Shown piece after piece: positions 1 to 64,000 of a stretch of 64,000 nucleotides of DNA (within the stretch, counting starts at the first letter, position 1; every line of letters starts with the position of its first letter). The DNA comes from Spirosoma oryzae (GTDB lineage: Bacteria > Bacteroidota > Bacteroidia > Cytophagales > Spirosomataceae). The notes below the pieces were generated by a model. The model did not search any database and was not told where the DNA came from. It saw nothing but the letters and a program-made list of their open reading frames with translations. The stretch is taken from positions 62,001 to 126,000 of the forward strand of contig NZ_PVTE01000013.1 in the NCBI RefSeq assembly GCF_003002825.1, written 5' to 3'. The translations under genes and the position numbers were made by a program.

Positions 1-1
1 C

Positions 2-385
2 ACGAATCCCAAAAACCTGAACCATACTACCTGGACGGTTAAACAACTGGCCCGCATCGAGTCCGAAGCCACTCTGAAAATCGGAACTGTGCTGCCGAAA
101 ACCAACTGGGCGGGCAGCCTGCTGCTGGCCTTCGATGCCGACAACCCCAACACCCTCGTGTTCCGGCCCGGCGCAGTAACGTACTACAATGGGCGGGGCG
201 ATTACACCACGACGGGGCCGGTTCTGCAAGTGAAAAATGCCCACTGGAACGCTACGTATTCCGTCCTGTTCTTCGGCGTGTTCATCAACGAAAAAACCCT
301 GATCGGCAACTTTCAGCAGAAATCACTATCCGACCAGACTGGTCCCTACAAGCCCCTGCCCCTCGAAGAATTTACCCGGAAATAA
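2..385 (+). CDS. 3' end of an unknown gene (5' truncated by window edge)
   Basis: The reading frame is open from the first complete codon in the window to the stop at 383-385, so only the last ~127 residues of a longer protein are seen. A GTG at 89 is in frame but there is no reason to treat it as the start. I do not recognise the family; the tail is rich in aromatic residues and beta-prone stretches, compatible with a secreted or outer-membrane protein. It ends two bases before the TIG/NHL lipoprotein gene, so the two are probably co-transcribed and may belong to one cell-surface locus. Confidence 0.6.
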   Translation, partial: TNPKNLNHTTWTVKQLARIESEATLKIGTVLPKTNWAGSLLLAFDADNPNTLVFRPGAVTYYNGRGDYTTTGPVLQVKNAHWNATYSVLFFGVFINEKTLIGNFQQKSLSDQTGPYKPLPLEEFTRK

Positions 386-387
386 TC

Positions 388-1920
388 ATGAAAACCCACT
401 GGCTTATCCTTCTACTCGGTCTCGTCTGGGCCTGCAAAAAGCAGGAAACACCCAATCCCTTCGGAATCGAACGGTTCGACCCCGTGCAGGGCGTCGCTGG
501 TACGACCGTTACGATCCAGGGAACGGGTTTCTCGACCGACGTTACCAAGAACAGCGTAAAATTCGGGGGGAGTTCTTCCGCCACGGTTACGTCGGCCAAC
601 CCGACGCAACTGGTCGTCACCGTGCCGGGCACCGCCAGAACGGGCCGGATCACCGTGGAAGCCGACGGCCAGACGGTGACCTCCGCCACGGATTTTACGG
701 TACCGACCGGCCCCGGCCTGACCAGCTTCAGCCCCGAACAGGGCGAAGAAGGGGATGCCGTTACGCTCAAAGGCTACAACTTTACCAGCACGCTGACCGT
801 GAAATTCAACGGAGTGGCCGTTCAGCGAACCAACCTCGTCCAGATCGGGACGTCGGAGTTGCGGGTTGTAGTGCCGGACGGAGCCACTACGGGTAAAATT
901 ACCCTTGAAGACGCCAGCGGTCAGACCGCTTCGTCGAAGGAGTTTACGGTTATCGTTCCCCTGTCGGGCAAAGCGACCGTTAGCAAACTAGCGGCCCTGC
1001 CGGCCTACGCCAGTGCCGGAGCCGACGGGGTTCGGCTGGCGTTGGGCAACGGCTCTGCGGGAATCGGGAACAATCTGTTTATCACCGGCCCCGGTCAGAA
1101 AACCGTTTACCGGATGGACCTCGTCACCCTGGCCGTGGCCCCCTTCCAGACCATCGCCAACGCCCCCGTGAGCATTGCCGTTGCGGGCGACCAGCTGGTG
1201 TTCGGCGATACCGACGACGGCTATTACTACACGTGTCGGTTCGACAGGCTCTCCAGATCGACCACGGCCAATGACCAGGCGCGGTCTTTCTCGCTGAAAC
1301 CATCGGGCCCACTGTACCGGGAGTTCAATTTGATCGGTACCAACAGTGAGAACGAGCTCATCGGCATCAACAGCAGCACGGCCGGTGGAAATACCGCGTC
1401 CAGTTTTACGGCGACGATTGTTAATTCCCAGCTTAAGGGATCGCCCCAGCGGGCCAACGCCCATCTGGCCACCAACGGCAAAAGTGTGTTCGTTTTCTGC
1501 AATCAGACGCTCTGGAGACTCCAGGCCGACAAAACCCTGAAACGAGTGGCCGGATCGCCCGGTCAGGCGGGTTACGTGGATGGGCCGGCCGATGCCGCGC
1601 GTTTTCAGGATGGCGGCTACGCCCGGGGCAATGCCATCACGGTCGATCAGAACGACAACGTGTACGTCGCCGACTACGGCTCCGGGTGCATTCGCCGGGT
1701 GGATGCTTCGGGTACCGTAACGACCGTTGCCGGGAATCAGAAACTGGCTAATTCGACGGGTAGCACCAAGCCGGGACGCAGCCATCGCATGGCATTCCGG
1801 TTCGATCAGTTCGACCTGGCCATTGATCCGAATACGGGCGTGCTGTACGTGATCGCCAACAACAACGAGTCCGGTACTACGCTTCGGTTCGCCCTCTATA
1901 AAGTTATTTTCGATGCTTAA
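388..1920 (+). CDS. TIG/IPT-domain and NHL-repeat lipoprotein
   Basis: A 510-residue predicted lipoprotein. The N terminus is a short hydrophobic signal ending in a lipobox-like LVWAC near residue 16, followed by a charged linker. Residues ~28-105 and ~108-190 read as two IPT/TIG immunoglobulin-like domains (both open with the typical 'F-P-G-G-V-T-I-G-F' spacing and close with a TDFTV or KEFTV strand). The C-terminal half carries NHL/beta-propeller features, including GNAITVDQNDNVYVADYG and a following IRRVD-TVTTVAG repeat. Such proteins sit on the cell surface of Bacteroidota, often in glycan-use loci, but no substrate can be inferred. It starts two bases after the preceding partial gene. 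Confidence 0.85.
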   Translation: MKTHWLILLLGLVWACKKQETPNPFGIERFDPVQGVAGTTVTIQGTGFSTDVTKNSVKFGGSSSATVTSANPTQLVVTVPGTARTGRITVEADGQTVTSATDFTVPTGPGLTSFSPEQGEEGDAVTLKGYNFTSTLTVKFNGVAVQRTNLVQIGTSELRVVVPDGATTGKITLEDASGQTASSKEFTVIVPLSGKATVSKLAALPAYASAGADGVRLALGNGSAGIGNNLFITGPGQKTVYRMDLVTLAVAPFQTIANAPVSIAVAGDQLVFGDTDDGYYYTCRFDRLSRSTTANDQARSFSLKPSGPLYREFNLIGTNSENELIGINSSTAGGNTASSFTATIVNSQLKGSPQRANAHLATNGKSVFVFCNQTLWRLQADKTLKRVAGSPGQAGYVDGPADAARFQDGGYARGNAITVDQNDNVYVADYGSGCIRRVDASGTVTTVAGNQKLANSTGSTKPGRSHRMAFRFDQFDLAIDPNTGVLYVIANNNESGTTLRFALYKVIFDA

Positions 1921-2042
1921 TCCGCTCTACATTGTGACGGCCTGCGGTAATATCACAGACGTTACCGCCGAATTGACATAAGCCATGCCTTGCATACCCG
2001 ACAATTGATATTCGTTTCTAGTCGGCGGGGGGCTGCGTGTTC

Positions 2043-2744
2043 CTAAAACTGAATCAGCAGGCTCTGCCGTTCCTGCTGCATGGTGATCGGTTCGTCGATA
2101 AAACGGGCGTTCAGCTTCAGGCGTTTGCACATCGCCAGCCACTCATTTTTTGGAATCACCAGAAAGCCGTTTTCCTGCCGCACCTTGTAGTAACTCGAAA
2201 AGCGCAGCCGGAACAGCAGGTTCAACATCGACAGAAGCTTGCCTTGGCGTAACGACCGACCCAGAATGCTTAGCACATCGCCAAGAACGCCTTCTTCCAC
2301 AATCAGGTCACAGACCAGTGCTTTCGCCCCCGGTGCTGCCAGCGCTTTGATATTGGCCAGCAGTTTTTCTACCTCGGCCGCGTCGCGGTAATACTGCACC
2401 ACGCTCATTACGATAATCAGATCGAACTGTTTACCGGCAACAACGTCGAAATTCAGGTAGTCGTCGGCGGGGATGTCGTGGAAAAATACGTTGGCATGGG
2501 CCGCATGTTTAGCGCGGGCAATCTCATTGTACCGCTGCGAAATATCGAGGCCGTGTAGTTCGCCGACGCGGTCGTGCCAGGCATCTTCGAGATTGGCCGG
2601 ACCGGAGCCGATGTCGAGTACACGCAGCGTCTTGTTCAGCGGAGCATAGCGCTCAACCCGGTCCAGGAAGTACGCGTAATTGGCCGACATTGAGTTGTCG
2701 AACTCATTTTCTTTTTGCCAGAAATCAAGCCAGGTGGAGGGCAT
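2043..2744 (-). CDS. Class I SAM-dependent methyltransferase
   Basis: A 233-residue protein with a Rossmann-type methyltransferase fold: motif I is VLDIGSGPANLED at ~43-55, an acidic residue ends strand 2 (HGLDIS), and FDLIIVMSVVQYY at ~108-120 is the post-motif strand found in methyltransferase domain 11/25 families. The substrate is not identifiable. It lies 23 bases downstream of the GT87-like membrane protein on the same strand, so the pair is probably one transcript, and a joint role in surface glycan or lipid modification is possible but only inferred. Half of a GTTTACGG-type palindromic repeat occupies the gap between the two genes. Confidence 0.8.
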   Translation of the reverse strand: MPSTWLDFWQKENEFDNSMSANYAYFLDRVERYAPLNKTLRVLDIGSGPANLEDAWHDRVGELHGLDISQRYNEIARAKHAAHANVFFHDIPADDYLNFDVVAGKQFDLIIVMSVVQYYRDAAEVEKLLANIKALAAPGAKALVCDLIVEEGVLGDVLSILGRSLRQGKLLSMLNLLFRLRFSSYYKVRQENGFLVIPKNEWLAMCKRLKLNARFIDEPITMQQERQSLLIQF

Positions 2745-2767
2745 TATCGGTGTACAGTTTTCGGTTT

Positions 2768-3970
2768 CTAGTTTACGGCGGTCGATGTTCCGAGAGTACC
2801 GCCGTGGCCTGGTTGTAAATGGACCGATTGATCGGTCACGGTGGGGGGCGCGGGCAGTAGCATTAGCCAGACAATGCGGAACCAGATCAGTACGCAGGGC
2901 AGGGCTTTTAGCGCGTAGGGCAGCACGAAGGTCTTGCGCAGGTAAGGGGGGAAAATATCAGTCGGCGATAGAACGGTCAGCACGAAGCAACTGATAAGCA
3001 GTACCCGGTCGAGTGTCGTACGTGGACTGACTACCCACCAGCAAACAACGCCGGTTATGGCCGTGATATAGGTTGGCGACTCGGCTACCGGATTGAATAT
3101 GACCTGAAAAATCAGCACCGACGCCAGCATCAGTATCCGGTAGGTGTACTCCCGATAGCGACTAGTCCGAAGGTAAGTCGTGCAGAAAATAACCACGCCG
3201 ACACCGATGATAGCCGCCGTAGGAACCGTCGGCGAGATCGACAGGTGAATCAGGCGGTGAATGGACGTGTTCGCCCAGATGTCGCCGTCTGACTTAATCA
3301 TCAGCTGCGTTACCCATAGCTCATACTGATGGTACAATTCGGCTGGCGTAGCGAAGAGCAGCGGGAGGACAGCTAGTACAATGGTCCACAGCACCATCGA
3401 CGCCAGGAACTTCAGTTTTTGCGGGTACAGAATAAACAGACCGGCCGCTACGAGACTGTATATCTTTACGTTGAAGCCCAGCATGATAAAAAAGGCGGCC
3501 CAGAACGGCTGCTTTTTCTCGAAGCTCAAAAACGCAAACACCGACAGGGCGGCAATCATCGGATTGGTCTGACTGTTGACGAGTGAGGTAAACAGTTCCT
3601 GCACGCCAAACCAGTACGCAAATACTTTCTGCTGATGGGTAAGCGGCAGCTTGTAGATGGCGTATACCCACACACCCGTAAACAGGAAATGCCAGAGAAA
3701 CAGCCCGACTGAATAGGGAAGGGCGAAAATGGGGGAGAACAGAGCCGCGAAGGTCGGCGCGTAATGGTAATGGTCGGAGTACTGCTGAGGATATTCGGCG
3801 TACAGGCTCTGATTGTTGATGAGGTGTTCCAGCGAATAGTAGAAAATGCTGTAATTGTTCGAGCCCTCCCAGAAAACGATGCGAACACTGGCGAACAGGG
3901 TCAGCACAAAATATACGGCGAAAATAAACCGGAAATCGCTGAACAGCGGCTTTTTAAAGAAGTCGATCAT
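2768..3970 (-). CDS. GT87-family (DUF2029) polytopic membrane protein
   Basis: A 400-residue protein with about ten hydrophobic segments. The first lumenal loop (residues ~28-75) has the DUF2029/GT87 layout: FYYSLEHLINNQSLY followed by HYHYAPTFAALFSPI, which corresponds to the family's 'G-x-x-LY ... Y-P-P-x-x' signature. Characterised GT87 proteins are polyprenol-phosphate-dependent mannosyltransferases of the GT-C fold in Actinobacteria; in Bacteroidota the substrate is usually unknown. The last codons overlap a GTTTACGG-type repeat, so the extreme C terminus (STAVN) may be repeat-derived. The methyltransferase gene follows on the same strand. Confidence 0.75.
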   Translation of the reverse strand: MIDFFKKPLFSDFRFIFAVYFVLTLFASVRIVFWEGSNNYSIFYYSLEHLINNQSLYAEYPQQYSDHYHYAPTFAALFSPIFALPYSVGLFLWHFLFTGVWVYAIYKLPLTHQQKVFAYWFGVQELFTSLVNSQTNPMIAALSVFAFLSFEKKQPFWAAFFIMLGFNVKIYSLVAAGLFILYPQKLKFLASMVLWTIVLAVLPLLFATPAELYHQYELWVTQLMIKSDGDIWANTSIHRLIHLSISPTVPTAAIIGVGVVIFCTTYLRTSRYREYTYRILMLASVLIFQVIFNPVAESPTYITAITGVVCWWVVSPRTTLDRVLLISCFVLTVLSPTDIFPPYLRKTFVLPYALKALPCVLIWFRIVWLMLLPAPPTVTDQSVHLQPGHGGTLGTSTAVN

Positions 3971-4055
3971 GCAGACTAAACGAGTCGGTGGGCGGTATTA
4001 AACCAACCTGACAATCGACAAAGATAAGGAGAAAGCGTCGGTAAGTGGGACCACA

Positions 4056-4086
4056 AAAAAGGACCGGCCGTAGACCAGTCCTTTTT
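4056..4086 (-). terminator. Intrinsic terminator downstream of the Uma2 gene
   Basis: AAAAAGGAC and GTCCTTTTT form a perfect 9-bp stem around a 13-base loop, with A/T runs on both sides, so it can act in both directions. It lies 18 bases after the Uma2 stop codon and is the likely end of that minus-strand transcript. Confidence 0.75.
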
Positions 4087-4103
4087 GTTCCGTTATCGGT
4101 TAG

Positions 4104-4766
4104 TTACGCAGTAAGCAACGCACGCAAGGCGGTCACATTGGCTCCCGCATCGAATACTGCTTTGACCGGTATGGTAAAGCCGGTGATCACCTGACTGCTG
4201 ACGGACTGACCAACTCGGAACAGACCCGTTGCGGCATATTCGCTCGTGTCCGCATCGATAGTAAACGTTTCGATCGTCTCGCGAAGGGGATCAACGAGCC
4301 AGTACTCCGTTACATTATGAGCGGCATAATCTTCAAACTTTACCCCCCGATCGTTCTGTTGTGTACTCTTCGATAGGACCTCGATAATCAGGTCGGGAGC
4401 GGGGTAATAGAGTTGATCCGGTTCGATAATAGCGGCTTTCTCATTGGCAAAGAAGACGATGTCCGGTTCATAACTGTTACGAGACAATTCAATAAGTGCT
4501 TTTTCAACGCGAACCATACCCATGCCTCTATCGTCAACAAAAGCATTTAGCAACATACCCAACCGTAGAACAGCAGCATTATGCCGTTCTAAAGCTGGCG
4601 AATGAACGACGACTTCGCCGTTGATAAACTCGGCTTTCATGTCGTCGTCCATCCACTCGTAAAAGGCTTGTCGGCGTTTGTGTTCGTCGTTCAGTATAGC
4701 CTGCACCTGCCGGATAATTTGCGGGGCCTTCGGCGACTCTAGTAACTGGGCTGCTAATTCGGTCAT
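4104..4766 (-). CDS. Uma2-family (DUF820) restriction-endonuclease-fold protein
   Basis: A 220-residue protein with the Uma2 core: FINGEVVVHSPALERHN at ~48-65, a central EPDIVFF strand (~96-102), PAPDLIIEVLSKST at ~122-135 and a YWLVDPLRETIETF strand at ~155-170. The PD-(D/E)XK pattern D-x-IIEV-x-S-K and the E-PDI acidic pair are present, so it looks intact. Uma2 proteins are very numerous in Cyanobacteria and Spirosoma-like bacteria and their cellular role is not settled. It has its own terminator and a 39-base gap to cysN, so it may be an independent insertion beside the sulfur operon. Confidence 0.8.
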   Translation of the reverse strand: MTELAAQLLESPKAPQIIRQVQAILNDEHKRRQAFYEWMDDDMKAEFINGEVVVHSPALERHNAAVLRLGMLLNAFVDDRGMGMVRVEKALIELSRNSYEPDIVFFANEKAAIIEPDQLYYPAPDLIIEVLSKSTQQNDRGVKFEDYAAHNVTEYWLVDPLRETIETFTIDADTSEYAATGLFRVGQSVSSQVITGFTIPVKAVFDAGANVTALRALLTA

Positions 4767-4805
4767 TGTCTGGTGTGTTTTTCCAAATATACCGAAAAAA
4801 GTGGG

Positions 4806-6059
4806 TTAGGCTTCGCCGATCAGCATCAGCGCGCCAACGGTTACGTTGCTGGTTTCGTCGATCAGGATAGCGCCCCCGGTTGCCCGGTTCTGCTGATACG
4901 AGTCGAAGCTGATGGGCTGGGCCGTCCGCAGGACGATCTTCGCCATGTCGTTCAGTTTCAGACTGTCGACGTCTTCCGTTTCTTCGTAGGTGTTGACGTT
5001 CAACTGGTACGCGATCTCCCGCACAGAGCAGCGCGTCCGGGCGGTACCCACCTGCAAAACGTATTTGTTACCGACTTTAAACTCTTTGGTGTCCATCCAG
5101 CACAGCATGGCTTCAACTGTCTGACTACTCGTCGGCAGGGCGTCGGACCGGACGATCAAATCGCCCCGGCTGATGTCGACATCGCTCGACAGGTGCAGCA
5201 CGACCGATTGTGGCGCTTCGGCCATATCGAGGTGATTGCCAGCAATTTCGATAGCGTCGATGGTCGAGGTTTCGCCGGACGGAAACACCGTGATCGTATC
5301 GCCTTTGTGGAACGTACCGCTGGTAATCTTACCCGCGTAGCCCCGGTAGTCGTGCAACTCGGCGGTTTGCGGACGAATGACATACTGCACCGGAAAACGG
5401 CCCGGTAGCTGAACGCCAAAATCGTTGCTCAGCTCGACAGTCTCCAGATGCTCCAGCAGCGTCGAGCCGTCGTACCACGGCATAGCGCCCGACCGGTCGA
5501 CTACGTTATCGCCATTTAACGCCGACATTGGAATGTACGTCACCTGCTCAACGTTCAACTTCTTCGCCAGGTCGGCATACTGAATGCATATGTCCGAGAA
5601 CACATCCTGCGAGTAATCGACCAGATCCATTTTGTTCACCGCCACGACGATGTGCGGAATACCGAGCAGGCTGGCGATGAGCGAATGACGGCGGGTCTGT
5701 TCAACGACGCCGTGTCGGGCATCGACCAGCACGATGGCCAGCTGGCAGTTCGACGCACCGGTTACCATGTTGCGAGTATACTGAATATGCCCCGGAGCAT
5801 CGACGATGATAAACTTGCGTTTGGGCGTCTGGAAATACCGGTACGCTACGTCGATGGTGATGCCCTGTTCGCGCTCCGAACGAAGGCCGTCGGTTAGCAG
5901 GGCGAGGTCGATTTCGCCGTCGTCGCGGCTTTTGCTGGCCCGCTCGATGGCTTCGAGTTGATCGACCAGAATTGATTTTGAATCGTAAAGCAGCCGCCCG
6001 ATGAGCGTGCTCTTGCCGTCGTCAACCGAGCCGGCGGTTATGAAGCGAAGTAAATCCAT
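4806..6059 (-). CDS. cysN: Sulfate adenylyltransferase subunit 1 (GTPase)
   Basis: A 417-residue GTPase subunit of ATP sulfurylase, which activates sulfate to adenosine 5'-phosphosulfate together with CysD. The translation-factor G domain is complete: Walker A VDDGKSTLIGRLL (~12-24), G3 DAPGH (~90), G4 NKMD (~145). Domain 2 and 3 beta barrels follow. The length fits CysN alone, with no CysC kinase fused. Its ATG begins on the base next to the end of the restored hepT frame, so it is translated in a packed operon (metZ to cysN). No recognisable ribosome-binding site is present, as is common in this phylum. Confidence 0.95.
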   Translation of the reverse strand: MDLLRFITAGSVDDGKSTLIGRLLYDSKSILVDQLEAIERASKSRDDGEIDLALLTDGLRSEREQGITIDVAYRYFQTPKRKFIIVDAPGHIQYTRNMVTGASNCQLAIVLVDARHGVVEQTRRHSLIASLLGIPHIVVAVNKMDLVDYSQDVFSDICIQYADLAKKLNVEQVTYIPMSALNGDNVVDRSGAMPWYDGSTLLEHLETVELSNDFGVQLPGRFPVQYVIRPQTAELHDYRGYAGKITSGTFHKGDTITVFPSGETSTIDAIEIAGNHLDMAEAPQSVVLHLSSDVDISRGDLIVRSDALPTSSQTVEAMLCWMDTKEFKVGNKYVLQVGTARTRCSVREIAYQLNVNTYEETEDVDSLKLNDMAKIVLRTAQPISFDSYQQNRATGGAILIDETSNVTVGALMLIGEA

Positions 6060-6490
6060 TTACTGAATGTCAGAAAAATTGATGTGTCGATAGTAATTAC
6101 TTTCTTTCGACAGTGTATAATCTGCTGTTGCAAACAGGCCGCTTGTCAAGCCGTCTCGAATGAGTTGCTCAAGCTGCTGTTTAAAGGTGGGCAAGCTGAA
6201 GCGGATGGTTTTGAACACAACCAACTTGTCGATGCCGACGTAGTCATGCGCGATCAGGTTACGGAGCCCTTTGATGTCGATCCAAGGAATGGACGGGTCG
6301 ATTCACCAAGCCGGTTTACCTGCTCACCGATGTGCAACAACTGCAACAAGCAGGCATTAAAATCCTTTTGATCGTTCGCGTCGAAAAAGGCAAAAGGATC
6401 TTCATATCCGTTGGCATAAATCGTTATTTTGCCAATAGCTTCCAGAATACGCAGGCAATAAACGAGATCCGTTTTAGGCGCGGGTTGCAT
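6060..6490 (-). pseudogene. hepT: HepT-family toxin, frameshifted
   Basis: Residues 1-66 are read from 6490 and contain a normal HepT N-terminal half (LLQLLHIGEQVNRLGESTR). Near 6296-6302 the frame breaks: the original frame stops at 6254, while the next frame continues directly with IPWIDIKGLRNLIAHDYVG and stays open to a TAA at 6060-6062. That second part contains the HepT signature R-x4-H-x-Y (R-NLIA-H-D-Y), the RNase catalytic motif whose tyrosine is adenylylated by the partner MNT. One base is missing, or two are extra, in a context without a long homopolymer. The toxin should therefore lack its active site unless frameshifting restores it. It overlaps mntA by 17 bases. Confidence 0.85.
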
Positions 6491-6764
6491 ACCGAATATC
6501 GTTCAGAGCGCGGTTTAGAATTATTGGTTCCGCGTAGGCCCGCAACATCACATCCACCGAATAACGTAAATCGTTCTGGAGTTTTTCGCGCAGCGCAATC
6601 AACTGCTGATAGGGAATTGGCTCGTCAATCAAGAGGTCAATGTCCCGAAACGATTCGCCACGTGCGAACGAGCCGAACACGCCAATCTGAGATAAACCAA
6701 ACTGGTCGAATACCTGCTGATCACGCAGATACTGTTCAAATGAGCCAAAATCGGTTACGAGCAT
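6474..6764 (-). CDS. mntA: MNT-type minimal nucleotidyltransferase antitoxin
   Basis: A 96-residue minimal nucleotidyltransferase. The motif GSFARGESFRDIDLLID at ~31-47 fits G-S-x10-D-x-D, and a third acidic position lies in SVDVML near residue 73. In HepT/MNT toxin-antitoxin systems this enzyme transfers AMP to a tyrosine of HepT and silences it. Here the neighbouring hepT is frameshifted, so mntA may be an orphan antitoxin kept by its position inside the operon. It sits 18 bases after cysD and overlaps hepT by 17 bases. Confidence 0.85.
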   Translation of the reverse strand: MLVTDFGSFEQYLRDQQVFDQFGLSQIGVFGSFARGESFRDIDLLIDEPIPYQQLIALREKLQNDLRYSVDVMLRAYAEPIILNRALNDIRYATRA

Positions 6765-6782
6765 TGCGTCAGCTGTTATTGC

Positions 6783-7679
6783 TTAAAAATACCCCCCTTT
6801 TTTGCGGTCTTCCATAGCGGCTTCGGAGAGCTGATCGTCCATGCGGGTTTCACCCCGTTCGGAGATGCGCGTTGCCTGAATCTCGTCGATGACAGCGTCG
6901 AGCGTAGCGGCTTCCGAGGGCGATGCGGCCGTACAGGAAATGTCGCCGACGGTGCGAAACCGAACCTGACGGGTGACGATCTGATCATCGGCTTCGGGTT
7001 TGATGACGCCCCCGGCCGTTGCCATCAGCTTGCCATCGCGCACGATCAGCTCCCGCTCATGGGCAAAGTAGATACTGGGCAGGTCGATCTTCTCGCGTCG
7101 GATGTAATTCCAGACGTCGAGTTCGGTCCAGTTCGAAATGGGAAACACGCGCACGTTTTCGCCCTTGTGAATCCGGCCGTTGTACAGATTCCAGAGCTCC
7201 GGTCGCTGCCGCTTGGGGTCCCATGAACCGAACTCGTCGCGCACGGAGAAGACCCGCTCTTTAGCCCGTGCTTTTTCCTCGTCGCGCCGGGCACCACCGA
7301 TACAGGCGTCGAACTCAAACTCTTCGATCGTGTCGAGCAACGTGAAGGTTTGTAGCCCGTTGCGCGTGGCATTGCGGCCGGTCGGTTCTTTCAGCTTCTT
7401 CGTGCGGATGGTATCTTCGACATAACGCACGATGAGTTTTTCGCCGATGCAGTTCGCCAGATCGTCGCGGAAGTCGAGGGCCTCCTGAAAGTTATGGCCC
7501 GTGTCGATATGCACGAGCGGGAACGGGAATTTACCGGGCCGAAAGGCTTTCAGCGCTAAGTGGACGAGCGTAATCGAGTCTTTACCGCCCGAAAACAGCA
7601 GGGCGGGGCGCTCAAACTGTCCAGCCACCTCCCGCATGATGTGAATCGCTTCCGATTCAAGTTGATCCAAGTAGTCCAT
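6783..7679 (-). CDS. cysD: Sulfate adenylyltransferase subunit 2
   Basis: A 298-residue PP-loop ATPase subunit that makes APS from ATP and sulfate. The loop SGGKDS is at ~30-35; PLVHIDTGHNFQEALDFRD (~55-73) and the R-GGARRDEE-A segment (~130-140) are typical of CysD, as is the C-terminal RKKGGYF tail contacting CysN. Length is normal for the family. Operon position: 17 bases after the orphan gene (7697-8287) and 18 bases before mntA, so the cysD-cysN pair, normally adjacent, has been separated by a toxin-antitoxin cassette. Confidence 0.95.
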   Translation of the reverse strand: MDYLDQLESEAIHIMREVAGQFERPALLFSGGKDSITLVHLALKAFRPGKFPFPLVHIDTGHNFQEALDFRDDLANCIGEKLIVRYVEDTIRTKKLKEPTGRNATRNGLQTFTLLDTIEEFEFDACIGGARRDEEKARAKERVFSVRDEFGSWDPKRQRPELWNLYNGRIHKGENVRVFPISNWTELDVWNYIRREKIDLPSIYFAHERELIVRDGKLMATAGGVIKPEADDQIVTRQVRFRTVGDISCTAASPSEAATLDAVIDEIQATRISERGETRMDDQLSEAAMEDRKKGGYF

Positions 7680-7696
7680 ATAGTTATTTGAGATGT

Positions 7697-8287
7697 CTAA
7701 TTGAAAAATTTGTAGACATCAGGGTTTGTAAGTAAACTCGATAAGACACCTGATAATACATCACTGCCAAAACTGCCGAGTTTGTCTTTGAGACTACTCT
7801 TTTTGTCTTCGAGATCACTCTTTGATTTTATGATAGAGTCGATCTCGTTAAACTGCTTACCAGTCAGTTCTTCTCGCAATGAGCTGATTACTACGTTAAG
7901 ATTAACCGTCTGCGATTGGTTGACGTGTATGTTTATACCGTTATGACCAGAAGAAGAATTTTGAGATGGAAGGCCAAGAACTGTGAGTTCTCTGACAAAT
8001 GCAGTTAGAAGTTTACGAGATTGATCAATGCAGTGAACTAAATTGTCTTGAGGTACATACATCGGAGGTTCGTATGAGTCAAACCTTGAACGTGAGCCTA
8101 ATCGAATTGGTGGTGTGCTGTGCCAATATTTGATCTCTTCTAGCTGCTTAACTTGTGAACTACTTTCCCCAAAAGATCGACGTAAGATATTAGCACTCGA
8201 CTGCTGCCATATTTTAAAATCACTCCCATTCTTGATAGTAGAGATTTCTTCTATTTGGCTATTCAGTATTGATATATAGTCGGTCAT
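7697..8287 (-). CDS. Orphan protein inserted in the sulfate operon
   Basis: A 196-residue protein I do not recognise. Its codons are clearly more AT-rich than those of cysH and cysD on either side, suggesting transfer. Residues 1-95 are mostly helical and charged (IWQQSSANILRRSFGE, then KQLEEIKY); a short asparagine/serine-rich stretch (~110-120) leads into a beta segment INIHVNQSQTVNLNVV (~117-132); the C terminus is a helical/coiled region ending in SGVLSSLLTNPDVYKFF. I have an uncertain impression that similar N-terminal segments occur in accessory proteins linked to defence. Its ATG overlaps the cysH stop by four bases (ATGA), so translation is coupled to cysH. Confidence 0.7.
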   Translation of the reverse strand: MTDYISILNSQIEEISTIKNGSDFKIWQQSSANILRRSFGESSSQVKQLEEIKYWHSTPPIRLGSRSRFDSYEPPMYVPQDNLVHCIDQSRKLLTAFVRELTVLGLPSQNSSSGHNGINIHVNQSQTVNLNVVISSLREELTGKQFNEIDSIIKSKSDLEDKKSSLKDKLGSFGSDVLSGVLSSLLTNPDVYKFFN

Positions 8288-9018
8288 GCTTTAAATGATT
8301 CTTCATGACTATGAAGGCCGCATTCCTTTTTTGAGTTGTCTTCCCACCACCAGCGACCGGCGCGGAAGTCTTCGCCCGGCTGAATGGCGCGGGTGCAGGG
8401 CTGGCAGCCGATGCTGACGAAACCCCGGTCGTGCAGGGGGTTATAGGGCACGTGGTTAACGTTGACGTATTCCTTCACCTCATCGAACGTCCAGTTCATC
8501 AGCGGGTGAAACTTGAACAGATCGTGGGCGTCGTCGCGTTCAACCTGTGTCATCGTCTGCCGATTGGGCGACTGCTCGGCGCGGATACCCGTAATCCAGA
8601 TTTTCTGCCCCGACAAAGCCCGGTTCAACGGTTCGACTTTGCGGATGCCGCAGCACTCTTTCCGGTTTTCGACCGAATCGTAGAAGCTATACGGCCCTTT
8701 CTCGGTCATCAGCTGTTCTTCGGCGGCCCGTTCCGGGAAGAACGTTTCGATTTTAGCTGCATACCGGTCGTTGGTCTTTTTCCAGACTGAATACGTTTCG
8801 GCAAACATCCGGCCCGTGTCCAGTGTAAAGATGCGGATGGGAATGTCGTTGGCCAGAATCATGTCGGTGATAACCTGATCTTCGTACCCCAGACTGGTCG
8901 AAAAGACAATCTGACCGGGGTATAATTCGGCCAGCCGACGCAGCGCATCGACTTCCGACAAGCCCGCCAGTTGCTCGGTCAGGCTCTCCCGCGTGTGGTT
9001 GGTTGGTTCTACTAGCAT
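8284..9018 (-). CDS. cysH: Phosphoadenylyl/adenylyl-sulfate reductase
   Basis: A 244-residue PP-loop reductase that converts activated sulfate to sulfite. SerTSLGYEDQ (~41-49) is the PP-loop equivalent. Two cysteine pairs, KECCGIRK (~122-129) and GCQPC (~206-210), are the [4Fe-4S] ligands that mark the APS-type (assimilatory APS reductase) class rather than the cluster-free PAPS class; the C-terminal KECGLH holds the catalytic cysteine. This agrees with a CysN lacking a kinase domain and no cysC in view. It begins 9 bases after the Gfo/Idh gene and overlaps the orphan gene by four bases. Confidence 0.93.
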   Translation of the reverse strand: MLVEPTNHTRESLTEQLAGLSEVDALRRLAELYPGQIVFSTSLGYEDQVITDMILANDIPIRIFTLDTGRMFAETYSVWKKTNDRYAAKIETFFPERAAEEQLMTEKGPYSFYDSVENRKECCGIRKVEPLNRALSGQKIWITGIRAEQSPNRQTMTQVERDDAHDLFKFHPLMNWTFDEVKEYVNVNHVPYNPLHDRGFVSIGCQPCTRAIQPGEDFRAGRWWWEDNSKKECGLHSHEESFKA

Positions 9019-9027
9019 AACAAAGAC

Positions 9028-10122
9028 TCAATTTAATTGAACAACCTTTCCTGTTTTGGCTGATTGACGGGCTGCGTCGAGGATCTCCACGACAATCAGG
9101 TTGTTTTCCAGCGACGTCAGCTCGTCGGGTTTGGTTTCGCCCCGTAATAGTTTCGCCAGATATGTAAAGGGATTCGTGGCCGGCGCGTCCGACGCGGTAG
9201 CCTGCAACTCGTGCTCAGCTTTTTCGTTGGGCAACCGCTCCCGCATCCGCGTCGCATCGATCGTTGTTACGTAACCCGTCCGGCCATAAACGGCCATGTC
9301 TTTGCGGCTGAACGGCCAGTTCCACGACGCCTGAATAATCGTTTGCGTCTTCGGATAAGTCAGCACAATCGTTGCTTCGTCGTCCACCTTCGGATAGATG
9401 TCGGGCTTGATCTGCTGCGTGACGGCCATCACCGTGGTGGGCCGCTGATTATGCAGCAACCAGGTAGACAGATTCGCGCCATAACATCCAAAGTCGAACA
9501 GGGCACCGGCCCCATTGGCAACCGGGTCGGTCAGCCACGCCAGAAACTCCGGGTCGACATTGATTTCTTTCGGACCCTCGTGACCATCGTGCACGACGAT
9601 CTTACGAATGTCGCCAATGGCTTTGTCACGGTTCGCGATGGCGTAGGCTTTGTGATTGCTGCCGTACCAGGTCGTTTCGTAGTTTGTCAGCAACTGTGTA
9701 TTGTGCTTCCGCGCCAGTGCCGCCATTGCTTTTGCGTCGGCGTACGTCGTCGTCAGGGGTTTTTCAACCATGACATGAATACCGGCCGGCGCACAAACCT
9801 CGACCGTTTTGCGGTGGTCGACAATCCGGCCGTAGTCGGTAACCGCTTCGGGCTTCGTTTTGGCGACCATCTCCGCTACCGTTGGATACACCATACTCAT
9901 CGGATACCCGTACCGTTTGGCGAATCGCTCGGCCAGTTCGCGGTTGGGTTCTGCAATACCCACGACCTCGATCTCCCCCGACTTGCCGATCGTGCTCAGA
10001 ATCTGATGCACATGCGAATGTACCAGTCCGGCCACGCCCACCCGCAGCGGCTTCTTCTGCGCGAAACCTTGGGTGAGGGTAAGTAATAGGAATATGATCA
10101 GGAGTCGATATCGGGTTGTCAT
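9028..10122 (-). CDS. Exported Gfo/Idh/MocA-family oxidoreductase
   Basis: A 364-residue NAD(P)-dependent oxidoreductase. A signal peptide (residues 1-21, cleaved near GFAQ-KK) precedes the nucleotide-binding fold LRVGVAGLVHSHVHQ (~26-40; an unusual G-x-A-G-x-x-H form). HVMVEKPLTTTYADA (~116-130) carries the family's EKP motif, and the C-terminal alpha/beta domain follows. Exported members are common in Bacteroidota and usually act on sugars; the actual substrate is unknown. Its start overlaps the vapC stop by four bases and it ends 9 bases before cysH, an odd place for a sugar enzyme, so its presence in the sulfur operon may be accidental. Confidence 0.85.
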   Translation of the reverse strand: MTTRYRLLIIFLLLTLTQGFAQKKPLRVGVAGLVHSHVHQILSTIGKSGEIEVVGIAEPNRELAERFAKRYGYPMSMVYPTVAEMVAKTKPEAVTDYGRIVDHRKTVEVCAPAGIHVMVEKPLTTTYADAKAMAALARKHNTQLLTNYETTWYGSNHKAYAIANRDKAIGDIRKIVVHDGHEGPKEINVDPEFLAWLTDPVANGAGALFDFGCYGANLSTWLLHNQRPTTVMAVTQQIKPDIYPKVDDEATIVLTYPKTQTIIQASWNWPFSRKDMAVYGRTGYVTTIDATRMRERLPNEKAEHELQATASDAPATNPFTYLAKLLRGETKPDELTSLENNLIVVEILDAARQSAKTGKVVQLN

Positions 10123-10577
10123 GCTCCGAGGTTGTTCAAACGTATGTACGCAACGTTGACGTACTGACTATGTAGGTGGTCGAAATCTCGATCCATTGTA
10201 AGTAGCGTAGCGCCAAGTACAGAGGCTGTTGCCGAAATCCAAAGATCGTTTTTGCTCATGTTCCGGGCGGAGCCGGAAAGCGGATTGGTAGCCAAGCGTC
10301 CCTGGCTGTATGCGTCGATAATCGCGTAACGCTGAATAACAGTCTCTACGTTTATATCTGTCACAAGGAAGCGATTCAAGTAGTCGTTCAATAGCGTCGT
10401 TCGCTGTGTGCCCCAATTATTTTGCAAGGCAAGTGAGCGTAATTCTCCTACTGTCACGACTGAAATAAACGTGTCATTCTGACTGCTCAGAATATCGTAC
10501 GTATCATCAATGAACTGGGCCAACGGATGCTTTCGCAGGTACGCTATGACAATGTTCGTATCCAGCACATACCTCAT
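10119..10577 (-). CDS. vapC: PIN-domain ribonuclease toxin (VapC-like)
   Basis: A 152-residue PIN-domain protein. The acidic active-site residues are visible: YVLDTNIVIAYL (Asp6), VTVGELRSLAL (Glu near 45), KNDLWISATA (Asp near 110) and TMDRDFDHL (Asp near 130). VapC toxins are RNases, often cutting tRNA or rRNA. It overlaps the upstream antitoxin gene by four bases and the downstream Gfo/Idh gene by four bases, so the module is locked into the metZ-cysN operon. The catalytic core seems intact. Confidence 0.88.
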   Translation of the reverse strand: MRYVLDTNIVIAYLRKHPLAQFIDDTYDILSSQNDTFISVVTVGELRSLALQNNWGTQRTTLLNDYLNRFLVTDINVETVIQRYAIIDAYSQGRLATNPLSGSARNMSKNDLWISATASVLGATLLTMDRDFDHLHSQYVNVAYIRLNNLGA

Positions 10578-10921
10578 TTGGCGACCATGCTGATGAGTTC
10601 ATCAAATGATTCCTGGATATCCATTTTATCCGCAATGTGATCAAGTTGCTGTCTGTCTACGCCAGTATAGTGTTTCACTTTTTTCATCGCTTCGATATCA
10701 AAATCTAGCTGTTTAGTGGCAAGCATATCGGCTATCTCACTACTGAAAATAGAAAACCCGTAACGACCAATCGTCTCAATAAACTCCCGTTTCGAGACTC
10801 CCGCTAAATCAGCCGCTTGCCCGTACGTGTAGATGCCGTTTTCCATGAGAAAGCCAGCGACGCGCATCCGCATATCCTGTTCATCTTCGGAATCCGGTAA
10901 ATTTATTGTCAGCGTTTTCAT
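10574..10921 (-). CDS. UPF0175-family antitoxin
   Basis: A 115-residue protein. The N-terminal strand TLTINLP, then GIYTYGQAADLAGVSKREFIE (residues ~30-50, a helix-turn-helix-like UPF0175 core) and GRYGFSIFS match the UPF0175 family, which is paired with PIN toxins. The C-terminal half (~70-115) is acidic and probably wraps VapC. It starts 27 bases after metZ. UPF0175 antitoxins often bind their own promoter, but no separate promoter is evident here because the gene sits within a polycistronic unit. Confidence 0.82.
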   Translation of the reverse strand: MKTLTINLPDSEDEQDMRMRVAGFLMENGIYTYGQAADLAGVSKREFIETIGRYGFSIFSSEIADMLATKQLDFDIEAMKKVKHYTGVDRQQLDHIADKMDIQESFDELISMVAK

Positions 10922-10948
10922 ACGATCAGCGTTAGTCTGGGGGGGTAT

Positions 10949-12175
10949 TTACGCTACGTTTTCCTTAACCACGTCGGCCGTTACCACGGTGGCCGCTACC
11001 ACGTCGGCCGATTTTTCGATGGCCTGCGTGAAGTCAGCGATGAGGTCTTCGATGGCTTCCAGGCCAACCGAAATCCGGATCAGGCCGGGCGTGATGCCGA
11101 GAGCGGCTTTCTCTTCCGGCTTCAGCTTGGCATGGGTCGTCGTGTTCGGGTTGGTAACGATGGTGCGGGAGTCGCCGAGGTTCGACGACAGCGTTGGAAT
11201 CTGTAGGGCAGCGAAGAAAGCACTGACCCGCTCGAAGCCACCGTCCAGTTCAATCGTCACGATGGCGCCACCGGCGCTCATCTGCTGCTTCGCCAGCTCG
11301 TACTGTGGGTGCGAAGGCAGAAATGGGTATTTCACCAGTGCTACATCGGGATGCACGTCGAGTGCTTCGGCCAGGGCCAGGGCATTACTACAGTGCCGAT
11401 CCATGCGCAGCTCCAGCGTTTCCAGGCTTTTCGACAGTACCCAGGCGTTGAAGGGCGACAGCGACGGACCCGTATGCCGGGCGAAAAACCGAATTGGCTG
11501 AATCAGCTCTTTCGAGCCCACGACAATCCCACCCAGCACGCGGCCTTGCCCATCCATGTATTTCGTTGCCGAGTGAATCGATAGATCAGCGCCGAGGTCG
11601 ATGGGTAGTTGCAGGATGGGGGTAGCAAAGCAGTTGTCGACGTTCAGGATGAAGCCGTATTTGGCTTTCAGCCGGGCAAGCATTGTCAGGTCAACCAGTT
11701 CGAGGCCGGGGTTCGACGGCGTTTCTAGGTAAACCATTTTCGTTGGGTTCGCCTGAATCGCTTCTTCCCACTCCGCTTCGGTTGCCGTCGCATCGAGGTA
11801 GGTGTGCGTGATGCCCCACTTGCTCAGAATCTGGGTGATGATCTGATGCGCTGAACCGAACAGGGCCCGGCAGGCCACGATGTGATCGCCTGATTTAAGC
11901 AGAGCCGCCATGCTGGCAAACACTGCCGCCATACCCGTACCCGTCGCGATGCCGTCTTCTGCGTTCTCCAGCATACACACCTTATCGACGAACTCGGTGA
12001 CGTTGGGGTTCGAAAAGCGGCTGTAGATGTTCCCGTCTTCGGTTTCGTCAAACAGGGCTTTTCCCTGTTCAGCACTCTCGAAGGCGAAACTGGACGTCAG
12101 ATACAGCGGCACGGAATGTTCGCGGTTTTGCGATTTGGCCGCCTGGGTACGAATGGCTTTGGTTTGCTTTTTCAT
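10949..12175 (-). CDS. metZ: O-succinyl/O-acetylhomoserine sulfhydrylase (PLP enzyme)
   Basis: A 408-residue Cys/Met-metabolism PLP enzyme. Typical features: YSRFSNPNV (~50-58), the phosphate-binding GTGMAAV (~77-83), ETPSNPGLELVD (~150-162), and the Schiff-base lysine in HSATKYMDGQGR near residue 213. The best fit is O-succinylhomoserine sulfhydrylase, which joins sulfide to an activated homoserine to give homocysteine. The last ~18 residues (ADVVAATVVTADVV) are a low-complexity extension not expected in the family. It is the first gene of the ten-gene sulfur operon and links sulfide made through CysN/D/H to methionine synthesis. Confidence 0.88.
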   Translation of the reverse strand: MKKQTKAIRTQAAKSQNREHSVPLYLTSSFAFESAEQGKALFDETEDGNIYSRFSNPNVTEFVDKVCMLENAEDGIATGTGMAAVFASMAALLKSGDHIVACRALFGSAHQIITQILSKWGITHTYLDATATEAEWEEAIQANPTKMVYLETPSNPGLELVDLTMLARLKAKYGFILNVDNCFATPILQLPIDLGADLSIHSATKYMDGQGRVLGGIVVGSKELIQPIRFFARHTGPSLSPFNAWVLSKSLETLELRMDRHCSNALALAEALDVHPDVALVKYPFLPSHPQYELAKQQMSAGGAIVTIELDGGFERVSAFFAALQIPTLSSNLGDSRTIVTNPNTTTHAKLKPEEKAALGITPGLIRISVGLEAIEDLIADFTQAIEKSADVVAATVVTADVVKENVA

Positions 12176-12182
12176 AGGAGTA

Positions 12183-12262
12183 GAAGAAAGAAGATAGACG
12201 TAAGAAGAAAGATGTTACAGCGAAACAAAACTCAAAGTGAGTAACTGTCTATCTTCTTTTGT
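12183..12262. repeat. Palindromic repeat upstream of metZ
   Basis: GAAGATAGAC near 12188 and GTCTATCTTC near 12248 are arms of an inverted repeat separated by ~50 bases, in a purine-rich/pyrimidine-rich context. It occupies most of the 106-base gap between the permease gene and metZ, so it may act as terminator for the permease transcript or overlap the metZ promoter. I found no SAM riboswitch in this gap. Confidence 0.55.
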
Positions 12263-12281
12263 CTATTCTCTTTTTTCTTGT

Positions 12282-13343
12282 TTAAAAGAACAAAATAATC
12301 TTTCTGAGGCTGACGATGATAATGACGATACCGACCAGAATCATCATCGTTTTAACAGGCAGGCGCTGGGCGAGATGCGCGGCAATGGGTGCAGCAATCA
12401 TACCACCTAGAATCAGCCCCAAAATTACCATTCCGTAGTTGCCTAAACCAGCGTAGAGGGCGAAAACTACGGAACTGGCGAACGAGACAAAGAACTCCGC
12501 CAGGTTGACCGAACCGATTGTGTAGCGCGGATGACGACCGGCGGCAATGAGCGTCGAGTTGACAATCGGGCCCCAGCCGCCACCGCCAATGGCATCGACG
12601 AAGCCGCCGAACCAGGCCAGCAGACCGATTTTGCGAACCGGCTTTTTCTCCGTTCGCTTCACCAGTGCCTTCTGCAAAATCAGGACGCCCAGAATGGCCG
12701 TGTATACCGAAATGACAGGGGAGAGGTACTTAGCAATGATTTCCATGTCCGACAGGGCGGTGATGAGAAACGCGCCCAGTGCCGCACCGATGACGCCCGG
12801 TATCAGCACGGCTTTGAACAGGCGGCTGTTGACGTTGCCGAACTTGAGGTGCATATAGCCCGACACGCCCGACGTAAAGATCTCTGAACTGTGAACGCTG
12901 GCCGTCGCGAACACCGGACTGATGCCGACACTGGTCAGGAACGTGGTGGCTGTGACACCGTAGGCCATACCCAGCGCGCCGTCGATCATCTGCGCGACAA
13001 AGCCGGCCATTAGGTAATAGAAAATATCGGGTGTAAGCTCAACGGAATGTGCGATCAGCGAGATGCGATCCAGCGTGAAGTAGCTGAACAGCAAATGACC
13101 AACGATCATCAGCGCCAGCGACGCGAAAACGTAAATCGCAATCTCGGTACGTGTCCGTCGGCGAAGCAGCAGCGAATCGGTAGTCAGTGTGGCTGTGCCG
13201 GGAGCCATGATCTTAGCCGCCGGAAAGGTAGTTCGCAACGCCTTAGCCTGCTCGTTTGCCCGTGGCCCCTGTACCGTTACTGTCAAGCCATTCAGGTCGA
13301 TGGAGGGAGCGTCCGGTTTGATCAGCTCGTCCGATTGATTCAT
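12282..13343 (-). CDS. TauE/SafE-family sulfite/sulfur-compound permease
   Basis: A 353-residue membrane protein with about eight hydrophobic segments after a ~65-residue cytoplasmic N-terminal extension. FYYLMAGFVAQMIDGALGMAYG (~110-130) is the first TauE/SafE half-repeat and FGGFVDAIGGGGWGPIV (~245-262) the second; the two glycine-rich loops are the family signature. Family members export sulfite or move sulfoacetate, taurine-derived or thiosulfate-like compounds. Next to metZ-cysN, transport of an inorganic sulfur species is the sensible inference. The N-terminal extension has a short basic/hydrophobic character but no recognised domain. Confidence 0.85.
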   Translation of the reverse strand: MNQSDELIKPDAPSIDLNGLTVTVQGPRANEQAKALRTTFPAAKIMAPGTATLTTDSLLLRRRTRTEIAIYVFASLALMIVGHLLFSYFTLDRISLIAHSVELTPDIFYYLMAGFVAQMIDGALGMAYGVTATTFLTSVGISPVFATASVHSSEIFTSGVSGYMHLKFGNVNSRLFKAVLIPGVIGAALGAFLITALSDMEIIAKYLSPVISVYTAILGVLILQKALVKRTEKKPVRKIGLLAWFGGFVDAIGGGGWGPIVNSTLIAAGRHPRYTIGSVNLAEFFVSFASSVVFALYAGLGNYGMVILGLILGGMIAAPIAAHLAQRLPVKTMMILVGIVIIIVSLRKIILFF

Positions 13344-13386
13344 AGTTCTTAAATTCTATCGACTTAATAGGTTTTTATATCTATGA

Positions 13387-13412
13387 AAAGCGGCACGTTG
13401 GAGTGCCGCTTT
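13387..13412 (-). terminator. Intrinsic terminator
   Basis: AAAGCGGCAC and GTGCCGCTTT form a perfect 10-bp stem with a 6-base loop, followed on the minus strand by a short T run. It ends the transcript of the GH76 gene ahead of the permease gene. Confidence 0.8.
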
Positions 13413-13615
13413 AGTGCAGGGTTAAGTGCTGCAAATGTACACAACTAACCGAATATGTGCGCAGTTGATTCACGGGGTTCAGGAGAAAGGCGCGTGGTGC
13501 ACCTATGTTTTGCCCGTATGGATCGTACCACTGTTCGCTGATATAGGTCGACCATAACCAGCTCGCTTTCTCTTTTTTCAGCCAGACAACCGGATCGTAT
13601 CCTGCTGGTTTGCTG
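13413..13615. other. Spacer between GH76 gene and its terminator
   Basis: About 200 bases after the GH76 stop and before the terminator hairpin. On the minus strand an open frame overlapping the end of the GH76 gene reads LKKEKASWLWSTYISEQWYD here, which looks protein-like, but it has no start or partner of its own. It may be the remnant of a lost C-terminal segment or a decayed gene; I do not call it a gene. Confidence 0.3.
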
Positions 13616-14749
13616 CTAGAATATCCGGCTGCGCTCCAGAAGTGAGGTTGCTTCGAGGAGCATGATGCCGCTGAGCTGCGTAGGCAGGTCGGTGTGACCA
13701 CCGGCGGGCGGGCGTTGCCAGAACGTGCCGAACGCCAGCGCCGGGCGGGCCGTACCCTGCTGCCAGAGGGTTTGCGCGTTGGTCCGCAGAAAGGCTGCGT
13801 ATCGGTTTCGGCGGGGCTTGTCGAGGCCGGGCTCCAGGACCAGTTGCGTGAGGTAGCGTACGAGGACACCTTTGAACAGGCCACCGTCGCCTTTGCCTTC
13901 GTCGCGCATCAGCCCGTTGGTCGTCAGCGTCGGATCGGTCAGCGACAGGTCGGCGGTTTTGACGGCGTCGGTCAGGTAGGCCCGGTCTTTGGTGATCTTG
14001 TACAACTCGTGCGCGCCACCGATCCAGACGCCCTGGCAATACGTGAATTTCCAGCGGGTGTTCAGCTTACCGTCGTTGTCCTGGTTGATGCCATCGTAGA
14101 CCAGGCCGGATGCCGCATCGACCAGTGTCTTTTTCTCCCAGTTGTAAATGCGTTTGGCCCAGGCAAGATCGGCAGGGCGACGCAGCAGGCGGTGGAGCCG
14201 GGCCGCGAGGATGATCGCGGGGCCGTTGGCGGGGGTATTTTTGTAGTACCGCTGCCCTTTCCGCCAGGCAATTCCTCCGCCCATGGTTTCATTCCAGCCT
14301 GTTTTGATGTCTTCCCAAAGTGTCAGCGTCGCCGTGAGCCATTTTTTGTCGTGCGTGGCTTCATAGACCCGCAGCATCGCCAGCGCATTCCAGAGCATGT
14401 CGTCGTAATATTCGTTGAGAAAGGTGTTGCCGTTTTTCCGGCGAACCCCGTCCATCCATTCGTTCATCCGGGTCAGGTAGCGCGGGGAGCGGGTGCGCAG
14501 ATAGGCGTCGGTCAATACGTCGAGGGCGTGGGCTTGTGGCCAGTAGTGAAAAGTCGTGTCGCCCCGGTTTGAGTTGTGGTAGTAATGTGTGTTGGGGTCG
14601 TAGAAATCCCGGTCAAGCGTTGCGGCAGCACTGTCGGCGGCTTTGTTCCAGTTGATGGTAGCGGTGGCCGATGACGGGGCTTGGCCGTGGGCGACGCTGA
14701 TGAGTAGGCAGAGCGCACAGAGGGGCAGAATACACCGGAAAACTGTCAT
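13616..14749 (-). CDS. Glycoside hydrolase family 76 protein (alpha-1,6-mannanase-like)
   Basis: A 377-residue secreted protein: signal peptide 1-22 (cleavage near AHG-QA), then a GH76-type six-hairpin (alpha/alpha)6 domain. The paired catalytic aspartates are visible in EYYDDMLWNALAMLR (~112-126), and WNETMGGGIAWRKGQ (~152-166) and GVWIGGAHELYK (~243-254) match conserved family segments. GH76 enzymes cut alpha-1,6-mannan backbones such as those in fungal walls. It is a single gene with its own terminator; no SusCD pair is in view. Confidence 0.85.
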   Translation of the reverse strand: MTVFRCILPLCALCLLISVAHGQAPSSATATINWNKAADSAAATLDRDFYDPNTHYYHNSNRGDTTFHYWPQAHALDVLTDAYLRTRSPRYLTRMNEWMDGVRRKNGNTFLNEYYDDMLWNALAMLRVYEATHDKKWLTATLTLWEDIKTGWNETMGGGIAWRKGQRYYKNTPANGPAIILAARLHRLLRRPADLAWAKRIYNWEKKTLVDAASGLVYDGINQDNDGKLNTRWKFTYCQGVWIGGAHELYKITKDRAYLTDAVKTADLSLTDPTLTTNGLMRDEGKGDGGLFKGVLVRYLTQLVLEPGLDKPRRNRYAAFLRTNAQTLWQQGTARPALAFGTFWQRPPAGGHTDLPTQLSGIMLLEATSLLERSRIF

Positions 14750-14880
14750 GGAGAATCGTTGAGTTCACGCCCCAAAGAAGCGTAGCCGATCACTCCTTTA
14801 CTTGATCTAGCTGCGATTTTACACGAGCTACCCCATTTTTTAAATTCGCCGAGAGGCAGGGTGGTTGTCAACGACTGGTC

Positions 14881-15324
14881 TTTTCACCTCTAAATCCCCA
14901 GACGGGCAGGGCTGTTAAGTTCTTGAATTGGCGCTGACTTAGCCCAATTTCCTTCGGTCCACTACCCCCCAGCCCCCTAAAGGGGGAGTAGTTTCTTCGT
15001 GGAACGCTCCCCCTTTAGGGCTAACCTTGTAGGGGTTTTGAGCCTTCAAAACCGAGCACTTCGCAAAGGAGCTTTTTTACCCCTAAATCCCCTGAAGGGC
15101 GGTCGGCCGCTGCCGGACTTTTTCTAAGTGCGAGTAAAGTCCCCTTCAGGGGATTTAGGGGTAAAAAAGCCTGTCCATAAAGCCAGTTAAGTACAGGACG
15201 TGAAACCCCTACAAGATTAGCCCTTTAGGGGGCTGGGGGGTAGTGGACTAGAACTTAACAACCCTGTCCAGCAGGACGGTTGGCAGCGACCGACCGTCCT
15301 ACTGGGGATTTAGGGGTGAATCAA
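14881..15324. repeat. Nested palindromic repeat complex (five arm pairs)
   Basis: The 583-base gap between the GH76 and phosphodiesterase genes holds inverted repeats set inside one another. From outside in: 14883-14901 with 15299-15320 (ACCTCTAAATCCCC type); 14905-14923 with 15250-15269 (GGCTGTTAAGTTCT type); 14956-14975 with 15226-15249 (CCACTACCCCCCAGCCCC type); 15017-15038 with 15203-15224 (CTAACCTTGTAGGGGTTT type); 15070-15099 with 15141-15170 (TTTTACCCCTAAATCCCC type). The second and third arms recur at 30.1 kb around a different core. No gene is seen. Confidence 0.85.
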
Positions 15325-15332
15325 CGCAACGC

Positions 15333-16193
15333 TTACGGACGTACGGCCTGCCAGACTTCTAGGGGGCGGTCGGTCGACATGACGTCGGCACCGTTGCGGG
15401 CAAACTGTTTGTATACCTGATCACCCTTGGCGGCTGCCTGTTTGTCGAGGTTACCGAGCGTACCCAGGATGCAGGCAATGCCTTTCTGGTGCAGAAACTG
15501 GTACAGGTCAGCGTCGGGCTCTTTTACACCTACGAACGCAAGCATGCGGTTGTCGGGAATACCCAGGTCGTGCAGCCGATCGTATTCGGCGCGGTTCCGG
15601 ATCGTCACTGAGATCATCAGGTTCGGGTCGAGTTTGTTGACCTTCGCTGCGTCGGGCGCGTTGTAGGTAATCACGGCTACATAGTCGCCGGCACCCGTCC
15701 GGTGTACCATGTCGATCACCTTGTCGAATGATACATTCCGCTTCACGTCGAGGGTAAACGTGACTTTGCCTTTTCCCCAACGCAGCACCTGTTCGAGCGT
15801 CGGGATTTTGTAGGGCGTCAGGTTGCCCATATTGTCTTCGAGCCGAAACGGAGCCAGTTCGGCATAGGTTTTCTCGATGAGCTTACCCGTACCGGTGGTG
15901 GTACGGTCGAGCGTCTGGTCGTGCATCATCACCAGTACGCTGTCTTTGGTCAGGTCGATGTCGCACTCGATCACGACCGGCATTTGTTTCGCCAGATAGG
16001 CAAACGATTCGAGGCAGTTTTCGGGGTATCCTTTCAGGTCGCCACCGCCCCGGTGCGCTGAAATTTTGGGAGTTTGATTCGGGTGGTATCCGAAGAAATC
16101 GGCTGATTTTCCCGCCGGAACGCGAGTATAGGTCTTTGGCGAACAGCCCGCCAGCGAAAGCACCAGCAGACCCGCAGCAATGCAGTTTTTCAT
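15333..16193 (-). CDS. Glycerophosphodiester phosphodiesterase lipoprotein
   Basis: A 286-residue protein with a lipobox (LVLSLAGC, Cys17) and a GDPD TIM barrel: ISAHRGGGDLKGYPENCLES (~44-63) has the catalytic His-Arg and the metal-binding Glu-Asn, VIECDIDLTKDSVLVMMHD (~75-93) has the E-x-D pair and second catalytic His. It hydrolyses glycerophosphodiesters to glycerol 3-phosphate and an alcohol, on the periplasmic face of a membrane. Length is on the short side but complete. It stands alone on the minus strand. Confidence 0.9.
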   Translation of the reverse strand: MKNCIAAGLLVLSLAGCSPKTYTRVPAGKSADFFGYHPNQTPKISAHRGGGDLKGYPENCLESFAYLAKQMPVVIECDIDLTKDSVLVMMHDQTLDRTTTGTGKLIEKTYAELAPFRLEDNMGNLTPYKIPTLEQVLRWGKGKVTFTLDVKRNVSFDKVIDMVHRTGAGDYVAVITYNAPDAAKVNKLDPNLMISVTIRNRAEYDRLHDLGIPDNRMLAFVGVKEPDADLYQFLHQKGIACILGTLGNLDKQAAAKGDQVYKQFARNGADVMSTDRPLEVWQAVRP

Positions 16194-16458
16194 TGGGCAA
16201 AGCTAGCGAATTCGGGCGCAGATAGCGGTAATGAACAGAGCCATGATATGAAAAGGACTGAACTTGCCGGCCAGTATGCTGCCTTCTACAGCTGCAATGA
16301 CATGGATAAGGCCGATGGTCGAGAGGGGCATGGTCGGTTCGGGTTGCGTTGACTGTACGAGCCGACCGGTACCTGACCTCACCGTAATCGCAATTCCGAC
16401 GAACAGGACTTATACTGGCGTGAACCGGGGCGTCTGTCCGGCCAGCGTTCAATCGAAA

Positions 16459-17004
16459 CTACCGCTGTTCGCTCAGTACGACCGTTCCGGTCACGTGTTT
16501 GTCGATCAGAACAGCCAGGAAAGGCCGTGTCGTGTAGGTCTGAGTGGCCCCTGTCTTCTTCCTGTAGCTGAATACCAGCTTTCCATCGGCGCGTTTGACA
16601 AGGCTTACCGGCAGTAGCTCCGTGGCCCGATTCGTTTCGGGACTGATAACCGCAATGACGGATTGGTTGGCGAAATCGATCGACGTGGGCAGGCCATTCG
16701 TACCCATAACCGCAGCCGCGCCAAACAGCTTGTCGAACGTAGCCCGATCGTCAATTCGGGGGTTGGCCGGTGCGTTCTTGACCGTGTTTTTAACAAAATA
16801 GCGCTGAATTACCGTAAACGGAACAGTTACCATCGGTGGAGCTACAGCCTTGATTTGTGGCAAATGCCGGGCCGTTGATTTGGACAGATTGGTTGTAACA
16901 CGCTGCGTAGCTTCGCTGGTGAAACTAGCGAGTGTTGCGACTAGCGCTAGTCCGAAAGCCATCTTTTGATAGATCATGATGCGTTTGAGAGAATGGTGAA
17001 ACAA
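16459..17004 (-). CDS. Secreted protein with PrcB-like C-terminal domain
   Basis: A 181-residue protein. The more likely start is the ATG at 16977 (MIYQKMAFG), which puts a clean signal peptide (through ATLASFTSEA) at the N terminus; the upstream ATG adds nine residues. Residues ~85-175 have the order seen in PrcB-type domains: IDFANQSVIAVIS, then a LVKRADGKLVFSYRKK strand pair, then PFLAVLIDK. PrcB-like proteins are small periplasmic proteins and the function here is unknown. The 203-base gap to leuS contains the leuS terminator. Confidence 0.65.
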   Translation of the reverse strand: MFHHSLKRIMIYQKMAFGLALVATLASFTSEATQRVTTNLSKSTARHLPQIKAVAPPMVTVPFTVIQRYFVKNTVKNAPANPRIDDRATFDKLFGAAAVMGTNGLPTSIDFANQSVIAVISPETNRATELLPVSLVKRADGKLVFSYRKKTGATQTYTTRPFLAVLIDKHVTGTVVLSEQR

Positions 17005-17151
17005 GGCAGTAGAGAGTTTGCTTGACGAACAGGACAGAACAGGCTGCGACTTTGCTAAAGAGAGCGCAAGACAATGACAAGCGTTGTAAGCGAATCGCCG
17101 TTTTCATCGAGATATAATGACGCTACCTGGTGCCTGAACGTCCTGTACGAC

Positions 17152-17183
17152 AAAGGTCCGACCAGCTAACCAGTCGGACCTTT
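17152..17183. terminator. Bidirectional hairpin terminator after leuS
   Basis: AAAGGTCCGAC and GTCGGACCTTT form a perfect 11-bp stem with a 10-base loop, 25 bases beyond the leuS stop codon on the minus strand. Confidence 0.75.
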
Positions 17184-17207
17184 ATCGAATGAAGTACGCG
17201 AACGTAA

Positions 17208-20078
17208 TTAGATCACCACGTTGACGATGCGCTTGGGCACGACAACGACTTTCTTGGGCGTCTTGCCTTCCAGCCACTTCTGCACAACCTCGTCGGCCAG
17301 TACCTCGCTCTCGATTTCTTTCGGTGCCCGGTCGACGGGGAAGCTGAGCGTGGTACGCACTTTTCCATTGATCTGAATTGGGTACTCGAACGAGTCTTCG
17401 ACCAGGTAGTTCGGGTTGAAGACCGGGAACGGTGCGTAGGATACCGTACCGGGTTCGTTGCCCAGTTTGGCCCACAACTCCTCCGCAACGTGGGGCGCGT
17501 AGGGCGACAGCAGCAGCACCAGTTCCTGCAAGATGCTCCGCTTGTGACAGTTCAGACTCGTCAGTTCGTTGACGCAGACCATGAAGGCCGACACTGACGT
17601 GTTGAACGAATACGTTTCAATGTCGTTCTCCGCTTTCTGAATCGTGCGGTGCAGCACTTTCAGTTCGGCAGGCGTGGGCGTTTCGTCGGTGACAATCCAT
17701 TCGCTTTCCCCGGTTGCCGTGTCTTTGTAGAACAGCCGCCAGAACTTACGGATGAAGCGATACACGCCGTCGATGCCATTGGTATTCCAAGGTTTGGCCT
17801 GCTCCAGCGGCCCAAGGAACATTTCGTACAGCCGCAAGACGTCGGCCCCGTACTTGGCGACGATGTCGTCGGGGTTCACCACGTTGAACTTCGACTTCGA
17901 CATCTTTTCCACTTCCGCACCAACGATGTATTTGCCGTCGGGTTCGGTGACGAACTCGGCACCTTCCGTCAGATCAGGGCGTGACTTTCTGAACGCATCG
18001 ATGTCGAGCACGTCATTGTCGACAAGGTTCACGTCGGCGTGCAGGGGCGTTACATCTTGTCCGTTGATCTGGTTGAGCGACACGAACACCGGCGCAACGC
18101 CTTCGACACCAGTGCCTTTGATCCGGTACACGAAATTACTCCGGCCCTGAATCATGCCCTGGTTGATAAGCTTTTTGAACGGCTCATCCTGTGGCACGTA
18201 GCCCCGGTCTTTCAGGAACTTGTTCCAGAACCGGCTGTAGAGCAGGTGACCCGTTGCGTGCTCGGTACCACCGATGTACAGGTCCACGTTCTGCCAGTAA
18301 TCGACCGACGATTCGCTGGCGAAGCGGTCGGGGTTTTGCGGGTCCATGTAGCGATACCAGTACCACGACGAGCCCGCCCAGCCCGGCATCGTGCTCAGCT
18401 CGTAGTCGTAGTCTCCCTTGTATTTCCACCCCTCGGCGCGGCCCAGCGGGGGCTCGCCCGTCTCGGTCGGCAGGTATTTGTCGATGGCGGGCAGTTCGAG
18501 TGGCAGGTCGCTCTCGTCAATCAGGTACGGTAAACCAGCTTCGCCGAAATACACCGGTACGGGTTCGCCCCAGTAGCGTTGCCGACTGAAAACGGCGTCG
18601 CGCAGGCGGAAATTGACTTTGCCTTTGCCCAGACCACGTTCTTCCAGCCAGCTAATCAGCGTCGCCGTGGCTTCCTTATAGGTCATGCCGTCGATGATGC
18701 CCGAATTGATATAGTGACCTTCTTTGGTGTTATCGGCCTGCTGATCGATGTCTTTCTGAGCGTCGAGAACCGGAATGATCGGCAGGTTGAAATGCTTCGC
18801 GAAACCGTAGTCGCGCTGATCGCCCGACGGAACGGCCATGACCGCACCCGTGCCGTAGCCTGCCAGCACGTAGTCGGCCAGGTAGATGGGGACCGGCGCG
18901 TCGTTCAGCGGATTGAGACAGTAGCTGCCCGTAAACACGCCCGACACACCTTTCACATCGGCCATCCGGTCGCGCTCCGAGCGCATCTTGGCTGCGTTAA
19001 TGTAGTCTTCGACGGCCCGCTGCTGTTCGGGTGTCGTCAGGCTCGGCACCAGTTCGTGTTCGGGAGCCAGCACCATAAACGTCACGCCAAAGATGGTATC
19101 GACGCGGGTGGTGAAAACCTCGATATAGTTTACGGCGTTTCCGGTTTTCGGTTTTCGGTTTTCGGTGGCTGACGTACTGTCCGTAGACTGTAAACCGGAA
19201 ACCGGAAACCGAACCGATGCGCCGACGGATTTGCCGATCCAGTTGCGCTGCTGTTCTTTGATCGATTCGGTCCAGTCGATGGTGTCGAGGCCGGTGAGCA
19301 GCCGGTCGGCGTAGGCGGTGATCCGCATCATCCACTGCCGCATCAGCTTCTGCTCGACGGGGTAGCCACCCCGCTCGGATACGCCGTCTTTTACTTCGTC
19401 GTTAGCCAGTACCGTGCCCAGGGCCGGGCACCAGTTCACGACCGCATCGGCCAGGAACGTCAGGCGGTACTTGAGCGTAATCGCGTATTGCTCCGTTTCG
19501 CTCAGGGCGTTCCACTCGTCGGCGGTGAAGCTTGGTGCGTCATCATCACAGGCTGCCCGAACGCCCGCCGTTCCGTTGGCAGCAAACTTGGCGATCAGCG
19601 TTTCGATAGGCTCGGCTCGGTCCGTTTCCTGGTTGTACCAAGACCGGAACAGCTCCATGAAAATCCACTGCGTCCACTTGTAGTAAGCCGGGTCCGACGT
19701 GCGGATTTCGCGGGTCCAGTCGTAGCTGAAGCCGATATTTTTCAGTTGCTCGATGTAGCGCGTCAGGTTGGCATCGGTGGTTACGGCCGGGTGCTGCCCG
19801 GTCTGAATGGCGTACTGCTCGGCGGGCAGACCAAAGGAGTCGAAGCCCATGGGATGCAGTACGTTATACCCTTTCAGTCGTTTGTAGCGGGCAACAATGT
19901 CCGACGCGATGTACCCCAGCGGGTGGCCGACGTGCAGCCCCGCCCCCGACGGGTAAGGAAACATATCGAGCGCGTAGTACTTTGGTTTGTCGGTGTCGGT
20001 TTCGGGGCTGAACGTGTTGTGCTCATCCCAGAACTGCTGCCATTTTTTTTCGACTTGCTGGTGATTGTAATCGGCCAT
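17208..20078 (-). CDS. leuS: Leucyl-tRNA synthetase with an in-frame repeat-derived insert
   Basis: Charges tRNA-Leu. I choose the ATG at 20078 ([17 protein letters not shown]), the standard LeuRS opening; the upstream ATG at 20105 adds nine unlikely residues. The 956-residue protein has HVGH at 49-52, KMSKS near 700 and the CP1 editing domain. Where editing domain begins, after [10 protein letters not shown] and before [16 protein letters not shown], lie about 25 extra residues ([20 protein letters not shown]) encoded by a GTTTACGG/TTTTCGG-type palindromic repeat that is otherwise intergenic in this window. The insertion keeps the frame and the rest of the enzyme appears intact, so it is presumably tolerated as a surface loop. 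Confidence 0.95.
19138..19222. repeat. Palindromic repeat inside the leuS coding region
   Basis: On the plus strand, GTTTCCGGTTTTCGG units (19144-19163) face AAACCGGAAACCGGAAACCG units (19189-19210) across a ~25-base centre. The motif resembles the GTTTACGGTTTTCGGTATACGG repeat at 2749-2778, 26984-26999, 30412-30484 and 39716-39807. Here it is translated on the minus strand in frame within leuS. Confidence 0.75.
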
Positions 20079-20127
20079 ACGGAGTAGATGGGGGGATGTC
20101 GGCACGACGATCCCGCAAAATGAATTG

Positions 20128-20135
20128 CAAAAATA
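20128..20135 (-). promoter_or_regulatory. Possible -7 element of the leuS promoter
   Basis: Read on the minus strand, TATTTTTG matches the Bacteroidota -7 consensus TAnnTTTG about 50 bases before the leuS start. A clear -33 TTG at the right spacing is not visible, so confidence is low. Confidence 0.35.
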
Positions 20136-20167
20136 GCCGTTTACCGAGACTTTTGCCCGACCAGATT

Positions 20168-20325
20168 TTTATTGACAGGATTACAGGATTGACAGGATTT
20201 TATTTAAGTCATAACGTGTCAGGTCAGGCTGGGCTGACGTTCCTGACCTGACCCCAAGGCGATGAATGAATCACATAAAATCCTGTCAATCCGCCCGGCG
20301 GCCCGGCTGTAATCCTGTCAAAAAC
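20168..20325. repeat. Palindromic element with TTGACAGGATTACAGG arms
   Basis: TTGACAGGATTACAGGATT at ~20172-20190 and its complement AATCCTGTCAATCC...CTGTAATCCTGTCAA at ~20280-20322 form a long inverted repeat. A second inverted pair (TGTCAGGTCAGG / CCTGACCTGACC) sits inside it, and a short GCCCGGCGGCCCGGC insert interrupts the right arm. It fills the gap between the divergent leuS and membrane-protein genes and so overlaps the promoter region of the latter. Confidence 0.8.
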
Positions 20326-20330
20326 TATTT

Positions 20331-22175
20331 ATGTCTAGCTTAGCCACTCCTCCAGTCGTACCGCATCGGAAAATCCGCTATCCGCTATGGTTGGCGTGGA
20401 TGGGGTTGGGCGTGCTGACGGGGCTGCTGGCGATCGGCATCGTGGGTGATTTCAGTCGGCCGCTCTCCGACGGTACCGATACCGATCAGTTCGAGTACGT
20501 GGGCTATGTGTTCATCAAAAACCTGACGCTCTGGCCGTGGCCGTACCTGCACCTGCTCAACAACCAGACGTTTTACCCGTATGGCATCAACCAGATTTTT
20601 CTCGACTGGGGCTTCGAGCGTGACTACTGGTACGCGGTCTGTTACTGGCTATTCGACGGACCGGGACCGTACCTGCAATACTATTACGTCTACACCCTGC
20701 TGCTGACGGCATTGGGTAGCTGTGCGCTGCTGACGGCGCGCTATGGTTTTGTCAAAAGCGCGCTGTTTGGGCTGGCCGTGTCGGTCTTTAATATGTATGC
20801 GACCTGGAAATTTCCGGTGCATATGAACGTCTGCATCGACCACTGGACGGTACTGTGTATGGTAGCGACGTACCGCCTGCTGCGCGACGTACTCGACCGC
20901 CGACCGCTCTCGCTGCCGTTTGTGCTGGGCTGGGTGTGGCTGCACGTGCAGGTATTGGGTCAGGAACTGGCGTACGTGGCCGGCTATGCCCTGACGTTTA
21001 CGACGCTGGCGCTGCCCGTGCTGGCCTGGGGACTGTGGCGGTGGTATGCATCGGCTACTGCGCCGGAGCTAATATCCACGCAAGCAAACAGGGCGATTCT
21101 GGCAAGCCCAATCTTTAGGGGCGTACTCAAGCCCGATCCAGTTGGTGCCTTGAGCGGGTTAATGATTGGGCTGATTCTGATGAGCCTATGGTTGTATCTG
21201 CCGCTGACGATTCAGATTGCCTTCGGGGCGTGGGCGTTTGACTTCGCCGAGGTGCCACTGGCCCCACTCTGGTCGAATCCGGCGCGGCTGCTGATTCCGT
21301 ATCTGCCCGGCCTGCACCCGTTCGATCGTGAGTACTCGGCGCTGATTCACGATGCGTACGAAAGTTTCGGGCAGGGGAGTCCGGGGCTGGGGTTGGTTAT
21401 CCTGGCCGGGCTGGGTCTGTGGCAGCTTCGTCGACGGATGGCGTTGTGGTTGCCGGTCGTACTGATGCTGGTGCTTTGTCTGCTCTACCACCCAACGCTG
21501 TTACCGACGCTCAAACTGTTTCCCTGGTTTACGTATAACCGCCACGGTGGTCGGGCCAGTCTGGTGTACCCGGTGCTGTTTGGGTTGCTGGCCTTATCGG
21601 TGCGGTGGCCCCGGCATCGCGTTGGCGCACTGGTTGGCATAGGCGTGCTGGGGTTACTGGGCGCGGAATGGTACACGGTTTACCGGCTCCGTAGCTCTGT
21701 GCCGACACCGATGGTATCCGACGACGTACTGCACTACTGCGCCGTGATCCGGCAGCAGCCCGGTGTGGCCGTGCTCGATTTTCCATTCTGTACGGTCGGG
21801 GCCGATGGTATAGGTCGGAACGAAGGACTTTGTCCGTACTACCAGCAGCAGAACGCGGTGTTTACGTTTCGGCGCTTCTACGACAAAAAAGGTGTCGGGC
21901 AATACTTTGGGCGGCTGCACCCCGATCAGATTCAACCGTTTCTGCGCGACAACTGGCCCCGTCTGCTGGCACCCGGCCATACCTTCACGGACGCAGACTG
22001 GCGTTTTCTGGATAGTTTCTTGCGAACCAATCACTTCGCCGGTATCAACCTGTACCCCGACCTGCTGACTCCCGCGCAACTGGCTGGCTTCTACCAACGG
22101 TACGGCCCGCCCATCGCGCAAACCCGCTTCCCCGAAGCCGGACGCGTCGTGTTTGTGCCTGTAGCCGACTTGTAG
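20331..22175 (+). CDS. Polytopic membrane protein, possible GT-C glycosyltransferase
   Basis: A 614-residue protein with roughly ten to twelve hydrophobic segments (first at ~22-42). The lumenal loop after the first segment carries DGTDTDQFEYVGYVF and, further on, HLLNNQTFYPYGIN, an arrangement of acidic and aromatic residues reminiscent of GT-C glycosyltransferases and YfhO-type proteins. The C-terminal ~150 residues form a soluble domain. I cannot name a family with confidence. The start lies directly at the edge of the palindromic element, so its promoter is probably within or derived from that repeat. Confidence 0.65.
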   Translation: MSSLATPPVVPHRKIRYPLWLAWMGLGVLTGLLAIGIVGDFSRPLSDGTDTDQFEYVGYVFIKNLTLWPWPYLHLLNNQTFYPYGINQIFLDWGFERDYWYAVCYWLFDGPGPYLQYYYVYTLLLTALGSCALLTARYGFVKSALFGLAVSVFNMYATWKFPVHMNVCIDHWTVLCMVATYRLLRDVLDRRPLSLPFVLGWVWLHVQVLGQELAYVAGYALTFTTLALPVLAWGLWRWYASATAPELISTQANRAILASPIFRGVLKPDPVGALSGLMIGLILMSLWLYLPLTIQIAFGAWAFDFAEVPLAPLWSNPARLLIPYLPGLHPFDREYSALIHDAYESFGQGSPGLGLVILAGLGLWQLRRRMALWLPVVLMLVLCLLYHPTLLPTLKLFPWFTYNRHGGRASLVYPVLFGLLALSVRWPRHRVGALVGIGVLGLLGAEWYTVYRLRSSVPTPMVSDDVLHYCAVIRQQPGVAVLDFPFCTVGADGIGRNEGLCPYYQQQNAVFTFRRFYDKKGVGQYFGRLHPDQIQPFLRDNWPRLLAPGHTFTDADWRFLDSFLRTNHFAGINLYPDLLTPAQLAGFYQRYGPPIAQTRFPEAGRVVFVPVADL

Positions 22176-22177
22176 CC

Positions 22178-22200
22178 CAGACGTCCACGTCTGGAGGCCG
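22178..22200. terminator. Short hairpin after the membrane-protein gene
   Basis: CCAGACG and CGTCTGG form a 7-bp stem with a 4-base loop directly after the stop codon. There is no U tract, so it may be a repeat (REP-like) rather than a true terminator. Confidence 0.45.
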
Positions 22201-22246
22201 TCAGGCCAATTGCATCAAAGGGAATAACCGGACGGATGGGTTAGCC

Positions 22247-22330
22247 GTGGACGCCACGCGGTGGACGCCACGCGGTGGTCGTCACGCGGTGGTCGTCACG
22301 CGGTGGTCGTCACGCGGTGGTCGCCACGCG
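22247..22330. repeat. Six tandem 14-bp repeats, each a small hairpin
   Basis: Units GTGGACGCCACGCG (two), GTGGTCGTCACGCG (three) and GTGGTCGCCACGCG (one) follow head to tail, with a degenerate seventh unit after 22331. Each unit is itself a short imperfect palindrome (GTGG...CCAC). The array sits in the 272-base gap upstream of the dehydrogenase gene, whose promoter it may precede. Confidence 0.9.
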
Positions 22331-22447
22331 GTGGGCGCTATCGTGGCGCGGACCGATCCAGGCTACAGGCTATGCAAAATAATCCAATCAATCGAATCAA
22401 CTGTTACTACCGTATAACCAGAATCGACAACCTAACTACGCTTCATT

Positions 22448-23380
22448 ATGCAACTCTTCATATATCCGACACTGACTGAACCCGTAAAAAAGCAGGTACA
22501 GCAGGGCGTGTCCGACGACGTGACACTGGTGTTCCGGCAGGACTTGCCCGAGTCGGAGCAGGAGCAAGCTTTTCAACAATCGGACGCGCTGTTGGGTAAT
22601 CCACCGCCTGACTGGTTTGCTAACGGCCCGGCCAAACTGGCCTTCTGGCAGATCGACTCGGCGGGTTTCGACAAATTCAGCCAGGTGGAAACGGCCGCGC
22701 AGGTCGCCAACATGGGCGATTATTTTGCATGGCCCTGCGCTGAAACCATGATCGCGGGCATTCTGGGCTTGTACCGGCGTATTCCGGAGCTGGCCCAGCT
22801 CCAACAGCGCAGCGAGTGGATCGGCGCGCCTTTGCGGGAACAGATGCAGGTGATGCGGGGGAAGCGCGTGCTGATACTCGGTACCGGGACCATCGGGCAG
22901 GCCGTCAGGCAGATGCTGACGGGCTTCGACTGCACAGTCCGGATGCTGGCGCGCACCGATCCGCAGGCCGACCTGCACACGACGGAAGAACTACTGGCGG
23001 AACTGCCTGACACGGACCTGGTCATCAACTGCCTGCCCGGTACCGCACGAGGGTTCGTCTCGGCCGACGTCATCGCTGCCATGCCCCCGACCTGCGTGTA
23101 TGCCAACGTCGGGCGGGGGAGTACGACCGACGAACCGGCCCTGATCGACGCGCTGCAAGCGGGTAAACTGGCCGGGGCGGTGCTCGACGTCACGGAAGTC
23201 GAACCGCTGCCCGCCGACAGTCCGTTGTGGACCCTGCCGACCGTGCTGCTGACCCAGCATACCGGTGGCGGACTGCCCAATGAGGATGGTGGAAAAGTAG
23301 CGCAGCTGCTGCGGAACCTGAGCCGTTTTCAATCAGGACAACCCCTCGAAAATGCGATTGAACTAGGCCGGGGCTATTGA
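22448..23380 (+). CDS. D-2-hydroxyacid dehydrogenase
   Basis: A 310-residue NAD(P)-dependent dehydrogenase of the D-isomer family. The Rossmann motif LGTGTIGQAVRQML lies at ~141-154; catalytic Arg is in NVGRGSTTDEPAL (~220), the acidic partner in VTEVEPLPADSPLW (~250), and the catalytic His in LLTQHTGGG (~272). The short length and sequence resemble the glyoxylate/hydroxypyruvate reductase-type branch. Substrate cannot be fixed from sequence. It is preceded by the tandem-repeat region and followed by a 142-base gap to parC. Confidence 0.88.
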   Translation: MQLFIYPTLTEPVKKQVQQGVSDDVTLVFRQDLPESEQEQAFQQSDALLGNPPPDWFANGPAKLAFWQIDSAGFDKFSQVETAAQVANMGDYFAWPCAETMIAGILGLYRRIPELAQLQQRSEWIGAPLREQMQVMRGKRVLILGTGTIGQAVRQMLTGFDCTVRMLARTDPQADLHTTEELLAELPDTDLVINCLPGTARGFVSADVIAAMPPTCVYANVGRGSTTDEPALIDALQAGKLAGAVLDVTEVEPLPADSPLWTLPTVLLTQHTGGGLPNEDGGKVAQLLRNLSRFQSGQPLENAIELGRGY

Positions 23381-23458
23381 TCGCAGCCGGCTACGCTTTC
23401 AGGCTTTGTAGCGAATAGGACGGGTTTTTTTAACATTTTTTCGTATATTTAGGGAATC

Positions 23459-23495
23459 GAACGGCGGCTGTTTTGGTCACAGGCAGCCGTTCGAT
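23459..23495. promoter_or_regulatory. Inverted repeat upstream of parC
   Basis: TCGAACGGCGGCTG and CAGCCGTTCGA form a stem with a three-base bulge and a 13-base loop, 28 bases before the parC start. It could be a terminator of the preceding gene or a leader structure of parC. A TATATTTA just upstream (~23444) resembles a -7 element. Confidence 0.45.
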
Positions 23496-23522
23496 ATTCA
23501 TAGCAAGTTTGTGTAATCATTC

Positions 23523-26234
23523 ATGATAGACGAAGAAAATCTGGACCCGATGGACGAGTCGGCTGAGCAGCCTGGCGATACCACTCCCGCCAATGCTGAG
23601 CCACTATCGACCACCGAACCCGATGGACAGTCGGCTGACTCCTCTCCTGAAAGTCAGGTGCTGCATGACCAGACGGTCGTGTCGGGCCTGTACGAAAACT
23701 ACTTCCTCGATTACGCGTCGTACGTGATTCTGGAACGGGCTGTTCCGGCCGTCGAAGACGGTTTCAAGCCTGTTCAGCGACGCATTCTGCACGCGCTGCG
23801 CGAGATGGACGATGGTCGCTTCAACAAGGTGGCCAACGTAATCGGGCAGACGATGCAATACCATCCCCACGGCGACGCGTCGATTGGTGAAGCACTGGTC
23901 AACATTGGTCAGAAAGAGCTGCTGTTCGACACGCAGGGAAGCTGGGGCGACGTGCGTACCGGCGACGGTGCGGCTGCCCCCCGCTACATCGAAGTACGGC
24001 TGTCGAAATTCGCCCACGATACGGTTTACAACGAGAAGACGACCGAGTGGCAACTGACCTACGATGGTCGGAAACGCGAGCCGGTAACCCTGCCGGTGAA
24101 GTTTCCGCTGCTGCTGGCGCAGGGCGTGGAAGGAATTGCCGTGGGCCTGTCGACAAAGGTGCTGCCGCACAACTTCAACGAGCTGATCGATGCGTCGATT
24201 CAGATTCTGAAAGACAAGCCGGTGCAACTCTATCCCGACTTTCAGACGGGCGGTCTCATCGACGTCAGCAACTACAACGACGGGCATCGGGGCGGTAAAG
24301 TCCGGGTGCGGGCCCGCATCGAAGAGGTCGACAAAAAGACGCTGGCGATCCGCGACGTTCCCTACGGCGTAACGACCTCGCAACTGATCGATTCCATCGT
24401 CAAAGCGGCTGAGCTGGGTAAGATCCGGATCAAAGCGCCGAGCCGTAACGTGGCCGCCGTGGTCGACAATACGGCCCGCGACGTCGAGATTCTGGTGCAC
24501 CTGCAACCCGGTGTCTCGCCCGACGTTACGATCGACGCGCTGTACGCCTTTACCGACTGTGAAGTCAGTATTTCGCCCAACGCCTGCGTCATCATCGGCG
24601 ACAAGCCCCACTTCGTCAGCGTTACCGACATTCTGAAAGTCAACACGCACCAGACCGTCAGTCTGTTACAGCGTGAACTGGAGATTCGCCGGAGTGAGCT
24701 AATGGAACGGCTGCTGTACAGTTCGCTGGAAAAGATCTTTATCGAAAACCGCATCTACCGCAAAATCGAGGAGTGCGAGACCTTCGAGGCCGTTCTGCAA
24801 ACGATCGACAAGGCGCTGAAACCGTTCAAGAAGCAGTTTTACCGTGAGATCGTCGAAGATGACCTGATCCGGCTGACCGAGATCAAGATCAAGCGGATTT
24901 CGAAGTACGACGGCTTTAAGGCGGAGGAACTGATGCGGAAGCTGGAACAGGAACTGGCCGAAGTGGAAGACAACCTCGCCAACCTGACCCGTTACGCCAT
25001 CGCGTACTTCAAAGACCTGCAAAAGAAATATGGCAAGGGGCGCGAGCGCAAAACCGAGATTCGGGGCTTCAACACCATTGCCGCCAGCGTGGTGGCCGCT
25101 GCCAACCAGAAGCTGTACGTCGACCGCGAAAACGGCTTCATTGGCTACGGGCTGAAAAAAGACGAGTACGTCAGCGACTGCTCCGACATCGACGATGTTA
25201 TCGTGTTCCGGCGCGATGGGGTGTGCATGGTGTCGAAAGTGCAGGATAAAGTATTCGTCGGTAAGGATATTATTTACGTATCGGTCTTTAAGAAGAACGA
25301 CGAACGGAAAATCTATAACCTTGTGTATCTGGACGCGAAATCGGGCATCTCGATGATCAAACGATTCCCCATCACGGGCGTTACCCGCGATCGCGAATAC
25401 GATCTGACGATGGGTAGTCCCAAGTCGAAGATCACGTACTTCAGTGCCAACGAGAATGGGGAAGCCGAGGTAATTACGGTGAACCTGACGGCGCAAAGCT
25501 CGGCCAAGATCAAGCAGTTCGACTACGACTTTGCCAGCGTCGGTATCAAAAACCGCTCGGCGCAGGGGAATATCCTGACCAAATACCCCGTGCGGAAGAT
25601 TACCCAGAAAAGTGGCGGGGTATCGACCCTGGGTGGCGTCGACATCTGGTACGACGAACACCTGGGCCGGCTCAACCGCGACGAGCGGGGCCGTCTGCTC
25701 GGTAAGTTCGATGCGAAGGACAGCATTCTGGTGATCTACAAAGACGGCCAGTACGAACTGACCAGCTTCGACCTGACGAATCGCTACGAGCCCAACGAGA
25801 TTCAGTCGTTGAGCCGGTTCGAGCCGGAAACGGTGGTGTCGGCGGTGTATTACGAAGCCAATCAGAAAGCCTGGTACGTGAAGCGATTCAAGGTAGAGAC
25901 AACGACGCTCGATAAGAAATTCAGCTTTATCGGCGACGTGAAAGGATCGAAAAACCTGGCCGTGACCACGGATCGTTACCCACGGATCGAAATCGTACAT
26001 CAGGTAAAAGATCGGGGGCCGGTAGAAAAAATGGTGCTGGAGCCGGAAGGGTTTATCGAAATACGGGGCTGGAAGGCCCTTGGCAACAAACTGCCCTTTG
26101 CCCGCGTAAAGGACGTTAAACTGCTGGAACCAAAAGTCGTCAAAGAAGCACCCGCTGCCGTTCGGGAGCCGGAACTGGTAGAAACTGATGAGCCGGAACC
26201 AAAAGAAACGGCACAATTAGGGTTGTTTTCTTAA
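23523..26234 (+). CDS. parC: DNA topoisomerase IV / gyrase subunit A
   Basis: A 903-residue type IIA topoisomerase A subunit that breaks and rejoins DNA to decatenate or relax it together with a B subunit. After an acidic ~50-residue N-terminal tail, SYVILERAVPAVEDGFKPVQ and the winged helix RRILHALREMDDG begin the core; the active tyrosine is in AAAPRYIEVRLS (~155-166); HPHGDASI is near 115. The C-terminal part has the wider beta-pinwheel (~560-850) and a tail rich in Pro/Glu/Val. No GyrA box is apparent, and in Bacteroidota this form is usually annotated ParC. SanA follows 26 bases downstream. Confidence 0.9.
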   Translation: MIDEENLDPMDESAEQPGDTTPANAEPLSTTEPDGQSADSSPESQVLHDQTVVSGLYENYFLDYASYVILERAVPAVEDGFKPVQRRILHALREMDDGRFNKVANVIGQTMQYHPHGDASIGEALVNIGQKELLFDTQGSWGDVRTGDGAAAPRYIEVRLSKFAHDTVYNEKTTEWQLTYDGRKREPVTLPVKFPLLLAQGVEGIAVGLSTKVLPHNFNELIDASIQILKDKPVQLYPDFQTGGLIDVSNYNDGHRGGKVRVRARIEEVDKKTLAIRDVPYGVTTSQLIDSIVKAAELGKIRIKAPSRNVAAVVDNTARDVEILVHLQPGVSPDVTIDALYAFTDCEVSISPNACVIIGDKPHFVSVTDILKVNTHQTVSLLQRELEIRRSELMERLLYSSLEKIFIENRIYRKIEECETFEAVLQTIDKALKPFKKQFYREIVEDDLIRLTEIKIKRISKYDGFKAEELMRKLEQELAEVEDNLANLTRYAIAYFKDLQKKYGKGRERKTEIRGFNTIAASVVAAANQKLYVDRENGFIGYGLKKDEYVSDCSDIDDVIVFRRDGVCMVSKVQDKVFVGKDIIYVSVFKKNDERKIYNLVYLDAKSGISMIKRFPITGVTRDREYDLTMGSPKSKITYFSANENGEAEVITVNLTAQSSAKIKQFDYDFASVGIKNRSAQGNILTKYPVRKITQKSGGVSTLGGVDIWYDEHLGRLNRDERGRLLGKFDAKDSILVIYKDGQYELTSFDLTNRYEPNEIQSLSRFEPETVVSAVYYEANQKAWYVKRFKVETTTLDKKFSFIGDVKGSKNLAVTTDRYPRIEIVHQVKDRGPVEKMVLEPEGFIEIRGWKALGNKLPFARVKDVKLLEPKVVKEAPAAVREPELVETDEPEPKETAQLGLFS

Positions 26235-26260
26235 TTTTAGCCATACGCTGCGATCAGGTT

Positions 26261-26962
26261 ATGAACACCACCTTTGCCACCGATTATGCCGACGACATGC
26301 CCCATACGGAGGATGCGAGCGTGCGCGTGGTAAAGCGCATTCTGAAAGGTATCATCATCCTGTCGTTTGCGGGGGTGGTGCTCATACTGGCCAGCAACTG
26401 GTGGGTGGTGTACAATACGCGGCAGCAGACCTACTTCGATATTCACAAACTGCCCGCCAACGATGTTGGCCTGGTACTGGGCACCAGCAAGTTTGTGCGC
26501 TCGGGCAAGGAAAATCTCTTTTTCCGCTACCGCATGGAAGCGACGGCCCGGCTCTGGAAAGAAGGGAAAGTAAAATACCTTGTGCTGAGCGGCAACAACG
26601 ATTCGGAGTACTATAACGAGCCGGCTGATATGCAACGGGCGCTCGTCAAGCTGGGTGTCCCGGCGTCGGTGATGACGCTCGACTATGCCGGGTACCGCAC
26701 CTTCGATTCGGTCGTTCGCTGCAAAGAGGTATTCAACCAGGAGAAAATCACGATCATCTCGCAGAATTTTCACAACACGCGGGCGCTCTTCATCGGGAAT
26801 CACGAAGGTATAGAAGCCGTCGCGTTTGCGGCACAGGACGTGCCCGACGGCTACTCGTTCCGCACGCTTATCCGCGAATACCTGGCCCGGCCCTACGCCA
26901 TTCTGGACGTATACTTATTACGCCCCAACGTAGAAACCGGTAACTGGCGCGTCGGGAAATAA
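26261..26962 (+). CDS. SanA/YdcF-like (DUF218) membrane-anchored protein
   Basis: A 233-residue protein with one transmembrane helix (~28-48) followed by a periplasmic DUF218 domain: NDVGLVLGTSKFV (~66-78), YLVLSGNNDSEYYNEPADM (~103-121) and DYAGYRTFDSVVRCKEVF (~136-153) match SanA, the vancomycin high-temperature exclusion protein thought to work in envelope barrier function. The biochemical activity of SanA is not established. It follows parC by 26 bases and is closed by a terminator. Confidence 0.85.
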   Translation: MNTTFATDYADDMPHTEDASVRVVKRILKGIIILSFAGVVLILASNWWVVYNTRQQTYFDIHKLPANDVGLVLGTSKFVRSGKENLFFRYRMEATARLWKEGKVKYLVLSGNNDSEYYNEPADMQRALVKLGVPASVMTLDYAGYRTFDSVVRCKEVFNQEKITIISQNFHNTRALFIGNHEGIEAVAFAAQDVPDGYSFRTLIREYLARPYAILDVYLLRPNVETGNWRVGK

Positions 26963-27000
26963 GTGCTCGGTATCCTATCCGGTATATAGTTTACGGTTTT

Positions 27001-27035
27001 CAGCAACGGGTTCACACCTGTTGCTGATTTTGTTT
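27001..27035 (+). terminator. Intrinsic terminator after sanA-like gene
   Basis: CAGCAACGGG and CCTGTTGCTG pair over 10 bp (one G-U) with a 6-base loop, followed by ATTTTGTTT. Just before it, 26984-26999 is half of a GTTTACGG-type repeat. Confidence 0.75.
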
Positions 27036-27141
27036 GCAGGGAAGGCCGTCCCCGACAGCTGGAAGCTGCCCAAGACAATAAGCGCACGGATGTACTAAGT
27101 TGAGAAAACTGCCGTTTAATCAACAAATCACCTTACGCTTT

Positions 27142-27756
27142 ATGCAACGTATTTCTTACCTGTTTGTCGCGCTGGCGCTTCTGGCCAGCGTGACCGCCTG
27201 CCAGACCGAGTCGGATTCGTCAGTACAAACACCCGCACCGGTGCAATCATCGACTTATATAGAACGTAGCGACCTTACCTCAGATGGGATTACCGTAACG
27301 CCCGATTTGTCGGGAGCCAGAGTGGCTGCGGCTACCTCCGCGCAGCAGCAGGAAATGCTGACCTATATCAATCAGGCCCGGTCGAAGTCGTGTCAGTGCG
27401 GAACGACGACGTACCCGGCCGTTCCGGCCCTGGCGCTCAACACGCAACTCAACACCGCTTCCGACGCGCACGCGGTCGACATGGCGACCAACAATTACTT
27501 CAGCCATACGGGGCGTGATGGGTCGCAACCCTGGGACCGGATGACGCGGGCCGGCTACAACTGGCGGGCAGCGGGTGAAAATATCGCAGCTGGTTACACA
27601 ACCGTTCGCGCGACGGTCGACGGCTGGCTTAAATCGCCGGGCCACTGCAAAAACATCATGAGCGCCAATTTCACCGAAGTCGGCGTGGGCTATGGCTACA
27701 ATGCCAATAGCACCTACAAACACTACTGGGTGACGGATTTTGGCAAGCGCCAGTAA
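27142..27756 (+). CDS. CAP-domain (SCP/PR1) lipoprotein
   Basis: A 204-residue protein from the ATG at 27142; a TTG at 27100 is in frame but would place 14 residues before the signal. The signal ends in a lipobox (LLASVTAC). Residues ~75-200 form a CAP domain: NQARSKSCQCGTTTYPAVPAL, LNTASDAHAVDMATNNYFSHTG (metal-site His and the FSHTG motif), GENIAAGYTTVRATVDGWLKSPGHCKNIM, and the final YWVTDFG. An extra cysteine pair (SCQCG) near the start of the domain is frequent in the Bacteroidota version. Function of bacterial CAP proteins is largely unknown. Confidence 0.9.
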   Translation: MQRISYLFVALALLASVTACQTESDSSVQTPAPVQSSTYIERSDLTSDGITVTPDLSGARVAAATSAQQQEMLTYINQARSKSCQCGTTTYPAVPALALNTQLNTASDAHAVDMATNNYFSHTGRDGSQPWDRMTRAGYNWRAAGENIAAGYTTVRATVDGWLKSPGHCKNIMSANFTEVGVGYGYNANSTYKHYWVTDFGKRQ

Positions 27757-27881
27757 GGCCGTTGTTCGGCAAGCTCTCCACTCGTTGCTTTCCGGCAATG
27801 GATGAACAAATGGTGAACAGATGTGTATCGGCGGGGGGATCTGTTGGGGACGTTGTATGTTTGCGGCATTGACCATGCCGT

Positions 27882-28667
27882 ATGAAACATTTCTCCTTAC
27901 TGATTGCATTCGCTTCGCTGATGACTTCCTGCGCCAGTTTGCACCAACGATCCGAGATTCTGGAACTGGACGATATTTTTCAGGTTCGACCCCGGCAGAC
28001 GCTGTTTACGTATCAGAACGGGGAGGTCGTGTCGAAACTAAACACGCAGTTGACAAAAGCTGGCCTGTACGAACGCAACGATACGCTGTTTGCCGAGTTT
28101 ATCGCCCAGTCGCTTCCCCCGGCTGATACCGATCCCGGTACACTCGATCAGTCGGACTCGGCGGCTGTGCTGTTTGTGCACCACAATCCCGTGCTGAAGC
28201 GCATCAAGGAAGAAAGTCCCTGGTTCAATTATCAGCTTAAATCGTTCGACGTCGATCTGTTTACCGTGCCGTTTAAGTTCCGGTTTCCGCAGGAAGGCCG
28301 TCCGGGGCAGTTGAATACCAACCCGAACGTGGGCGTTTACGTTGGGCTACGCTATGACCGTGGTGGTTATCGAACACTGTTCTTTCGGCGGGAACGCCGA
28401 TCCGAAATCCGGTCGCTGAGTTTCGGGCTGGGTAGTTTTGCCAGTATCGGCTCGGCACTGGTCAGTTCGTTTACGACCAACGGCGTCGTCTCGGATGAAT
28501 ACGAAGCATTGGGGCTGAATTACGGATTGGCCAGCATTGTCGGCTACAAAACGTTCACGGCAGGGCTGGCGCTGGGATTCGAAAACCTGATAAGCGCCGA
28601 TAACCGGGTCTGGATTTACCACAACAAGCCTTACCTCGGGGTGACCATCGGGCTGAATCTAAACTAA
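27882..28667 (+). CDS. Hypothetical lipoprotein
   Basis: A 261-residue protein with a signal peptide and lipobox (LMTSCAS, Cys17). The last ~130 residues look like outer-membrane beta strands (VGVYVGLRYDRGGYRTLFFRR, LSFGLGSFASIGSAL, FTAGLALGFENLI, YLGVTIGLNLN), so a small beta barrel or surface beta domain is possible. I do not recognise a family. A TATGTTTG at 27856-27863 fits the -7 consensus, 18 bases before the start, although no -33 TTG is at the expected distance. Confidence 0.6.
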   Translation: MKHFSLLIAFASLMTSCASLHQRSEILELDDIFQVRPRQTLFTYQNGEVVSKLNTQLTKAGLYERNDTLFAEFIAQSLPPADTDPGTLDQSDSAAVLFVHHNPVLKRIKEESPWFNYQLKSFDVDLFTVPFKFRFPQEGRPGQLNTNPNVGVYVGLRYDRGGYRTLFFRRERRSEIRSLSFGLGSFASIGSALVSSFTTNGVVSDEYEALGLNYGLASIVGYKTFTAGLALGFENLISADNRVWIYHNKPYLGVTIGLNLN

Positions 28668-28740
28668 TCGATAGACGGCTGGCCTGGTAATAACGGATAG
28701 TACGCGATACCCGTTTAATCAGGCTGACGCGCCGTGTATG

Positions 28741-28772
28741 TTGCCGTGGACACCATTATTGCCGTACCTTTG
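28741..28772 (+). promoter_or_regulatory. Consensus Bacteroidota promoter with a long leader
   Basis: TTG at 28741-28743, 21-base spacer, then TACCTTTG at 28765-28772 fit the -33/-7 consensus. Transcription would begin near 28777, leaving ~190 bases before the DinB-like gene. That leader has no convincing ORF but has a TATGTTG/CAACATA hairpin near 28856-28880. The rest of the gap 28668-28966 shows nothing else. Confidence 0.6.
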
Positions 28773-28966
28773 TCATAAATGCAATTTTAATAGCGTTACT
28801 GAATACGAGCTATTGGCTGGTTGCCGCAAAACCGCCAGAACTACGCAGACAATACTATGTTGCAGCAGTAGCCAACATAAATCGATTCGAATAAGTAGTA
28901 CACAGTATTGCGACTGCTTTTCGACAGATTTTTACCAACGCTCACTGCTGTAGCCCCCCGATCACT

Positions 28967-29527
28967 ATGGTGCCTAATGACGAATTAATACGGATCATCG
29001 ACCTGCTGAACACAACCTATGAAGGTGAAGAAGCCTGGCATGGTCCGTCGGTGGTGGAAGCGTTACGTGGTGTGACGCCCGACATGGCTGGTCGCCGAAT
29101 CGCGCCCAACACCCACAACATTGCCGAACTGGTGTTTCACATGACCAGCTGGCGAATCTTCTGCGTCAAGAAAATGCAGGGCGACGCCAACTTCGATATC
29201 CTGACGCCCGATAAGAATTTCGGTGCGCTCCCCGACAAGATTGATGATTTCGAGTGGGAAGCCCTCGAAATGGAGCTGAGCCTGAGTCAGGAGGAGTTGA
29301 TCAACGAACTCGACAAACGCGACGACGACGAATTTCTGGAAGACATCGTACCCGGTCGTGATTACACGTATTACGACATGCTGCACGGTATCATCAACCA
29401 CGACCTCTATCATACGGGACAGGTGGTGATCCTGAAGAAAGCCCTGGGTGCCGGATCGAAATACGCCGACGAGGACGATTACAACGACCCCTACGGCAAT
29501 GGACAGGACCACGACGATTATTATTGA
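28967..29527 (+). CDS. DinB-superfamily four-helix protein
   Basis: A 186-residue protein of the DinB/YfiT-like fold: IAELVFHMTSWRIFC (~48-62) gives the first metal-binding His, and MLHGIINHDLYHTGQVVILKK (~140-160) carries the H-x3-H pair. Such proteins are metal-dependent, often thiol transferases or of unknown function. The C-terminal ~25 residues are an acidic, tyrosine-rich tail (DEDDYNDPYGNGQDHDDYY). The start follows a long leader with a well-formed promoter. Confidence 0.8.
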   Translation: MVPNDELIRIIDLLNTTYEGEEAWHGPSVVEALRGVTPDMAGRRIAPNTHNIAELVFHMTSWRIFCVKKMQGDANFDILTPDKNFGALPDKIDDFEWEALEMELSLSQEELINELDKRDDDEFLEDIVPGRDYTYYDMLHGIINHDLYHTGQVVILKKALGAGSKYADEDDYNDPYGNGQDHDDYY

Positions 29528-29542
29528 TAAATCTTGGTTGAA

Positions 29543-29663
29543 TGATTGAATTATAGAATGACAGAATGATTGACGGCTCCCCGTGCGTCTATAGTCTGTT
29601 GCCCCATGATTCGTAAGTCTACCATTCAACAATTCAATCATTCGATCAGTCTATCACTCAACA
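29543..29663. repeat. GAATGATTGAATTATAG-type inverted repeat
   Basis: ATGATTGAATTATAGAATGA at ~29540-29560 and its rough complement around 29625-29660 (TTCAACAATTCAATCATTCG...) flank a ~60-base centre. The same short words recur at 36408-36445 in front of the RND pump genes. It fills the gap before the EVE gene. Confidence 0.6.
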
Positions 29664-29669
29664 TTCCCC

Positions 29670-30077
29670 TTGAACTTCTGGCTTGTTAAGTCTGAACCCG
29701 ACAAGTACGGGTGGGACCATTTTACTACGCAGGGCCGCGCCGTCTGGGATGGTGTACGCAACTACCAGGCTCGCAACAACCTCAGCGCCATGAAACTCGG
29801 CGATCAGGTCTTGTTTTACCACAGCGTTACCAAACCTGGCGTGGTTGGATTGGCTAAAGTCGTGCGGGAAGCCTACCCCGACCCGACAAGCCCCGACGAT
29901 CCGCGCTGGGTGGTTGTCGAACTGGAGCCGGTGATGAAATTCGCCAAGCCGGTTACGCTGGCCCAGATCCGTGCGGATTTGCTGTTGGGGCGCATGGCGC
30001 TGATCAAACAATCGCGGCTGTCGGTAATGCCCGTCCGCCCCGACGAGTTCGACCTGATCCTAAAAATGGGCCAGTAA
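29670..30077 (+). CDS. EVE-domain protein
   Basis: A 135-residue single-domain EVE protein. It starts at a TTG, because the family-typical opening NFWLVKSEPDKYGWDHF begins there and no ATG precedes it in frame. VWDGVRNYQARNNLSAMKLGDQVLFYHS (~28-55) and VVREAYPDPTSPD match conserved EVE segments. EVE is related to PUA and YTH domains and is thought to bind modified bases in nucleic acid. It stands between two repeat regions. Confidence 0.88.
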   Translation: MNFWLVKSEPDKYGWDHFTTQGRAVWDGVRNYQARNNLSAMKLGDQVLFYHSVTKPGVVGLAKVVREAYPDPTSPDDPRWVVVELEPVMKFAKPVTLAQIRADLLLGRMALIKQSRLSVMPVRPDEFDLILKMGQ

Positions 30078-30098
30078 AAACGGTATACGGTTCATGGC

Positions 30099-30403
30099 AG
30101 GACTGTTAAGTTCTGATCCGCCCTACCCACAGCCCCCTAAAGGGGGAGCTGTTCGTGTGCAAATTTCACCCCCTTTAGAGGTTGTTTGGGGAATGGTTTT
30201 GTCATCCCGAGCCTGCGAGGGATCTTCACTAAAAGGCGGTTTTCTTTGCTATTTTCCGAAGATCCCTCGCAGGCTCGGGATGACAAAAAAGGCTATTTTA
30301 CATGGTTGACGCCTTCCCCAAACAACCTCTTAGGGGGCGGGGGGTAGATGAACCGAAGGAAATTTGCCTATTATCATTGCTAAATCGGAGAACTTAACAG
30401 CCC
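30099..30403. repeat. Nested palindromic element with flanking direct repeats
   Basis: Outer arms GACTGTTAAGTTCT (30101-30114) and AGAACTTAACAG (30389-30400) match the arms at 14905-14923/15250-15269. Inside are CCACAGCCCCCTAAAGGGGG with its partner near 30330-30346, then AGGTTGTTTGGGG with CCCCAAACAACCT (30179-30191 / 30318-30330), and at the centre the GTCATCCCGAGCCTGCGAGG palindrome. GGTTCATGG occurs just outside both ends (30089-30097 and 30407-30415), a candidate target duplication. Confidence 0.8.
30201..30284. repeat. GTCATCCCGAGC palindrome, copy 1
   Basis: GTCATCCCGAGCCTGCGAGG and its complement ending at 30284 form a ~27-bp stem around a ~30-base loop. A second copy lies at 35113-35194. 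The first ten bases are identical to the inner end of the terminal repeats of the IS4-family element at 50203-51638. Confidence 0.9.
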
Positions 30404-30411
30404 TATGGTTC

Positions 30412-30484
30412 ATGGTATTCAGTTTACGGTGAGTAACTGTCGTTAGCGTGAGAACCGTGAACCGTATACCGAAAACTGTAAAAC
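30412..30484. repeat. GTTTACGG/GGTATACGG palindrome
   Basis: Arms CATGGTATTCAGTTTACGG and CCGTATACCGAAAACTGTAA face each other upstream of the miaE-like gene. Related to the repeats at 19138, 26984 and 39716; part of the left arm seems to lie on the far side of the nested element (30080-30097), which suggests that element inserted into this one. Confidence 0.65.
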
Positions 30485-30495
30485 CTGGAAGCAAC

Positions 30496-31092
30496 ATGGC
30501 ACTCACGACGCTTGGCCTGGAACTGCCGACCGACCCACGCTGGGTCAATATCGCTGAGATGAACATTGGCGACATCCTGATCGATCATGCCTACTGCGAG
30601 CAGAAAGCGGCATCGTCGTGCATTTCGCTGATCGTACAATATTCCGACAAGGCCGAACTGGTAGAGGTACTGACGCCCGTCGTGGCCGAAGAGTGGGGCC
30701 ATTTCCAGCGTGTGCTGAAAGAGTTGAACAAGCGCGGCATTCCCCTGGGGCGGCAGCGCAAAGACGAGTACGTCAATCAGTTGCGTAGTCGCCTGCGTCG
30801 GCCCATCGGTGATCCCAAGGAACAACTGATGGATAACCTGCTCATCAACGCCCTGATCGAAGCCCGCAGCTGTGAACGGTTCAAACTACTGTCGGAACAC
30901 ATCGCCGACGAAGGGTTGCGGAAGTTCTACCGGGAGCTGATGATTTCCGAAGCAGGGCACTACCGTAATTTTATCGAACTGGCGGAAACGTATTTGCCCG
31001 CCGAACGGGTGCGTGAACGCTGGAAGGAGTTTCTGGCCGTCGAAGCCGACATCATGGCTAATCTGGACGTTCGGGCGGATCGCATGCACTAA
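30496..31092 (+). CDS. miaE: tRNA-(ms2io6A)-hydroxylase (MiaE-like diiron protein)
   Basis: A 198-residue ferritin-like diiron enzyme. I choose the ATG at 30496 (MALTTLGLELPTDPRW), the usual opening of the family; an upstream ATG at 30448 lies inside the palindromic repeat. Metal ligands are visible in ILIDHAYCEQKAAS, VVAEEWGHFQRVL, LIEARSCERFKLL and SEAGHYRNF. MiaE hydroxylates the isopentenyl group of modified A37 in tRNAs that read UNN codons, which include tRNA-Phe, -Tyr and -Cys. It ends with a terminator at 31116. Confidence 0.88.
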   Translation: MALTTLGLELPTDPRWVNIAEMNIGDILIDHAYCEQKAASSCISLIVQYSDKAELVEVLTPVVAEEWGHFQRVLKELNKRGIPLGRQRKDEYVNQLRSRLRRPIGDPKEQLMDNLLINALIEARSCERFKLLSEHIADEGLRKFYRELMISEAGHYRNFIELAETYLPAERVRERWKEFLAVEADIMANLDVRADRMH

Positions 31093-31115
31093 CAAACGTA
31101 TAGCTATTAACAAGA

Positions 31116-31143
31116 AAAGCCAGTTCTTTTCAGAGCTGGCTTT
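31116..31143. terminator. Bidirectional hairpin between miaE and the small membrane gene
   Basis: AAAGCCAGTTCT and AGAGCTGGCTTT pair over 12 bp (one G-U) with a 4-base loop, followed by GTTTGTTTT on the plus strand and an A/T-rich run on the other side. It serves two convergent genes. Confidence 0.8.
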
Positions 31144-31170
31144 GTTTGTTTTCGTAGGGAGTGTGGATTA

Positions 31171-31332
31171 TCAAACCCCGCGCCCCTGAATGAGTCGAAG
31201 AATGATAGCAATGACGGCGATAACCAGCAGTACGTGAATGAGACCACCAAGACCAAAACTGTTGAAGCCCAGAAAACCCAGCAGCCAGATGATGATCAGT
31301 ACGACTGCGATGGTATAAAGTAAGTTGCCCAT
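31171..31332 (-). CDS. Small membrane protein, lmo0937 family
   Basis: A 53-residue protein on the minus strand, short enough to be missed by length cutoffs. It begins MGNLLYTIAVVLIIIWLLGF, continues with a glycine-rich turn (GFNSFGLGGLIHVL) and a second hydrophobic helix (LLVIAVIAIILRLIQG), and ends RGV. This two-helix pattern with the LLYTIAVVLIIIWLLGF start is that of the lmo0937-type small membrane proteins found across bacteria, whose function is unknown (often linked with stress conditions). It shares a convergent terminator with miaE. Confidence 0.85.
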   Translation of the reverse strand: MGNLLYTIAVVLIIIWLLGFLGFNSFGLGGLIHVLLVIAVIAIILRLIQGRGV

Positions 31333-31582
31333 GATCGTTGGAGTGTTTAGCGATGGAATTAGGTGAATTTGCTGTTATTAACCGGACGGGGGGCAATATG
31401 TTCTGAAATTCGAGAGAAGGGTGAAGGATACAGCGTTCGTTTGCGGCCGAAACCACACAGGTGAGCAACGATCAGTCGGGCAGAACGATAACCCTGAGCG
31501 TGGCGACCGCGAATTTGTCGGATGGGTGGGCGGTAGTTCGTCGGCGGTGGGGTATCTTTACTAATTGACTGAGTAGACTTTA

Positions 31583-34582
31583 ATGACGTTTCTCCAACAG
31601 GCGGCTCAACGCATTTACGAGTACCACGGGGCCAGTATGCGCGATGTCTGGGTAATTCTGCCCACGCGCCGGGCCGTGTCGGTGTTCCTGGGCGAACTGG
31701 CGCAGTGTTCCGATCGCCCCTTCCTGGCCCCGCGTGCGCTGGCCGTCGATGACTTTATAGCCCAGGCTGCCGACCGGCAGCAGATCGACTCGGTAAGCCT
31801 GCTGTTCGACCTGTTCGATGTGTTCCGCGAAATCGATCCGACCGTTGAGTTCGAGCAGTTTGTGGGCTGGGCACCGGTACTGCTTACGGATTTTGACCGC
31901 ATCGACCAGTACCTGATTCCGGCCACCCAACTGTTCGATAACATGACGGCGGTTAAACGGCTCGAAGCCTGGAACCTGGAACTACCCAAAGGTGCCGCCA
32001 CTATCACCGAAACCGAAGGGACCAAACGGTACTTCGAACTCTTCGACAACCTCGCCAAAGCGTACAACGAACTCCGAAAGCGTCTTGACAGCCAGGGCTT
32101 AGCCTACCGGGGAATGGCGTACCGGCGTCTGGCCGAGAACGTCGGCACGCTGATCCGGGACAACACGGCTTACGAACGGCTGTGGTTTGTGGGGTTCAAC
32201 GCGCTGAGTGCCGCCGAAGAACGGATTATCGAGGTGCTGTCGAAGGCCGGGAAAGCTGCGCTGATCTGGGATGCCGACAACTACTACGTCGACGATCGCT
32301 TGCAGGAAGCCGGTACGTTTCTGCGCAAATACCGAAATAATAGTCTGCTGTTCAGCCGGGAGAATCACGACGACCTGAACCAGCCGTCGCAACTGCTGAC
32401 AACCCCAAAAACGATGCGGGTGGTGGGTGTCCCCAACGCCAGCATGCAGACAAAAGTCGCCGGCAAACTGTACCAGGACTGGCAACGGGACGACGCTGTA
32501 CCGGGAGCAGCCGCGCAGAAAACGGCGATTATTCTGGCCGATGAAACGCTGTTGGTGCCAACGCTCTACGCGCTCGACGAAAGCGTGACGAATCTGAACG
32601 TGACGATGGGCCTGTCGCTGCGCAGTTCGCTGCTGTTCACGCTGATCGACACCCTGTTCGAGATGCAGCGAACGGTGCACGAGTTTCGGGCCCGCGATGG
32701 TCGCCACCTGAAAATTCCCAAGTTCCACCACCGGCACGTGGTCAAGGTGCTGAACCACCCGTTTGTGAAGCAGTACGAGCGGATTCACCAGTGCATGTGG
32801 CCCGGTGGGATAGGTCATAGGGGTGAGGAACTGCCACCCGAACCGCTGTTTCAATGGATGGCTAAGGACATTGTGCAGAACCAGCGCGTATACCTGACCC
32901 GCGACGACATGCTGGAACTGAGCAATAACGAGCCACTGATCGACCTGCTGTTCAATCGCTGGAAAGACGATCGGCCCGGCCGGGTCATTCTCGTGTTTTA
33001 CGACCTGATCGACAAGCTGCGCGAGGTGTACCGTACCAGTCAGGATGCGATCGAGATCGAGTACCTGTACCTGTTCCATACGCTGCTCCGGCAACTCGAA
33101 ACAACGCTGCGTCGACAGGCCGAACTGCGGAAGGCAGACCGGCAGGCATCGCCCGTGACGGTAAAGAGTTTCCGCACGTTTCTCTACGAACTGATCCGGC
33201 AAACCAGCATCCCGTTTACCAGCGAAGGTAACAGCACGTTGCAGGTGATGGGTATGCTCGAAACGCGGGGGCTGGATTTCGACCGGGTCATCATCCTGTC
33301 GGTCAACGAAGGTATACTGCCCAAAGCACGGAAGATGAACTCGCTGATTCCGTTCGACATTGCGCAGGAAATCGGCCTGCCGACCTACCGCGAACAGGAG
33401 TCGGTGATGGCCTATCACTTCTACCGCCTGCTGCAACGGGCGCGTGAGATTGTGCTGATTCACACGACCTCGACCGACGCGTACGGATCGAGTAAGGGAG
33501 AACCCAGTCGCTACATCCGGCAGATCAAACACGAACTGATTCCAGCCAACAAACTGATTACGCTGACGGAACCGACCGTACGGTTCGGGCGGGAGAGCGA
33601 CGCGAAGCTGGCCGAAAAGCAGGTAATGAGCGTACCCAAGACGGCAGAGATTACAGACCGCATCCGGTCCATGCTGACGCACAAGGGGCTGTACCCGTCG
33701 CAGTTGAATCAGTTCGTCAGTTGCTCGATGCGCTTCTATTTCAGCCGAATCGTGAACATCAGCGAGGAAGACGATATCGAAGAACGGATGGGTGCGGCCG
33801 ACTTCGGAAACTGGCTGCACAAGGTGCTCGAACGGCTCGACCTTGACTACCGGCTTAAAGGGCAACCTGTCAGTGAGCCGATCATCCGCAGCCTGCTCGA
33901 AGAAGAATTTGCCAACAGCATGAAAGGGCGGGTCGTCGAATCGGGCATGAACCTGCTGCTCTACGACATGGCCCGGCAACTGATGCTCGACTTTCAGCGG
34001 CAGCAGAACAGCCTGCCCGACCTGACCGTGATCGGCACGGAGCAGACGCTGCGCACGAAACTGCGGGTGTCGATGGGCGAGGGGCGCGAACCGCTGGAGG
34101 TGACGATTGCCGGTAAGATCGACCGGATTGAGCGCTTCGGCGACCGTATCCGCATCGTCGATTACAAAACGGGGAAAGTCGACCTGAACAGTAAAATCGG
34201 CCCTGAACAACTCCGCGAAAAACTACTCAGCGACGGTGGACAGGAGAAGATGCGGCAGCTGTGGCTGTACCGGTACCTGGCCCTGAAAACGATTCAGGAG
34301 AAAGGCGGCCTGCCCCGTAGCGAGACCAACGGCGACATCTATCCGGCCGTGGGCATGCCCGTCGAAGCGGGTTTCTATTCGTTCCGCGACGTCAATGGCG
34401 GCTTCAAAACCAATCCCGTGCAATTCGGCGATGGGCAGTCGGTAGCCGATTACATTGCCGAATCGGAAGAACTACTGGGCGAACTGATTCGGGCCATGCT
34501 CGACCCGGACGAGCCGTTCAAACGCACCGATCAGCTCGCGACCTGCGAATACTGCGATTTCAAAGGCATCTGTGGCCGGTAA
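31583..34582 (+). CDS. AddB-like PD-(D/E)XK helicase/nuclease subunit
   Basis: A 999-residue protein related to the AddB subunit of double-strand-break repair nucleases. The N-terminal half is an inactivated helicase-like region (VWVILPTRRAVSVFL near 22-36, then GMLETRGLDFDRVIILSVNEG at ~555-575). The nuclease domain near residues 845-860 has the motif GRIDRIERFGDRIRIVDYKTG with the D...DYK catalytic set. The C terminus ends in CEYCDFKGIC, the cysteines of the iron-sulfur site in AddB-type proteins. The partner AddA helicase is not in this window. No close neighbours on this strand. Confidence 0.85.
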   Translation: MTFLQQAAQRIYEYHGASMRDVWVILPTRRAVSVFLGELAQCSDRPFLAPRALAVDDFIAQAADRQQIDSVSLLFDLFDVFREIDPTVEFEQFVGWAPVLLTDFDRIDQYLIPATQLFDNMTAVKRLEAWNLELPKGAATITETEGTKRYFELFDNLAKAYNELRKRLDSQGLAYRGMAYRRLAENVGTLIRDNTAYERLWFVGFNALSAAEERIIEVLSKAGKAALIWDADNYYVDDRLQEAGTFLRKYRNNSLLFSRENHDDLNQPSQLLTTPKTMRVVGVPNASMQTKVAGKLYQDWQRDDAVPGAAAQKTAIILADETLLVPTLYALDESVTNLNVTMGLSLRSSLLFTLIDTLFEMQRTVHEFRARDGRHLKIPKFHHRHVVKVLNHPFVKQYERIHQCMWPGGIGHRGEELPPEPLFQWMAKDIVQNQRVYLTRDDMLELSNNEPLIDLLFNRWKDDRPGRVILVFYDLIDKLREVYRTSQDAIEIEYLYLFHTLLRQLETTLRRQAELRKADRQASPVTVKSFRTFLYELIRQTSIPFTSEGNSTLQVMGMLETRGLDFDRVIILSVNEGILPKARKMNSLIPFDIAQEIGLPTYREQESVMAYHFYRLLQRAREIVLIHTTSTDAYGSSKGEPSRYIRQIKHELIPANKLITLTEPTVRFGRESDAKLAEKQVMSVPKTAEITDRIRSMLTHKGLYPSQLNQFVSCSMRFYFSRIVNISEEDDIEERMGAADFGNWLHKVLERLDLDYRLKGQPVSEPIIRSLLEEEFANSMKGRVVESGMNLLLYDMARQLMLDFQRQQNSLPDLTVIGTEQTLRTKLRVSMGEGREPLEVTIAGKIDRIERFGDRIRIVDYKTGKVDLNSKIGPEQLREKLLSDGGQEKMRQLWLYRYLALKTIQEKGGLPRSETNGDIYPAVGMPVEAGFYSFRDVNGGFKTNPVQFGDGQSVADYIAESEELLGELIRAMLDPDEPFKRTDQLATCEYCDFKGICGR

Positions 34583-34590
34583 TCGACAAA

Positions 34591-35262
34591 TTACTTGCCG
34601 GTCGGCCGCTGCCTGTCTGCTTGGTTCAAAAGTGAGCGGAGTTTACCGTTGGCCAGCGTTGGCAGCAATTGGGCATCACGCTGCCCGGCGATCTCCAGGT
34701 TGTGTCGGGTAAGCGGGACGAGTTCGCTGGTCGGACTGAGGCTGAAATAGATCCGGTCCTGCGTTGATCCGCCGAGGTCGGCCTGTCGGTAGATTAGTAA
34801 CGGCTGACTGTCGATTTCTTCGTAGAACGCACCCTGATAGAGCCGGAAGCGCGGGCCACCGGTTTGCTGTATCCCCCACAGCTGACCGGGATGCCGGGTC
34901 TCGGTCGCGCCCGTCGGTGTGATTAGTTGCAGGCGGTAGGGATGCTGGCGAATCCGGGCAGCACGGAAGGGGGTTGTACCGACGAAGCGGTTCCCCGTTT
35001 CGCCGACGTACACCGCCCGATACGACGGTTGGACACGGTGACAGCCGCTCAGTGCCAGCAGCAGTAAACAGATTCCGAAAACGTACAACAGCCCCTGTTC
35101 ATGCTGCCTTTGGTCATCCCGAGCTTGCGAGGAATCTTCGCGAAGGGAATCAGGATGGCTATTGGCCGAAGCTCCCTCGCAAGCTCGGGATGGCAAAAAA
35201 TACACTGATCGTGGCCCGACACCCGACTTGTGAAAGCGGAGAAGTGGTTGCCTGTAACTCAT
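34591..35262 (-). CDS. Hypothetical lipoprotein with a repeat-derived N-terminal extension
   Basis: The frame runs 223 codons from an ATG that overlaps the RND adaptor stop by four bases. Residues ~22-55 are translated from the GTCATCCCGAGC palindrome (35113-35194), and a lipoprotein signal (YVFGICLLLLALSGC) appears only at residues ~60-75. The more plausible start is the TTG at 35088 just ahead of that signal, giving ~165 residues; the ATG start would bury the signal. The mature part is mostly beta (FRAARIRQHPYRLQLI, PRFRLYQGAFYEEID) with no recognised family. It ends 8 bases after the AddB-like gene on the opposite strand. Confidence 0.6.
   Translation of the reverse strand: MSYRQPLLRFHKSGVGPRSVYFLPSRACEGASANSHPDSLREDSSQARDDQRQHEQGLLYVFGICLLLLALSGCHRVQPSYRAVYVGETGNRFVGTTPFRAARIRQHPYRLQLITPTGATETRHPGQLWGIQQTGGPRFRLYQGAFYEEIDSQPLLIYRQADLGGSTQDRIYFSLSPTSELVPLTRHNLEIAGQRDAQLLPTLANGKLRSLLNQADRQRPTGK
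35113..35194. repeat. GTCATCCCGAGC palindrome, copy 2
   Basis: GTCATCCCGAGCTTGCGAGG and GCTCCCTCGCAAGCTCGGGA with a final TGGC form a long imperfect stem around a ~26-base loop. It lies inside the open frame of the lipoprotein gene on the minus strand. Same family as 30201-30284. Confidence 0.9.
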
Positions 35263-36404
35263 CGCTGCCGGGCGTTAACAGACTGACCATCCCGAATCTC
35301 CTCGGATGCGGTACGGACGATCGTCGTGCCCGGTTGCAGATCACCGAACACTTCGACCAGGCTGTCGACAACATTGCCCTTCTGTACCGACACCCACTGC
35401 GCCCGCCCGTCGCGCACGCGAATGACGAACTGTTTTTCGCTCGAACTGACCACCGATGTTTTTGGAACGAACAGCGTTTTACCTGACCGTTCGATCGGCA
35501 GCTTCACGTCGGCGTACATGCCCGATTTTAACTGGTGACTGGCGTTGTTGACGTCGAACTCGGCCATCATCGCCCGGTTGGCTTCGACCAGACTTTCCGC
35601 CGACCGGGCTAGTCGGGCCGTAAATGGCTTCTCGGGAATAGCGTTGACGGTAAACGACACGGAACTGTTTCGGGGGAGTTCATTGGCGAAGGTTTCCGGG
35701 ATGGCTACCGTCAAACGCAGCGTCCGGTTGTCTTCCAGCACGAACAGCGGTTTGCCGCTGTCGCCCGCACCGACCAGTGCGCCGGGGCTGATCGACCGCT
35801 CGATGATAACGCCGTCGAATGGGGCTGTGATGGTGAGGTACTGCCGCAGGTCGGTCTTGGCCTGGTAGTTCGATTTGGCCGCCTGTACACTACCGCGCGC
35901 GACGGCGACCATGGCGCTGTCGGCCTGCATACGAGCGTGGGCCTGATCCAGTTCGTTCAGCGATACGGCTCCTTCCATCTGCGCCGTCTGCACCATTCGC
36001 TGATAGGTCAGCCGGCTGGCACGGGCGCGGGTTGTCTGCTCGACCAGTTGCGCCTGCTGGGCCTGTAGCTGCGCCTGTGCCTGCCCCAGTTCGGCAAGCA
36101 CTTCGGGGGCTTCGAGTCGGGCCAGTACCTGCCCTTTACGAACAGCGGTGCCCCGGTCGACGGCGACGTCGCGTACGTAGCCCTTTACCTTGGCGTACAG
36201 GCTAACCCGATTCCAGGGTTTCAACTCGCCGGGCAGCGTGACCTGTCGGCTGGGCTGTAGCGACTGGACCGTTGTCACGACGACGGCCTGCACGTCGGGT
36301 TGCTTGCGGGCGGGTTTATCGTGGTCGTTGCTCACCGCCGATGAGCAGGCCGTCAGGCCAGCGGAGAGCAGGGCCGGGCCGATGAGTTTTAAGGTTGTGC
36401 GCAT
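35259..36404 (-). CDS. RND efflux periplasmic adaptor (HlyD/AcrA type)
   Basis: A 381-residue membrane fusion protein, started at the ATG at 36404 (MRTTLKLIGPAL) so that a lipobox follows (LLSAGLTAC); the frame extends upstream only through a GAATGACTGAATG-type repeat. After the signal come the first half of the beta barrel and lipoyl domain (QVTLPGELKPWNRVSLYAKV), a coiled-coil hairpin rich in QAQLQAQQAQ (~115-175), the second lipoyl half (APFDGVIIERSISPGALV, ~205-222) and the barrel. It links the inner-membrane pump to the TolC protein; all three genes are contiguous on this strand. Confidence 0.92.
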   Translation of the reverse strand: MRTTLKLIGPALLSAGLTACSSAVSNDHDKPARKQPDVQAVVVTTVQSLQPSRQVTLPGELKPWNRVSLYAKVKGYVRDVAVDRGTAVRKGQVLARLEAPEVLAELGQAQAQLQAQQAQLVEQTTRARASRLTYQRMVQTAQMEGAVSLNELDQAHARMQADSAMVAVARGSVQAAKSNYQAKTDLRQYLTITAPFDGVIIERSISPGALVGAGDSGKPLFVLEDNRTLRLTVAIPETFANELPRNSSVSFTVNAIPEKPFTARLARSAESLVEANRAMMAEFDVNNASHQLKSGMYADVKLPIERSGKTLFVPKTSVVSSSEKQFVIRVRDGRAQWVSVQKGNVVDSLVEVFGDLQPGTTIVRTASEEIRDGQSVNARQR

Positions 36405-36407
36405 GAC

Positions 36408-36445
36408 CAATGATTGAGTGATGGAATGACTGAATGACTGAATGG
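36408..36445. repeat. GAATGACTGAATGACTGAATG short tandem words
   Basis: Seven-to-eight base words (GATTGAGTGATG, GAATGACTGAATGACTG) repeat in the 46-base gap between the RND pump gene and the adaptor gene. The same words occur in the inverted repeat at 29543-29663. Confidence 0.55.
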
Positions 36446-36450
36446 TTTCG

Positions 36451-39400
36451 TCAGGCATGTTGGGTGAGTGTCTGGAAATACTGGCTTTCGGGGTCTTCGG
36501 GGTCGAGCGACACCGATTGCAGGGCCGCTTTAGTCTGAAACTGCGTGAAGACACAAGGCAGAATCAGCAGAGCCGCCAGCGTCGATGCAATGAGTCCGCC
36601 GATGACGGCCTGTCCCAGCGGGGCAATCTGATCGCCCCCTTCGCCGAAGCCCGACGCCATCGGAATCATCCCCGCGATCATGGCGATACTGGTCATCAGA
36701 ATGGGGCGAATCCGGCTTCCGGCCGCCATGACCACCGCCTGCCGCGTATTGCCTGTTTCGAGTCGCAGGTTCTCCGCGTTGGTGACCATCAGAATGGCGT
36801 TGGCGACCGATACGCCCACCGACATAATCAGGCCCATGTACGATTGCAGGTTGAGCGTCGCGCCACAGGCCAGCAACATCAGCAGTGCCCCGGCGACTAC
36901 CGCTGGAATTGCCGCCAGAATCACCAGCGATAGCTTGAACGACTGGTAGTTAGCTGCCAGCAGTAGGAAAATGATTACAATGGCGACCAGCAGGCCCGTT
37001 TGCAGACTGCTCAGCGTATCGGTCAGCAGGTTGGTTTGTCCGCCCAGTTCGACCAATACCCCACGGGGTGGCTCACCCGCGTCGTGAATGGCCTGTTCGA
37101 CAGCTTTGCGGGCCGAGCCAAGGTCTTTGTTGTGCAGGTTGGCCGTGATCGTGACCAGCTGATTCGGTCCGGCCCGGTCGTATTCGCCGGGGGCGGTACC
37201 TTCCGAAAACGTTGCGACGTCCGACAGGAGCGGGTGCATGTCGCCACTGCGCAGCGGAATGTTGCCGATGTCGCTGGTGCTGCTCATCTGGTACTCCGGA
37301 ATCTGCACCTGTACCTGGTAGGCCAGCCCTTTCGACTGATCGAGCCATAGGTTTTTATCGGTGAAGCGGCTTGATGAGGTGGCGGCTACCATCGAGCGGG
37401 CCACCTGCGTCGACGTCACCCCCAACTGACCGGCCCGTTCCCGATTCATCGTCACGTTCAGAATCGGGTAAGCGAGGGGCTGGGCAATCTGCACATCGCG
37501 CAGAAAGTCGATCTTCGCCATCTGCTGCCGAATCGTCTCGGCAAACCGGCCGGCTGCTGCTACGTCTTTGGCGGCCACGGTTACCTCGATGGGCGTCGAC
37601 GCACCCTGACTCATGATCTTTTCGGTCAGCTCGATCGGCTCGAACGAAACGCTGGCCGCTGGCAGTGCCTTCGCGATGCGAGCCCGCAGGTCTTCCTTCA
37701 GCTCATCCATTTTGACCGGATGTTCTTCGTTGAGCGACACCTGCAACACGGCTTCGTGCGGTCCGCTGTTGAACACGAAAATGTTGGACGTACCGTAGCT
37801 GGAGGGCACCGTGCCGACGTAAGCCGACGAAATCTCGACCGCGTCCTCGCCAGCGGCTTCCTTGATGATATCGAGTACCTTGAGCGTTGCCATCTCCGTG
37901 CGCTCTACCCGAGTACCGTCGGGAATACGCAGACGCATCTGAAACTGATGACTGTTGCCGTGCGGCAGAATGTCGGTGCCGATGACGAGAAAGCATAGCA
38001 CGATAATCGCCAGAGTCCCCGCCAGATAACCGCCCACGACCCAGCCCCGGCGGTCGAGAAAGCGTTCGAGCACAGCTGAGTAGCGCCGTTTGAATTTCTC
38101 GAAACCCGTTGGATTTGGGGTTGGTTGCTGCGCTTCCCGGATTATGTCGTGGCGTTCCTGGGCGTCAAGCGTGTGGGTTGGGGCTTCGTAGGAAACCCCA
38201 CCGTGGGCCGCATGGTCTTTCAGCAGCCAGTTGGCCAGCACGGGTACAAATGTCTGCGACAGCAGAAACGACGCAATCATGGCAAAGCCTACCGACAGTG
38301 AGAGAGGCAGGAACATCGAGCGTGGCACCCCGCTCATGACGAAGGCCGGGGCAAACACCGCCAGGATCGCCAGTAGAATCAGGAATTCGGGGAAGACGAT
38401 TTCCTTACAGGCGTCCCAGATGGCGACAGGCTTTGGCTTGGCTGACGTGCCTCGACCCATTTCCAGATGCTGGTGAATATTCTCGATCGTCACCGTCGCC
38501 TGATCGACCAGAATTCCGATGGCCAGCGCCAGCCCCGACAGGGTCATGATGTTGATCGTTTGCCCGAACAGGTTGAGCAGAATTACGGCCGTCAGAATCG
38601 AAATCGGAATGGTCAGTACCACGATGATGACGCTCCGCCAGTCGCGCAGGAACAGCAGCACCATCAGGCCGGTCAGCACGGCCCCCAAGATGCCTTCCGT
38701 AACCAGACTTTTCAACGAGTTGATCACGTATACCGACTGGTCGAATTCGTAGGAAATCTTCACGTCTTCGGGTATCGCATTCTGTAACTCGGGCATCGCC
38801 TTGCGAATGTTATTGACCACCGCCAGCGTCGACGCGTCCGATTTCTTGACCACCGGTATGTACACCGCCCGCCGACCATTGACCAGCGCATAACTGACCG
38901 TGACGTCGGCCCCGTCTTCGACCGTACCCACGTCGCGCACAAACACGGTTGGTCCTGCTCCAACCCGGATCGGGATGTTCAGGAAATCCTCGGGTTCTTT
39001 AATCAGCGAGTTGACCGGCGTCATCAGCGTTTTGTTGCCGATACGGATGTTCCCGGCGGGCGACGGCTGGTTGTTGGTCACGATCGCGCGGATCACTTCT
39101 TCGGGCGTCAGTTCGTAGCTGCGGATGCGTTGCGGATCGACCCGTACGACGATGGTGCGCTGATTGCCGCCGAAGGGTGGGGGGCTGGATACGCCTTCGA
39201 TGCGCGAGAACATGGGCCGCACCCGCGACGAGGCAAAGTCCTGAATTTCGTTGAGCGACCGGCTGGGACTTTCAAACACAAGCTGCCCTACCGGCACTGA
39301 GCTGGCATCGAAGCGCACGACCTGGGGCGGTACCGTACCCTCGGGCATGTACGCCTTGGCCCGCGACACGTTGTTGGCGACTTCGGCGGCTGCCTGCGCC

Positions 39401-39705
39401 ATATCCGTGCCGGGGTAAAACTGCAACTTGATCAGCGACAGGCCCTGAATGGTTTTAACGTCGATGTCGCGGATGCCCGACACGTACAGGAAGTGGTCCT
39501 GGTAGCGCGTGGCGATAAAGCCGTCCATCTGATCGGGGGCCATACCGCCGTAGGGCTGTACCACGTAAATCGTCGGCAGGTCGAGGTTCGGGAAAATATC
39601 GACGGGGATGGTAAACAGCGACATCACTGAAAAGAACAGGATCGTCACCACCCCCACGACCACCGAAATGGGTTTCCGCAGCGCAGAGCGAATGAGTTGT
39701 TGCAT
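36451..39705 (-). CDS. RND efflux pump permease (HAE1/heavy-metal-like group)
   Basis: A 1084-residue proton-driven pump with twelve transmembrane helices. It begins with the RND opening (IRSALRKPISVVVGV, VDIFPNLDLPTIYVVQPYGG). In TM4 the canonical Asp-Asp pair reads GILVDQATVTIENIHQH, so the first Asp is kept and the second is Gln; the TM10 lysine equivalent is missing (VSVANAILMVTN). This pattern recurs in a sub-branch of RND pumps that I know mainly by its DEATVEIENIH-type motif. Drug or solvent export is likely; the exact substrate cannot be named. It is followed by the adaptor and preceded by the TolC gene. Confidence 0.93.
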   Translation of the reverse strand: MQQLIRSALRKPISVVVGVVTILFFSVMSLFTIPVDIFPNLDLPTIYVVQPYGGMAPDQMDGFIATRYQDHFLYVSGIRDIDVKTIQGLSLIKLQFYPGTDMAQAAAEVANNVSRAKAYMPEGTVPPQVVRFDASSVPVGQLVFESPSRSLNEIQDFASSRVRPMFSRIEGVSSPPPFGGNQRTIVVRVDPQRIRSYELTPEEVIRAIVTNNQPSPAGNIRIGNKTLMTPVNSLIKEPEDFLNIPIRVGAGPTVFVRDVGTVEDGADVTVSYALVNGRRAVYIPVVKKSDASTLAVVNNIRKAMPELQNAIPEDVKISYEFDQSVYVINSLKSLVTEGILGAVLTGLMVLLFLRDWRSVIIVVLTIPISILTAVILLNLFGQTINIMTLSGLALAIGILVDQATVTIENIHQHLEMGRGTSAKPKPVAIWDACKEIVFPEFLILLAILAVFAPAFVMSGVPRSMFLPLSLSVGFAMIASFLLSQTFVPVLANWLLKDHAAHGGVSYEAPTHTLDAQERHDIIREAQQPTPNPTGFEKFKRRYSAVLERFLDRRGWVVGGYLAGTLAIIVLCFLVIGTDILPHGNSHQFQMRLRIPDGTRVERTEMATLKVLDIIKEAAGEDAVEISSAYVGTVPSSYGTSNIFVFNSGPHEAVLQVSLNEEHPVKMDELKEDLRARIAKALPAASVSFEPIELTEKIMSQGASTPIEVTVAAKDVAAAGRFAETIRQQMAKIDFLRDVQIAQPLAYPILNVTMNRERAGQLGVTSTQVARSMVAATSSSRFTDKNLWLDQSKGLAYQVQVQIPEYQMSSTSDIGNIPLRSGDMHPLLSDVATFSEGTAPGEYDRAGPNQLVTITANLHNKDLGSARKAVEQAIHDAGEPPRGVLVELGGQTNLLTDTLSSLQTGLLVAIVIIFLLLAANYQSFKLSLVILAAIPAVVAGALLMLLACGATLNLQSYMGLIMSVGVSVANAILMVTNAENLRLETGNTRQAVVMAAGSRIRPILMTSIAMIAGMIPMASGFGEGGDQIAPLGQAVIGGLIASTLAALLILPCVFTQFQTKAALQSVSLDPEDPESQYFQTLTQHA

Positions 39706-39715
39706 AGGGATTTAC

Positions 39716-39807
39716 GGTTTTTAGTTTACGGTTTTCGGTATACGGTCTTAGGTGGTAGGCGTTTTCATGACGGACTACCGTAAACTGTATACCGAAAACC
39801 GTAGACC
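39716..39807. repeat. GTTTACGGTTTTCGGTATACGG palindrome
   Basis: A long inverted repeat (TTTACGGTTTTCGGTATACGG / CCGTAAACTGTATACCGAAAAC) between the TolC gene and the RND pump gene. The right arm ends at the TolC stop codon. Closest relative of the motif inside leuS. Confidence 0.85.
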
Positions 39808-39808
39808 G

Positions 39809-41224
39809 TCATTTAAGCTGATTCATGAAAAGCGAGAGATCGCCGTCGGCGGCTGCTTTCAGGAGCAGGTAGCGCCAGACATTGCTGGTCGCGACGTAGC
39901 CGTCGACTTCGGCGCGGTTGAGCGTGACGACACTTTGGAGTAGGGTCGGCAAATCGGACAGGCCGTTCTGGTAGCGGTTCCGGGCCTGATTGTAGGCTTG
40001 CCGGGCCGCCCGTAGCTGCACGGGAGCCTGTCGGGCCTGCTCCAGCGCCACCTGATACTGCGTTTCGGCTTCCTGATGCTGCCGGTCGATGCGCAGCCGC
40101 TGCTCGTTGAACAACTGCTGGAACCGTTCGATCTGATACTGTTCGCTGCGGTAGTCCTGCCGAACCCGCAGGATGCTGGTGAGGTTCCAGCGGGCTACCA
40201 CGCCAACCAGGTAGTTGCTGACCTGATATCCCAGCCCGGCGGCCGGGTTTGTCTGATAGACTTCCCCCTGATTGGAAAAGCCTGACCCCCGCGCCCATCC
40301 CGACCCGATCAGCGAAATCGATGGCAGGCCCGTGCGTTGGGTAGCCAGACTCCGGGCCGACGATAAGGCAATCTGCGATTGAAACAGGCGGAGTGCCGGG
40401 TTCTGGGGCGAAATGGAGTCGGCCCCGAGTGGGCTGGTGGGCAGCGCGGTATAGAACCGCATACTGTCGACCTGCAAATCAGTACGAACCAGACCCGTCA
40501 GTTCCGACAGGCGCAGCCGCTGGACCTGCTCGTTCTGCTGACTTTCCAGCAACAGCAGCCGCGCCCGCACCGCTTCGGCCGTTGCCAGTGAGCTATCGAC
40601 CCCCGCCCGCATGCCCGACCGAACGCCCGAATCGACCACGCGCTTGAACGTCTCGGCTCGTTCCTGATTGCTGCGCTGAATCTGCACCAGTTTCTGATTG
40701 ATCAGCAGCAGCAGGTAGGCATCGATCGTGCGGACCTGATGTTGAAACAGCTCGTTGTCGTAGTCCGCCTGACTGCGCTGCACGTCGGCTTTGGCCAGCG
40801 CGACGTTAGTTTTGATGCGCCCAAACGTGATGGCCCGCCACTCGATGACGGCGCTGGTGTAGCTGCCCAGTGCCGCCTGGTAATAGTTCTGCGGCCGTAC
40901 CCCACCGGAAGTCGAAATGGCCGTTCCGTCGTTGGGAAAAAACGAGCCGTTGACGCTGTTGCTGGTCGAGTAGGTGTACTGATCCTGCACGATCAGGTTG
41001 GGCAGGTACTCGGTCCGGCTGGACTGAAGTCGGTGCTGGGCACTGCTGATTTCGGCCTGCTTGGCGCGCAGCAACGGATATTGCCGGACGCTCTGTTCAA
41101 CGACCTGGGGCAGCGTGAGTGATTGCCCCGCTACCGGCCCGGCCGACAGGCTCAGTGCCAGTAACCCGATGGTAAAAGGACGATAATAAGGAGGTGATGT
41201 TTGTACGTGCGTCATGGCTGGCAA
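39809..41224 (-). CDS. TolC-family outer-membrane efflux channel
   Basis: A 471-residue protein with a signal peptide (ends near GPVAGQS) and two repeats of the TolC fold, opening with LTLPQVVEQSVRQYPLLRAKQAEI (~36-59), RSQADYDNELFQHQVRTIDAYLLLL (~145-169) and closing with NRYQNGLSDLPTLLQSVVTL and VDGYVATSNVWRYLLLKA. It forms the outer-membrane end of the efflux complex with the two genes downstream. A start at 41215 (MTHVQTSPP) is equally possible. Confidence 0.9.
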   Translation of the reverse strand: MPAMTHVQTSPPYYRPFTIGLLALSLSAGPVAGQSLTLPQVVEQSVRQYPLLRAKQAEISSAQHRLQSSRTEYLPNLIVQDQYTYSTSNSVNGSFFPNDGTAISTSGGVRPQNYYQAALGSYTSAVIEWRAITFGRIKTNVALAKADVQRSQADYDNELFQHQVRTIDAYLLLLINQKLVQIQRSNQERAETFKRVVDSGVRSGMRAGVDSSLATAEAVRARLLLLESQQNEQVQRLRLSELTGLVRTDLQVDSMRFYTALPTSPLGADSISPQNPALRLFQSQIALSSARSLATQRTGLPSISLIGSGWARGSGFSNQGEVYQTNPAAGLGYQVSNYLVGVVARWNLTSILRVRQDYRSEQYQIERFQQLFNEQRLRIDRQHQEAETQYQVALEQARQAPVQLRAARQAYNQARNRYQNGLSDLPTLLQSVVTLNRAEVDGYVATSNVWRYLLLKAAADGDLSLFMNQLK

Positions 41225-41442
41225 CGTACCCGTACCGGTGTTGGCTCACGGATACCTGCTGCAAATCACCATGTCAATTCTGGAAACATTTGGGAAACGA
41301 CCGCTTTCGCCGAAGAAACTAGCGGTGCTTCTGGCGGGGTTGGTATAGCCAACATTCACTTTATATCGGGTGAAGCTTACGTTGTGACACAGACGGCGAA
41401 TCAGCTGTGGTCGTACTCGCGTTCTGTTGTCAATAAACAGGT

Positions 41443-41859
41443 TCACGTAGTTTCAGGGCCGTACTGATGGCTGTATTTAGGTCGGTAGAAATTAATGCCC
41501 TCGACGAAGGCAAAGTCTTTTTTGTTGAATGTGAATAGTTCGACAGGATAAGTAAGTGCGGTTGCCGCAATAATCATATCCGCTATGCCCGGTCGCTTCG
41601 CGTAATGCTCCCATGTCAGCGTAAGCAGTCGTCGTGATATTTCAGCATCCAGCCCGATTATGTTGAATTTGTTTATCGTCTCGATCGTCCTGCGCTTTTC
41701 GCTACGCTTCATGCCGACGTACATCTCCGCTTCGGAGATTACACTCAGATACAGCCGGTCGAAGCCCAGTTCGTCTAATTCCTGAACCATAATCGGTACT
41801 CCCCGAAAGTAGTCGAACAGGACGTTAGAATCGCAAAGAACTAACTTCTTTTTGGCCAT
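41443..41859 (-). CDS. vapC: PIN-domain toxin (VapC-like), second copy
   Basis: A 138-residue PIN protein. VLCDSNVLFDYF (Asp9) and ISEAEMYVGM (Glu45-region) and GIADMIIAATAL (Asp near 98) give the acidic active site; TFNKKDFAFV supplies the last acidic position. It overlaps the antitoxin gene by 19 bases. It lies between the efflux genes and the two-component system. Different from the vapC at 10.1 kb in sequence and partner. Confidence 0.85.
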   Translation of the reverse strand: MAKKKLVLCDSNVLFDYFRGVPIMVQELDELGFDRLYLSVISEAEMYVGMKRSEKRRTIETINKFNIIGLDAEISRRLLTLTWEHYAKRPGIADMIIAATALTYPVELFTFNKKDFAFVEGINFYRPKYSHQYGPETT

Positions 41860-42062
41860 GCTTTCGCCCGAATCGATGCCATTGTACGTTCATCCTTGTC
41901 CCAAATACCGCCGAAGGCAGCTGGTGTCTCGCCAGATTTGGCATTACTCATTCGGAGGAGCGGAACGGTGACGTCGGCTTCAGGCTCCGTTTTAATTCCG
42001 TTTTCAAGCAGCAGCTTTACGGCTCTGGCGTAATCGTCATCGTTGACAGTCAGTGTTTTCAT
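41841..42062 (-). CDS. Antitoxin of the second PIN system
   Basis: A 73-residue protein. The first 25 residues (TLTVNDDDYARAVKLLLENGIKTE) look like a ribbon- or helix-based DNA-binding dimerisation region; the rest is a charged toxin-binding tail. I do not recognise the exact family, and it is not of UPF0175 type. Its position directly before vapC, with overlapping frames, supports an antitoxin role. Confidence 0.7.
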   Translation of the reverse strand: MKTLTVNDDDYARAVKLLLENGIKTEPEADVTVPLLRMSNAKSGETPAAFGGIWDKDERTMASIRAKAWPKRS

Positions 42063-42297
42063 TAGCTTATAGCGTAGTAAACAATATTACAAAATCACTG
42101 CCTAAAAGTCTAACGGATAATTTGCTCATTCGGGCGTTTGAAGAATGAAGTAAGATATCCCGGTTGGGACGGCCGCTTTACTGAGGAAAGCAGATGTGAG
42201 TATATATGTTGTCTTGGTTTCCCAGGTTCATTGAAAAACCTATTGCCTAAGCGTAGTGCTCTTGCGTTCACTTCCCAAATCTTTCCAGAATTGGCCG

Positions 42298-42305
42298 CTA
42301 CTTTC
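42298..42305 (+). promoter_or_regulatory. Possible -7 element of the response-regulator gene
   Basis: TACTTTCG resembles TAnnTTTG and lies 26 bases upstream of the response-regulator ATG. The -33 element is not clear. The rest of 42063-42297 shows nothing I can support. Confidence 0.35.
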
Positions 42306-42330
42306 GTTAACGAATCAGACGACGAATGGT

Positions 42331-43008
42331 ATGAAAGTGCTGGTGGTAGAAGACGAACTGGGCCTGGCCGAAGGTATCACCGACTACATGGTGAAGGAAG
42401 GCTACGTCTGCGAAACGGCCGATACGTTCCAGAAAGCCGACGAGAAAATACACCTCTACGAGTACGACTGCATCATTGTCGATCTGACGCTGCCCGACGG
42501 CAACGGCTTTCAACTGGTCGAGACGCTGAAACGACTGGCCAGTACGACCGGGATTATCATCATATCGGCCCGCAATGCGCTGGAAGACAAGTTGAAAGGG
42601 TTGGAAATCGGCTCCGACGATTACCTGACCAAGCCGTTTCACCTGTCGGAACTGAACGCCCGCGTGAAGTCGCTGCTGCGTCGGCGGCAGTTTGGTGGGC
42701 ATACCGAAATTCGGTTTCGGGAACTAACAGTAGTGCCCCATGCCCGTACGGTGTTTGTTAACGGACAGCCGACGGCACTGTCGCGGAAGGAGTATGATCT
42801 GCTGCTGTATTTCCTGTCGAATACCGACGTCGCCCTGACAAAAGCGTCGATCGCGGAACACCTGTGGGGCGATAACATCGACTCCGCTGATTCGTTTGAT
42901 ATGGTGTATTCGCATATCAAAAACCTGCGCCGGAAACTGCTCGACAAAGGAGCCGCCGACTACGTACAGTCGATCTACGGCATTGGGTATAAATTCGGTC
43001 AGCCGTGA
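42331..43008 (+). CDS. OmpR/PhoB-family response regulator
   Basis: A 225-residue regulator from the ATG at 42331, which begins MKVLVVEDE; an upstream start would add 25 unlikely residues. The receiver has the phosphoacceptor Asp51 (CIIVDLTLPDG), Thr/Ser in IIIISARNA and Lys in YLTKPFH; the winged helix (~125-222) has LSRKEYDLLLYFLSNTD and SHIKNLRRKLLD. It is translationally coupled to the kinase gene (four-base overlap). It is divergent from the efflux operon, which may be its target. Confidence 0.95.
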   Translation: MKVLVVEDELGLAEGITDYMVKEGYVCETADTFQKADEKIHLYEYDCIIVDLTLPDGNGFQLVETLKRLASTTGIIIISARNALEDKLKGLEIGSDDYLTKPFHLSELNARVKSLLRRRQFGGHTEIRFRELTVVPHARTVFVNGQPTALSRKEYDLLLYFLSNTDVALTKASIAEHLWGDNIDSADSFDMVYSHIKNLRRKLLDKGAADYVQSIYGIGYKFGQP

Positions 43009-44312
43009 AACTGCTCGCGCAAACCAACCGCATCTACCTGGGCTTCTCGCTGGTCGTTTACCTGCTGACGGCGCTGGCCTTTTACCAGATCAGCCGGCTG
43101 CTGATCTATGACGAGGTGGAGAGCCGATTACGCGTGGAGAAGCAGGATTTCGAAGCCTACGCGCGAACGCATAACGCCTGGGCGAGTAGTCCCTATTTCG
43201 TTGAAAACAAAATTGAGATTACGCCGGTACCGGGACCGGTACAGCCGGGCGAAGCCTTTGTCGACACGCTCATCTACAACCACTACGACAACGAGATGAC
43301 GCCGTTTCGGCAACTCACGTTTTTCACGCCCATTCACGGGCAGTTGTACCGGGTTGAAATTCGGAAGTCGCTGATTCAGACCTACCGGCTCATCGAGGTG
43401 ATTACCGTTACGATGGTGCTGTTTCTGGGGCTGCTACTGCTGGGTATGTTCTGGTTTCAAAGTCGGCTGTCGGGGCGGCTCTGGCTACCCTTCTACGATA
43501 CCCTGTCGCGCGTGAAGGCGTTTGATTTACGGCAGGGTAGTCCGCTACAACTGCATCCGTCATCGATTACGGAATTCAGCGAACTCAACGACGTACTCAC
43601 TAAGATGGCCGATAAGATGCAGCACGACTACCAGGGGCTCAAAGAGTTCACCGAAAATGCGTCGCACGAAATGCAGACCCCGCTGGCGCTGATCAACGCC
43701 AAAGTCGAGCAGCTTATTCAGTCGAGCCAACTGACCGAAAACCAATCCGACTGGATCGACGGTATCTATCAGGCGTCCCGGCGGATGGCGCGGCTCAATC
43801 AGGGGCTGTTGCTGCTGGCCAAGATCGACAACGGGCAGTTCGGCGACACGCATACCGTCGACCTGACGGCCGAGCTGATGCAACGACTGACGGACATGGA
43901 CGAGGTTATCACCCACAAGCAACTGACTGTCAGCAGTGACCTGCGCGAACCGTTTCGGGGGCAACTCCCCCCGTTTCTGGCCGATAGTCTGGTAACCAAC
44001 CTGATTAGCAACGCCATCCGCCACAATCAGTCGGGGGGGGCTATCCACGTCTGTTCATCGGCCGAAACGCTTGCGCTGAGCAATACGGGGTTCGCTCCGG
44101 TGACCGATCCGGGCACCTTGTTCGACCGCTTCAAAAAGGGTGCTGCCAATGCCGAGTCAGTCGGACTGGGCCTGGCCATTGTCCGGCAGATTTGCCACAG
44201 TTACGAGTTGGGTGTCGACTACCAGTATCAGTCGGGCATACATACCCTGACGCTGACCAGGCAGTTCGCTGGTACTGAACGTGTAAATGGCATGGGTATC
44301 GCTGCGTCGTAG
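43005..44312 (+). CDS. Sensor histidine kinase
   Basis: A 435-residue membrane kinase with two transmembrane helices (~12-32 and ~128-150) around a periplasmic sensor loop of ~95 residues. The phosphoacceptor His is in ENASHEMQTPLALI near residue 221; N box NLISNAIRHN (~330), and G2 box VGLGLAIVRQI (~390). No clear HAMP domain separates TM2 and the His box. It partners with the regulator immediately upstream. Stimulus is unknown. Confidence 0.93.
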   Translation: MKLLAQTNRIYLGFSLVVYLLTALAFYQISRLLIYDEVESRLRVEKQDFEAYARTHNAWASSPYFVENKIEITPVPGPVQPGEAFVDTLIYNHYDNEMTPFRQLTFFTPIHGQLYRVEIRKSLIQTYRLIEVITVTMVLFLGLLLLGMFWFQSRLSGRLWLPFYDTLSRVKAFDLRQGSPLQLHPSSITEFSELNDVLTKMADKMQHDYQGLKEFTENASHEMQTPLALINAKVEQLIQSSQLTENQSDWIDGIYQASRRMARLNQGLLLLAKIDNGQFGDTHTVDLTAELMQRLTDMDEVITHKQLTVSSDLREPFRGQLPPFLADSLVTNLISNAIRHNQSGGAIHVCSSAETLALSNTGFAPVTDPGTLFDRFKKGAANAESVGLGLAIVRQICHSYELGVDYQYQSGIHTLTLTRQFAGTERVNGMGIAAS

Positions 44313-44379
44313 ACTGGCAAAACTCTGGACGGTCTGATGCGTTATGGAAGTAACGAACATATGCAACTGACTTACTGGA

Positions 44380-44769
44380 ATGACTGAAAAGACAGCGAAA
44401 ACACTAGCCCGCGTAACACTGGGGTCAGCCCTGATTTTTGCCGGCGTGAGCCACCTGACGTTTGCCCGCAAAGGGTTTCAGGCACAGGTGCCCGATTTTG
44501 TGCCACTCGACAAAGACGACACGGTCGTTTATTCCGGCGTCGTGGAAATGTTGCTGGGCGGAAGTCTGGTATTTGCCAGTGAAAAGCAGCAGAAAACGGT
44601 GGGGCAGATAGCGGCCGGATTCTTCACCACCATCTTTCCCGGTAACATCGAACAGTACACGAAACACCGCAGTTCGCTGGGTCTGGATACCGACCGGAAG
44701 CGATTTGTACGCTTGTTTTTTCAGCCTGCACTCGTGTATTGGGCCTTGAAAAGCACTGATAATATATAG
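44380..44769 (+). CDS. DoxX-like membrane protein
   Basis: A 129-residue four-helix membrane protein with the DoxX-type layout: VTLGSALIFAGVSHLTFARKGFQAQVPDFVP (~12-42, including the conserved S-H-x3-P-like turn), GVVEMLLGGSLVF (~53-65) and a final helix LFFQPALVYWALK. Function of the DoxX family is not well defined. It is followed by a terminator at 44796. From here on the sequence becomes more AT-rich. Confidence 0.8.
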   Translation: MTEKTAKTLARVTLGSALIFAGVSHLTFARKGFQAQVPDFVPLDKDDTVVYSGVVEMLLGGSLVFASEKQQKTVGQIAAGFFTTIFPGNIEQYTKHRSSLGLDTDRKRFVRLFFQPALVYWALKSTDNI

Positions 44770-44795
44770 TAATTCGGTGGGGCAGGCACCAACAG

Positions 44796-44842
44796 GCAAT
44801 CGGGGCGATGGATGTACTAATCCGTAGCCCCGATTGCTTTTT
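44796..44842 (+). terminator. Intrinsic terminator after the DoxX gene
   Basis: GCAATCGGGGC and GCCCCGATTGC form an 11-bp stem with a 20-base loop followed by TTTTTG. Confidence 0.8.
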
Positions 44843-45124
44843 GTAGTGTCGGAGCCGAACAGTAGGCGGGGGAAATTACGGTTAAATCGGGTACCAGTGT
44901 ATACGGTACACACCGTTTTACGGTGACGGAAAGCCCTAGAGTAGTCTAAAACAGAAGAATGGTAACCCTGCAAAAGTGCTATCGCTCATGCCTTAATTCA
45001 GGTGTCAGGCGTATATTGGATAGGGTCGTACCCGGAATTTTACTATTTCAGATAATACGGACGACAGCGAACCAAGTGTAGAGGTGTATTGTTCTGGAAT
45101 ACGAGAAAAAAAGTTTGGTATTTC

Positions 45125-45157
45125 AAAAAAGACGGCTGTTCTGCGGCCGTCTTTTTT
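45125..45157. terminator. Strong bidirectional terminator-like hairpin
   Basis: AAAAAAGACGGC and GCCGTCTTTTTT form a perfect 12-bp stem with a 9-base loop and U tracts on both strands. It may mark the boundary between the core chromosome and the island. Confidence 0.8.
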
Positions 45158-45343
45158 ACGATTATTGAGCATCCGTTAGCGCGCAGGGAGCTGTGTATTT
45201 TCGACAGGCGAGTGTAGAAGGAAGAACGGTAGGCTCCTTCTGGTCGTCATGAGCCTGTGTAGGTACGAACGTCGTTCGTAAGACTGGGGTAATTTGCGCT
45301 GACAATCAGCGAATTGGCGTATTTTTGAAGCGCCTATAAAAGG

Positions 45344-45380
45344 AAAAATGCCCTCTTACACGCTGGTAGAAGGCATTTTT
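45344..45380. terminator. AAAAATGCC/GGCATTTTT hairpin, copy 1
   Basis: A 9-bp perfect stem with a 19-base loop. It is repeated with a different loop at 45446-45477. Confidence 0.65.
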
Positions 45381-45445
45381 GACCCGTATTATGAATACAA
45401 CCTGAACTGTTTGGTTAGGGCATTTCGTCCAGCACAGTCCAGTAA

Positions 45446-45477
45446 AAAATGCCCTTCTGGGCTTCCAGTGGCATTTT
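45446..45477. terminator. AAAATGCC/GGCATTTT hairpin, copy 2
   Basis: The same stem core as copy 1, with a 16-base loop, just upstream of the integrase promoter region. Confidence 0.6.
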
Positions 45478-45558
45478 GCTTACATTTGTGAACGCCGAAT
45501 CGTGGACTGGGATGGACATTTTTCGGGAGGTGTTTGAGCAAATGTTTGAGTAAAAGCA

Positions 45559-46896
45559 ATGGGAACGGTTAGTGTAGTGTTGTTTCACAAGCCGCGAAAG
45601 GATGGAAAGTTCGCAGTTTGCATTCGTGTAGGTAAGGATCGTCGGTACAGCTACGAGTCGGTGTGTTACGTCAAAGCCACGCACTGGAACGACCGGCTAA
45701 AGGTAGTGCATACCTACGACCCCCACCACCTGACTTACAATAAGCTGATCAAGGACCGCTACAAGGAGATCGAGCAGATACTGGATGTGTACGACGATAA
45801 CGACTGGCCGTACACAGCGCAGGACATTCTGGACATTAACTACAAGAAATGGGCGGAGGAACAGAAAGCCAAATCGGAGGTTGCCCAAGCGGCAGTACCT
45901 GACGGGCTGATTCTGTTCTGTAAAAAGGTGATGGTGACCCGGTTCTACAAAGCTGAGCAGGTAGTCAACGCCGAGAAGTACGAGATCGAAGCGGAATTGT
46001 ACCGCCGTTATCTGGCCACACTGCGGCCCAAGAAAGTTGATATAGCCATGTCCACGCTCACGGTCGATTTCGTGAACGGGTTCTTTAGATATCTGCGGGA
46101 AGATGCCAAGCGCAAGGTCAGTAAAGATTCGACCTTACAGCGGCATCTGGCCCAATTGATGGCGATACTACGATACGCTCGTGATCAAGGGGTTATCAGC
46201 AAGGTGCCGACGCTGGAGGTACAACTGAACGTGCTAAAATCGAAGAAGGTCAAACTGAACAACGCGCAGATTGACCTGATGCTGAACGGACCGTGGCCGG
46301 AGGAATGGGCGGCTACCAAAGGCGGTCAGACTTCGTTACAGGCCATCGACACGTTTCTGCTCCAGTTCTACCTCTACGGAGCGCGGGTGGCTGACGTGAT
46401 GCTGCTTCGCAACAGGAATATCATTAGCCGGGGCGGGGTGCCAGTGAAGATCGAGTTTTATCAGAAAAAAGGGCGTCGTAAGGAGGGTAAGCGGTTGATG
46501 TCGATCCCTATACCGCCCCCCGCTTTGTCGGTTGTGTCTCGCTACTGGAAAGCCGATAAGCCCGAAGCCTATCTGATACCGTGGCTGGAATACGAGCCGG
46601 ACGTAACCCGAACGACGGCAGAAAACAAGCTGCTGATGGAGGAGGATATAGGCCGGGCTACGTCGCGTATGAACGCGGGTCTGCGTCGGTTGGAGTCGAT
46701 AACGAATACCGAACTGAGCGGGTTTACCTCCCACTCGGCGCGGCACAGCTATGCTCAGCGGGCTAAGCGAAAGGGTAAGTCAATCGAGTGGATTAAGGAA
46801 ACGCTGGGGCATAGTAATTACGATATTACGGCGGGGTATCTGGATGATCTGGACGCCGACGAGCTGAACCAGAATATGCAAGACGTTTACGACTAA
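45559..46896 (+). CDS. Tyrosine recombinase / site-specific integrase
   Basis: A 445-residue phage-type integrase. The N-terminal arm-binding and SAM-like core-binding domains occupy ~1-220 (VDFVNGFFRYLREDAK is typical). The catalytic part has Arg in YGARVADVMLLR, the HxxR box as HSARHSYAQRAKRKGK (~390-405) and the nucleophile tyrosine in TAGYLDDLD (~430). It is of the Bacteroidota mobile-element class and likely moved the island that follows. Both catalytic boxes are intact. The target site is not evident. Confidence 0.9.
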   Translation: MGTVSVVLFHKPRKDGKFAVCIRVGKDRRYSYESVCYVKATHWNDRLKVVHTYDPHHLTYNKLIKDRYKEIEQILDVYDDNDWPYTAQDILDINYKKWAEEQKAKSEVAQAAVPDGLILFCKKVMVTRFYKAEQVVNAEKYEIEAELYRRYLATLRPKKVDIAMSTLTVDFVNGFFRYLREDAKRKVSKDSTLQRHLAQLMAILRYARDQGVISKVPTLEVQLNVLKSKKVKLNNAQIDLMLNGPWPEEWAATKGGQTSLQAIDTFLLQFYLYGARVADVMLLRNRNIISRGGVPVKIEFYQKKGRRKEGKRLMSIPIPPPALSVVSRYWKADKPEAYLIPWLEYEPDVTRTTAENKLLMEEDIGRATSRMNAGLRRLESITNTELSGFTSHSARHSYAQRAKRKGKSIEWIKETLGHSNYDITAGYLDDLDADELNQNMQDVYD

Positions 46897-47447
46897 AAAA
46901 ACGTACAATGATCTTTGTATTAGTTAATCATATTTACCTCCCCGAATATATGAGTTCAGGTTCTGGTAATCGCATTACCATAAGTATGTGATGGAACGGA
47001 AACATCTATATTTTTCTATGTCCGAAGAACTCTGGCGCGTAGGAGACAAAGATGACTGTATTCTACTTAAAGCGTACCAAGCGGTAAGCTGTCGATCAGT
47101 TAGTACTTATTTCTCCTTCCAAACTGTAGTATAGCAGGGCAATATCTACTGTCGATAGTGATGACAGATCGAATCATAGCCAGCCCTGGCTTGCCGCACG
47201 CGATCGTGGCATCTTGTCTATGGTAGCTGACAATACACCTAGCTGATTATCTGGCTAATCCGTGAATAGACATTGCTGTCTCTAAGAGATTTTGTAGCTA
47301 TGTAGTTGGGCAAGGATTCACTCAATCGTTTACAGCTGACCTGAGCGACTATGTTACCTTATAATAAATTGCTCTTTCTAATCGTGGCTTAATGAGGGGA
47401 ATAATGCGTATTTTAGTCAAACTATAATCATCAATCAGATCCACATC
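46897..47447. other. AT-rich non-coding gap inside the island
   Basis: 551 bases with no open frame of convincing quality and no recognisable RNA. A few words suggest old coding sequence but I cannot assign any. The base composition is clearly lower in GC than the region before 44.8 kb. Confidence 0.5.
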
Positions 47448-47954
47448 ATGACTAAACTTTACTTTATTGTTATAGCTCTCTTAAGTATACTAGTGGGTTG
47501 TAACAAGCCAGGCGTAGACGCCAACTCGACCACTCCCAGATCTGGCAGCGAATATTTCGTTTCGTTTAAGATGGGACAGAAGACTTACCTTCTTGATAAA
47601 TCGGCAAGTATTAGCAATTTAAAGGCTTCCGGTGTTCCAGGAGCCTTTTCTTATTTTCCCGGCAAAGTGAGCATCAGAGGGATCGGTGATACTCCACTTG
47701 ATATTGCCTTGGGAACAAATCAAGCATCAACCGGCAAACCTGAAAGTAGGCCAGTGGTCAGTGGGTATTTTAACCAGGACCAGTTTACCTCATACTTCGT
47801 CAATTATACGCCCAATGAAGATATGGGTACACTAAACATCACCAGTATCGATAACAACGTAGCAGAGGGCACATTTACCATGGTGGTTACCATCAAGGGA
47901 ACGTTGAACAAGGTACCAATAACTGATGGTAAATTCAGGGTAAAATTTATGTAG
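47448..47954 (+). CDS. Hypothetical lipoprotein of the island
   Basis: A 168-residue protein with a signal and lipobox (LLSILVGC, Cys18). The mature part is beta-rich (SEYFVSFKMGQKTYLLD, TLNITSIDNNVAEGTFTMVV, TDGKFRVKF); the FTMVV...ITDGKFRVKF pattern recurs in small Bacteroidota lipoproteins of unknown function. Codon use is AT-rich. It is convergent with umuC, whose restored frame ends 8 bases beyond. Confidence 0.6.
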   Translation: MTKLYFIVIALLSILVGCNKPGVDANSTTPRSGSEYFVSFKMGQKTYLLDKSASISNLKASGVPGAFSYFPGKVSIRGIGDTPLDIALGTNQASTGKPESRPVVSGYFNQDQFTSYFVNYTPNEDMGTLNITSIDNNVAEGTFTMVVTIKGTLNKVPITDGKFRVKFM

Positions 47955-47961
47955 CCCACGG

Positions 47962-49245
47962 TCAGCGGACTGTAAGTATCTCTTTCCAGTCAGTTGTGCG
48001 CCGGGGCGACATCCATTGGCGTTTGTGGTGCCAACTTGAATCATACCCTGCACCAGCCAGCCGTACCCGGTCGCGGCCGTAGCGTTTATTCAGCGCATCC
48101 ATAACACCAGATAGCTTGCTCATCCGTCCGTCGGGCTCGTCGATGAATAAATGCTGTTGCAGATGCGTGTCTGGCACCAGGCCGCTCAGCATGACGCCTA
48201 CTTTCTGGTATTCGTAGCCAGACTTGAAAACGGCTTTCAGCAGCGCATGGGCGTAGCTGACCAACTCGGCTGTGCTGTTACTGGCGTGAGGAAGCTCGGC
48301 GGTACGGATACCGTGATACTGCCTGGCAGGCTGGCCGTTATGGGCTGTGATCTTGTGTCGGTTGGTATGCAGAAATACGGTAACTGCGCCGGCGGCAGAG
48401 CCTTATTTACGTAGCTTTTCGGCCGCGCGGCTCAGGTGTGTAACCATTGCCTGGCTGATCGTGTCCAGATCGGACACACCCCGTCCGAAGGATGGTGCCG
48501 TACAGATGGCCTTTTTGTTCGGTGCTTCGGTTTCGAGCATCTTGCAGGGCGTACCCCGTAACTCGTAGGCTAGGCGAAGGCCGTTGACCGTCAGCTTCTG
48601 GTTGATCCAGTCGTCAGGTAGCGCGGCAAACTGGGCGGCCGTGCGAATACCGTTACGTTTCAGCATACCGGCGTAACGCCAGCCGATACCCCACAGATCA
48701 TCGACGGAGAAGTCGGTCAGGGCATCGTTGATACGGCCTGGTGTGTCGAGCAGCAGGACGCCCGTTTGCGGTTCTTGTCGCTTGGCGTAGAAATTAGCAA
48801 TCTTACACAGCGTCTTTGTCGGCGTGATACCAACGGATACCGGTATACGTGTCCACTGAGCGATGGTCTGGCGGATGGTTGTAGCCAATAAAGTGAGGTC
48901 GGCATATACCGACTCGTAGCCGGACAGGTCCAGAAACGCTTCATCAATACTGTATACTTCGACCTGCTCAACGAATCGCCCCAGCGTGGCCATGACCCGG
49001 CTGCTCATATCACCGTAGAGCGTGTAGTTACTGCTGAAAATACGAATGCCCTGCTGCTCGATGTGCTCGCGCAACTGAAAGAAGGGTGTCCCCATTTTTA
49101 CAACTAGTGCCTTCAACTCGTTCGATCGAGCGATCAGGCAGCCGTCATTATTTGAAAGCACACCAACAGGCTTACCGATCAGGGCCGGGTTGAAGGCCCG
49201 CTCGCAGGAGACGTAGAAGTTATTACAGTCGACAAGAGCCAGCAT
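47962..49245 (-). pseudogene. umuC: Y-family DNA polymerase UmuC, interrupted by an in-frame stop
   Basis: The gene reads as one continuous frame of 427 codons apart from TAA at codon 281 (48403-48405). Before it: catalytic core with CNNFYVSCERAFNP (~7-20), SIDEAFLDLSGYE (~100-112) and the YxxY/thumb segments, ending AAEKLRK. After it, in the same frame, GSAAGAVTVFLHTNRHK and the rest of the little-finger domain down to a normal stop at 47962. Relatives have a Gln at this spot (EKLRKQG), so a single C-to-T change (CAA to TAA) explains it. The polymerase core without the little finger is not expected to be functional. Confidence 0.85.
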
Positions 49246-49248
49246 AAG

Positions 49249-49713
49249 CTACAGCGGTTTCTGAATGACAAACGTAACGACGCCAAACACCCGGAAGTCG
49301 TCGCCCTCGTGGACGTAGATCGGCGTGTATTTGGGATTGGAGGGCATCAGCACAATCATGTCGCCGTGTGACGGGCCTCCGGCATAATGCACCCGCTTCA
49401 CCGTGTGTTCACCGTTGATCCAGACCACGCAGATTTTACCGTCGACAGCTTCGCGCGACGAGTCGACGATCAGTATATCGCCCGGCTCAATTCGATCACC
49501 GGTCATACTGTCGCCGGTGACCCGCACGAAGTAGGTTGCTTCGGCATTACTGATGCACAGGTCGTTCAGATCACAGACGCGTTCGACATAGTTTTCGGCA
49601 GGGGAGGGGAAGCCGGCCCGTACTAGTGATCCGTAAAAGGGGACCCTCAACCGCTGTCCGACAGCCGCCTTCTGCATAAAATCGTCGCAATCTGTTTCGG
49701 TAAACTCGCTCAT
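49249..49713 (-). CDS. umuD: UmuD-like S24 peptidase, SOS mutagenesis partner
   Basis: A 154-residue protein from the ATG at 49713; a TTG at 49722 adds three residues. It has an AGFPSPAENYVE cleavage site (Ala-Gly near 33), the serine in GDSMTGDRI (~67) and the lysine in GEHTVKRV (~105), so self-cleavage is expected in response to RecA filaments. It overlaps nothing and ends three bases before umuC. It probably forms an operon with umuC that uses the palindrome at 49749 as its operator. Confidence 0.88.
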   Translation of the reverse strand: MSEFTETDCDDFMQKAAVGQRLRVPFYGSLVRAGFPSPAENYVERVCDLNDLCISNAEATYFVRVTGDSMTGDRIEPGDILIVDSSREAVDGKICVVWINGEHTVKRVHYAGGPSHGDMIVLMPSNPKYTPIYVHEGDDFRVFGVVTFVIQKPL

Positions 49714-49748
49714 ATAATACAAGTAGATCTATAAACCAGGTCACTATG

Positions 49749-49765
49749 ATATAACTTTGTTATAT
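49749..49765. promoter_or_regulatory. Palindromic operator between umuD and a divergent gene
   Basis: ATATAAC-TTT-GTTATAT is a perfect 7-bp inverted repeat 36 bases upstream of the umuD ATG. On the plus strand TAACTTTG (49752-49759) also fits the -7 consensus for the gene at 49854, so a repressor bound here would block both directions. LexA-type or UmuD-family control is an inference. Confidence 0.55.
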
Positions 49766-49853
49766 AGAATGCAAATTTTAGGTTGATATAAATTGGAAAT
49801 GCACAAATTCTTAATTATATTGAAAGAAACCAATCTACAAACCATCTCAACTT

Positions 49854-50171
49854 ATGCAGACTGTCTATATTAATTACCCCGAACCCCACATCACCAGATA
49901 TACTAATGTCGATTCCAGGCAGATCAGAAAGCATGGTAAGGAGGAACAGCGGTACATCCGGATTACTCATACGACTTTGTCTGAAGAACTCAGCAAGTTT
50001 AAGAGAAGAGTGTACAAATTCGGTAGCAAAAAAGCAATCAATGATATGTACATTGATTTGGACTTGAATGATCCGGAATTTGAACTGGCTGTTCTGAAGC
50101 ATATACAGCAGCTAATCGGTAAGCATTACAAACCGCTTTCACCTATCAGAACAAGCATAAATAAAGCTTGA
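49854..50171 (+). CDS. Hypothetical island protein
   Basis: A 105-residue protein of unknown family, divergent from umuD and sharing the operator region. It is basic, with a predicted beta strand (QTVYINYPEPHITRY), a charged helical middle (RQIRKHGKEEQRYIRI), and a final helix ELAVLKHIQQLIGKH. Codon use is AT-rich. It could be a small regulator or a DNA-associated protein; I do not assign a function. Confidence 0.55.
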   Translation: MQTVYINYPEPHITRYTNVDSRQIRKHGKEEQRYIRITHTTLSEELSKFKRRVYKFGSKKAINDMYIDLDLNDPEFELAVLKHIQQLIGKHYKPLSPIRTSINKA

Positions 50172-50202
50172 TAAAGTTTTCAAAAGTTAAACTAAAAACA
50201 TG

Positions 50203-51638
50203 AGTCATCCCGAAGTTTGGAGGACGATCTGATAGCTATTGAACAAGGCCGCCAAGGCTGATCGTAGCCGATAAAGCGGTGTCAGTGCAGACTGGCACCG
50301 CTTTCCGGTTCGATGACACCAGCCTCGAAGCAAGGCTGAACGCTCCTCACTTTGCTCCACGCCCAGTAACGCCAGCAGAAACGCGTATACCAAGGCTACC
50401 ATCATCATCAACTTGAGCCGATTAAGCCAGAACCACAACCGGGGCGACTGGATGGACAACTCACTTTTGGCAAAGCGCCAGCAGGTCTCAATTTGCCAGC
50501 GCCGGGCGTATGCTAACACCACCGACCAAAGCTGGTCAACATCATCACAGGGCTGATTGGTTAGCAAATAAATACCACGGCTCTTTTCCTTTCCCTAGTC
50601 GGCAGACAACTAACCAAAGTGCCTGCTCTGGGTAATCCGGGTGAGTAACGGGCAAGGCTAGAGCCCCACTCCGGCGCCACTGCTGGTGGTGGGCATCCCA
50701 GACCTGACGACGTACCCGAGCGGGTTTGCCACGAGCGATCTTCCAGGCATTACGTAGCCCCTTCTCATCAATAAGTTGATAGCGCTTGGGCCAGCGTACA
50801 ACAAAGGGTACCGCCTGGCTGATCAGCACGCCCAGCCAGCGTTTACCCGCGTAGCCCCGATCGAACACATGCCACAGTCCCCGACCAAAGGCGTTGACGG
50901 CTTGCTCTAACAGATTGGCCTGTAGCGTTAGCCGATCCTGCGCATACTCACCCCGTGTGGTGTACCAGCGGAAGAAGGCTACGCAGGGGTGGATCTTCAA
51001 GCCCGCCAGTAGCAGGCCCATCCACTCAAAACCAGGCACATGCACCGGGTGTCCACCGGGCGGATTAAAGAAGCCGGGTTTGATGCGCTTTAGTCGCTTG
51101 GCTTTACTACTGCGTACGGCGCATAAGCCTTCGGATCGAATGCTCTCAGGCTTTTCAATGACACTTTCATCCCAGAGCAAGACTCCAACCTGGTTCTGCT
51201 GCTGAAGTTGGTGAGCCACCTGCTGGGCTTTGGCCAGCAGGAATTCCTCGATCAGCGAGTGATTCCAGTTTTTACTTCGTAGTAGGTTGCTGATGCGCTT
51301 AGTCCCAGCGGGTGCCTGGGCTTCCCCCAATAACTTACCACCTAACTCACTGAGCAACAAACCCAGACTGTTATGTCGGAAGCGGATAATGCAGCTCAAT
51401 AAGGCGCTAAAGGTTGTCACTAGTCGTCGATCAAGCACCTGATCCAACTGCTGAGTCAAGGGCTGGACAAACTGGTAGAGTTTTCGCTGAAAATAGTCAG
51501 CCTGCTGTTTGATAAGGTCAGTTTGGGTACCGACTTTTACGGCGTCCTTGGACATAAGAAAACCTTCCGGTTAGTAGTTCGCACCACTAAATTCGGAAGG
51601 TTTTCGCTTTTAAGTCAATCTCAAAGTTCGGGATGACT
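50203..51638. mobile_element. IS4-family insertion sequence with frameshifted transposase
   Basis: A 1436-bp element. Ends: AGTCATCCCGAAGTTTG at the left and the complement of AGTCATCCCGAACTTTG at the right, flanked by CATG on both sides (a four-base candidate target duplication; the longer match outside, AAAACATG, may be chance). The transposase reads right to left. A hairpin with AAAACCTTCCG / CGGAAGGTTTT arms (51561-51605) lies upstream of the transposase, a place where read-through from outside would be blocked. Confidence 0.85.
50205..51555 (-). pseudogene. IS4-family transposase split into two frames
   Basis: The first frame (51555-50545, 336 residues) has the DDE residues LLWDESVIEKPES and HVFDRGYAGKRWL; it ends GKGKEPWYLFANQSAL. 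The second (50567-50205, 120 residues) starts LTNQPCDDVDQLWSVV and has the Y-x2-R-x3-E-x6-K motif intact (YARRWQIETCWRFAK). Read together they form a normal IS4 transposase, so a +1 shift (or its equivalent) at TATTTATTTGCTAACC is needed. I cannot exclude programmed shifting, but most IS4 transposases are single-frame. The second frame stops inside the left terminal repeat. Confidence 0.8.
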
Positions 51639-51858
51639 CATGTTTTCGCTTCTATCCACACCATACCTGCTTTGAGCAGGTTGATAGGGTAAAGGTACTA
51701 CCGAGTGCTGCTTGATGGAAATCGCCGTTACTGTGTTCATACAGGTCGCATGCGCCGATCTCATTTGTTGCAGTAAATTGCTGCAAGTAGTTGGCCGTCG
51801 CTGGCTTATGTATTAATAATCGTATTTGTTTACCACTCATTTTCAATTCTACCACGTC

Positions 51859-52605
51859 ATGACCTCTGAGATTCTCGAACGGATCAAGCAGCCCATTCCC
51901 GATCAACTTTCCGTTACGACACAGACAACACCCGTTGTTTACTTCGGTGATTTTAACAAAGCGTCTGCCTGCACTATCTCGATCAACCCAAGCCACTGTG
52001 AATTCTACGGTAATACAGCTGTCCTCACGGGTGCAAAAAAACGGCTGGTTTCCAGAAAAGAGCTTAATAGAGCTGACGCGGAAGCATTGAGCCAGCAAGA
52101 AGCAGAAGAGGCACTTGACTACTGCAACAAATACTTTCGGCGCAATCCTTACAAAACTTGGTTCAATAAGTACGATGAGTTCCTGAAGCCGTGGGGCCTG
52201 TCATACTATGATGATTCAGTGGTTCATCTGGATCTAGTACAGTGGGCCACCACACCCCTGTGGAGTGGCCTTAGTCAGACTCAGAGAAACGCTCTGCTTC
52301 AATCAGATCTCCCTTTTCTGAAAACGCTTTTACAGAAGAAGTTCGATCGCATTTTCCTGAATGGCAAAACCGTTGTCAGCGCCGTTGAGCAGCACCTTGA
52401 TCTGCACCTGACGCAATACAAGGCTACATTCAGTACACATGGGAAGAATCGAAGCACCAACTTCACAATCTATCATGGGTATTACAATGATTCGGAAGTA
52501 ATTGGCTGGTCGTCCTACCTGCAGTCCATTGTAATTCCCGGTTATGAGGACGCTCGACAGCTTGCCTTAATTATTAAAGCCCGGCTAGAGTCAGACGAAA
52601 AATAG
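51859..52605 (+). CDS. Uracil-DNA-glycosylase-superfamily-like protein
   Basis: A 248-residue protein from the ATG at 51859 (MTSEILERIKQ). VYFGDFNKASACTISINPS near 27-45 resembles motif I of UDG-like proteins (G-I-N-P-S type). Later, YDDSVVHLDLVQWATTPLWS and FDRIFLNGKTVVSAV match the layout of a poorly described UDG-superfamily branch I know from unannotated bacterial proteins. The C-terminal part has a second conserved-looking stretch (STNFTIYHGYY). The catalytic residues are not certain. It lies between the IS element and the tRNA locus; DNA repair or base-modification defence would fit with umuDC nearby. Confidence 0.55.
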   Translation: MTSEILERIKQPIPDQLSVTTQTTPVVYFGDFNKASACTISINPSHCEFYGNTAVLTGAKKRLVSRKELNRADAEALSQQEAEEALDYCNKYFRRNPYKTWFNKYDEFLKPWGLSYYDDSVVHLDLVQWATTPLWSGLSQTQRNALLQSDLPFLKTLLQKKFDRIFLNGKTVVSAVEQHLDLHLTQYKATFSTHGKNRSTNFTIYHGYYNDSEVIGWSSYLQSIVIPGYEDARQLALIIKARLESDEK

Positions 52606-52629
52606 CCTGCCCTATAGCCGGTAATTACA

Positions 52630-52809
52630 ATGTTGTTTGCTGTTCAGCGCATCATATCGGGTGGGCAAACTGGGGTCGATCCGATTTGGTTGGTAGTTGC
52701 AAATGAACTCGGCACATTCGCTGGCGAGTTTTCACTTGAGGAGTTGTCCACTGAAACGGGTTTCAATCGGCCATTGGAAGCTGACTATGGCTCGACGAGT
52801 ACGTACTAG
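52630..52809 (+). pseudogene. Fragment of a putative molybdenum-carrier (cpYpsA) gene
   Basis: A 59-codon frame that opens with RIISGGQTGVDPIWLVVANELG, the N-terminal signature of cpYpsA-type proteins, which continue normally with A-x-D-x-A and a longer nucleotide-binding fold. Here the conserved R/A residues after 'TGVD' are replaced by PIW, a large segment is missing, and the frame closes after TETGFNRPLEADYGSTS. It follows the UDG-like gene by 24 bases. It looks like the remnant of a deleted gene. Confidence 0.6.
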
Positions 52810-52937
52810 CCAAATAAGGAAGTGCGCTGAACGCAGAGCGGTGTCAGTGCTATTACGGTATCTTGTACGATGCTTTGGTTGCGAATGAGCGCCGGAACTG
52901 ATAAAAAACGGCTGCGAGATTTTTTTGCTGAAAAATA

Positions 52938-52967
52938 TTGCCTCGTAAAATCGCCCATCTATATTTG
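52938..52967 (+). promoter_or_regulatory. Consensus promoter of the tRNA attenuator unit
   Basis: TTG at 52938-52940, a 19-base spacer and TATATTTG at 52960-52967 match the Bacteroidota -33/-7 consensus exactly. Transcription should begin near 52970-52972, that is at or almost at the ATG of the leader ORF (52972). Confidence 0.8.
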
Positions 52968-52971
52968 CGAC

Positions 52972-53040
52972 ATGAAAGCTCTTGGGCACACCACATTCTT
53001 TTCGTTTTATTGCTTTAGTCGGAAGCAAGCGGACGAATAG
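52972..53040 (+). CDS. 22-residue leader peptide of the tRNA-Cys-Phe-Tyr operon
   Basis: A short ORF (ATG 52972, TAG 53038-53040). After MKALGHTT comes the run FFSFYCF, encoded by TTC TTT TCG TTT TAT TGC TTT (52996-53016), then SRKQADE. Four Phe, one Tyr and one Cys in seven codons match the tRNA genes downstream (tRNA-Cys, tRNA-Phe, tRNA-Tyr). The promoter places the transcript start at or next to the ATG, so the ORF is nearly leaderless. The codons for SRKQAD include a sequence that can pair with the terminator 5' arm. I infer a ribosome-mediated attenuation leader; no translation evidence is available. Confidence 0.75.
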   Translation: MKALGHTTFFSFYCFSRKQADE

Positions 53041-53077
53041 TGCCTAATCTATAGCCATTATGTAAGCCGCTTGCTCC
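53021..53077 (+). promoter_or_regulatory. Antiterminator pairing (leader 3' part with terminator 5' arm)
   Basis: GGAAGCAAGCGG at 53021-53032, inside the leader ORF, is complementary to CCGCTTGCTCC at 53067-53077 (11 bp, one bulged A). That second sequence contains part of the 5' arm of the terminator at 53064-53091, so the two structures exclude each other. A ribosome stalled on the Phe/Tyr/Cys codons just upstream would leave 53021-53032 free to pair; one that reaches the stop codon at 53038 would cover it. Confidence 0.75.
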
Positions 53078-53096
53078 ACAGTAAGCGGCTTTTTTT
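53064..53096 (+). terminator. Attenuator terminator upstream of tRNA-Cys
   Basis: AAGCCGCTT (53064-53072) and AAGCGGCTT (53083-53091) form a perfect 9-bp GC-rich stem with a 10-base loop, followed by a run of T to 53096. The tRNA-Cys gene begins two bases later. Confidence 0.85.
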
Positions 53097-53098
53097 GT

Positions 53099-53172
53099 GC
53101 CTAGTATGCTCATTGGATGGGCGTTGGTCTGCAAAACTGATGTAGTCAGTTCGATTCTGACACTAGGCTCCA
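53099..53172 (+). tRNA. tRNA-Cys (GCA)
   Basis: Seven-base-pair acceptor GCCTAGT/ACTAGGC, D stem GCTC/GGGC, anticodon arm TTGGT-CTGCAAA-ACTGA with anticodon GCA, T arm GTCAG-TTCGATT-CTGAC. The 3' TCCA follows, so CCA is encoded. The D loop is very short. First tRNA of a three-gene unit under the attenuator. Confidence 0.88.
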
Positions 53173-53173
53173 T

Positions 53174-53246
53174 GGAACTGTTACCGAGATGGTCAAGGTG
53201 CTGCACTGAAAATGCAGTTATGTCGGTTCGAGTCCGACCGGTTCCA
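53174..53246 (+). tRNA. tRNA-Phe (GAA)
   Basis: Acceptor GGAACTG/CGGTTCC (one T-G), anticodon arm CTGCA-CTGAAAA-TGCAG with anticodon GAA, T arm GTCGG-TTCGAGT-CCGAC. The D arm (ACCGAGATGGTCAAGGT) is unusual and partly resembles that of class II tRNAs. CCA is not encoded. It begins one base after the end of tRNA-Cys. Confidence 0.88.
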
Positions 53247-53251
53247 CAAAT

Positions 53252-53333
53252 GAGTATGCGCCGAAGCAGGAGAGTCGGGGCGGTCTGTAAAACCGTTGTT
53301 CATACTGAGTAGGTTCGAATCCTATCATACCCA
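53252..53333 (+). tRNA. tRNA-Tyr (GTA)
   Basis: Acceptor GAGTATG/CATACCC with an A-C mismatch at the second pair, anticodon arm GCGGT-CTGTAAA-ACCGT with anticodon GTA, a ~12-base variable region (short for a class II tRNA), T arm GTAGG-TTCGAAT-CCTAT. CCA is not encoded. It is the last gene of the unit; the mismatch may be real divergence or decay. Confidence 0.78.
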
Positions 53334-53442
53334 CTTTACTTACATAAACTTGTAAGATTCAAGAAAGGACAGCTCCTTGCGGCAACGCAATTGCTTATCG
53401 GGGCTGGCAGGGTATGGGGCGCGTAGACTGTATCGTGCAGTC

Positions 53443-54275
53443 ATGAGAAGCACCTTTTATCGATTGGCGGTTCTGTTTGTTTTTGTTCAGTTCAGCAGTT
53501 GCAAAACCGGCCCCACCCCAGATCCAGTCCCAACCACGCCTACCCGCGACAATAATCTGGCGATGGGCAACCCGTCGCATGCGGCAACGGCCGATATCAA
53601 TAACTATCTGCCTGACAAAGGCACGTATGTTATAAGTTACAATGCAGGGCGTAGTGGCCCTAACTGGGTGAGCTGGCGCCTGTCGGCAGCCTGGAAAGGG
53701 AGTGCGTCGCGCTACAGCGGCAACTTCATTCCCGATACAGAGTTACCGGGCGTAGCGTATCAGGTGAGCCATGCCGACTATACGAACACGGGCTTTGATC
53801 GGGGGCATATGTGTCCCAGCGATGATCGGGACAGTACGGCCGCCGAGAACCGCACAACGTTTCTGTTGACCAACATCGTCCCACAGGCCCCCACGCATAA
53901 CCGGCAGGCCTGGCGACTGTTGGAGGAGTATACACGATCATTGTTGACGGCGGGGAACGAATGCTATATCATCGCTGGCTCAACCGGGCAGGGTGGTACG
54001 GGGGATAATGGTACTGCGTCGACGCTGGCGAGTGGTAAACTGATCGTACCGAATGCTTTGTGGAAAGTGATTGTGGTACTGCCGGTGGGCAGCGACAATG
54101 TACAACGTGTCAATGCGCATACACGAATCATTGCGGTTTAGATGCCAAATACAAACCACAGTAGGAGAAGGAAAGTGGAGTGACAACCGGGTGAGTGTGG
54201 ATCAGATCGAGATTTACTATCGAATGTGCCGCAGAGCGTGCAGAGGACGATTGAAGCGAATGTTGATCAGCTAAC
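53443..54275 (+). pseudogene. DNA/RNA non-specific endonuclease lipoprotein, C terminus degraded
   Basis: From the ATG at 53443, a lipoprotein signal (FVFVQFSSC) precedes a His-Me-finger nuclease domain. [16 protein letters not shown] (~110-125, catalytic DRGH) and [15 protein letters not shown] (~145-160) are present. At 54139 a stop (TAG) sits where relatives have Trp (VW-MPNT), so the frame ends after 232 residues. The lost end is still readable as MPNTNHSRRR in the same frame, KWSDNRVSVDQIE in the next frame, and DLLSNVPQSVQRTIEANVDQL in a third, so two further frameshifts have accumulated. The catalytic core could still be made. Confidence 0.8.
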
Positions 54276-55208
54276 GCTACAATGTAGTTTTGGCAAACAG
54301 CAGACACGCACACGCTTAGCTGTCTTCTGGGGAGACCCTATTCAAGATGAAGTTGATCAATAATAACATGGGATGAGGTTAGAGTAGGGCGTTGCTACAG
54401 TAGCTTTTTCATGCTTTCGGCGATAGCAAGCGAGCCTCATTAAGGCTGGAATACAAGCAAACCCATAATCGAGATGCAGAATCAACATGCGCCTTGAGAT
54501 GGTACTTGCCCTGATACATCTGAGCAGAATCGTACATGTGAAAGCAGAGTTAGGAATAATCGCTATCGAATAGTACGCATGGATATTAAAAATATACTCT
54601 TCTCGTATTTATAATTATTAAAAGAATATTTATAGCTTTGAGGTATATGTCTAGTTAAGTATTTAGGAAAAACCTATCCTTTGTTAATTACCATGAAGGT
54701 AGATATTGAGTATAAAACCTAAGGAATCATACTCAAATGTGTGTTGACATACTCATAAAAACGAGATATAGTAATTAACGTATATTCATTAAGAGAAGCT
54801 TGTTTTCTGCCTTTGTACAGTATTATCTTCGATGCATTAACACTGAAGACTAGTGATACTGACGCATGTCTTTGGTGCATAAATCTCATTAAAAGGGCAG
54901 CTTTCACATCCTTTTCAGGCTGCAATACAAGTTGCTGTTTTCAATTACATAAACCTCAATACAAAATCTTTCAAGTATCAATCATCTGTATTCTGCCACG
55001 ATCCAGAGTAAAATACCTGTACAGAACGGCATTCAACTAAAACTAGGCTCTGCTGTCCGCTTCGACCTATTCAAGTGGTGTATTGTTACAGGTACCCACT
55101 AGTAGTAAAATCTTAATCTCTTTTCTAATCTGTATTGCTGTAAACAGCCTCATTTGTCCAGTAAATCCTATATAATCAATAGTTATAACCTTGCATAAAC
55201 TCTATCTT
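54276..55208. other. AT-rich non-coding gap
   Basis: 933 bases with only short frames, none convincing. The composition is very AT-rich compared with the first half of the window. I find no repeat, RNA or promoter I can support. It may be the end of the decayed island. Confidence 0.45.
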
Positions 55209-56780
55209 ATGAAGACTACTTTTTACCTGCTGATGATGCTGTCCTGCTTAAGTTTTTTACCCGCACTAGGGCAGGCGAAATACGATGACTTTCCAACCAC
55301 AGTGCCCCGTAACGCGGATGTTGGTAAGAAAAAATCGAACAAAGATGGCCCGTCAACCAACTTCGTACCTATTGGGACAAGCTGGGGCCGACGGGTGCTT
55401 TCCTATGCGTTTGAAAATGGGACTGACGATATAGCTGGCGATAACGAACGGCAGGCTATCCGGGATGCTTTCGCGTTGTGGGCCGCGCAGACTGACTTAG
55501 CCTTTGTAGAGACCTGTAATCCGAGCGAAGCTGACATCTCCTTTAAGTGGGCGTCGGGCTACCATGGCGATCCAAATTGTCCGGGTGGGGGCGCCTTCGA
55601 TGGTCGTTATACGGTTATCAATGGGCAATACGTGGGCGGGGCGATTCTGGCACACAATCTAGGCGGCCCAGCGCCAAATAGTTGCGATGGCCAGGCGGCT
55701 GATATCCACTTCGACGAAGATGAAGACTGGACGCTTGATCTGCGGGGGGACGGTAATCAAGCAATTGATTTAGTCAGTATAGCCGCTCACGAAATCGGGC
55801 ACGCCCTGGGCCTATTTCATACATCCGTGCAGGGTTCATTGATGTGGGCTACTTACGGAGGTTCGCACCGTTTCTTGGGTTCAGATGACATCGCGGGTAT
55901 TCAAAGCATCTACGGACCCCGGCAAAATGGTATTATCCGTTCACCTAATATTGACCTGAATACGCAACCAATATGCGGAGGGGTGATATTGGTTGTTGAT
56001 GCACCTGTCGGTACGTCGGTAAGCTGGTCTTCGTCGGATCCTAACGCCTTATCCGTTGGTAGTAATGGCTACGCTTCCCGGCAGAATAATTTTAACGGCC
56101 AGGTAACAGTAACAGCGGTGGTCAGTACGAACTGTAGCAGCGTTACGCTCACTAAAGTAGTAAGCGTAGGAGCGGGACGGACGGGCGGCACTTACAGCTA
56201 CGGTGGGAATACTTACAACGTAACTGGAAATACTGGTATTTCCGTATCCAACTCGTCGAATACAATTTACTTCAATCTCAATAATTCGACTGATCCCAAT
56301 GCATCCTACTCATGGAGCGTTACCAATACGAACGGAAATGTGTATCATAGTTTGAGTACGGGTAAGACCGGTTCAATCACATTAGGCGGGGGAGCTTCTG
56401 CAACGGTCACATGTACTATAGCAACGCCTTGCGGACAAACTTCCATTACGTTCTCGTGCTATAACTATAGTGGCTCATGGCTGGTGGCTTACCCCAATCC
56501 CACTAGCGATCTGATGACTGTCACTGCCTTTAAGGAGAGTGGGGGGCCAAGTGAAGAGCGATCATCCAGTAACAGAAGTGATGTAGGAATTAACGCTACC
56601 CCAACCGCAGCAGAAACAACCGTTAAACTTCTTGACAAGAACAACAACGTTTTACGAGAGGGTAAGCTCGTTAACGGTGAAGTCCAGTTTTCGCTAGCTC
56701 AATTGCCCAACGGCATTTATTATCTACAGATGAATACGGATGAGCGCCGTATCAAAAGGCAGATTGTTGTTCAACATTGA
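55209..56780 (+). CDS. Secreted matrixin-like metalloprotease with T9SS sorting domain
   Basis: A 523-residue protein from the ATG at 55209 (a TTG at 55191 adds six residues). Signal peptide 1-24, then an M10-type catalytic domain with the zinc motif HEIGHALGLFH at ~194-204 and a Met-turn region GSLMWATYGGSHRF. A central part (~245-420) is beta-rich with Ig-like repeats. The C terminus carries a type IX sorting domain: YPNPTSDLMTV then a late GIYYLQMNTDERRIKRQIVVQ. It is expected to be exported and anchored or released at the surface. It converges with the peptide-export cluster. Confidence 0.88.
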   Translation: MKTTFYLLMMLSCLSFLPALGQAKYDDFPTTVPRNADVGKKKSNKDGPSTNFVPIGTSWGRRVLSYAFENGTDDIAGDNERQAIRDAFALWAAQTDLAFVETCNPSEADISFKWASGYHGDPNCPGGGAFDGRYTVINGQYVGGAILAHNLGGPAPNSCDGQAADIHFDEDEDWTLDLRGDGNQAIDLVSIAAHEIGHALGLFHTSVQGSLMWATYGGSHRFLGSDDIAGIQSIYGPRQNGIIRSPNIDLNTQPICGGVILVVDAPVGTSVSWSSSDPNALSVGSNGYASRQNNFNGQVTVTAVVSTNCSSVTLTKVVSVGAGRTGGTYSYGGNTYNVTGNTGISVSNSSNTIYFNLNNSTDPNASYSWSVTNTNGNVYHSLSTGKTGSITLGGGASATVTCTIATPCGQTSITFSCYNYSGSWLVAYPNPTSDLMTVTAFKESGGPSEERSSSNRSDVGINATPTAAETTVKLLDKNNNVLREGKLVNGEVQFSLAQLPNGIYYLQMNTDERRIKRQIVVQH

Positions 56781-56787
56781 CCAGTTG

Positions 56788-56826
56788 CCCGGCTTTGTAA
56801 GTCAGTACAGTGATAACAAAGCCGGG
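56788..56826. terminator. Hairpin after the metalloprotease gene
   Basis: CCCGGCTTTGT and ACAAAGCCGGG form a perfect 11-bp stem with a 17-base loop directly downstream of the gene. Confidence 0.75.
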
Positions 56827-56844
56827 TCAGAAGTAACGAATTAA

Positions 56845-56890
56845 ATACAACTAAGCACCCGTCTCGTTTAGGGCGGGTGCTTAGTTGTAT
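56845..56890. terminator. Second hairpin with 17-bp stem
   Basis: ATACAACTAAGCACCCG and CGGGTGCTTAGTTGTAT form a perfect 17-bp stem with a 12-base loop, flanked by A/T runs on both sides. The rest of the gap to 57159 shows nothing I can support. Confidence 0.8.
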
Positions 56891-57159
56891 TTAGTGGTTG
56901 GCTTTACTGATTTCCTATTTATTAGTGAGTGTAGTCAATTAATACACAATGGTTGGTTAATTGACTATCTCAGCTAACGCTTCAACTGCCTGAGTTGTAT
57001 ATAGATCTGTTGCTCATGTGGATTAGGCCACACACAGTAGTATCCTATCAAACATTCAGTTTCTGTATAAGCGCTGCAATTTGATAGATGATACACCCAT
57101 CAGCACCTACTTAATAATAATTTTGATAATAGGTTTATGAGAAGTTTACGAATAAATTA

Positions 57160-58788
57160 CTAATATTTCGAAGCACTTTCTGACAGTTCACCCGTTAAGG
57201 GAGAATACAAGGAATATCGCACCAGATCGCTCATTCGATAAGGAGTTGGAAGTAATTTTCCATCAAGTATAATAGCGGGAGTGTAAATGAAATTATTCTG
57301 TTCGCTCCAAGCCTGAGTGTGACGAATTAGCTCATCCCATTGAGAACTCTGTGAATCAATTGGATACAAGTTCGCCCACGACTCAAAATTTCTTGACCCA
57401 AACCAAGAGTCAAGTGCAGATACTAGCTGCTCAGGTTGGTAGTTGGCAAGCGCGTACATATGTCGTACGACTTTAACCCGTTCATCTGAGGGATTATCGA
57501 TGTCGGCGACAAAGCGCATGATGATCCGTACACGGTCCGGAAAGCGAAAGAGTAATTCACTAAGATACTGATGAGCCAGCGCACAGGGCTTACAGAAAGG
57601 ATTACTAAGTACGATAATTGTAACAGGGCTTTGGGGATTTCCTAAACAAATATCAGCTGGTTCGTCAATATGCCCTAGTAATGATTGTTCACTTAATACA
57701 GCCTGAAAAATAGTTTTATTTTGCCGGATTGATAATAAGTCACGCTTCAGCTGATCAATTTGTTGATAGGAATTCAAGTAAGGTTTTATGATAATGTTCA
57801 CAAAGCCCACAATTGATAAGCAAGAAGCCAATAAATAAAAATCTGTGTAACTAAATGCCAACGGCTTACTGACTATTAGTCCCATGGTAATAGTCAGTAA
57901 CCAAATTAAACTCTGCACTCCTACGCATAAGGGGCACCACTGCTTAATTACCTTAGCTTGGTAATATATCGAAAATATGGTGTAAGGCATGCATAGTAAA
58001 CTTTCTACGAATAGAATCGCGATCAGACTAGGGGTTGATCCAGCAAACGCAGCAAGAAGTAAACACAAATAATTACCAGTGAAATAAATAAATCCAATTT
58101 CGGCCATACTGATAAGACCTCCTAGGGAGGCAGCAGGCGAACGTAGAACCCGCTTACAATTTGTCTTTGGGGTAAGCTGACAGAGGGATTGTAGGAGAGA
58201 GTGACCTGAATTATATTCTTCTCTGATCAATAACCAAGATAGTATACTGCCACCTAAATAGAACGTAGCTATTATAAATATAGCGGGATTAGACGTGAGT
58301 AGCCAACCCAAGCTGAGCAGAAAAATCAGAAAAAAGATCTGGAAAATTTTTCGAAAATTGGCTGCTACCTCCCGAGAATAGTTTGTCTTGTAATCAGCTT
58401 CTCCTGACTGTTTATCGGCCGCTACCAGTAAAGCGATTCCCGTCCATTTTGCGCTAAACTCCTTGTAATCTTCACGAATGACGCCTTGATCCGAATCGAA
58501 ATAAATTACTTCGTTATCTGATACAGATAATAAGTCGATAAAATAGGACTGCTCATCTCCCGCTGATAATTGAGCGATGGCGGGGAAGGGAAGAGAAACG
58601 AGTTGATCAGACTCCACGCGAATAGCTATTGTCTCAACATGCCATCGATGCAGAGCGGTCGCAATAGACTCCAGGCTAGACTGGTTTAGTTCCTGAAAAG
58701 TGCGTCGAATCGTTGTAGCCGTCACTGATACGTTCAACTGGCGCAAAATATGGCGTGTGATCTTATATTGATTATCAAAGTGGGTCAT
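57160..58788 (-). CDS. VKOR-thioredoxin fusion with degenerate C39-like N terminus
   Basis: A 542-residue membrane protein from the ATG at 58788 (a TTG at 58812 adds eight residues). Residues ~1-130 resemble a peptidase C39 domain but lack the catalytic Cys. Residues ~150-360 have several transmembrane helices with the VKOR CxxC (KQWCPLCVG) and the loop Cys (TNCKRVL). Residues ~385-540 are a thioredoxin-like domain with CKPC. VKOR-Trx fusions form disulfide bonds in exported proteins. As the last gene of the export cluster it could oxidise the exported peptide; the C39-like domain may bind its leader. The peptide itself is not in view. Confidence 0.82.
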   Translation of the reverse strand: MTHFDNQYKITRHILRQLNVSVTATTIRRTFQELNQSSLESIATALHRWHVETIAIRVESDQLVSLPFPAIAQLSAGDEQSYFIDLLSVSDNEVIYFDSDQGVIREDYKEFSAKWTGIALLVAADKQSGEADYKTNYSREVAANFRKIFQIFFLIFLLSLGWLLTSNPAIFIIATFYLGGSILSWLLIREEYNSGHSLLQSLCQLTPKTNCKRVLRSPAASLGGLISMAEIGFIYFTGNYLCLLLAAFAGSTPSLIAILFVESLLCMPYTIFSIYYQAKVIKQWCPLCVGVQSLIWLLTITMGLIVSKPLAFSYTDFYLLASCLSIVGFVNIIIKPYLNSYQQIDQLKRDLLSIRQNKTIFQAVLSEQSLLGHIDEPADICLGNPQSPVTIIVLSNPFCKPCALAHQYLSELLFRFPDRVRIIMRFVADIDNPSDERVKVVRHMYALANYQPEQLVSALDSWFGSRNFESWANLYPIDSQSSQWDELIRHTQAWSEQNNFIYTPAIILDGKLLPTPYRMSDLVRYSLYSPLTGELSESASKY

Positions 58789-58973
58789 ACTGATGTGTAT
58801 TTTTAATGCCAATAGTTTTAACGAGCCAATTTGCTTGAAAAAGATTTCGGATAGTAAATGAACAAGATTAATATAGTACTAGACTAGCATTAACAGAAGA
58901 TTATTAAATGTCATGAGTCAGCATACATGTTATGACCAAGTGACGAGTAGCTGCAGTTTATCGTCTCTCTGGT
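58789..58973. other. Gap between HlyD adaptor and VKOR gene
   Basis: A 185-base AT-rich gap with no convincing ORF, so it does not hold a precursor peptide gene that I can recognise. Confidence 0.4.
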
Positions 58974-60281
58974 TCAGTTGTATTCCCGGCTACTGTTGCT
59001 GATCAATTCTTTGAACTGATACACTATTTTTTCCAGAAGCCGGTGCGAATCTGTAATGACTTCTGCACTTCCTGTTAGGCCTACCTTATAGGGAAGACGT
59101 TGATCCGCACTTGTTTGCAAACCGGCTGGAAGGAGGACTCGGGCCAGTATAGAGCCATCTTTGGAAGGTATTTCGCTAATAGATACGATCTTTCCCCGTA
59201 CAACTCCATACCGCTCAAACGGGTAGGCTGCTAATTTAATTAATACTCGCTGGCCGATCCGGACTTGACCATAATTTTGCTGGGCAATTCGAATCTCTCC
59301 GAAATAACCTTTAGCCGTAGGAGTGACGAGAAATAATTCTTGACCACTTGTAATTGGTTGGTTTTCCTGAACCAGCGACGAATTGAACAAACGCCCATCG
59401 ACCGGGGCAAAAAGTATATATTGATGTTGCCAGTTTAGCACCGCTGCGCGCAGAATCTGTAAGCTCTGCATGAACGTCTTGCGCTCGTCGGACTGAGTTC
59501 GTTGTAATTCCAATAACTCGACCTGCTTACTGTGCTGATTTATCTGATTGGCCACCAATGCTGATTTTGTCTGCTGAAATGGTAACTGACGGGCTAACAA
59601 TTTGCTCTCTTCTCGTTTCAGATCAAGGGGAGAAATGACCCGTTGGGCCAACAACTGCTTCTGAATGGCAAACTCTTCTTCAGCCAATACAGCATCTTTC
59701 TGCTGGATAGTCTGTTGTTGCTCTAGGGCTTGAGTCGCTTGCTGTAAATCAGTCAGTTCCTGTTTTAATAAGTTCTGCTTTTGGCCATAAAAACCAGGCT
59801 CAAGGGAAGCACAGAAGGCAACGTAATCAGTATAGAATGTTTGAAAATTAGCTTGTAGCTCTCCCAGTTGTTGGAAGTGTGTCAAGTGCATACGGGATAC
59901 ATTCGCAAATTCCCCTTTTTCCATATAAGCTCTCGCGGCTGTTAGGGCTAGGCTTAGTCGGTGAATTTCACTTGGTTTAGCGAGACTTTCCAGATAAGCC
60001 AACGCCGTTTCTGACTTTACCCAGGCTCCATCCTTGACTAGTAGCCGTTTCAATTTACCGTCATGGGTAGCTAGCACTGCTTTTGGCGTGTTTACGGGCG
60101 TTAATAGAAATTCAGCGCGCACGATGTCAGGGTATTGAATCACCCAAGCGAGGACAATTAAGCTAAGTAGGATTAAAAAGATAACGCTAGTCCCCCAGTG
60201 CATAATCCAGTTGGGTGGCCGGGAAAGCATTTCCTGTGCTTCTTCCGATCGTAAATCCACGGGTGTAATAAGTGGGTCCAT
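58974..60281 (-). CDS. HlyD-family secretion adaptor
   Basis: A 435-residue protein with a transmembrane helix at ~30-50, a lipoyl half (TPVNTPKAVLATHDGKLKRLLVKDGAWVKS), two long coiled-coil helices (~90-260, including QQTIQQKDAVLAEEEFAIQKQL and KQVELLELQRTQSDERK), and a second lipoyl/barrel half (APVDGRLFNSSLVQENQPI). It links the ABC exporter to an outer-membrane channel. It starts one base after the exporter's stop codon. Confidence 0.9.
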   Translation of the reverse strand: MDPLITPVDLRSEEAQEMLSRPPNWIMHWGTSVIFLILLSLIVLAWVIQYPDIVRAEFLLTPVNTPKAVLATHDGKLKRLLVKDGAWVKSETALAYLESLAKPSEIHRLSLALTAARAYMEKGEFANVSRMHLTHFQQLGELQANFQTFYTDYVAFCASLEPGFYGQKQNLLKQELTDLQQATQALEQQQTIQQKDAVLAEEEFAIQKQLLAQRVISPLDLKREESKLLARQLPFQQTKSALVANQINQHSKQVELLELQRTQSDERKTFMQSLQILRAAVLNWQHQYILFAPVDGRLFNSSLVQENQPITSGQELFLVTPTAKGYFGEIRIAQQNYGQVRIGQRVLIKLAAYPFERYGVVRGKIVSISEIPSKDGSILARVLLPAGLQTSADQRLPYKVGLTGSAEVITDSHRLLEKIVYQFKELISNSSREYN

Positions 60282-60282
60282 G

Positions 60283-62604
60283 TCAAATACTTACTTCTAG
60301 TTGATTTTTTACCAGCTGCCAGTATGCTCCCTGTTGACGGATTAATTCCTCATGGCTTCCGGTTTCTATAATTTTCCCTTTGCCCAAAACAATAATCTTG
60401 TTGGCTTGGCGGACGGTACTTAATCGATGAGCCACAATCAACACAGTCCGGCTGGCAAAAAAAGTTTGCAGATTGTTGACAATGTCCGTCTCATTATTGG
60501 CATCCAAAGCATTAGTAGCTTCATCGAAAAAAATAAATTGGGGATCTTTGTAAACAGCACGCGCAATTAAAATGCGCTGCCGCTGCCCCTGAGAGATACC
60601 ATTTCCCTCAGCTCCGATCTTAGTATTGATACCAGCGGGTAGCCTATCTATAAACTCCTGAAGATTGGCCATCCGAACAGCCTGAGTTAAACGATTCCGG
60701 TCAATATGATCATCTCCCACCGCGATGTTGCGGGCAATGGTGTCTGAAAATAGGGCTCCATCCTGCATTACAACCCCGCATTGGCTTCGCCATTGAGAAT
60801 GATTAACGGAGCGCAGAGTAGAAGCACCCAGGCGTATTTCGCCCGTAAACGGTTCATAGAAGCGGAGCAGTAATTTTAATAGAGTTGTCTTTCCACTACC
60901 ACTCATACCAACGATGGCCGTTGTTGTTCCACTAGGAATAGTCAGGTTAATCCCTTCTAGGACCAGTTCATTACCGGCTCCTGGATAGCGGAAGGACAGA
61001 TTAACCATGTGAAGCGAAGCGGACAAAGGAAGTGGTATAGTTGCGCTGCCATCTTCAATTTGTTCATCGGCCAGAGTATGAATTTCATTAAGGCGCTCCA
61101 GGCTGAGTTTCGCATCCTGAAAACCCTGTACGAAACCCACCAATTGATCAATGGGAGCATTTAGCTGTCCAATAACATATTGCATGGCTAACATGCCTCC
61201 TAATGTTAGCTGACCATCAATCACTAATTTGGCCGCCAGACATGTAATCAGAACATTTTTACTTTCATTGAGAGCAAAGGTTCCGAATTGTTGAATCTGA
61301 CTGTACGTTAATCCTTTCGTTTGTAACCCGAACAGCTTAATTTGAATCCGTTCCCATCCCCAACGCATGGGTCTCTCTGCATTGGCGAGCTTGATGTCCT
61401 GCATACCCTGTATGAACTGGACAAGGTAATTCTGGTTCTTAGCGGCTAAATCAAATCGCAATGCATCCAATTTTCTTCGCTGCCTGAGAAAAAGGCTTAC
61501 CCATCCCACGTATAACAGAGTGAAAAGGCCAAAAATCAAGAAAATTGTACGGTTATAAATCAGTAAGACAACACCAAATATTAACAGATTAACAATCGAG
61601 AAAAAAACGGATAACGTCTGCCCAGTCAGAAATGATTGAATCCGGTTGTGATCACCAATCCGCTGCATAATATCTCCTAACTTCTTGGTGTCAAAGAATG
61701 ACAACGGCAGATTCATTAGTTTGATAAAAAAGTCGGATAGGATATTTAGATTAACGCGAGAACTTATGTGAAGCAGAATCCAGGATCGAATAAAATCGAT
61801 AGACAGACGGCCTGCAATCATCACTAGCTGAGCGGTCAGTACTAAGTAGATAAAAGACAGGTTTTGAGTATTGATGCCCACATCAACAATCGACTGCGTT
61901 AAAAAGGGAAATAGCAGTTGTAGGCCACTGGTGGCTAAAACGCCAAGTAGCAGTTGAACAAATAATCGCTTATAAGTTATTAAATAGAAACCAACGCTTT
62001 TGAAAGAGTAGGAAGTCATTTTTTCTTCGACTGTTTCGAAGAACGCGGGGGTAGGTTCAAGCAACAGGACTACGCCTTTATCGGTATTCCCCTGTCTCGT
62101 CGACAGCCAATGCTGACAGAATTCCTCAGCTGAGTAGGTTAATAAACCAGTCCCGGGATCGGCTACCTTTATAGTTATGGAGCGACTATTCTGGACTGCT
62201 GACAAAGAGGAAGTACCTTTACCTGTTTTCAGTTCGTAATCATCGCTTTCAGAATCTTCGGAAAAGCTTATTTTACGCCGTCCACCCATAATAGAAGCCA
62301 TCCAGTTGCGGGTCGCTTTTACTTCGTAAACAACCACGAAATGATTTTGATCCCAGTGAACGATGCAGGGCAAGGGCACCTTTGTTAATAATGTGTCAAA
62401 TGTGGCATGTGCTCCGAGGGTCCTGAGTCCGATCGTTTCACCGGCCTCCGCAATGCCCAACAACGAAACGCCTTCCCGATTAATCTGCGATTTATCCCGG
62501 ATCGACTGCGCGCTGAATGATCGGCCGTAATATTTAGCAATCATACGTAAACACGTCGGCCCGCAGTCCATCTGATCGTGCTGGCGGTAGAATGGAAATG
62601 ACAT
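60283..62604 (-). CDS. Peptidase C39-containing ABC exporter
   Basis: A 773-residue half-transporter of the bacteriocin/lantibiotic exporter type. The peptidase C39 domain has its catalytic Cys in QMDCGPTCLRMIA (Cys14) and His in HWDQNHFVVVYE (~88). A ~60-residue linker (after SIMGGRRKISFSED) precedes six transmembrane helices (~200-480). The nucleotide-binding domain has Walker A GMSGSGKTTLL, ABC signature ISQGQRQRILIARA, Walker B FIFFDEATNALD and the switch His in IVAHRLS. It should cut a double-glycine leader and export the peptide. Confidence 0.95.
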   Translation of the reverse strand: MSFPFYRQHDQMDCGPTCLRMIAKYYGRSFSAQSIRDKSQINREGVSLLGIAEAGETIGLRTLGAHATFDTLLTKVPLPCIVHWDQNHFVVVYEVKATRNWMASIMGGRRKISFSEDSESDDYELKTGKGTSSLSAVQNSRSITIKVADPGTGLLTYSAEEFCQHWLSTRQGNTDKGVVLLLEPTPAFFETVEEKMTSYSFKSVGFYLITYKRLFVQLLLGVLATSGLQLLFPFLTQSIVDVGINTQNLSFIYLVLTAQLVMIAGRLSIDFIRSWILLHISSRVNLNILSDFFIKLMNLPLSFFDTKKLGDIMQRIGDHNRIQSFLTGQTLSVFFSIVNLLIFGVVLLIYNRTIFLIFGLFTLLYVGWVSLFLRQRRKLDALRFDLAAKNQNYLVQFIQGMQDIKLANAERPMRWGWERIQIKLFGLQTKGLTYSQIQQFGTFALNESKNVLITCLAAKLVIDGQLTLGGMLAMQYVIGQLNAPIDQLVGFVQGFQDAKLSLERLNEIHTLADEQIEDGSATIPLPLSASLHMVNLSFRYPGAGNELVLEGINLTIPSGTTTAIVGMSGSGKTTLLKLLLRFYEPFTGEIRLGASTLRSVNHSQWRSQCGVVMQDGALFSDTIARNIAVGDDHIDRNRLTQAVRMANLQEFIDRLPAGINTKIGAEGNGISQGQRQRILIARAVYKDPQFIFFDEATNALDANNETDIVNNLQTFFASRTVLIVAHRLSTVRQANKIIVLGKGKIIETGSHEELIRQQGAYWQLVKNQLEVSI

Positions 62605-62629
62605 AGACGTCTGGGCTTACTTAGTAAGA

Positions 62630-64000
62630 TTAATCCTTTTCACTGTCTGAAAGCCATTTGATGGCTCCCCAACTGAGTAACTCCCGAATCCTTGCAATGA
62701 CAAGGTTCTGAAATGTGTCTGCTTGCTGTTGTATCTCAACAGAGTTATAATAGCCGGCAATTTCCTGAACCACATCCTGGATAGTTTTTTTCTGGTGAAA
62801 GGCATCCAGTAAAACCATATTCAGGCTGTCCAGCGTCATATGTACCGTATTGAGCGCATGCACGTTGATAAAATGCAGGGTCTGACAGAGCACCGATTCA
62901 TAATGTTCAGTAATAAAGGCATCGTCATCAAAGCAGAATAACTGTTGTAGCAATTCACCTTCGGCCAGATTGAACACGAAGTCCACCTGTTCGTCCAGGC
63001 TCATTTGTTTTGCGTAGAAATATGTCCACCCATCGGCCTGGTCGTTCCGGGTTAAATTCCCCTGATTATAAGCATCCTTAAGGGAATTAAAGTAGCATGA
63101 GTCATATGCTGTAATTGATAGAGCGGGATGCTCGTAGGTTGGATTTGCTAACGGACCATTGTGGGTGCGACAAAGCTTAAGAACTGCATAATATGTATTA
63201 GGAAAATCACAACGAAGTCGCTTCCCCAAATTCATAGTTATTGCCGTATTGCGTTTGTACTGACCCATCGCATGCAGGAAAGTTTGCTTAACTGGAGCAT
63301 CCTCAAAATTGGATAAACCAGGATAAGTAACATCGGTGATTGGCTGATCACCCAACTGACAACCCACTGATATTTGCTCGTGTTGAGCCAGGTAGTAGAG
63401 TAAACACTGCTCCATAAACATGTTAATGTCCCGGGCATGAAGTTGACGAATAAAATTCTGATTTCTTTCAACAAATGTTAAAGCTTCCTGGTAATAAGTG
63501 TCAAAAAAGTGAGCTTGGCATCCTCCAATTATACCAGCGTTGTAAGCATAGTATTCAATTGAATCAGTCGGTACGTAGTGTGGCAGATGTCCTTTCAGAC
63601 TAGTTACTACTTGCACTGATTTCTTATACATTGGAAATTGATATTCCAGATTTTGAACAATTAGCTGATTGTTGAGTAAGCTTTCTGCAAAAGAGTCAAA
63701 AATAAATACGTCATTATCAACGTGTAAAAAAGGTTCCTTTTGGATACTCTGCGCATAAATCTTCGCTAGTCCCCAAAAAATAGGTGGCTGTTCGTCTAAT
63801 TTATTTAACTCAACTCGTACAGATGTATAAGGTAATTTTAGTTGCTCAATCAGCACTTGATAACCGAGTTCATCGGTTACCAACTCGATTTTATCATAAT
63901 ATCTACGTAGCAGATTGGCACTTAAAGCCGTGCTCATCCAGTGGTATTCAGCCGAGTACCATCCCCCAGTTATTAATAGCGGATCAAAGTTTTTAGCACC
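62630..64000 (-). CDS. DUF6734-type glycosyltransferase-like protein (5' end beyond window)
   Basis: The frame runs off the right edge of the window: codons upstream of the ATG at 63937 read in frame as GGWYSAEYHWMSTALSA, which is the family's usual start region, so the real start lies past 64000. At least 456 residues are seen. VELVTDELGYQVLIEQLKLPY-like text (IELVTDELGYQVL) and FLHVDNDVFIFDS (a D-x-D-type motif) recall nucleotide-sugar-dependent enzymes. The family occurs in Bacteroidota peptide-export clusters, but its activity is not known to me. It lies 25 bases upstream of the exporter gene. Confidence 0.8.
   Translation of the reverse strand, partial: GAKNFDPLLITGGWYSAEYHWMSTALSANLLRRYYDKIELVTDELGYQVLIEQLKLPYTSVRVELNKLDEQPPIFWGLAKIYAQSIQKEPFLHVDNDVFIFDSFAESLLNNQLIVQNLEYQFPMYKKSVQVVTSLKGHLPHYVPTDSIEYYAYNAGIIGGCQAHFFDTYYQEALTFVERNQNFIRQLHARDINMFMEQCLLYYLAQHEQISVGCQLGDQPITDVTYPGLSNFEDAPVKQTFLHAMGQYKRNTAITMNLGKRLRCDFPNTYYAVLKLCRTHNGPLANPTYEHPALSITAYDSCYFNSLKDAYNQGNLTRNDQADGWTYFYAKQMSLDEQVDFVFNLAEGELLQQLFCFDDDAFITEHYESVLCQTLHFINVHALNTVHMTLDSLNMVLLDAFHQKKTIQDVVQEIAGYYNSVEIQQQADTFQNLVIARIRELLSWGAIKWLSDSEKD

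Follow-up and report, generated by a model that had tools for sequence, protein, structure and literature searches.

Leader ORFs and terminators ahead of tRNA arrays in Spirosoma oryzae and in phages: probable ribosome-mediated attenuation

The 64,000-nt stretch of Spirosoma oryzae DNA analysed here (NZ_PVTE01000013.1, positions 62,001 to 126,000 of the forward strand; hereafter the window) carries three tRNA genes directly behind an intrinsic terminator, which in turn follows a 22-codon ORF with Phe, Tyr and Cys codons. Does translation of this ORF decide whether the tRNAs are transcribed? To judge from the nucleotide sequence, it very probably does: ribosome-mediated attenuation would let transcription enter tRNA-Cys, tRNA-Phe and tRNA-Tyr when Phe, Tyr or Cys codons are decoded slowly. 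An earlier note on this DNA had proposed such control, and the promoter, the 22-codon ORF, both pairing segments, the terminator, and the three tRNAs on which it relied were all recovered where it had placed them (sequence, ARAGORN, and Rfam).

The leader and tRNA array of Spirosoma oryzae

The locus extends from the promoter through tRNA-Tyr (52938-53334) and comprises the following elements:

52938..52967, + strand: promoter of the Bacteroidota type, with TTG at 52938-52940 (-33), a 19-nt spacer, and the -7 box TATATTTG at 52960-52967 (sequence)
52972..53040, + strand: 22-codon leader ORF MKALGHTTFFSFYCFSRKQADE (...FFSFYCF...), from the ATG at 52972 through the TAG to 53040 (sequence)
52996..53016, + strand: putative control codons 9-15, TTC TTT TCG TTT TAT TGC TTT, for Phe Phe Ser Phe Tyr Cys Phe (sequence)
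mostly 53005-53016, + strand: segment 1, overlapping the control codons (1:2 hairpin in the fold)
53021..53032, + strand: segment 2, GGAAGCAAGCGG, 5' half of the putative antiterminator (sequence, duplex energy)
53067..53077, + strand: segment 3, CCGCTTGCTCC, 3' half of the putative antiterminator, within the 5' arm and loop of the terminator (sequence, duplex energy)
53064..53096, + strand: intrinsic terminator, a 12-bp hairpin 3:4 (53064-53091) with T7 (53090-53096) (fold, -18.2 kcal/mol)
53099..53172, + strand: tRNA-Cys (GCA) (ARAGORN, Rfam)
53174..53247, + strand: tRNA-Phe (GAA) (ARAGORN, Rfam)
53252..53334, + strand: tRNA-Tyr (GTA) (ARAGORN, Rfam)

In the proposed mechanism, transcription would start at or next to the leader ATG. 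A ribosome that translates the leader without delay would arrive at the stop codon and mask segment 2, and the 3:4 terminator would then form. If the tRNA for a control codon is scarce, being cut, uncharged or out-titrated, the ribosome would wait in codons 7-14 and leave segment 2 free; segments 2 and 3 would then pair ahead of the synthesis of segment 4, letting RNA polymerase into the array. The new tRNAs would relieve the stall, closing the operon again.

The folding energy of the window leader is -47 kcal/mol; 200 dinucleotide shuffles average -29.2 (z -5.1), and not one of them folds as well. Its best fold contains the 1:2 hairpin, formed over the Phe-Tyr-Cys-Phe codons and segment 2, plus the terminator, and the 2:3 duplex reaches -20.3 kcal/mol, better than shuffled sequence at p 0.02. 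Counted from the A of the ATG, the -7 box occupies positions -12 to -5. According to the sections of the Flavobacterium psychrophilum study used here (PMC9723704), the sigma-A box of that species is located at -12 to -5 from the transcription start, and leaderless messages make up 5.5% of the mRNAs counted. Since the two boxes are placed alike, the window ATG probably coincides with or adjoins +1.

The host genome yielded 41 Rfam tRNA matches (150 of 186 candidates were scored). The Cys and Tyr genes of the window have the two lowest scores among these 41 and the Phe gene stands mid-list, so the set looks accessory. The array is located on the bacterial chromosome. A tyrosine integrase gene (45559-46896) lies about 6 kb away, with UmuD-like and UmuC-like genes in between, and no phage structural protein was found among the eight window proteins scanned with PHROGs. 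The window copy is probably a remnant derived from a mobile element. At 48403-49722 on the minus strand, the UmuD-like gene adjoins a UmuC-like gene that is shortened, since its product of 280 aa ends at profile position 282 of 425 (phrog_1268). A PIN-domain protein (PF01850) with the VapC-type RNase fold is encoded at 41443-41859 on the minus strand, about 11 kb from the tRNA array.

A DNA search over 39 genomes gave matches in seven of them and two further Spirosoma copies, designated G001 and G002. The G002 leader MNLLSQYQFKRTFCYQQTTGDDIG and its terminator precede tRNA genes for Cys, Lys, Phe, Tyr, Trp, Arg, and Gln; every amino acid of the array except Trp is present in the leader, the tRNA-Trp being without a Trp codon. 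Segments 2 and 3 of G002 are wholly unlike those of the window in their letters, with the pairing kept (-25.5 kcal/mol), and the neighbours include an SNF2/PLD helicase. The G001 leader MKNQGLFSYSTYCTALQADS and terminator are followed by tRNA-Thr(UGU), tRNA-Tyr, and tRNA-Ser(GCU). Its codons include ACG, ACA, two TAT, and AGT, as well as TCC, which is unreadable by its Ser(GCU) tRNA. A phage minor tail protein gene (PF10145) at a distance of about 3 kb, together with an AbiGi-like gene about 8 kb away, makes a prophage setting probable for this copy. The layout, which the earlier note had suggested looking for in other genomes, thus recurs in the genus with other codons and other tRNAs, and it was also found on many phage contigs. 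Rejected candidates from this search were L004, L005, and L006, of which one is a fragment resembling a tRNA and two are terminators that follow protein genes, as well as L007 (a lone tRNA-Phe, detected by ARAGORN only).

A pattern scan of the genus matched 7 of 36 genomes, with the window and G001 as members; G002, with an ATG-to-T-run gap of 126, escaped the pattern, whose maximum was 125. The scan of the order matched 34 of 390 genomes, a sample that holds neither G001 nor G002, with 38 places listed. The window was the sole member among the 30 places with a locus, and the remaining eight were judged from 80 letters each; a tRNA-Lys place (L189) looks like chance. The genome_contigs scan produced 103 stretches, of which 14 were non-redundant with a downstream tRNA, seven being member-like (L284, L319, L321, L331, L332, L369, and L378) and seven chance-like. 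The likely members are from Arsenicibacter rosenii (tRNA-Cys, two contigs), two Chitinophagaceae MAGs, a Lacinutrix MAG, and Chitinophaga pinensis YS-16 and Chitinophaga sp. YR627, the last two having tRNA-Trp arrays and a ...SWSW... leader. In Chitinophaga (L321 and L369), two leader Trp codons stand ahead of three and five consecutive tRNA-Trp genes. The window DNA matched 28 phage records, the best 20 of the 28 all with tRNA-Tyr-sized pieces, and gave no match against plasmids. A tblastn search with two leader peptides returned one weak match (L504, without a tRNA) for one of them and none for the other.

Occurrence in phages

A search pattern consisting of the -7 box, an ATG, a T-run, and the tRNA T-arm, with coding content left unused, was run on IMG/VR. 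At a box-to-ATG gap of 4 nt, 104 stretches were found, 80 of them with an ARAGORN tRNA 100-320 nt past the ATG; a tRNA was present in 3/41, 10/48, and 7/27 stretches at gaps of 3, 5, and 8 nt, respectively. The first viral scan had comprised at least 120 stretches. The messages of the class are probably leaderless, since the 4-nt gap puts the ATG at +1 when measured against the sigma-A box position given in the sections used of PMC9723704. Exceptions are the second leader of Cellulophaga phage phi4:1, located 22 nt behind the box, and the second leader of Maribacter phage Panino, located behind another ORF. The class was found mostly on phage contigs, one of which (L235) has three arrays and three matching leaders. 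In L235 as well as in L499, one phage carries three tRNA operons with their own leaders, which jointly cover most amino acids. The tRNAs of one array favour codons sharing the first letter (mostly U or C): first-letter entropy over 37 arrays was 0.89 versus 1.21 when permuted (sd 0.054), the middle and wobble letters being unclustered.

Among cultured phages, phi4:1 (L251) and phi17:2 contain three arrays each, with three leaders common to both. The leader MKIQRLHLQELEQPIISGGTGV precedes tRNA genes for Pro, Glu, Gln, His, Leu(UAG), Leu(UAA), and Arg(ACG). The leader VQLTKTGITVIDKTKGARAYLGDTVIG, which has a GTG start, precedes those for Ala, Lys, Ile, Gly, Met, Asp, Thr, Val, Arg(UCU), and Met, Lys being absent from the phi17:2 array, and MKTNYCTYNNSNWSFSYDTGSVC... 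precedes Tyr, Ser, Asn, Trp, and Phe. In phi19:1, MNNNTIHIQRLPQPKRF... is followed by Pro, Gln, His, Leu, and Arg. Panino has MKTQRLHQELEQPTNIGRDFYGVDGY before Pro, Glu, Gln, His, Leu, Leu, and Arg, and MRAATGIAIIGRTKDKPLGRISVL before Ala, Lys, Ile, and Gly, with Asp annotated further on. Tenacibaculum phage Gundel_1 has MKTKLYSYSCFSSWF... before Phe, Ser, and Ser (ARAGORN) together with Tyr, Trp, and Cys (by eye), and MKTNNLHIQQNNLPVF... before Pro, Gln, Met, Asn, and Leu, where an HNH endonuclease gene (L503:3688-4384) splits the leader and terminator from the matching tRNAs. The leader ORFs at L501:1082-1177 and L499:4975-5094 are enclosed in slightly longer annotated hypotheticals (PANI_CDS0063 and Phi4:1_gp075, respectively), so such leaders may go unnoticed in public annotation. 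By eye, no such leader was seen upstream of the tRNA array of Bacteroides phage DAC19, and none was recognisable among the listed short ORFs of the crAss-like cr116_1, in which the region upstream ends at the record end.

Two marine viral contigs, L114 and L124, were chance catches of the first viral scan and differ in style. By eye, they show a TTGACA-type promoter, an AAGGA-type Shine-Dalgarno sequence, and a ...CWP... leader followed by tRNA-Trp, with a G-run able to pair with the C-run of the terminator. The loci of this second family are:

L114:6170-6460
L124:2030-2320
L517:1250-1850
L508-L611

A pattern of Cys-Trp codons and a terminator, in which tRNA letters were unused, retrieved 106 stretches. 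A short CWP leader was present in 76 of them, 75 with a tRNA within 300 nt and the remaining one at a contig end. The first tRNA was tRNA-Trp in 75/75 cases, many of which continue with Pro and/or Cys, Trp standing alone in 28. The stretches lacking a short CWP leader divide into 6 with a tRNA and 24 with neither. There are 36 distinct CWP leaders, and a Shine-Dalgarno-like stretch is present in 67/75; the 75 cases are not independent events because their leaders resemble each other. No match to this family was obtained in INPHARED at E 0.01.

Codon match, antiterminator pairing, and folding models

After deduplication, 102 records remained, of which 91 have an ORF of at least 12 codons; content was not used as a filter, and false hits were kept. 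The codon tests were carried out on these 91 records, which exclude the window, G001, and G002, and the folding set of 93 leaders consisted of 90 of the 91 plus the window, G001, and G002, with 89 leaders in the stall models.

Leader codons 7-14 are read by the tRNAs of their own array in 57.6% of cases versus 23.3% for permuted arrays (sd 2.3, z 15.1, n=91). In the subset with <40% core identity (n=48), the values are 58.9% and 21.9% (z 12.6), and 0/20,000 permutations reached the observed match in either set. The match is restricted to the ATG frame, being absent in frames +1 and +2 (z -0.1 and 1.6, n=91) and also after the stop codon (z -0.1, n=48). Chance as its source is ruled out by these permutation, frame, and after-stop controls. 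For the 73 arrays with at least two amino-acid types, leader residues 3-18 contain 294 of the 304 types that the tRNAs represent; permutation gave a mean of 173.3 (sd 9.6) and at most 204 in 2,000 runs. Coverage is complete for 63 of the 73 arrays. Arg codon boxes agree with the isoacceptor, with 25 CGN and 2 AGR codons in the 29 arrays having only a CGN-reading tRNA-Arg, and 0 CGN and 3 AGR codons in the single array having only an AGR-reading one; for Leu and Ser boxes, the agreement is loose.

The mean pairing energy of nucleotides 36-72 is -13.2 kcal/mol with the terminator 5' arm of the same leader and -8.3 with swapped arms (sd 0.30; 0/20,000), as calculated for the 68 of 93 leaders that passed similarity and length filters. 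No other arm pairs better than the own one in 12/68, and in 63% the own arm ranks within the top tenth. Against shuffles, the 2:3 pairing reaches p<=0.05 in 59% of leaders only, and the 1:2 hairpin, weakly supported across the class, in 13% (mean z -0.5). Those checks put forward with the original proposal that can be made on sequence came out in its favour: leader codons vary with the tRNA content of the array, and segments 2 and 3 vary in concert.

The leader might nevertheless mirror the codon use of its array for non-regulatory reasons such as local codon bias, the terminator merely lowering basal tRNA transcription. In favour of this, induction is so far only predicted, and a hairpin before a T-run is present in 93/93 leaders, though the T-run belonged to the search pattern; however, the frame, the position, and the co-change of segments 2 and 3 make this explanation very unlikely, as do the three leaders within one phage that each fit their own array. 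A T-box-like leader RNA, which would bind uncharged tRNA through specifier codons and stabilise the antiterminator independently of translation, is a shade less probable again. The products are tRNAs and an antiterminator is present, but Rfam at gathering thresholds identified the three tRNAs and no T-box in the window. Moreover, the codon match is found only in the frame of an ATG at a fixed promoter distance and only in a region immediately preceding segment 2, which counts against direct tRNA pairing because that needs no frame. Least probable of all is that the encoded peptide itself acts, as an arrest peptide or small protein with its composition a by-product: some leaders are alike (e.g., the MKT..LHTQRLQEP types) and might share a peptide function, but the residues differ completely between arrays of different content with the 2:3 pairing retained, and the codon match persists at <40% core identity. 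Attenuation by a translating ribosome survived the sequence-level refutation tests, namely codon tracking and the co-change of segments 2 and 3.

The geometry of the leaders is compatible with such attenuation. The quartiles are nt 45-51 for the start of segment 2, nt 63-72 for the stop codon, and nt 89-101 for the terminator. Segment 2 follows the last matched codon (median nt 42) at a median distance of 8 nt (n=75) and ends before the stop codon. With the ribosome in codons 7-14, segment 2 would therefore mostly be accessible; with the ribosome at the stop codon, it would be covered. When a stall at codon 10 was modelled with segment 4 not yet made, the terminator 5' arm was predicted to be paired upstream (P>0.5) in 96% of leaders (n=89) versus 42% of shuffles; with the ribosome at the stop codon, the model gave 1%, a value that is partly trivial, little upstream RNA being free there. 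At equilibrium with segment 4 included, a codon-10 stall gave a predicted P(terminator)<0.5 in 22% of the 89 leaders and 2% of shuffles (Wilcoxon 9e-8), and the best of codons 7-12 gave it in 33%. Modelled equilibrium switching was not seen in G001, phi4:1, and L235. Kinetic control is assumed because the terminator wins at equilibrium in most leaders.

For the window, the equilibrium model predicts P(terminator) of 0.96 with a free leader or a ribosome at the stop codon and of 0.03-0.39 with stalls at codons 8-12. A stall at codon 7 leaves the predicted terminator in place, which is also the best fold when the A site holds Cys14 or Phe15; some control codons of the window may therefore be inactive. 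The comparison of own with swapped pairing points to an antiterminator that is mutually exclusive with the terminator; in these models, it is favoured kinetically and, in a minority of leaders, at equilibrium. Sequence and statistics show the layout, the codon-anticodon match, the frame, the 2:3/3:4 complementarity, the geometry, and the recurrence in phages.

Possible function and comparison with known systems

The likeliest use of such loci would be in phages that supply tRNAs missing from the host or destroyed in it. It is somewhat better than an even bet, in our judgement, that phages maintain codon-resolved tRNA homeostats, that is, several operons, each with a leader in the codons of its own tRNAs, so that loss of a host tRNA, for example to tRNA-cutting immunity, would switch on its replacement. 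Such homeostats would have arisen at least twice, in a leaderless form in Bacteroidota phages and in a Shine-Dalgarno Cys-Trp-Pro form in marine phages. If the arrays are turned on when their own codons are decoded slowly, the leader would state the purpose of each array at codon resolution and would provide a natural sensor for the decoding of single codons.

Phage tRNA arrays are thought to offset tRNA loss during infection (tRNA-depletion hypothesis), according to the parts consulted of PMC10264068. The relatives found here resemble the clusters treated there in being groups of tRNA genes in phage genomes, the window copy being chromosomal. They carry a putative control element, of which the parts consulted of PMC10264068 mention none for the arrays; in that text, the word 'transcription' is absent and 'regulat' appears twice, on other matters. 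If the attenuation holds, the tRNA-depletion hypothesis would become directly testable in cultured pairs such as Cellulophaga baltica and phi4:1. A search of open-access journal papers by titles and the starts of abstracts returned no precedent for leader-peptide control of tRNA genes, and we know of no earlier leader-peptide attenuator that makes tRNAs.

T-boxes occur before operons that include a tRNA gene. Like T-box riboswitches, the present leaders would couple the choice between terminator and antiterminator to tRNA status; unlike them, they have a match that depends on the reading frame, and the window is without an Rfam T-box match. Ribosome-mediated attenuation controls amino-acid biosynthetic and synthetase operons, such as trp, his, phe, leu, ilv, and pheST. 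In the narrow sense, an amino-acid-operon attenuator precedes genes that make or charge the amino acid, and the genes downstream here are tRNAs. As in trp-, his-, and phe-type attenuators, a short leader ORF contains control codons, the 2:3 and 3:4 hairpins exclude one another, and a terminator stands before the genes. Unlike those, the leaders described here would regulate tRNA arrays, one leader can list up to six or seven amino acids, the carriers are mostly phages, and the message is probably leaderless in most members of the Bacteroidota type. The class of mechanism is a known one; new to us are its use on tRNA genes, leaders that serve several tRNAs at once, the leaderless messages, and the occurrence in phages.
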